Shown in pieces: positions 1-24,366 of a stretch of DNA of 24,366 bases; position 1 is the stretch's first letter, and every line of letters begins with the position of its first letter. The notes beneath the pieces were generated by a model. It worked only from the letters and a program-made list of their open reading frames with translations, was not told the DNA's origin and made no database searches. A program made the position numbers and the translations under genes. The DNA is from Gammaproteobacteria bacterium (lineage in GTDB: Bacteria; Pseudomonadota; Gammaproteobacteria; Steroidobacterales; Steroidobacteraceae): NCBI GenBank assembly GCA_028293725.1, contig JAQGOE010000238.1:1-24366 (forward strand), read 5' to 3'.

Positions 1-126
1 CCCTGCTGGCGCGTGGAACTCGAGCGCCCGCCGCGCTTGACTAATCACCGACCGCATGAGATGAGGTTTAATTACGCGGTCGCGGCTCGCTACACGTCCG
101 CTGCAAACATTCGACGCCCACGGCGC

Positions 127-3100
127 ATGACAGAAAACAATTCCGAGCCCGAGGGCATCGTCCCACCCACACGCGGTGCCGCGGACATATCCGCGCCGGC
201 GGATTTCACCGATCGTGCCAAGCTCGCTTTTCCGGTTGTGGGAATTGGCGCCTCCGCGGGAGGCATCCAAGCGCTGACTGAGCTTCTGCGGGCGATGCCA
301 CCCGACACTGGCATTGCCTATGTCATGGTCCTGCATCTGTCGCCCGATCATCAGAGCCTGGTCGCGGAGATTCTGGGTCGGCACACCGACATGCCGGTGC
401 ATCAGATCCGGCAAGGCATGCGGGTGGAGGCCAATCACGTTTATGTGATCCGACCGGGACATACCCTGACACTGCTCGATGGCACCCTGCACCTGGGCGA
501 GTCTGTGGAAAAGCGCGGCTTTCGGCGTCCGGTCGATGACTTCTTTCGCTCGCTGGCGCGGGAGCAGAAGGAGAAATCGATCATTGTGGTGCTGTCCGGG
601 ATGGGTACGAACGGGACCGCCGGCGCCCAGGCCATCAAGGCCGTAGCGGGGCTCTGTATTGCCCAGGATCCCGAGACCGCGGAATTTCCGGGCATGCCCC
701 AGAGCCTGATCCACGCGGGCTACGCGGACCAGGTCCTGAAAATCTCCGACATTCCCGGGGTGCTGCTTCGCTATGTCCAACATCCCTATCTCGATCCGGA
801 CCCCGCCGGGCGGGCTCGAGCGCAGCAGGAGCTCGAGCGCCATCGCCAGGAGTTGCTCGGCATCATCGATATCGTGCGTACTCGCACGGGCCATGATTTC
901 GCGCCCTACAAGGTGGCGACGGTGTTACGGCGGATCCAACGCCGGATGGGGTTGATAGGCGCTTCCGATCTCGTCTCCTACGCGGCCTTCCTGATTCGGG
1001 AGCCGGCGGAGGTACCGGCGCTCGCGAACGACTTGATGATCAATGTCACCGGATTTTTCCGGGATCCGGAAGCTTGGGAGGCTCTGCGCCTCGCCGTCGT
1101 CCGCCCGATGGTTGAGGAGCGCTCGCCTGACGAGCCGATTCGCGCCTGGGTGACGGCATCCGCGAGTGGTGAGGAGCCCTATTCGCTGGCGATGCTGATT
1201 GCGGAGGAAGCGGAGCGCCTCCATAAAAAGCTCGATGTGAAAATCTTCGCGACCGACACCGCGGAGAAATCCCTCGCGCTGGCCCGCGCCGGCGTCTATC
1301 CCGGCGGCATCGAAGGCGATCTCTCGCCGGAGCGGCTCGACCGCTTCTTCGAAAAGGACGATCACACCTACCGGATCCGCAAACAGTTGCGCGACCAGGT
1401 GGTATTCGCGCCCCAGGATATTCTGCGCGATCCCCCGTTTTCGCGTGTTGACCTCGTCACCTGCCGCAATCTGCTCATTTATCTCGAGCCGGAGGCCCAG
1501 CGCCGGGCACTCGCCCTACTGCATTTCGCTTTGCGCGACGGCGGCCATCTTTTTCTGGGCAACGCCGAGACGCTGGGGCAGGCGGACGAGTACTTCGAAG
1601 TGGTGAGCAAACATTGGCGCATCTATCGCCGCACCGGTCCAGGCCAGCATCGCTTCCGGGATCTGACGGCATTTCCGACCAGGGTTCCGTCACCGCGTCC
1701 GATCGATCGCGTCACCCAGGTGGCGACGATCTCGCGTCCCTCACAAGCAAATTCAATCCAGTTGGCGCTGTTGGACTTGCTCGGTCCACCCACCGCGGTC
1801 GTGGATGCGAACGAGCGCATCGTGTACTTCCACGGCGACTCCGGGCCATTTCTGTTGAGTCCGACCGGCGAGATCACATCGAACTTCATCGAGATGGTTC
1901 GCCTGCCACTACGTGCGTCGGTGCGCGCCGCCCTACGGCAGGCCATAGCAGACAAGCGGCCCACCGTGATCGAGCGAGTCTCATCTGAAGAGGAGGGCGG
2001 TACGATCCGTGTCACTGCGGAGCCCTTGCCTTCTTGGCGCGCTCCGGGGCTGTTCCGGGTGAGTTTTGAAGCCTTGCACCCTGCCTCGCTGGGATCGACG
2101 CGAGCGGCCACGGGGTTGCAGGGACTCGACGTGGCGCGGTCGCTGCCGGCTGTCCACCCGGATGAGACTTTGGAGGCCGAGGTCAAAGGACTGCGCCAGG
2201 AATTACAGCAGAGCGTTGAATCGTTCGAGGCCGCCAACGAGGAGTTGAAAGCCTCGAACGAGGAGGTCACCTCGATCAACGAGGAGCTGCAGAGCGCCAA
2301 CGAGGAGCTCGAGACCGGCAAGGAAGAGCTGCAGTCCTTGAATGAGGAGTTGGCGACCGTCAACACACAGCTGCAGACCAAGATCGGCGAGCTGGAGGGA
2401 CTGACCAATGATCTCAACAACCTGCTCAGCAGTACCGATATCGCGGTCGTGTTTCTGGACCTGCAGCTCAATGTGCGCGGGTTTACCCCCGCCACCAACG
2501 ATCTGTTGGAATTGATTCCGGCGGACATCGGCCGGCCGTTGGCACACCTGGCGCAAAAATTCAACGATGGGGATTTGATCGCCAATGCCCGGCAGGTCAT
2601 TGCGAAGCTCGTCCCCCTGGAATCCGAGGTGAACAGCCATAGCGGACGCTGGTATCTGCGCCGGATTCTGCCTTATCGCACCGAAGACCATCGCATCGCC
2701 GGGGCGGTGATCACGTTCATCGATATCTCGGCTCGCAAGCAGGCGCACCTGACTATCGAGGCCGCCCAAGCACGTCTGCAGGCGGTCATCGAGCACATGC
2801 CCGCCGCAGTGCTGATGGTACAGGCACCCAGCGGCCAACTACTCCTCGGTAATCGACAGGCCTCACGCCTTTTCGGTCAGCCCTTCCCACTGCCTTTCGT
2901 GGGCTCGAATTGGACCGCGACGTACTCGGCCTTCCGAGCCGCGCATCGCGACGGCCGGATATATGGTCCGCAGGAGTGGCCGCTGGCGCGCGCGCTGGCG
3001 AAAGCGGAGACGGTACTGAACGAGGAGATTGAATACCAACTTCACGACGGCTCACGGGGCACTCTCTCGATGAGCGCCTCCCCGGTCTACGGCAGGGGTG

Positions 3101-4728
3101 GCGAAGTAGTGGCCGCCGTCGCCGCATTCTTCGACGTCAGCGAGCGGATTCGGTCCGCGCAGGCGTTACGTGAAAGTGAGGAGCGACTCCGGCTGCTGTT
3201 GGAAAGTGCCCACGATTTCGCCATCTTCATGCTCGATCTCGACGGTCGAATCGTGAACTGGACCGGTGGCGCCGAGAACATCTTCGGATTCAGCGAGCGG
3301 GAAGTGCTCGGGCAACCGGTAGCGCTCGTTTTTACACCTGAGGATCGCGAAGACGGTGTGCCGGAGCGCGAAATGCGCAAGGCCTTCGAGTCGGGTCGCG
3401 CCAGTGATGAGCGTTGGCATTTGCGTAAGGACGGCACGCGATTTTGGGCGAGCGGAGTTCTGACCGCCGCGCGGGACAGCGAGGGGGCTTTGCGCGGCTA
3501 CGTCAAAATCGTGCGCGATCAGACGGAGCGCCGTGCGTTCGAGCGGCAACTTCAAGAGGCGCTTACCGGAGCCGAGAGGCTGCGCGCCACCGCGGAAAGC
3601 GCCAATCGGGCCAAGGACGAGTTCATCGCCACGGTGAGTCACGAGTTGCGCACGCCGCTCAACACAATCCGCTTGTGGTCGAGCATGCTTGCCAAGGGCA
3701 ACGTCCCTGCCGAGCAGGCTAAGGATGGGGTGCTCATGGTGGAGCGCGCCGCCATCGCGCAGACCCAGCTCATCGACGATCTCCTCGATGTGTCGCGTAT
3801 GGCGAACGGCAAGATCCGCCTGGCACTGCGCGAGACCCAACTCTCGAAGGCCATCGAGGACGCCGTTGAATCCGTGCGGCCGGTCGCGGACGGCCGCAAG
3901 GTGCGGCTCGAGTCGGAGCTGAGCCCTGATGTCGGTATGGTGCGCGTCGATCCGGACCGGATTCAACAGGTGGTCTGGAATCTTCTGACGAACGCGGTGA
4001 AGTTCACACCTTCCGGGGGCGACGTCAGCGTTACTTTGCGACGGCTACGGGACGATGTCGAGATTTCAGTTCGCGACACCGGCATCGGCATCCGCGCGGA
4101 GTTGCTGCCGCTCATATTCGAGCGCTTCCGCCAGGCCGATTCCAGCACGACGCGCCAGCATGGCGGTCTGGGCCTCGGGCTCGCGATTGCGAGCCAACTG
4201 GTCCAGTTGCATGGCGGCATCATCACCGCCGAGAGCGACGGCGAGGGGCGCGGCTCCCTGTTCACGGTCAGGCTGCCAAACCTGAGGCGATTGCCGGAGT
4301 TTCATTGGGATGACCCGCTGGCCTCTCAGTCTGAAGCAGGTGATTTGACCGGTATCGACGTGCTGCTGGTGGAGGATCAGGAGTCCACTCGCGAGGCGAC
4401 CACCATCCTGCTGCAACGCGCTGGCGCGCAGGTGCGCGCGGTCGATTCGGCTGCGGCCGCACGCGAAGCCTTTGCCACCCGGCAGCCGAAGTTAGTCATC
4501 GCGGATATCGGGTTGGCCGGCGAAGACGGGTACATGCTCATTCGAGCGCTGCGCAGAATGGAGCGCGAGAAGAATATTGAGCGCGTTGTTGCCGTGGCGG
4601 TCACCGCGTTCGCCGGGCTGGAAGATCGCAAGCGCGCCTTGGCCGCCGGCTTCGACGATCATTTACCCAAGCCCATCGATCCCGAGGGCTTTATTGTTGT
4701 GCTCGCGAGTCTGTTGAAGGGTTCGTGA
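127..4728 (+). CDS. CheB/CheR/multi-PAS hybrid histidine kinase with C-terminal receiver
   Basis: A 1533-residue signalling protein. Seen in order (numbering from the ATG at 127): CheB methylesterase with the GASAGG serine (Ser43); CheR methyltransferase with an SGEEPYS motif and a DLVTCRNLLIYL motif; a PAS-like segment (about 545-640); a coiled coil of repeated NEEL units (about 690-757); three more PAS-like segments (about 762-870, 882-1008, 1017-1138); HisKA with SHELRTPL (His1172); HATPase with NLLTNAVKF and DTGIGI; and a receiver with the acceptor Asp1460 in an ADIG context. Known of the family: these fusions couple methylation-type domains to phosphorelay; the ligand is usually unknown. 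No transmembrane segment is evident, so it is probably cytoplasmic. The usual CheB catalytic Asp in GMGxDG is Asn162 here. The start is uncertain: the frame is open back to a GTG at 13 and an ATG at 61, and none has a clear Shine-Dalgarno; ATG 127 was chosen because the CheB fold begins near residue 36. The 3' end overlaps the convergent gene by 38 bases. Confidence 0.93.
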   Translation: MTENNSEPEGIVPPTRGAADISAPADFTDRAKLAFPVVGIGASAGGIQALTELLRAMPPDTGIAYVMVLHLSPDHQSLVAEILGRHTDMPVHQIRQGMRVEANHVYVIRPGHTLTLLDGTLHLGESVEKRGFRRPVDDFFRSLAREQKEKSIIVVLSGMGTNGTAGAQAIKAVAGLCIAQDPETAEFPGMPQSLIHAGYADQVLKISDIPGVLLRYVQHPYLDPDPAGRARAQQELERHRQELLGIIDIVRTRTGHDFAPYKVATVLRRIQRRMGLIGASDLVSYAAFLIREPAEVPALANDLMINVTGFFRDPEAWEALRLAVVRPMVEERSPDEPIRAWVTASASGEEPYSLAMLIAEEAERLHKKLDVKIFATDTAEKSLALARAGVYPGGIEGDLSPERLDRFFEKDDHTYRIRKQLRDQVVFAPQDILRDPPFSRVDLVTCRNLLIYLEPEAQRRALALLHFALRDGGHLFLGNAETLGQADEYFEVVSKHWRIYRRTGPGQHRFRDLTAFPTRVPSPRPIDRVTQVATISRPSQANSIQLALLDLLGPPTAVVDANERIVYFHGDSGPFLLSPTGEITSNFIEMVRLPLRASVRAALRQAIADKRPTVIERVSSEEEGGTIRVTAEPLPSWRAPGLFRVSFEALHPASLGSTRAATGLQGLDVARSLPAVHPDETLEAEVKGLRQELQQSVESFEAANEELKASNEEVTSINEELQSANEELETGKEELQSLNEELATVNTQLQTKIGELEGLTNDLNNLLSSTDIAVVFLDLQLNVRGFTPATNDLLELIPADIGRPLAHLAQKFNDGDLIANARQVIAKLVPLESEVNSHSGRWYLRRILPYRTEDHRIAGAVITFIDISARKQAHLTIEAAQARLQAVIEHMPAAVLMVQAPSGQLLLGNRQASRLFGQPFPLPFVGSNWTATYSAFRAAHRDGRIYGPQEWPLARALAKAETVLNEEIEYQLHDGSRGTLSMSASPVYGRGGEVVAAVAAFFDVSERIRSAQALRESEERLRLLLESAHDFAIFMLDLDGRIVNWTGGAENIFGFSEREVLGQPVALVFTPEDREDGVPEREMRKAFESGRASDERWHLRKDGTRFWASGVLTAARDSEGALRGYVKIVRDQTERRAFERQLQEALTGAERLRATAESANRAKDEFIATVSHELRTPLNTIRLWSSMLAKGNVPAEQAKDGVLMVERAAIAQTQLIDDLLDVSRMANGKIRLALRETQLSKAIEDAVESVRPVADGRKVRLESELSPDVGMVRVDPDRIQQVVWNLLTNAVKFTPSGGDVSVTLRRLRDDVEISVRDTGIGIRAELLPLIFERFRQADSSTTRQHGGLGLGLAIASQLVQLHGGIITAESDGEGRGSLFTVRLPNLRRLPEFHWDDPLASQSEAGDLTGIDVLLVEDQESTREATTILLQRAGAQVRAVDSAAAAREAFATRQPKLVIADIGLAGEDGYMLIRALRRMEREKNIERVVAVAVTAFAGLEDRKRALAAGFDDHLPKPIDPEGFIVVLASLLKGS

Positions 4729-5587
4729 CGCTCGTGTAGCTCCCACCAACATAACGGATCTCGCCGTCCTCCACGAGTTTATCCAGATGAGCCTGGAGAG
4801 ACTTGGCGGCGATGGGATACAGCGTTTGTGGGACATCATTGTAGACGCGCGGTAGGAGCGTAGCGAGCGGCGCGGATCCGCCCGCTTCGAGCAAGGCCTG
4901 GCGCACTTTGCTTTCCCGACGCAGTCGATGTTCGATCAGGCGCTCCGCCTCGGCATGCGGATCGTGTATCAGGTAACCGTGCCCCGGCGCCAGAACAGCG
5001 ATCTCGAGCTCGAGCAGTCGCCGCAGAGACTGCAGGTACGCTCGCATATTCCCATCAGGCGGCCCGATGACGACTGTCGAGCCCTCCATCACATGATCGC
5101 CGGTGAACAGCATGCCGGTTTCGGGCAGCAGGAAGCAGAGATGATTGGACGCGTGTCCGGGGGTGTGTACGGCGCGCAATGAGAAGCCGTCGAGCTCGAC
5201 CGCGTCGCCGTCTGCCAGAGGCTGATCCAACACCAACTTCACGTCGTGTTCCCCGCCCGGCGCAGGCGACCCCGTCCCCGCCTTCGCCATCGCGGCGATT
5301 TTCGCGCCCGTGGCTTTCTTCAGTGTCATAGCGGACGAGGCGTGATCGAGATGGGTATGCGAGCACAGAATCCAACGAATCCGCCCGGCGCCGACGTCGA
5401 GAATCGCCCGAACATGGGCGGCGTCCTCGGGCCCCGGATCGATGACCGCGAGTTCCCGCTCGCCGACGAGATAAGTATTGGTGCCGGGACCGGTCATGAC
5501 TCCCGCATTCGGTGCAACGAGGCGGGTCACGTAGCGATCGAGTTTCCCCGGCACCCCCGGCGATAGGTCTGGTTCGGCGCGAGTCAT
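4691..5587 (-). CDS. Metallo-beta-lactamase-fold hydrolase, LACTB2-like
   Basis: A 298-residue metal-dependent hydrolase. The metal-binding signature SHTHLDH lies at residues 76-82, followed by HTPGHASNH, the TGDH motif and APGHG, which supply the remaining ligands. A C-terminal region of about 70 residues (from LIEHRLRRESKVRQALL on) matches the winged-helix tail found in the LACTB2 group. Known of the family: human LACTB2 is a mitochondrial endoribonuclease, while many bacterial members are annotated only as MBL-fold hydrolases, so the substrate cannot be stated. No signal peptide is visible, so it is likely cytoplasmic. The ATG has no obvious Shine-Dalgarno. The gene is divergent from the cytosine deaminase with about 39 bases between start codons, and convergent with the hybrid kinase, overlapping its end by 38 bases. 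Confidence 0.9.
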   Translation of the reverse strand: MTRAEPDLSPGVPGKLDRYVTRLVAPNAGVMTGPGTNTYLVGERELAVIDPGPEDAAHVRAILDVGAGRIRWILCSHTHLDHASSAMTLKKATGAKIAAMAKAGTGSPAPGGEHDVKLVLDQPLADGDAVELDGFSLRAVHTPGHASNHLCFLLPETGMLFTGDHVMEGSTVVIGPPDGNMRAYLQSLRRLLELEIAVLAPGHGYLIHDPHAEAERLIEHRLRRESKVRQALLEAGGSAPLATLLPRVYNDVPQTLYPIAAKSLQAHLDKLVEDGEIRYVGGSYTSVTNPSTDSRAQQ

Positions 5588-5626
5588 GTTACGGTATGCC
5601 AGTCAGCCCCATTTCGAGTGTGCAGT

Positions 5627-6082
5627 ATGACATCCGAATCCGATTACGCGAGCATGCTTGCCGTTGCGCTCCAGGAGGCCCGGACCGGGATGGCGGAGGG
5701 CGGGATTCCGATTGGTGCCGCGCTGTTTCACCGTACAGGTCAGTTGCTGGGAAGTGGTCACAACCGTCGTGTGCAGGAGGGCGATCCGTCCGTCCACGGT
5801 GAGACCGACGCGTTCCGCAAGGCCGGGCGGCAACGGAATTACCGGGACACCATCATGGTCACGACCTTGGCACCGTGCTGGTATTGCAGCGGCCTGATTG
5901 TGCAGTTCCAGATCGGCGCGGTCGTAGTCGGCGAGTCGCGCACTTTCCGTGGCGGCATCGACTGGCTGCGGGAGCGGGGAATCGAAGTGATCGACCTCGA
6001 CTCCCCCGACTGCGTTCAACTCCTCGAGAGCTTCATTACGAAGCATCCTGAGGTTTGGAATGAGGATATCGGCGAGCCGTGA
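5627..6082 (+). CDS. Cytosine deaminase, yeast Fcy1 type
   Basis: A 151-residue zinc deaminase of the CDA/dCMP-deaminase fold. The zinc site is HGE (His57, catalytic Glu59) plus PCWYC (Cys84 and Cys87). The ending, EVWNEDIGEP, closely resembles the C-terminus of yeast cytosine deaminase (DWFEDIGE, recalled from knowledge of that protein), and the VVGE segment after the second zinc motif also fits. This points to cytosine-to-uracil deamination in pyrimidine salvage rather than tRNA or guanine deamination. The family assignment is established knowledge; the exact substrate is inference. ATG 5627 was chosen; an in-frame GTG at 5618 would add three residues, and neither has a convincing Shine-Dalgarno. 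The gene is divergent from the MBL-fold gene and converges on aroG with 37 bases between the two stop codons. E. coli CodA is an unrelated amidohydrolase, so that symbol is not used. Confidence 0.85.
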   Translation: MTSESDYASMLAVALQEARTGMAEGGIPIGAALFHRTGQLLGSGHNRRVQEGDPSVHGETDAFRKAGRQRNYRDTIMVTTLAPCWYCSGLIVQFQIGAVVVGESRTFRGGIDWLRERGIEVIDLDSPDCVQLLESFITKHPEVWNEDIGEP

Positions 6083-6119
6083 GGCCCTCAAGTCGTTACC
6101 CAGCTCGGGAGCGACTCCG

Positions 6120-7214
6120 TCAGGCCTCCGAGTCGGCGACCGCCGCCGCGCGGGAGTTCCGCGATGCACGCCGTACCACCACCGCCTTCGCCAAGCGATC
6201 CAACACCTTCACCGAGGCGTCCCAGTCGATACAGGCATCCGTAATGCTCTGTCCATACACGAGCGGTTTGCCGGGGACGAGGTCCTGACGGCCAGCGACC
6301 AGGTGACTTTCAACCATCAAGCCACCGATGCGGCTGTCGCCGGCTTCGATCTGTTGGGCGACGGCGTCGACCACGCCCGGTTGATTTTCGTAACGCTTGC
6401 TGCTGTTGCCGTGACTGACATCGATCATCATGCACGTCGACAGGCCGGTCGAGGCGCCGACTTTCCAGGCCGCGTCGACACTGACAACGTCATAGTTCGG
6501 AGCTTTGCCGCCGCGCAGGATGATGTGACAGTCGGAGTTGCCGGACGTGGTGGCGATGGCGCTGCGCCCCTGTTTGGTGACGGCCAGGAAATGGTGGGCT
6601 TGCGCTGCGGCCTGTACCGCGTCCACCGCGATCTTCACGTTGCCGTCGGTGCCGTTCTTGAATCCCACAGGACAGGACAGCCCCGAGGCGAGCTCGCGAT
6701 GCACCTGGCTTTCCGTCGTGCGTGCGCCAATCGCGCCCCAGGCCACGAAATCCGCGATGTACTGCGGTGTGATCATGTCGAGGAACTCGCAGCCCGCCGG
6801 CAGTCCGAGGCGGTTGATGTCGAGCAACAGGCCGCGGGCCAGCCGCAGACCCTGGTTGATCCGGAAGCTGCCATCGAGATCGGGGTCGTTGATCAAACCT
6901 TTCCAACCTACGGTGGTACGCGGCTTCTCGAAGTAGACGCGCATGATGATCTCGAGGGAGTCCTTGAGTCGCTCGCGTTGTTCCGCCAGGCGCCCGGCAT
7001 ACTCCATCGCCGAGGCAGTATCGTGAATCGAGCACGGCCCGATCACTACCGCCAGCCGGTCGTCCTGGCCGTGAAGGATTCGATGCAAGGACTGTCTCGC
7101 CGCGGTGACCGTGGCTGAGATCTGCGGGGTGCACGGGTGCTCACGCATCAGGTCCTCGGGAGTGGTGAGCTCCCTGATGTCGCGGATACGTAAGTCATCG
7201 GTACGCATATTCAC
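6120..7214 (-). CDS. aroG: 3-deoxy-7-phosphoheptulonate (DAHP) synthase, class I AroG type
   Basis: A 364-residue cytoplasmic enzyme joining phosphoenolpyruvate and erythrose 4-phosphate, the committed step of the shikimate pathway to Phe, Tyr and Trp. The sequence follows E. coli AroG almost without gaps: GPCSIHD (metal-ligand Cys61 at the same number as in E. coli), the long FEKPRTTVGWKGLINDP block, GAIGARTTESQ, GFKNGTDG, DCHIILRGGKAPNY and MIDVSHGNSSK. The GTG start at 7214 is preferred over the ATG at 7208 because a GGAG lies 8 bases upstream and because the residues M-N-x-x-x-DDLRI then align with E. coli AroG from residue 1. A C-terminal extension of about 15 residues (NSRAAAVADSEA) goes beyond the E. 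coli end. The gene is preceded by an aromatic-residue leader peptide and terminator, so attenuation by aromatic amino acid supply is likely, with or without allosteric feedback. Which amino acid inhibits the enzyme cannot be read confidently; AroG-like (Phe-type) similarity is highest. Confidence 0.96.
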   Translation of the reverse strand: MNMRTDDLRIRDIRELTTPEDLMREHPCTPQISATVTAARQSLHRILHGQDDRLAVVIGPCSIHDTASAMEYAGRLAEQRERLKDSLEIIMRVYFEKPRTTVGWKGLINDPDLDGSFRINQGLRLARGLLLDINRLGLPAGCEFLDMITPQYIADFVAWGAIGARTTESQVHRELASGLSCPVGFKNGTDGNVKIAVDAVQAAAQAHHFLAVTKQGRSAIATTSGNSDCHIILRGGKAPNYDVVSVDAAWKVGASTGLSTCMMIDVSHGNSSKRYENQPGVVDAVAQQIEAGDSRIGGLMVESHLVAGRQDLVPGKPLVYGQSITDACIDWDASVKVLDRLAKAVVVRRASRNSRAAAVADSEA

Positions 7215-7222
7215 TTTGTCGG

Positions 7223-7226
7223 CTCC
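7223..7226 (-). promoter_or_regulatory. Ribosome binding site of aroG, supports the GTG start
   Basis: GGAG on the minus strand, 8 bases before the GTG at 7214 and 14 before the in-frame ATG at 7208. The spacing favours GTG initiation. The site lies downstream of the attenuator terminator, so it is transcribed only after read-through. Confidence 0.7.
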
Positions 7227-7247
7227 GGTTCGTGCGGGCCACTGGCG

Positions 7248-7279
7248 AAAAAAAACCGCCAGGGGTCTGGCGGTTTTTT
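7248..7279 (-). terminator. Intrinsic terminator in the aroG leader (attenuator)
   Basis: On the minus strand the arm ACCGCCA (7274-7268), loop GACCCC (7267-7262) and arm TGGCGGT (7261-7255) form a perfect stem. It is extended by A-U pairs and followed by an uninterrupted run of eight T (7255-7248). It ends 33 bases before the aroG start, inside the leader of the gene, so its role is premature termination. On the plus strand the same dyad also has a T run, but no plus-strand gene needs it. Its 5' arm can pair instead with an identical copy of the 3' arm lying upstream (7328-7322), forming an antiterminator. Confidence 0.93.
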
Positions 7280-7300
7280 CGGGATCTGTTTGCTGTTCGT

Positions 7301-7384
7301 TCAGCCGAGTGCAGTCCGTCTACCGCCAATGTGATTTGGCCAGTAAAAGTAAGCAAAACGGTAGCTGCGAGCAGTGAAGTTCAT
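7301..7384 (-). CDS. Aromatic-amino-acid leader peptide of aroG
   Basis: A 27-residue ORF starting at ATG 7384 and stopping with TGA at 7303-7301. It begins MNFTARSYRFAYFYWP: Phe at 3, 10 and 13, Tyr at 8, 12 and 14, Trp at 15, so seven of the first 15 residues are aromatic, with the cluster ending in Tyr-Phe-Tyr-Trp. The next codons encode the first arm of a hairpin. Inference: a ribosome starved of charged tRNA-Phe, -Tyr or -Trp stalls on the cluster and steers the RNA into the antiterminator. No function of the peptide itself is expected. No good Shine-Dalgarno is visible, and the best upstream promoter would start the RNA only a few bases before the ATG, so translation may be nearly leaderless. 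It is too short for ordinary gene callers. Confidence 0.9.
   Translation of the reverse strand: MNFTARSYRFAYFYWPNHIGGRRTALG
7322..7340 (-). promoter_or_regulatory. Attenuator regions 1 and 2 (protector hairpin / antiterminator arm)
   Basis: Region 1, GCCAA (7340-7336), begins in the last base of the Trp15 codon and pairs with TTGGC (7329-7325) in a small protector hairpin. Region 2, TGGCGGT (7328-7322), overlaps that arm and is perfectly complementary to ACCGCCA (7274-7268), the 5' arm of the terminator. Regions 2 and 4 (7261-7255) are identical, so the two structures exclude each other. A ribosome stalled on the Phe/Tyr/Trp cluster would cover region 1, free region 2 and prevent termination. 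Stem energies were not computed. Confidence 0.82.
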
Positions 7385-7393
7385 ACGTGGAGA

Positions 7394-7423
7394 GTAATAG
7401 CACAGACTCCAAACCCGTGACAA
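7394..7423 (-). promoter_or_regulatory. Candidate sigma-70 promoter for the aroG leader transcript
   Basis: Minus-strand TTGTCA (7423-7418), an 18-base spacer, then TATTAC (7399-7394). One mismatch to the -35 and two to the -10 consensus. The predicted start, near 7387, leaves only about three bases before the leader ATG. This is a prediction from consensus only. Confidence 0.5.
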
Positions 7424-7432
7424 GGAGTCTGT
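7402..7432. repeat. Perfect 9-bp inverted repeat overlapping the aroG promoter
   Basis: Arms ACAGACTCC (7402-7410) and GGAGTCTGT (7424-7432) with a 13-base centre. On the minus strand it covers the putative -35 and spacer of the aroG leader promoter and lies 21 bases past the stop codon of the quinohemoprotein gene. It could be an operator or the transcription end of the upstream gene; no T run follows, so a simple intrinsic terminator is less likely. Confidence 0.6.
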
Positions 7433-7452
7433 CTGACAGCCCCCCTGGACCC

Positions 7453-9282
7453 CTAGCGGGCCAGCTCCTGCAGCACATAGGTCGCCACATCCGTCACATT
7501 TTGTTCATTGATGAGGCTGGGATACAGGGCAGGCATCGGCGCCTTGGGGGCCTTGATGAAGGCGATGGTGTCAGCCAGATTGCGGCGTTTTTTGAGCGTA
7601 CTCAACTCGTGACCCGCGACCAGGTCACCCTCCGGGCCGTGGCAGGAGGTGCAGATCTGTGAGTACAACTTGCGACCCTGGGCGGCTGCCGTGGCTGATG
7701 CTGCCGGCTGCGCGCTCGGAGCCCCTCCGCCACCCAAAGCCATAATCACGACGCTCGGTATGCCCAATGCGCCAAACGCGCTGCGGGATACATTGCCCGA
7801 AGCGATCGCGACGTACTGCCTGCCGCCAGCCTCGTAGGTCACAACGCCACCCGCCAACGCGCCACCCGTTTGGGTCTTATAAACGAGTTCGCCGGTCTTG
7901 CTATCGAACACGAGGAAGTTGCCGTTGAGGTCGCCGGTGAGCGTGACTCCACCGGCGGTCGGTGTCACGCCGGCCACCACGGGCTTTTCCGTGTGATATC
8001 GCCAGCGGACCGCCCCGGTTTCGCTGTCCACCGCCGTGACCCAGCCGGTGCTCGGGCCGTCGGGCTCGACCGTGCCACCGAAACTCGCGGCGGCGGGTGA
8101 GTACTTCGTAGTGCCCGATTTCACGATGAAGCACACATCGACCGAGCCGGTGATCAGCGTGTTATTGAGACGATCGAGAGCGGGACCGTTCCACTCGACC
8201 CCTCCCGCGTAGCCCGGGCAGATTCTCACACCCGACGCTGTCGCGCCGTCGGGGCGGGCTTCGATAGTCGTCACAGGCGTGTGAAAGATTTCCTCATGGG
8301 TGTCCCGGTCGATTCCCCTGACATAGCCGTCCTTGCCGGCGAAGGCCAGGACATCTCGGACCTGGCCGTCCCGATACAGGACAGGCGCCGCGGCGATGTC
8401 TTTATCCTCCCAGTCCGCGGGGGTGACCTGGTGCCACCACTTCAATGCCCCGGTACGGGCATCGAGTACCACGATCGAGTCGGTGAACAGGTTGGTTCCG
8501 GGGCGATACGCCTTATCGATGTCCGGCCACGGGTTGCCGACCGGGACAAACAATTCGCCGCTCGAGACATCCAATGTCATCGAGCCCCAGATACCGCCGC
8601 CGCCTGTCTTGGCCGACTTGGGCCGTTTCCAGGTGGCCGCTCCCAACTCGTTGCCGCCGGGTATGGTGTTGAATCGCCACAGCTCCCGGCCCGTTTGCGC
8701 GTCGTAAGCCATGACACGGCCGCGGGCGCCCAGCTCGCTGCCGCTGATTCCCATGTACACCACGCCCGCCCAGGCGAGTGGTACTCCGGTCGCGGCTTCG
8801 CCCAGCCGTGGCGACCCGATGATGCTCTTCCAAAGCAACTTACCTGTCGTCGCATCGAGCGCAATCAGGCGCGCATCTCCGGTTCCGCGAAACACGCGTC
8901 CGTCGAGAACCGCCAACCCACGGTTGGAGGGTGACGCGCGCTCTTCGTCCGGCACGTAGCTGAACTTCCAACGCAAGGCGCACGTTGCCGCGTCTATTGC
9001 AACAGTCTCGAGTCCCGTGTTGGTGTAGATCACACCGTCAACGACGACCAGCCCGGCGTGATACGTGGTCGGCCCGTCAATCTGCAGCCGGCAGACCTCA
9101 CGGAGTTGCGCGGCGTTGGCCGGTGTGATTTCTTTCAGAGGCGAGAATCGCTGGCCGTCGAGATGATTGTTGACTGACAGCCACTGTGACCCGGGGGTCG
9201 GGTTTTGCGCGCGCGCCTGTGGAATCGCGACCGAGACGCAGGCGGCGAGCAGGTACGGAATCCCACGGGTGAGTATTTTCAT
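7453..9282 (-). CDS. Periplasmic PQQ-type quinoprotein fused to cytochrome c
   Basis: A 609-residue exported oxidoreductase. An N-terminal signal peptide (KILTRGIPYLLAACVSVA... ending near ARAQ) is followed by a beta-propeller of tryptophan-docking type repeats (such as DARTGALKWWHQ, DAQTGRELWRF and DSETGAVRWRYHTE). A Pro/Ala-rich linker leads to a C-terminal cytochrome c domain with heme motif CTSCH (residues 544-548) and a likely axial Met near residue 583 (APMPALYP). Known of the family: PQQ alcohol or sugar dehydrogenases oxidise substrates in the periplasm and pass electrons through the fused heme. The vicinal Cys-Cys of classical PQQ alcohol dehydrogenases was not seen, so the substrate is open. 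No PQQ biosynthesis genes lie in the window. GGAAGG 4 bases before the ATG supports the start. The gene is divergent from the DUF1345 gene with 25 bases between the start codons. Confidence 0.9.
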   Translation of the reverse strand: MKILTRGIPYLLAACVSVAIPQARAQNPTPGSQWLSVNNHLDGQRFSPLKEITPANAAQLREVCRLQIDGPTTYHAGLVVVDGVIYTNTGLETVAIDAATCALRWKFSYVPDEERASPSNRGLAVLDGRVFRGTGDARLIALDATTGKLLWKSIIGSPRLGEAATGVPLAWAGVVYMGISGSELGARGRVMAYDAQTGRELWRFNTIPGGNELGAATWKRPKSAKTGGGGIWGSMTLDVSSGELFVPVGNPWPDIDKAYRPGTNLFTDSIVVLDARTGALKWWHQVTPADWEDKDIAAAPVLYRDGQVRDVLAFAGKDGYVRGIDRDTHEEIFHTPVTTIEARPDGATASGVRICPGYAGGVEWNGPALDRLNNTLITGSVDVCFIVKSGTTKYSPAAASFGGTVEPDGPSTGWVTAVDSETGAVRWRYHTEKPVVAGVTPTAGGVTLTGDLNGNFLVFDSKTGELVYKTQTGGALAGGVVTYEAGGRQYVAIASGNVSRSAFGALGIPSVVIMALGGGGAPSAQPAASATAAAQGRKLYSQICTSCHGPEGDLVAGHELSTLKKRRNLADTIAFIKAPKAPMPALYPSLINEQNVTDVATYVLQELAR

Positions 9283-9294
9283 GATCCTTCCGGC

Positions 9295-9300
9295 ATTATA
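9295..9300 (-). promoter_or_regulatory. Perfect -10 box upstream of the quinohemoprotein gene
   Basis: Minus-strand TATAAT ending 12 bases before the ATG at 9282, just upstream of the GGAAGG ribosome site. No good -35 hexamer is seen at 16-18 bases. If used, the untranslated leader would be only a few bases. It lies in the 25-base gap shared with the divergent gene. Confidence 0.4.
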
Positions 9301-9307
9301 GACACCT

Positions 9308-9952
9308 ATGATTTACTCGTTCTTCCAGCACATCAAGCTGTTGACGTCGATAGTCGCCGGCGTCGTGCTGTTTTTTGTATTGCCCGTCCATTTGAGCGTC
9401 ATGGCTCGTGTGCTGGTGAGCTGGAACGGCGGTGCCATCCTCTTCTTGACGTGGGTCTTCGTGTGGATGAGCAACTGCACCGCTGAGCAGCTCTATATAA
9501 GGTACAAAGAAGAGGACGAGACCGCGGCCCTCATCCTGGTCATTGTGACCTGTGCGGCACTCCTGAGCCTGGTCGCGATCGTCCTGTTACTGTCGACCGT
9601 CAAGCAGGTTGCCGGCACCGAGCGGGCCCTGCACATCGGCCTGGCCGCCTTGACCGTGACGACCTCCTGGCTGCTCGTGCCGACCATGTTCACTCTTCAC
9701 TACGCGGATGCGTTTTACAGTGCCGGCGAGGACGAGCGGCCGCTCTTGTTTCCGCAGACGCTGCGCCCGGTGTTCTGGGATTTCGCTTATTTTTCCTTCA
9801 CCATAGCCGCTGCCTGCCAGACGGCCGACGTGTCGACCGCCAACACCGCGATCCGCAGAACGGTACTGGCCCACAGTGTGATTGCGTTCGTATTTAACGC
9901 CTCCATCCTGGGCTTCGCGGTCAACATCAGTGCCGGTTTGTTGTCCGGCTAG
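9308..9952 (+). CDS. DUF1345 family inner-membrane protein
   Basis: A 214-residue integral membrane protein with about six hydrophobic segments: roughly residues 10-27, 33-54, 72-96, 105-130, 152-172 and 186-210. Family-typical features are the HYAD segment after the fourth helix, FWDFAYFSFTIAAACQTADV, and the closing helix around AHSVIAFVFNASILGFAVN. Known of the family: DUF1345 proteins have no established function; transport or membrane homeostasis has only been guessed. The ATG at 9308 has no visible Shine-Dalgarno. It is followed 59 bases later by the SapC-family gene on the same strand, so co-transcription is possible but not shown. Confidence 0.86.
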   Translation: MIYSFFQHIKLLTSIVAGVVLFFVLPVHLSVMARVLVSWNGGAILFLTWVFVWMSNCTAEQLYIRYKEEDETAALILVIVTCAALLSLVAIVLLLSTVKQVAGTERALHIGLAALTVTTSWLLVPTMFTLHYADAFYSAGEDERPLLFPQTLRPVFWDFAYFSFTIAAACQTADVSTANTAIRRTVLAHSVIAFVFNASILGFAVNISAGLLSG

Positions 9953-10011
9953 GCTAGAATGGCGCCGCGCCGCCGTGGTGTTGGATTTGGCTATACGGGT
10001 TGAGTGTAACT

Positions 10012-10746
10012 ATGACGACCGCCTCGATGCCTCTTTTTTATAATAGTGTGGTGGCCCTCGATCGCAAGGCGCACGAGCGGCTCAGAATCACCCCGCCCAA
10101 CGAATTTTCATTCGCCACGGCCGCGACACTCGTGCCGGTGCTGACGGGGGAGTTTGGACTGATCGCCCGTGAGTACGCGCTCGTTTTCATGGGAGCTGGC
10201 GCCAAGGAAGTCGTTCCCGTCGCCCTGACAGGTATGCCCCAGGGCAAGAACCTCTTCGTGCGGGCTGACGGGTCGTGGGATGCCCGCTACGTGCCCGCAT
10301 ACGCGCGCCGCTATCCGTTCGTATTCGCCGAGACGGGTCCCGAACAGTTCACGGTTTGTATCGACCCGGGCTCGAAATTTTTCAGCGAGGAGGTGGGCAC
10401 GCCGCTGTTCGAGAACGGCGAGGCGAGCCCCTTACTGAAGGAGACAGTGAACCTGCTGGCCGATTATCACCGCCTGATGAGCCAGACCAAGGTCTTCATG
10501 GATAAGCTGATGGCGGCGAACTTGTTGATGGATGCCAACGCCAAGGCCGATCTGCCGGACGGACGCAGCTTCACCTGGCGAGGCTTCTGGGTCGTCGACG
10601 AGGCCCGCTTTCGCGCGCTACCCGAAGCGACGCTGAAGGAATGGTTTGCCGGCGGCGAGCTCGGTCTCATCTATGCGCACCTGATATCCCTCAGCAATCT
10701 TTCTGACCTGCTTCGGCGGCACTACACGGTCAACCCCGTGGCATGA
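10012..10746 (+). CDS. SapC family protein
   Basis: A 244-residue protein with the hallmark course of the SapC family (Pfam SapC): an N-terminal NSVVALDRKAHERLRI stretch, EFGLIAREYALVF, the central RYPFVFAETGPEQFTVCIDP, and a helical C-terminal half ending in LRRHYTVNP. Known of the family: named for a gene linked to surface-layer protein transport in Campylobacter, but the biochemical role is unproven. In many Proteobacteria relatives sit beside TonB-dependent receptors and tryptophan halogenases; none is present here. No signal peptide or transmembrane segment is visible. ATG 10012 is preferred; a TTG at 10000 and an ATG at 10027 are also in frame. The CHAD gene begins 25 bases downstream on the same strand. 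Confidence 0.86.
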   Translation: MTTASMPLFYNSVVALDRKAHERLRITPPNEFSFATAATLVPVLTGEFGLIAREYALVFMGAGAKEVVPVALTGMPQGKNLFVRADGSWDARYVPAYARRYPFVFAETGPEQFTVCIDPGSKFFSEEVGTPLFENGEASPLLKETVNLLADYHRLMSQTKVFMDKLMAANLLMDANAKADLPDGRSFTWRGFWVVDEARFRALPEATLKEWFAGGELGLIYAHLISLSNLSDLLRRHYTVNPVA

Positions 10747-10771
10747 GCTCTGCAGCCTCATTGGGGCAGCC

Positions 10772-11704
10772 ATGGTCGGAAGGCTGAGACCCGATGAAGC
10801 CGGCACACGCGGCGCGCGGCGGATCGCGCGTCATCGGGTGGAGTCTGCTTTGGAAGTTCTGGGTCGGAAGAGTCCCACCGACCCAGCGGTGCACGCGGCC
10901 CGCAAGGAGTTGAAGAAAGCCCGGGCCGCGCTGCGCCTGCTGCGCGACGTTCTGGGGACTTCCACCTATAAGAAGGAAAATGCGGCGCTTCGGGACGCCG
11001 CCCGACCACTCAGCGAACTGCGTGATGGGCAGGTGCTGCTCAACGCTCTCAGTTCATTGATTGAGCATCACGGCGCGCCGGCTTCGCAATGGCCGCTCGA
11101 GAAGTTCGAGCGTGTACTTAGCCGTCGCCGCGGAGAGCTGCGCGAAAGTATTCTCGAGCATCCGGGAGCCCTGAAAGGAGCGCGCAAGATTTTGCGGGCC
11201 GCGCGCTCGCGCTCGGAGCACTGGCACGTCGGCCGGCACGGCTGGTCCGTGCTCGGGCCGGGGCTGAAGCGCACTTATTCGCAAGGACGGCGCGCGTTCG
11301 CGCGAGCACAGGACGGCGGCGGAGACGAGTGCCTGCATGAGTGGCGCAAGCAGGCGCAATACTTCCGCAATCAGCTGCAGCTCTTAGAACCGCTGGGATC
11401 CAGGCGGCTCGGCGGTCTCGTGCAAAAGACCCGTGAGCTCGTGGAATATCTGGGCGACGATCATGACCTGGCGGTTTTGAGCGAGCGTGCGATGGCGGCG
11501 CGGGAAGATTTCCCTAGTGCGACTACACACCGCGCATTCATCGCGCTGATCGAGCGGCGTCGGGCGAAGCTGCAGGACAAAGCGCTGCGGGTAGGCCGCC
11601 GTGTTTACGAGGAGCCTCCTGCAGCGTTCACGGCTCGGCTAGGTCGATATTGGCGGAAGTGGCACCACCTCGTGAAGTTGCGGCCCGCTCGCTCGTCGGC
11701 GTGA
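10772..11704 (+). CDS. CHAD domain protein
   Basis: A 310-residue, strongly basic, alpha-helical protein. CHAD repeats are visible: first half AVHAARKELKKARAALRLLRD (about residues 37-57), second half CLHEWRKQAQYFRNQLQLLE (about 188-207) and VEYLGDDHDLAVL. Each carries the conserved His and the arginine/lysine-rich face of the family. Known of the family: CHAD domains bind inorganic polyphosphate and may localise to polyphosphate granules. No CYTH/triphosphatase domain is fused here, unlike YgiF-type proteins. No signal peptide is visible. The ATG at 10772 is followed by MVGRLRPDEAG; the upstream signal TTGGGGCAGCC is only a weak ribosome site. It lies between the SapC gene and the ABC exporter gene on the same strand. 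Confidence 0.9.
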   Translation: MVGRLRPDEAGTRGARRIARHRVESALEVLGRKSPTDPAVHAARKELKKARAALRLLRDVLGTSTYKKENAALRDAARPLSELRDGQVLLNALSSLIEHHGAPASQWPLEKFERVLSRRRGELRESILEHPGALKGARKILRAARSRSEHWHVGRHGWSVLGPGLKRTYSQGRRAFARAQDGGGDECLHEWRKQAQYFRNQLQLLEPLGSRRLGGLVQKTRELVEYLGDDHDLAVLSERAMAAREDFPSATTHRAFIALIERRRAKLQDKALRVGRRVYEEPPAAFTARLGRYWRKWHHLVKLRPARSSA

Positions 11705-11748
11705 ACCGCCGCACAGCACGCGTAATACGCTGCAGTTAACTTAACTCG

Positions 11749-13611
11749 GTGCGTAACTCCACCGAGGCCCGCGTCCCGCGACCCGGCGCCGTTTTCCGTC
11801 TTTACCGCGATCTCTGGCTGCAAATGCGCGGCGAGCGTCGAGTCTTCGTCGGCGCCGTGGTTCTGCTGATCCTGGCGCAGGTCGTGCTCCTCTCCGTGCC
11901 CTACATTTCAGGCAGGGCTCTCAACGCTTTACAACTCAACGGCACGGCAGGTCTGCGCGAAGCGGGAATCTGGTTGTCGATGGTTTTACTCGTTGCTTGC
12001 GGAAGCTGGCTGCTACACGGGCCGGGCCGCATTCTCGAGCGTAGAGCAGCGCTGCTCATCCGTCAGCGGATGTCCGCCTCGCTCGTGGAGCGTCTTTTTC
12101 AATTGCCGCTCGGCTGGCATGAGGCGCATCACTCGGGCGCGACCGCGCATCGGGTCCAGCAGAGCACTCAGGCGCTGTCGGGTTTCGCGCAAAGTCAGTT
12201 TATCTATCTCAACAGCGCCGTGCGCCTGCTGGGGCCACTGATCGCGCTGTGGTGGGTGCAGCCGGTCATCGGGTTCACCGCCCTGGCCGGATTTGCGCTG
12301 ATTGTGTCCTCGGTGGTGGGCTTCGATCGCGCCATGCTCAGGCTGGCGAACCTGGAGAACGAAGCGGAGCGACGCTACTCCGCCACGCTCATTGACACTC
12401 TGGGCAATACAGGGACCGTCTACGCACTTCGACAGGCGCGTGGAGTGGCGGCTCGGCTCGAGCGCCGCCTGCTGGCGGTCTTCGTGCCACTGCGCAGGGC
12501 GATTGTTTTGAACGAGATCAAGTGGTGCACCGTGGATCTCTCAACGCGCGTGCTGAACTGCTGTCTCGTGGCGCTATTCGTCTGGCTGGCAACGCGCGCG
12601 ACGCCGGGCAACGGTGCGGGAAAGATTCTGCTGCTGGGTAGTTTGTACATGGTTTGGGAGTACGCGCAGCAGGCAGCGGATGTAGTCGCCTCGATTGCTT
12701 CGCATTTCCAGACGTTTGCCCGACAGCATGCGGATTACGCGAGCGCGGATATCATTCGCGACACCGCGCCGGAGTCCTCGGTGCGGCCAGAGGCGGTGGC
12801 GGATGTGAGTTGGCGGCGCATGACGGTCCGCGATCTGACTTTCCATCATTCGGCAAGTCGTCACGAGGGCGCCGCGCTCGAGCGGCTGGCCTTGGGTCTC
12901 GAGCGGGGCAAGCGTTACGCGCTCATCGGCGCCAGCGGCTCGGGAAAAAGCACCTTGATGCGCGTGTTGGCCGGTCTCTATCCGGCCGAGCGGATTGCGC
13001 TGACTCTGGACGACGGTCCGATTCGCGTCTCGCCCGCGGAAACGGCGCAACTCCTGCGCGCCCACGCAACGCTGATTCCGCAGGATGCTGAGGTTTATGA
13101 GGGCACTCTCGGCGAGAACCTTGGCTTGTGCGAATCCGTGGTCGGGCCGCCTGCAGCCAACGCCTATTCGGGAGCACTCGAAGCGGCTTGCGCTACCGAC
13201 TTCGTACAAGCCACACCGATCGGTCTCGAGGCTCCAGTAGCGGAGCGGGCCGCAAACTGGTCCGGGGGCCAGCGCAGTCGTGTCGCTCTCGCGCGCGGAA
13301 TTCTCGCGGCCTGCGGCAGTGATCTCGTCCTGTTGGACGAGCCCACGGCGAGTCTCGATTCCGCTACCGAGGCACGGGTTTACACAAATTTGTTTGCGGC
13401 GTTCAGCGACGCCTGCGTGATCTCGTCGATACACCGGCTGAGTCTTCTCAGCTGGTTCGATGAAGTTCTGGTCATGCAGGACGGCCGGCTCGTCGCGCAG
13501 GGATCAGCGGACGAATTGGCCCTGACTTGCCCGGAATTCCAGCGGCTCACGAGTTTGCAGAATTCAGGCTCTCACGAACGGTTTCCCGAAGGGCACGCCA
13601 GCGTCGCGTAA
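11749..13611 (+). CDS. ABC exporter, fused transmembrane and ATPase domains
   Basis: A 620-residue half-transporter, probably acting as a dimer in the inner membrane. Residues about 30-320 form the transmembrane domain with several strongly hydrophobic segments. The ATPase domain follows with Walker A GASGSGKST (394-402), a Q-loop in LIPQDAEVYEGTLGENLGL, signature WSGGQ (504-508), Walker B LVLLDEP (Asp530, Glu531) and the H-loop His562 in SSIHRLSLL, so all catalytic residues are present. Known of the family: type IV ABC exporters move lipids, peptides or drugs; the cargo cannot be told from sequence. Start codon GTG 11749 lacks a clear Shine-Dalgarno; the next in-frame start, ATG 11824, would shorten the N-terminus by 25 residues. 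The gene is convergent with the PIG-L gene, with 23 bases between the ends. Confidence 0.92.
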   Translation: MRNSTEARVPRPGAVFRLYRDLWLQMRGERRVFVGAVVLLILAQVVLLSVPYISGRALNALQLNGTAGLREAGIWLSMVLLVACGSWLLHGPGRILERRAALLIRQRMSASLVERLFQLPLGWHEAHHSGATAHRVQQSTQALSGFAQSQFIYLNSAVRLLGPLIALWWVQPVIGFTALAGFALIVSSVVGFDRAMLRLANLENEAERRYSATLIDTLGNTGTVYALRQARGVAARLERRLLAVFVPLRRAIVLNEIKWCTVDLSTRVLNCCLVALFVWLATRATPGNGAGKILLLGSLYMVWEYAQQAADVVASIASHFQTFARQHADYASADIIRDTAPESSVRPEAVADVSWRRMTVRDLTFHHSASRHEGAALERLALGLERGKRYALIGASGSGKSTLMRVLAGLYPAERIALTLDDGPIRVSPAETAQLLRAHATLIPQDAEVYEGTLGENLGLCESVVGPPAANAYSGALEAACATDFVQATPIGLEAPVAERAANWSGGQRSRVALARGILAACGSDLVLLDEPTASLDSATEARVYTNLFAAFSDACVISSIHRLSLLSWFDEVLVMQDGRLVAQGSADELALTCPEFQRLTSLQNSGSHERFPEGHASVA

Positions 13612-13634
13612 GCCATGCACGCCGGTACGCCGGC

Positions 13635-14525
13635 TCACCGCAAGAACGCCTCGTAAGAACGACTGAAATAGCTGAGCACGTGTGCTGGCATCACCGCTTG
13701 CGACTCGCTCGCATCGAGTTGTGAAGCGAAGCAGCGGATCGCGCGAGACTTTGCCGTCTGCGCCTCCGCGCTCAACTCGAAGCGCACGAACTCTCCGTCC
13801 CGCCAGGCGCTGGGTGAGGAGTGATGCCATGCCCAGATGGGATATCGGAGCACGCTCATGTTGCGTCTTTGTCCGAGGGTCATGCAGATGCGCGCCACCG
13901 CTTCGTGATCCGGGTGCCCATCCCGCTCGAACGGGGCGATCAGGGTGGCATCGGTGGGTAGCCGAGTTTTGATGGCCCGCTCGACCGCGGACTCGTGCGA
14001 GACCACATTCCCATCGGGCATTCCCAACCGATGCCACTGAATGTAACGACCGGAAAGGCAGCTCAGCGCCGCGCGTAGCTCACGCCGACGGACCGCGCCT
14101 GGATGCGCAAGGTCAGTGCGCGCACCCTCGCCGTCGGTAACCGTTATTACAGTCACCTCGAGTCCCGCGCTGGAGCAACTATGAATGAGGCCGCCAGCGC
14201 CGAACGTCTCGTCATCCGGATGAGCGGCGACCACCACTACCGGTCCCTCCGGCGGCGTCCACGCTGGCGCATTGGCCAGCTCTGCCTGCCAGTAGCTTTC
14301 GGGAGTGCCTAGATCATGCGAGTCGAACACATCAGGTCTGCGGAGCGGGATTCCGTTGTAGTTGAACACCAGGCGTCTACCTATGGTCGTATTGATGAGA
14401 TTGAACGTAATCTCGCCTTTGCCGAGCCCGCCGTCAATCGGCGAAGAACGCTCGAACGCGTAGGACGGCGGCGGGAGCGGGGGCGGGGCGCTCGTGGGAG
14501 TCCTCCTACAGCAGAACGTCCGCAT
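13635..14525 (-). CDS. PIG-L / LmbE family zinc deacetylase
   Basis: A 296-residue hydrolase of the PIG-L family. The zinc and catalytic motif AHPDDE lies at residues 101-106 and the second motif DGHPDHEAV at 202-210; TVTDGEGARTD between them is typical. Known of the family: members de-N-acetylate GlcNAc-containing substrates such as GlcNAc-PI, mycothiol or bacillithiol precursors, or glycan intermediates; the substrate here is unknown. About 90 residues precede the catalytic domain, beginning with a proline-rich stretch (PPPLPPP), and may include a linker or mis-called N-terminus. A strong TAGGAGGA lies inside the N-terminal codons, yet no in-frame ATG, GTG or TTG follows it closely, so ATG 14525 is kept. 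It is divergent from the secreted-protein gene, with 76 bases between starts. Confidence 0.87.
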   Translation of the reverse strand: MRTFCCRRTPTSAPPPLPPPSYAFERSSPIDGGLGKGEITFNLINTTIGRRLVFNYNGIPLRRPDVFDSHDLGTPESYWQAELANAPAWTPPEGPVVVVAAHPDDETFGAGGLIHSCSSAGLEVTVITVTDGEGARTDLAHPGAVRRRELRAALSCLSGRYIQWHRLGMPDGNVVSHESAVERAIKTRLPTDATLIAPFERDGHPDHEAVARICMTLGQRRNMSVLRYPIWAWHHSSPSAWRDGEFVRFELSAEAQTAKSRAIRCFASQLDASESQAVMPAHVLSYFSRSYEAFLR

Positions 14526-14601
14526 GGCGCTTGTTATCCCGCAGCCATGCGCGGATGCTAAGCCTCATGAACTGCATAACAAATAACAAGGGGTGGGGAT
14601 C

Positions 14602-15246
14602 ATGCAGCGGCGGACGGGGTTCCGCTTAAGCGGCGGAGTTGCGTTTATCGCTGCCATGGCAGGGGCTGCCGTGGCACCTGCAGCGATTGCCGGCCCTCCG
14701 ACGGGCCCGACCCCCACGCCTCGAACTCACGGCTTTATGTTATATCTCAGCCAGCCCATCGGGGGTGGGGGTGGCGGCTCGATGCGCCCGAAGTTTGGTT
14801 TTCGGATCGAGCAGATTCACATGGCGGGAAATTCGGGCGCCCCCGACGCAGGCGATCCGATGCAGCATCGCGCCCTGATAGGTTGGCAGATGGACGGATT
14901 CCACGGCATTCACGCTTCCGACATGAAAGTTGAGATCGGGAGCCACATGACATATGACGTCACGCGTGGTGCGTTCGGAATGTCGAGGACATCCGCCGCT
15001 TTCGGCTCGCGGCCGGCGGTGACCAACCGCACGGACGGCGCCACGGTGTCGAAGCCATTCTCGCCGCGCCTGTTTGAACCCGTTCCTTCGGTTAGAGAGC
15101 CGTTCCGGCAAACCAACGAGTCTGCCTCGATGGCTCACGAAATCGCGGCGGCTGCGATCGGCACCTTAAGGCTGACGCGACCGGCCCCGACACAGCAAAG
15201 AATCGGCGCCGTTCCGCGTCCCACCTCCATGCGTGAGCGCAACTAG
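14602..15246 (+). CDS. Secreted protein of unknown function
   Basis: A 214-residue product not recognised as any family. It starts with a clear signal peptide: basic MQRRTGFR, hydrophobic core VAFIAAMAGAAVAPAAIA, then a mature Gly/Pro/Thr-rich stretch (GPPTGPTPTPRTHG). A run of glycines (about residues 50-55) precedes a middle part rich in Met, His and Gly. The C-terminal third is Ser/Arg/Pro-rich with no domain visible, and no cysteine is present. No repeated motif is strong enough to call. The preceding AAGGGGTGGGG supports the ATG at 14602; a GTG at 14593 is also in frame. It converges with the HisKA-only gene (14 bases between ends). An exported, perhaps periplasmic, role is inference. 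Confidence 0.72.
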   Translation: MQRRTGFRLSGGVAFIAAMAGAAVAPAAIAGPPTGPTPTPRTHGFMLYLSQPIGGGGGGSMRPKFGFRIEQIHMAGNSGAPDAGDPMQHRALIGWQMDGFHGIHASDMKVEIGSHMTYDVTRGAFGMSRTSAAFGSRPAVTNRTDGATVSKPFSPRLFEPVPSVREPFRQTNESASMAHEIAAAAIGTLRLTRPAPTQQRIGAVPRPTSMRERN

Positions 15247-15260
15247 GCTTTCCCCAGTCG

Positions 15261-15905
15261 CTACGGGCTGACCGGGCCGGGCCCGTTGCCGCGCGCCGTG
15301 CCGTCCGCCGGCGCCTGCCCGCCATCGAGCAACTCCGAGATAATGCGGGTTTGTGTGCGGGCATTGCGCTCGATGACTTCGAGGCCGTGGAGCATCTGCT
15401 CCGGCGGATTCTGCGCGCGCAATACCTGCGCCCAACCGATGATAGTACTGAGCGGCGTACGCAGGTCGTGCGAGAGTTTCGACAGCGCCATTTGTTTGTT
15501 TTCTTCGGCGCGGCTGACGTCGTGCTGCGCTCGTTCCTCGACGCGCTGTAGCTCGGATCTTTCCTCCAGGGCGGCGCGGCGCGCGCGGGCTCCGATCGCG
15601 ATGCTGAACGCTGTTGACAGCGCGAAGGCCGCCAGCGCCCACCGATCCGACAGGGCCAACACGGGCCGCATCACCGAGCCACCCCAGGTGACCGCCGCGA
15701 CGCAGATCGCAAACAACCAGCTCAACACCGCGGGGCCGGCGCCCGAGTAGAAAGTCACCGCCAGCAGCGCCGGAAAAAAGGCCATCAAGAACGCGGGTCC
15801 GCCGCCGGTGAGCATCCGGATGGCCCACGCCGCCAACAGCGCCAACACCGTGATGACGCACGCAAACAGATAGCGGCCGGCATTTCCCGGCAATGAGCGC
15901 AGCAC
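15261..15905 (-). CDS. Membrane HisKA-only sensor protein lacking an ATPase domain
   Basis: A 214-residue protein. The first half is a DUF4118-like membrane domain with about four hydrophobic segments (around residues 10-30, 33-55, 57-75 and 85-105). A charged helical linker follows, then a full HisKA dimerisation motif, SKLSHDLRTPLSTIIGWAQVLR, with phospho-acceptor His146. The protein stops soon after the second HisKA helix (SELLDGGQAPADG...), and no HATPase domain follows in any minus-strand frame; the DNA beyond belongs to a convergent gene. Known of histidine kinases: without the ATPase domain a protein cannot autophosphorylate. It could be a phosphotransfer partner of another kinase, a regulator by dimerisation, or the stump of a deleted kinase. 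GTG 15905 lies 3 bases after the XRE stop codon, implying translational coupling. Confidence 0.8.
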   Translation of the reverse strand: MLRSLPGNAGRYLFACVITVLALLAAWAIRMLTGGGPAFLMAFFPALLAVTFYSGAGPAVLSWLFAICVAAVTWGGSVMRPVLALSDRWALAAFALSTAFSIAIGARARRAALEERSELQRVEERAQHDVSRAEENKQMALSKLSHDLRTPLSTIIGWAQVLRAQNPPEQMLHGLEVIERNARTQTRIISELLDGGQAPADGTARGNGPGPVSP

Positions 15906-15908
15906 AGA

Positions 15909-16385
15909 TTACCCCGCCAGCCTGACGAGGCGCGCGACCGCGTCCCGGTCCACTTCCCTACGCTCGTGACTGAGGTCGTACAAGGTCACGACGAGCATGG
16001 ACTGTTTCAAGAGAGGCAGGTCGAGGCCGGCATGTCGGATCTCTTCCTGCACCGCGAGAAGAATTCCTTCGAGGAGCTGTGTGTTGACCTGCTCGCGCGT
16101 GGTGTTTTGATAAGGAGGAGGGGGAGCGTCGCGTACGCCGGCCGGCTGTGCTTCCCGCCGGCCGTTGCCGGTCACCAGCCACTCGATACTGGTGCCCGTT
16201 TGCTGGCAGACGGAGCGCAGGTCCGTCACATTGGGCTCTGATTCGCCGCGCAGCCATTTTCGTACGGCACCTTCGGAGCGCTCAATCGTCTTAGCCAGGC
16301 CGCTTGCGCTTCCATAGGCGTCGATCACTTCGCGCAAGCGCGCGGCAAAACCGCTGCTTTCCTGTCTTTCGCGCCTTCCGGTCAT
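15909..16385 (-). CDS. XRE family helix-turn-helix regulator
   Basis: A 158-residue DNA-binding protein. Residues about 12-72 form a Cro/CI-type helix-turn-helix: FAARLREVIDAYGSASGLAK, recognition helix SEGAVRKWLRGESEP, then the TGTSIEWLVTG closing motif common to phage-repressor relatives. After a Pro-rich linker (DAPPPPYQNT) comes a helical C-terminal part of unknown role. ATG 16385 was chosen (GGAAG 5 bases upstream); an in-frame GTG at 16442, also preceded by GGAAGG, would add 19 residues. It is the first gene of a two-gene unit with the HisKA-only membrane protein. A dyad upstream (16466-16499) is a plausible autoregulatory operator. Its targets are not known. Confidence 0.85.
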   Translation of the reverse strand: MTGRRERQESSGFAARLREVIDAYGSASGLAKTIERSEGAVRKWLRGESEPNVTDLRSVCQQTGTSIEWLVTGNGRREAQPAGVRDAPPPPYQNTTREQVNTQLLEGILLAVQEEIRHAGLDLPLLKQSMLVVTLYDLSHERREVDRDAVARLVRLAG

Positions 16386-16465
16386 GTCGACTTCCGTTGC
16401 GCCCTGCGGCGATGAAGCACTGCAGCACAAATGTAAGGTCACGACACCTTCCCGTCACGCTTTCA

Positions 16466-16499
16466 TTACATTAGTATTGGGAGAGTCGTACTAAAGTAA
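16466..16499. promoter_or_regulatory. Candidate XRE operator dyad in the divergent intergenic region
   Basis: Arms TTACATTAGTA (16466-16476) and TACTAAAGTAA (16489-16499) match as inverted repeats at 10 of 11 positions, with a 12-base centre. The dyad sits in the AT-richer region between the XRE gene (minus) and the small plus-strand gene, where promoters for both should lie. Binding by the neighbouring regulator is inference. Confidence 0.55.
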
Positions 16500-16567
16500 C
16501 GTATCCCGGTCCGATGACGCAAGTGCAGCGACCCGTGACGGTCTGAAGGGGAGAGTGGAGGAGCACT

Positions 16568-16804
16568 ATGGTGGCAGGCAAGTCGATCTCCAAGACGCGA
16601 TCCATGCGTAGCCAACTGGGGGAAGTGGCGATGCACTTACGCCAGGTCCAGTCGGCGGTGGTGGTGGCCGTGGCGGCCCTGAAGCAGCAGAACTGCGAGC
16701 TGGATGCGGATATTGCGACGGTTTTACAGCGCAGTGTCGCCGACCGCATCCAGGACCAGATCGAGCGGATGGAGGCCCTGATGCGCTCGGCGCCGAATCG
16801 CTAG
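16568..16804 (+). CDS. Small protein of unknown function, 78 residues
   Basis: A short cytoplasmic protein, not recognised. It is mostly helical, with a basic N-terminus (KSISKTRSMRSQ), a central Ala/Val-rich stretch (QSAVVVAVAALKQQN) and a C-terminal amphipathic helix (DRIQDQIERMEALMR). One cysteine, no transmembrane segment. The start is supported by a strong Shine-Dalgarno, GGAGGAG (16557-16563), 4 bases before the ATG. It is divergent from the XRE regulator and shares the intergenic dyad, so it may be controlled by that regulator. The end lies 19 bases before the tRNA-Leu promoter -10 box. Confidence 0.7.
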   Translation: MVAGKSISKTRSMRSQLGEVAMHLRQVQSAVVVAVAALKQQNCELDADIATVLQRSVADRIQDQIERMEALMRSAPNR

Positions 16805-16823
16805 GGTAAGACGCCCGATCCGG

Positions 16824-16829
16824 TATAAT
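16824..16829 (+). promoter_or_regulatory. -10 box for tRNA-Leu
   Basis: A perfect TATAAT located 61 bases before the tRNA-Leu 5' end, directly after the small gene. The -35 region overlaps the end of that gene and is a poor match, so the promoter is a prediction. Confidence 0.55.
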
Positions 16830-16863
16830 GCGGCGTATCCCGAGGCACGAGGAAGGTTTTACC

Positions 16864-16880
16864 GTGCGTACGGTACGCAC
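16864..16880. repeat. Palindrome in the tRNA-Leu 5' leader
   Basis: Perfect arms GTGCGTAC (16864-16871) and GTACGCAC (16873-16880) around a single base, between the -10 box and the mature tRNA. It could be a hairpin in the precursor RNA, a protein site, or chance. Confidence 0.5.
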
Positions 16881-16890
16881 TTGAACGTGC

Positions 16891-16974
16891 GCGACAGTGG
16901 CGGAATTGGTAGACGCGCTGGTTTTAGATGCCAGTGGTAACCCCGTGAGGGTTCGAGTCCCTCCTGTCGCACCA
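16891..16974 (+). tRNA. tRNA-Leu, anticodon UAG
   Basis: Acceptor stem GCGACAG pairs with CTGTCGC, and the 3' ACCA is encoded. The anticodon stem CTGGT/GCCAG encloses the loop TTTAGAT, with anticodon TAG reading CUA-type Leu codons. A long variable arm, typical of class II tRNAs, precedes the T arm with GTTCGAGTC. It lies upstream of tig, with 73 bases between. Confidence 0.97.
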
Positions 16975-17047
16975 GAGTGCTCGCAGTAGACCCCCCAGAA
17001 AGCACCGCTCGCGACGCGGATTACTCTTAGGTTCGAGGATTCAAGAA

Positions 17048-18361
17048 ATGCAGGTATCACTGTCCGCCACCGGCGGGCTCGAGCGTCGGCTCGAAGTGGC
17101 CGTTCCCGCCACGGAAATCGCCTCCGAGGTGGAGCAGCGGCTCAAACAGATTTCGCGTACTGCCCGCCTGAAGGGCTTCCGTCCTGGAAAGGCCCCGTAC
17201 GCGGTGGTGCGGAAGCAGTTCGGCGACCAGGTGCACACCGAGGTCGTTAGCGATCTGATGCGCAGCTCGTTCGCGCAGGCTCTCAGCCAGGAAAAGCTGA
17301 CACCCGCGGCGAACCCGCGCATCGAGCCGCTGGCGATGGGACCCGGCTCGGATCTCAAGTACGCGGCTGTTTTCGAGGTGATGCCCGAGGTCAAAGTGGC
17401 CGCGGTGGATAGCATCGCGGTCGAGCGTCCTGCAGCCTCGGTCACCGAAGCGGACATTGACGCCATGCTTGAAAGCATGCGGCGCCAGCGGCCGGTATTC
17501 ACCGCGGTAGAACGTCCGGCGCAGGATACGGATCGTGTGGTCATCGACTACCAGGGCCGCATCGGCGGCAAGCCATTCGATGGCAGCGACGGAACCGATA
17601 TCAACGTCATCATCGGCTCGAAGCAGTCCATGCCCGAGCTCGAGGAAGGCCTCAGAGGCGCGACCGCCGGCGAGAGCCGCACGGTGAGCGTGCCCTTTCC
17701 CGCGGAACACCCGAACAAAGCCGTCGCCGGCCAGGCCGCGGAGCTGCAAGTCACCATAAAGAGGGTCGAGGAGCAGTCTCTTCCGGCGGTGGACGAGGAG
17801 TTCGGTCGCGCGTACGGTGTGGAGGAGGGTGGCGTGGAGGCGTTGCGGGCGGAGGTCCGCAAGAGCATGGAGAGAGAACTCTCGGATGTGATCCGTAACC
17901 GCGTTCGCGGGCAGGTGCTCGATGCACTCTATCGACAGAATCCAGTCGACGTACCCCGCGCGCTACTTGAAGAGCAGGTGCAACAGCTCCAGATTGATAC
18001 GGCACGGCGCATGGGAGTCAAGGATGCCAGCCAGATCCCGGCGCGCGAGCCTTTCGAAGAGCCGGCACGCCGGCGGGTGGCCCTTGGGTTGCTGATGAGC
18101 CAGATCGTCCAGGCGGAACAGATCAAATTGGATCGCGAGCGGGTCCAGACGCGTTTAGGTGATCTGGTCGCCGGCTATCCGGAACCGCAGCAGGAAGAGG
18201 CGCGCCGGGCCTACCTGCAGAATCAGGACGCGATGCGGCAAATAGAGTCCGCGGCACTCGAGGACCAGGTGGTCGAATGGGTGCTGGGACGGGCGAACAT
18301 AACCGACAAGCCGATGACCTTCAAAGAGATCACCGGCTTCGGTCAGGAACAGGCGGCTTAA
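17048..18361 (+). CDS. tig: Trigger factor, ribosome-bound chaperone and prolyl isomerase
   Basis: A 437-residue chaperone that binds the ribosome exit tunnel and folds nascent chains. Three domains are visible: an N-terminal ribosome-binding domain with the signature GFRPGKAP (43-50; usually GFRxGKxP); an FKBP-type prolyl isomerase domain (about 155-245: [21 protein letters not shown]... and the [13 protein letters not shown] segment); and a helical C-terminal arm region to the end. Length is normal for the family. ATG 17048 is preceded by GAGG at 10 bases. The stop codon lies 2 bases before the clpP start, so tig and clpP are almost certainly co-transcribed, an arrangement well known in Gammaproteobacteria. 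Confidence 0.97.
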
Positions 18362-18363
18362 TT

Positions 18364-19002
18364 ATGCAAGAACGCGCATTGAATCTCGTCCCGATGGTCG
18401 TCGAGCAGACGGCGCGCGGTGAGCGGGCTTATGACATCTACTCGCGCCTTCTCAAAGAGCGCGTGGTTTTCATCGTCGGACCGATCGACGACTACATGGC
18501 GAATATTGTCGTGGCGCAGTTGCTGTTCCTCGAGTCGGAGAACCCCGACAAGGACGTCGCGCTATACATCAATTCGCCGGGTGGCGTCGTGACCGCGGGC
18601 TTGGCCATTTACGACACGATGCAATTCATCAAGCCGGACGTGAGCACTATCTGCGTAGGCCAGGCGGCCAGCATGGGCGCGGTGTTGCTCGCCGCTGGCC
18701 AGGCCGGTAAGCGCTTCGCTCTGCCGCATGCGCGGGTGATGATTCACCAGCCGTTGGGCGGCTTCCAGGGGCAGGCGGCGGATATGGAAATCCACGCGAA
18801 GGAAATGCTCGAGACGCGTGACCGGTTGAACAAAATCCTGGCCAAGCACACCGGCCAGAGCGTCGAGCGCATCAAGCACGACACGGACCGCGACCGGTTC
18901 ATGGACTGGAACGAGGCGCAGCGCTACGGTCTGATCGATAAAGTGCTCGAAAAGCGGGGTGAGGTGCCCGTGGCCGCAACCGTGCCTGGAAAACAGACGT
19001 AA
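18364..19002 (+). CDS. clpP: ATP-dependent Clp protease proteolytic subunit
   Basis: A 212-residue serine protease that forms the tetradecameric proteolytic barrel used by ClpX (and ClpA where present). The catalytic triad is complete: Ser103 in QAASMGA, His128 in MIHQPLGG, and Asp177 in DRDRF, with the same spacing as in E. coli ClpP. The N-terminal [25 protein letters not shown] matches the processed start of the family, with only a very short propeptide. The start at ATG 18364 is 2 bases after the tig stop; the frame is open back to 18277 inside tig, but that extension does not resemble ClpP. No strong Shine-Dalgarno is visible, so coupling to tig translation is likely. The partner gene clpX follows after 188 bases. 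Confidence 0.98.
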
Positions 19003-19009
19003 TAGCCCA

Positions 19010-19057
19010 TAGTTCATGTGAACTACGGTCACAATCTGAAAATAGTGAACTCCGTCC
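19010..19057. repeat. Inverted and direct repeats between clpP and clpX
   Basis: TAGTTCA (19010-19016) and TGAACTA (19019-19025) are perfect 7-bp arms around two bases. The right arm belongs to GTGAACTACG, which recurs 28 bases downstream as GTGAACTCCG (19046-19055). The set resembles a tandem operator. No T run follows, so it is not an intrinsic terminator for clpP. No regulator can be assigned. Confidence 0.45.
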
Positions 19058-19100
19058 TACAACTCCTATCCACACAACGACTTAGCCGTGTACCGGCGCT

Positions 19101-19130
19101 TTGCGTAGCGGCCGGACACCGTGCTATAAG
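19101..19130 (+). promoter_or_regulatory. Candidate promoter of clpX
   Basis: TTGCGT (19101-19106), an 18-base spacer and TATAAG (19125-19130), 60 bases before the clpX ATG. A moderate sigma-70 match; it suggests clpX can be transcribed independently of tig-clpP. Confidence 0.5.
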
Positions 19131-19190
19131 AACCTGCGCCCCCTCCTTCAGCGGGTCTACTGATGGGGTGCGAGTTCATGAGGGCCTTCG

Positions 19191-20510
<1,320 letters not shown>

Positions 20511-20535
20511 TCGAAGTCTTTTAAAAGTTGGGTGC

Positions 20536-20557
20536 AGGTGCAGCTCCGGCTGCACCT
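20536..20557 (+). repeat. Strong hairpin after clpX
   Basis: Perfect 9-bp arms AGGTGCAGC (20536-20544) and GCTGCACCT (20549-20557) with a TCCG tetraloop, 25 bases past the clpX stop. No T run follows, so it could be a rho-dependent or mRNA-stabilising 3' end. A small CTTTTAAAAG palindrome (20518-20527) lies just before it. Confidence 0.6.
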
Positions 20558-20616
20558 CCCGCCGCAGTCGCTCCGTGCCAATCCGCGTCGCGTTTGTACA
20601 AGCGCGGCCGAGACCA

Positions 20617-20644
20617 TTGAAACACGGCGCTCCCAACTCCATTC
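20617..20644 (+). promoter_or_regulatory. Candidate heat-shock (sigma-32) promoter of lon
   Basis: TTGAAA (20617-20622), a 14-base spacer, and CTCCATTC (20637-20644), close to the sigma-32 consensus TTGAAA ... CCCCATNT. It lies 85 bases upstream of the lon GTG. lon is heat-shock controlled in E. coli, which fits. A weaker alternative is TTGTCC (20671-20676) with TTATGT (20693-20698). Confidence 0.5.
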
Positions 20645-20729
20645 TCGATAAACTAGCACTGCGACACAGATTGTCCCCACTCGCAACGGGGATTATGTTC
20701 CATGCCGTTTCGCCACCGAGGGCCTGAGC

Positions 20730-23231
20730 GTGTCCGAACCCACTAATCCGTCCTCACCTGTCACGACACCAACTACAACAACGACCAGCGGCATAGAGAA
20801 CGTGCCGGTGTTGCCCCTCAGGGATGTAGTCGTTTATCCCCACATGGTTATCCCGCTCTTCGTAGGGCGAGAGAAATCCATCCAGGCGCTCGACGTCGCC
20901 ATGCGCTCCGACAAGCGGATCATGCTTGTCGCGCAGAAGCAGGCGGACGTCGACGATCCGAAGGCTGACGACCTGTACCGCATCGGTACGGTCGCCACCA
21001 TCCTGCAGCTGTTGAAGCTTCCTGATGGCACCGTCAAGGTGCTGGTCGAGGGCGTGGATCGCGCGCGCATCGAAAGACTGCACGCGGGCGATTACTACTC
21101 CTCCGATGCCACGTTGCTTCCGGACGTCGAGGCGTACGACGAGCGCGAGATGGACGTGCTGGCACGTTCGGTGATCTCGCAGTTCGAGCAGTACGTGAAG
21201 CTGAATAAGAAAGTGCCGCCCGAGGTGCTGACGGCGCTCGCCGGCATCGAGCACGCGGGCCGTCTCGCCGACACCGTCGCCGCTCACATGTCGCTGAAGC
21301 TAGCGGAGAAGCAGAAGGTTCTCGAGATCCTCGACGTGCGCAAGCGCCTCGAGCACATCCTCGTCGCCATCGAAGGCGAGATGGACGTGTTGCAGATCGA
21401 GAAGCGTATCCGCGGCCGTGTCAAAGCGCAGATGGAGAAGAGCCAGCGCGAGTACTACCTGAATGAGCAGATGAAGGCCATTCAGAAAGAGCTCGGTGAG
21501 ATGGACGAGGGCGGTAACGAGATTACCGAGCTCGAGCAGAAGATCGCCAAGGCCGGCATGCCGAAAGAGGCGCGCGAGAAGGCTAACGGTGAGCTCAACA
21601 AGCTGAAGATGATGTCGCCCATGTCGGCTGAAGCGACGGTGGTGAGGAACTACATCGACTGGCTCGTGAAGGTGCCGTGGAAGAAGCGGACCAAAATCAT
21701 CAAGGACATCGCCCGCGCCGAGAAGGTGTTGGACGAGGATCACTATGGGCTGGACAAGGTGAAGGAGCGCATCGTCGAGTACCTGGCTGTTCAACAGCGG
21801 GTCGACAAGCTGCGCGGCCCCATCCTGTGTCTCGTAGGTCCGCCAGGCGTTGGTAAGACTTCGCTCGGACAGAGCATCGCCCGCTCGACGAACCGTAAGT
21901 TCGTGCGTATGTCGCTCGGCGGCGTGCGTGACGAGGCGGAGATCCGCGGTCACCGGCGCACGTATATCGGCTCGATGCCCGGCAAGATCGTGCAGAACAT
22001 GTCGAAGGCGGGTGTACACAACCCGCTGTTCCTCCTGGACGAAGTCGACAAGATGTCGATGGACTTCCGCGGCGACCCGTCATCGGCGCTGCTCGAAGTG
22101 CTCGATCCGGAGCAGAACGCGACCTTCAACGACCATTACCTCGAGGTCGATCTCGACCTGTCGGAAGTGATGTTTGTCTGCACGGCAAACAGCCTCAACA
22201 TCCCGGCTCCGTTGTTGGATCGTATGGAAGTCATCCGTCTGCCCGGTTACACGGAAGACGAGAAGATGAACATCGCCCGGCGCTACCTGGTGCCGAAGCA
22301 GATGAAGAACAACGGCCTGAGGGACGATGAGCTGAAGGTGTCGGATCCGGCGCTCATGGACATCGTGCGTTACTACACGCGCGAGGCCGGTGTGCGTAAT
22401 CTCGAGCGCGAAGTTGCCAAGATCGGCCGTAAGGCCGTGAAGCAACTGCTGCTCGAGAAGAAGGATCAGAAGCAGATCGCGATCACGCCCCGGAATCTCG
22501 ATAAGTACCTGGGCGTGAGGCGCTTCCGCTACGGCAAGGCTGAGGACCAGAACCGTGTTGGCCAGGTGACCGGACTTGCTTGGACCGAGGTGGGTGGCGA
22601 GTTGCTCACCATCGAAGCCGCTGTCGTCCCGGGCAAGGGCAAGCTGCAACACACCGGCCAATTGGGCGAGGTGATGCAGGAGTCCATCCAGGCGGCGATG
22701 ACGGTTGTCCGCAGCCGTGCGCAGATACTGGGTCTCGAGCCCGAGTTCTATCAGAAGCAAGACGTCCACTTGCACATCCCGGAGGGGGCGACCCCCAAGG
22801 ACGGCCCGAGCGCGGGTATCGGTATGTGCACGGCGCTGGTTTCTGCCCTGACGAAGATTCCGGTCCGCTCGGATGTGGCGATGACTGGCGAGATCACGCT
22901 GCGTGGGGAAGTTCTCCCCATCGGCGGCCTGAAGGAGAAGCTCCTCGCGGCTCACCGTGGTGGGATCAAGACGGTGCTCATCCCTCATGAGAACACGAAG
23001 GACCTGGTCGAGATTCCCGACAACATCAAGGGGAATCTCGAGATCAAGCCGGTGAAGTGGATTGATGAGGTCCTGACCCTCGCCCTGACGCAGCAGCCTG
23101 CCGTTACCGTGGACGGTGCCGCAGCCGCTGCCGCTGCTGCTGCCGCGTCCGCCGCCTCGGCAGGGGGTGTTCCTGCCTCTGCTAGCGACGGCAGCAAGCG
23201 CCGCCGTAAGCAGCCGGCTCCGGCGCACTAA
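20730..23231 (+). CDS. lon: ATP-dependent protease La
   Basis: An 833-residue AAA+ serine protease that degrades misfolded and regulatory proteins. Visible parts: N-terminal substrate-binding domain ([26 protein letters not shown] and onward), a coiled-coil region ([14 protein letters not shown]), Walker A GPPGVGKT (370-377), Walker [10 protein letters not shown], and the protease domain with catalytic Ser694 in PKDGPSAG and Lys737 in GGLKEK, the same 43-residue spacing as in E. coli. The start is GTG with GAGG 8 bases upstream; the residues before the conserved domain are Thr/Pro-rich. The C-terminus is unusual: after the normal domain end it adds about 40 residues, with an almost pure alanine run, a Ser/Gly part and a basic KRRRK patch. 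No hupB gene follows, unlike many Gammaproteobacteria. Confidence 0.98.
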
Positions 23232-23241
23232 GGGCGCTACT

Positions 23242-23305
23242 GGCGTGGTCTAGGGGGATTCTCTAGACTACGCCGCCTTTCCCGCGGGGTGGTTTTAGCC
23301 ACCCC
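23242..23305 (+). terminator. Double hairpin after lon, probable transcription end
   Basis: The first stem pairs GGCGTGGTCTAG (23242-23253) with CTAGACTACGCC (23263-23274), 12 pairs including one G-U, followed by a short GCCTTT. A second stem, GGGGTGG (23286-23292) with CCACCCC (23299-23305), follows. The T runs are poor, so the efficiency is uncertain, but the position between lon and tRNA-Val suits a terminator. Confidence 0.55.
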
Positions 23306-23325
23306 CCTGGTTCATTTCCTCGGAT

Positions 23326-23401
23326 GCGCGCTTAGCTCAGCTGGTAGAGCGTCGCCTTTACACGGCGAATGTCGGCGGTTCGATCCCGTCAGCGCGCACC
23401 A
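23326..23401 (+). tRNA. tRNA-Val, anticodon UAC
   Basis: A 76-base tRNA. Acceptor GCGCGCT pairs with AGCGCGC, and the 3' ACCA is encoded. The D arm has TAGCTCAGCTGGTAGAGC, the anticodon stem TCGCC/GGCGA encloses TTTACAC (anticodon TAC), and the T arm has GTTCGATCC. Its 3' end lies directly against the truncated DUF433 gene. A degenerate copy lies about 490 bases downstream. Confidence 0.97.
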
Positions 23402-23405
23402 ACAT

Positions 23406-23603
23406 AATCAATCACTTGCGCATCCATGTATACGCGGGATACGTGTGACGGTCGGCATGCTAGTTGGCCTTATCGCAGCGGGCCGATCTGAAGATGAGAT
23501 CCTGCGGGCGTATCCATATCTTGAGCCGGGCGACATTCATGCCGCCTTGGCCTACGCGGCTTGGCGCTCGGAAGAGCGGGAGTTACCCCTGGCCACCGCG
23601 TGA
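23406..23603 (+). pseudogene. DUF433 antitoxin remnant, start lost at the tRNA-Val end
   Basis: The frame reads NQSLAHPCIRGIRVTVGMLV followed by GLIAAGRSEDEIL, RAYPYLEPGDIHAALAYAA and WRSEERELPLATA. This is a clear DUF433 domain; these are typically antitoxins of about 75 residues beginning with an ITxDP-like strand. Here the homology starts only 5 bases after the tRNA, the first few residues are missing, and no in-frame ATG, GTG or TTG precedes the conserved PCIRG motif; upstream the frame runs through the tRNA. Internal GTG 23445 or ATG 23457 would remove the conserved core. The stop overlaps the ATG of the DUF5615 partner (TGATG), the usual antitoxin-toxin coupling. Probably non-functional. 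Confidence 0.8.
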
Positions 23604-23791
23604 TGCGGCTGCTCATCGACATGAACATGTCGCCGGACCTCTGCTCAGAATTCCAGGCAGTGGGTCGCGAGGCACTGCATTGGTCTGCGCTCGGCGCTCC
23701 AAACGCGCCAGATACAACCATCATGGCGGCGGGAGCTCTCGTCATCGTCGACGAAGGCCGGTCACGAGTGCGCATTCTTCCGCTAGGTTGA
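23603..23791 (+). pseudogene. DUF5615 PIN-like toxin remnant with internal deletion
   Basis: Reads MRLLIDMNMSPDLCSEFQAV, then GREALHWSALGAPNAPDTTIMA, then directly AGALVIVDEGRSRVRILPLG. Known DUF5615 proteins are about 110-120 residues, and this protein is 62. The beginning matches the family's LLDMNLSP and HWSxxGxxxAPD motifs and the end matches its xGALVxVDExRxRVRILPL tail, but the roughly 50 residues between, including the conserved HDxDF acidic site of the PIN-like fold, are gone. The join preserves the reading frame. The partner is the truncated DUF433 antitoxin immediately upstream. Loss of the acidic residues makes nuclease activity unlikely; a short expressed fragment cannot be excluded. 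Confidence 0.78.
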
Positions 23792-23814
23792 TTCTGCCGA
23801 ACCCAGCCGACTAA

Positions 23815-23869
23815 CTTAGTGGCTGGAGCGTCGCCCTTACAAGGCGAATGTCGGCGGAGGGTCCGGCCT
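23815..23869 (+). pseudogene. Degenerate tRNA-Val(UAC) copy
   Basis: Bases 23826-23857 match the intact tRNA-Val (23347-23378) at 30 of 32 positions, covering the end of the D arm, the anticodon arm and the start of the T arm. The anticodon TAC is kept, in the loop CTTACAA usual for tRNA-Val. The acceptor stem, D loop and T loop are broken: CTTAG is followed by a deletion, and GTTCGATCC is replaced by AGGGTCC. It cannot fold as a tRNA. Confidence 0.8.
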
Positions 23870-24049
23870 ATGAATTGGAAGTATCATTTGCCCCTTCTCA
23901 TGGCGACGGTATTGATCGTCGCGACGCAAATCATTTGCACGTACGCCCTAGTCCGCGAGCAGCGGCGCAGCTCCGTCGACAGTATCGACAAGACGGTAAG
24001 TGCCTGCACTCGCAATTGGACCTTTGAGAAGGTCGGGGGCAGTCGCTGA
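23870..24049 (+). CDS. Small single-pass membrane peptide of unknown function
   Basis: A 59-residue ORF not recognised. It has a short N-terminus (MNWKYH), one hydrophobic segment (about residues 8-27, LPLLMATVLIVATQIICTYA) and a charged, Ser-rich tail. The ATG directly follows the tRNA-Val remnant, whose altered T arm (GGAGG, 23856-23860) provides a ribosome-site-like sequence 9 bases upstream. It could be a real small membrane protein, the N-terminus of a broken larger gene, or a chance ORF. It converges with the next gene, with 3 bases between. Confidence 0.4.
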   Translation: MNWKYHLPLLMATVLIVATQIICTYALVREQRRSSVDSIDKTVSACTRNWTFEKVGGSR

Positions 24050-24052
24050 TTC

Positions 24053-24366
24053 TCACCTGAAAAAACCGTCGAGGAAAGCTGCGGCTTCGTCCGAGATGCC
24101 GACGATCTTGTTTGTTGCCTGGCGGTAGAATTTGTAATTGAGCTCGGTGCCTGGTTGACCGTCCTTCCAGTGGGTCAGGTGTTTGAGTTCGCTGCGTCCC
24201 AGGGGCCGCTTCGCGAGCGCGTTGCGTTTGATGGTGACACTTACGCGCGGTGTTTGACGAGCGACGCCTCGCTTCCTGGCGATTGCTTCGGAAGAAGTGA
24301 CTATGCCGCGTGCGAGGAGGCCATGTCCGCCTTCGTTCTCGCTCGCGAACACGAAAATAGTGTCAC
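24053..24366 (-). CDS. C-terminal part of a protein of unknown family, cut by the window edge
   Basis: The reading frame is open to the window end (it begins ...DTIFVFASENEGGHGLLARG), so only the last 104 residues are seen. A GTG at 24352 is in frame but interrupts a continuous conserved-looking segment and is probably not the start. The visible part has an IFVFASENEGGHGLLARGIV strand pattern, a basic middle (VSVTIKRNALAKRPLGRSEL), then HWKDGQPGTELNYKFYRQAT and a closing helix (DEAAAFLDGFF). It vaguely recalls EVE/PUA-like domains, but I cannot assign it. It is convergent with the small membrane ORF. Confidence 0.65.
   Translation of the reverse strand, partial: DTIFVFASENEGGHGLLARGIVTSSEAIARKRGVARQTPRVSVTIKRNALAKRPLGRSELKHLTHWKDGQPGTELNYKFYRQATNKIVGISDEAAAFLDGFFR

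Follow-up and report, generated by a model that had tools for sequence, protein, structure and literature searches.

How is the first common enzyme of aromatic amino acid synthesis controlled in a bacterium whose aroG gene is preceded by a short reading frame crowded with Phe, Tyr and Trp codons? In the usual account of Escherichia coli, this entry point is governed by the TyrR and TrpR repressors together with feedback inhibition. The trpL, pheL and pheST leaders of E. coli combine an open reading frame (ORF) rich in end-product codons with competing stems and a T run; each of them has a Shine-Dalgarno sequence and senses one amino acid, for a terminal branch or a synthetase. We analysed a stretch of 24,366 nucleotides (the window) from a member of the Steroidobacteraceae in which aroG follows such an ORF. 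Our main reading, to which sequence comparison and modelling lead us to give a probability of about 0.84, is that a ribosome-mediated attenuator would raise DAHP synthase when charged Phe or Tyr tRNA, and in the window probably Trp tRNA, is low.

Layout of the aroG leader in the window

The elements discussed below are as follows, in the order of transcription.

7453..9282, minus strand: upstream gene, PQQ-dehydrogenase-like with a C-terminal cytochrome c part
7418..7423, minus strand: predicted -35 element TTGTCA
7394..7399, minus strand: predicted -10 element TATTAC, with 9 nt between its end and the leader AUG
7301..7384, minus strand: leader peptide ORF of 27 codons, product MNFTARSYRFAYFYWPNHIGGRRTALG and stop, with F3, Y8, F10, Y12, F13, Y14 and W15
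7336..7345, minus strand: region 1, the protector 5' arm TACTGGCCAA in the minimum-energy fold, codons Tyr14 to Asn17
7322..7329, minus strand: region 2, TTGGCGGT, a partner of region 1 (protector) or region 3 (antiterminator)
7268..7274, minus strand: region 3, ACCGCCA, the terminator 5' arm and antiterminator 3' arm
7255..7261, minus strand: region 4, TGGCGGT, the terminator 3' arm, with the same letters as 7328-7322
7248..7255, minus strand: eight-T run of the intrinsic terminator, its first T doubling as the stem-closing base
6120..7214, minus strand: aroG, class I DAHP synthase, starting at GTG 7214 or ATG 7208

The first-pass annotation had described a 27-codon leader with three Phe, three Tyr and one Trp in its first 15 codons, and the coordinates agreed when re-read. 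Two of its further observations also held: TGGCGGT occurs twice (7328-7322 and 7261-7255), each copy being able to pair with ACCGCCA at 7274-7268, and 33 bases separate the T run (7255-7248) from the GTG at 7214. The protector stem GCCAA/TTGGC that it placed at the Trp codon is present, but it starts at the third base of that codon (7340) and not at the first as claimed; the minimum-energy fold lengthens the 5' arm to 7345-7336, across codons 14 to 17. The terminator hairpin, with arms CCGCCAG/CTGGCGG and the T run after it, lies between the leader ORF and aroG, whose product matches TIGR00034 at 529.9 bits (cut-off 173.2). A consensus scan for terminators and promoters listed no site within 7100-7600. 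In our reading, it missed the terminator because the A6/T6 flanks are absorbed into the stem, which leaves no free T run by the scan rule, and the promoter because the proposed -10 fails the rule for T at position 6.

The 137-nt stretch folded with a z-score of -4.1, and none of 200 shuffles was equally stable. Among 390 short ORFs of 12-60 codons in the window, this leader alone has 7 aromatic codons in its first 15. A density of 6 aromatic codons in 10 was reached by the leader and one other window ORF, the in-frame 3' end of the gene at 9308-9952(+), and by no ORF in 20 block-shuffled windows. A chance ORF joined to a terminator was rejected on the strength of these shuffled windows and of the conservation described below.

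The upstream neighbour (7453-9282, minus strand) would encode a PQQ-dependent alcohol-dehydrogenase-like protein with a C-terminal cytochrome c domain. Elsewhere in the window, 13-4728(+) encodes a 1571-residue fusion of CheB methylesterase, CheR methyltransferase, PAS domains, histidine kinase and response regulator, and 17048-23231(+) has the order tig-clpP-clpX-lon, from trigger factor to Lon protease, with a tRNA-Leu upstream and a tRNA-Val downstream.

Distribution of the leader and its inheritance with AroG

Loci were sampled by an AroG scan of genome contigs, from which the best 80 of 593 relatives, at identities of no more than 75%, were taken; duplicate loci (L081-L086) were excluded from the counts. 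An aromatic-rich short ORF was found upstream of aroG in most of these best 80 of 593. A fixed rule required a called terminator and a run of 10 codons with 4 or more aromatic residues; by it, leader and terminator were present at 71 of the 80 loci (best 80 of 593), in alpha-, beta- and gammaproteobacteria. A covariance model rescued six more at 57-90 bits, namely L042 and five Devosia loci that the rule had missed and that have a mismatch in the terminator, and it had no match at L050, L074 and L080 (3/80, best 80 of 593). The alignment of relatives' aroG leaders that the first-pass annotation had proposed as a check thus showed leader, antiterminator and terminator all to be conserved. At L042 ('Candidatus Burkholderia humilis', 1311-1444), the RNA parts scored 90 bits, the leader frame is altered and an ORF runs through the terminator; this is perhaps a decayed attenuator in a symbiont. 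The contig of L005 bears the label Mycobacterium sp. KBS0706, which looks wrong, since both its AroG and its leader place it with Inquilinus (alphaproteobacteria).

In 29 new gammaproteobacterial loci, which represent best matches only from 369 genomes (272 of which had a match), the attenuator was present in all 4 at an AroG identity of at least 69% and absent in all 25 at 66% or less. The covariance model gave 10 strong matches (at least 57 bits) in 240 alphaproteobacterial and 185 gamma- and betaproteobacterial genomes, scanned with stricter filters at which weak matches were lost; nine lay directly upstream of aroG and one at a contig end, and two of the ten genomes (G002 and G006) had contributed rows to the model. 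None of the weak matches examined (21 loci, at most 42 bits) was beside aroG. The weak match L123 was rejected as a gene end with a terminator, the gene resembling argB by eye, and L124 for its lack of an aromatic leader.

On an AroG tree of 111 rows built by a quick method, attenuator presence needed 6 changes versus 26.6 when shuffled, and the starred branches force at least 2. The window's AroG grouped with those of xanthomonads and alphaproteobacteria, in a set of 35 rows (SH-aLRT 95) that comprises xanthomonads, alphaproteobacteria and gammaproteobacterial genomes and carries the attenuator in 35/35. When five new matches were added (116 rows), 6 changes were still needed, and the window's set grew to 39 rows, all with the attenuator (99). 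The attenuator was absent in 19 of 20 second class I DAHP synthase copies examined, these being 19 of 29 extra copies plus one of G113. The sole copy with it, L191, is the second class I copy of the Devosia genome in which L018 lies. The idea that class I DAHP synthases in general have this attenuator was rejected on the 25 gammaproteobacterial loci at 66% identity or less and the 19 second copies without it. The tree pattern together with the second copies indicates that the attenuator goes mainly with one AroG lineage. Identity is not a strict cut-off for its presence, because the AroG of G113 (L149) is only 60% identical to the window's yet is preceded by the attenuator, with a Trp-containing leader; this AroG sits on a long branch of unsure place, nearest betaproteobacteria.

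Class I DAHP synthase was found in all 50 attenuator-carrier genomes and class II in 20 of them, which were 20 of the 21 genomes from the window's clade and 0 of the 29 others. In those 20 genomes, the attenuated AroG would act alongside class II, as a second enzyme that responds to starvation. The Stenotrophomonas assembly (a metagenome-assembled genome, MAG) has AroG as its sole class I copy, and the search for class II there gave no match.

The gene at 7453-9282 shares its strand with the leader and stops 68 nt ahead of the leader start, and the hairpin might on that account be read as an ordinary terminator of this gene next to a chance ORF. We consider this exceedingly improbable: leader, region 2 and terminator are conserved jointly before aroG, a crude measure places the longest open frame upstream of the leader on the other strand at 49 of 79 loci, and no comparable ORF arose in the 20 shuffled windows. 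No relative with the terminator and without the aromatic leader was noticed, by a script that considered only terminators adjoining leader ORFs.

Predicted start site, pairing regions and the modelled effect of a stalled ribosome

The promoter candidate in the window, TTGTCA-18-TATTAC, ends 9 nt short of the ATG, and consensus spacing would put the start of transcription near 7387-7384, giving an RNA with little or nothing ahead of the AUG. In 37 of 81 homologues, a strong -35/-10 pair is placed so that 5-10 nt lie between the end of the -10 and the leader start codon, compared with a mean of 2.2 and a maximum of 7 (of 81) in shuffles and with 3/81 in control DNA 100-160 nt upstream. In the window's clade, the arrangement was found in 30/35 leaders, and five new alphaproteobacterial leaders have a like one by eye. 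A Shine-Dalgarno match of at least 5/6 was found in none of the 81 leaders (4/6 matches in 9), and none was seen in the window. Because the promoter is so close to the start codon, a leaderless leader mRNA is predicted. In several Oxalobacteraceae the -10 sits 23-27 nt upstream, so the RNA there would have a short 5' part.

The pairing regions were compared in an alignment of 45 of 49 non-redundant rows, L012, L060, L020 and L017 having been dropped by hand for an over-long or misplaced region 4. The cores of region 3 (CCGCC) and region 4 were invariant in these 45 leaders, that of region 2 was nearly so, and the T run was conserved. Region 2 was compared in 75 homologues, excluding L036, in which the rule used found no region 2; L001 and L091 were excluded later as too long. 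Its core was GGCGG in 66, GGTGG in 4 and GGCAG in 5, that is, fully able to pair with CCGCC in 70/75 (4 through a G-U pair) and with one mismatch in 5/75. The region 2 call was wrong in L053, and in L010, L034 and L068 it was one codon off. In the leader frame, it is read in frame 2 in 66 leaders, in frame 1 in 8 (7 without L053, misassigned by the script) and in frame 0 in the window alone. Since the nucleotides are kept across different frames, region 2 is conserved as RNA and not as peptide.

The compensatory changes that the first-pass annotation had asked for in all three stems were found in the 3:4 stem. Terminator cells were 95.6% paired, with 20 double-change cells, and an A-U to G-C change occurred in 16 rows at a pair outside the core; three of five covariation measures were reached by 0/500 shuffles, and the other two were unremarkable (reached in 187 and 193 of 500 shuffles). 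Covariation in the 2:3 stem was weak (53/500 shuffles as high), because its core hardly varies. At the outer position, regions 2/3/4 have the letters T/A/T at 14 of the 75 loci and C/G/C at 11, and region 2 is unpaired there in 48/75. The window's 1:2 stem did not stand above synonymous sequences, upstream pairing of region 2 being 0.90 versus 0.86; over the 75 homologues, the protector value was 0.71 versus 0.58 (Wilcoxon p = 7e-4), with 23/75 in the reverse direction.

In a stall model, the transcript up to region 4 was folded with a ribosome footprint at each codon. When the footprint front was set at 13 or 15 nt, a ribosome with any codon of the window leader up to 15 in its A site permitted 2:3 pairing and one at codon 16 did not; with fronts of 9 and 11 nt, the permissive edge was at codon 16. 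In 44 of 66 leaders (67%; 10 of 76 had no clear boundary and were left out), the last permissive codon and the last aromatic codon of the cluster were at most one codon apart, compared with a mean of 18% and a maximum of 35% when residues were permuted. Counted from its first base, the last aromatic codon lies 14 nt before region 2 in 33/75 leaders and 11-20 nt before it in 70/75, a spacing close to that of the ribosome front edge. The model also produced counter-evidence: 103 of 514 aromatic codons failed to permit 2:3 pairing, and 522 of 1338 other codons permitted it. Up to the cluster end in 30 clade leaders, 192/256 non-aromatic versus 143/180 aromatic codons were permissive; non-aromatic codons being permissive about as often, only the downstream boundary is informative.

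Default termination of the untranslated RNA was not supported by equilibrium folding, in which the window RNA without region 4 formed 2:3 at 0.86. Because 2:3 is favoured in untranslated RNA and a ribosome at the stop codon frees region 2, termination must depend either on the ribosome's movement or on the kinetics of folding. With this qualification, the trp/phe-type attenuator proposed in the first-pass annotation is supported by the conserved leader, antiterminator and terminator, the double changes in the terminator and the stall geometry. Comparison and folding thus indicate a real and conserved ribosome-mediated attenuator at the first common enzyme of aromatic synthesis.

The attenuator may be pictured as follows. 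Transcription would begin at the leader AUG or directly beside it, and translation of the peptide would do without a Shine-Dalgarno sequence. When the aromatic codons are passed freely, the ribosome would cover region 2 (GGCGG), region 3 would pair with region 4, and RNA polymerase would halt at the T run. A ribosome stalled at Phe10, Tyr12, Phe13, Tyr14 or Trp15 would have its front just short of region 2 and would open the protector of codons 14 to 17; the freed region 2 would then pair with region 3, no terminator would form, and aroG would be transcribed.

Known leader peptides and the amino acids possibly sensed

No Rfam family reaches its cut-off for this RNA. Membership in Phe_leader (RF01859) was rejected, the window scoring 20.3 bits and L004 27.9 bits versus a curated cut-off of 55. 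Attenuators of DAHP synthase genes are already known elsewhere. In Corynebacterium glutamicum, as described in part of PMC11802643, which reports Neshat et al. 2014, a leader peptide with the motif Phe-Tyr-Phe precedes the DAHP synthase gene in aroR-aroF, and ribosome-mediated attenuation responds to Phe and not to Tyr. By that description, the system resembles the present one in its arrangement and differs in its phylum, in having no Trp in the motif and in responding to Phe only. The same source gives the pathway roles of the E. coli trp and phe genes. The window's leader is like E. coli trpL, pheL and pheST in its ORF of end-product codons, competing stems and T run, and unlike them in its mixed aromatic codons, its place at the first common enzyme and its lack of a Shine-Dalgarno sequence.

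Among further candidates, each known to us from part of its source, uORFC-13-1 of Acholeplasma (PMC8632094) is an upstream ORF (uORF) that has one or more Phe codons and stands, with a terminator, ahead of aroF, a DAHP synthase gene; it is known from 24 sequences of one genus and environmental DNA; going by the description, it shares this layout with the window and differs in its organisms and in having been proposed there from comparison only. Shewanella aroF is tabled as 'Attenuator sensing tyr-tRNA' (PMC2659441 Table 3), after a proposal for E. coli (Camakaris 1980), and two uORFs of shikimate genes with F and Y appear in a five-genome survey, in a figure legend without organism names (PMC6429828). 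What both have in common with the window is the idea that a DAHP synthase or shikimate gene is attenuated through tRNA sensing, and the parts of these sources available to us describe no leader resembling the window's. In the corresponding part of a proteobacterial regulon survey, attenuation is named only for trp and pheA (PMC5343134), and excerpts of PMC2965389, PMC2873474, PMC10219788 and PMC4117421 contain nothing on aroG. The proteobacterial aroG version is thus apparently undescribed in the open full-text literature searched, partly in excerpt, and an earlier mention is possible. In Ralstonia, aroG1- and aroG2-lacZ fusions rose 10-20-fold when the other gene was deleted and fell with Phe, according to the passage seen in PMC6379268; these data would fit attenuation by analogy, if those genes carry the leader.

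If the main reading is true, a sequence-defined RNA switch acts at the enzyme that E. coli places under repressors, in the window's organism and in soil- and plant-associated groups that include Bradyrhizobium, Mesorhizobium, Devosia, Dyella, Burkholderia and Massilia, and these groups would have a separate control logic. The switch bears on attenuation by leaders without a Shine-Dalgarno sequence, and could serve engineering as a reporter of aromatic starvation. Sensing of several amino acids by one leader would become testable through the natural series with and without Trp.

Which of the amino acids may be sensed was approached through the leaders themselves. Phe was present in all 81 sensor stretches, Tyr in 79 and Trp in 53. 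In the first sample (best 80 of 593), each of the 35 clade leaders has exactly one Trp, and their Phe and Tyr numbers vary (totals 75 and 93). These 35 are not independent, because the leaders have a common ancestry and were picked by the resemblance of their AroG to that of the window. In the same sample from the best 80 of 593, one Trp was found in 14 of 17 Burkholderia-group leaders, and Trp was lacking in 16 of 17 Oxalobacteraceae and in 6 of 6 leaders from Alcaligenaceae and near relatives. The RNA model led to five more alphaproteobacterial leaders, of which L118 has Trp and L117, L119, L121 and L122 have none. The suggestion that Trp is constant in the window's clade is therefore not upheld, and these new leaders lower the odds for three-way sensing. 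On an 86-row leader tree, the Trp state needed 7 changes versus 25.5 when shuffled (minimum 19), and Trp15 of the window sits at the edge of the permissive stretch in the stall model. Judged from the sequences, Trp is a lineage feature of the leaders, and its sensing alongside Phe and Tyr is possible. The joint sensing of all three amino acids put forward in the first-pass annotation accordingly finds backing in the 35 clade leaders and is weakened by the 28 of 81 leaders, and the 4 of 5 new alphaproteobacterial ones, that have no Trp. A rule linking leader Trp to the cell's other DAHP synthases was sought in classes I and II and rejected, since the Burkholderia group has Trp without class II.

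Two alternatives accept the attenuator and differ on what it does. The same switch might sense Phe, perhaps with Tyr, the lone Trp codon being a passenger. The C. glutamicum leader, in which only Phe limitation is described to act, speaks for this, as do the presence of Phe in every sensor stretch and the leaders of Oxalobacteraceae, Alcaligenaceae and their near relatives and most new alphaproteobacteria, which show that the switch does not need Trp. The single Trp kept in all 35 clade leaders while Phe and Tyr numbers vary, the few changes of Trp state on the tree and the position of Trp15 at the permissive edge argue against it, and we regard it as a serious possibility, though less than an even bet. 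The other alternative is that the attenuator RNA or the leader peptide acts in trans as well, like rnTrpL and peTrpL of Sinorhizobium meliloti. The trpL leader ORF there is reported as leaderless (excerpts of PMC10117765), and the predicted leaderless start and small terminated RNA of the window recall it (see also PMC7298713); S. meliloti trpL differs in controlling trpE(G) and sensing Trp only. The peptide part encoded by region 2 is read in different frames among relatives and is therefore not conserved. This speaks against the trans reading, which we regard as unlikely.

The attenuator reading can be joined with these observations into a fuller account, which we hold tentatively, at a little short of even odds. 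In it, an OR gate would let a stall at any Phe, Tyr or single Trp codon switch on the first enzyme of the shared pathway. The gate would be an old cassette inherited with one AroG type across alpha-, beta- and gammaproteobacteria, and its leader would be translated leaderless in the clade of alphaproteobacteria, xanthomonads and the window. Trp would be tuned lineage by lineage, present in the window, xanthomonads, many alphaproteobacteria and Burkholderia and absent from Oxalobacteraceae, Alcaligenaceae and other alphaproteobacteria.

Modelling, in the part of PMC1183508 consulted, has it that synonymous codon choice determines the sensitivity of an attenuator. Phe codons were TTT in 227 of 289 cases in the leaders (79%) versus 66 of 505 in the aroG genes (13%), and Tyr codons were TAT in 103/190 versus 145/476. 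The window leader has TTT twice, TTC once and TAC three times.
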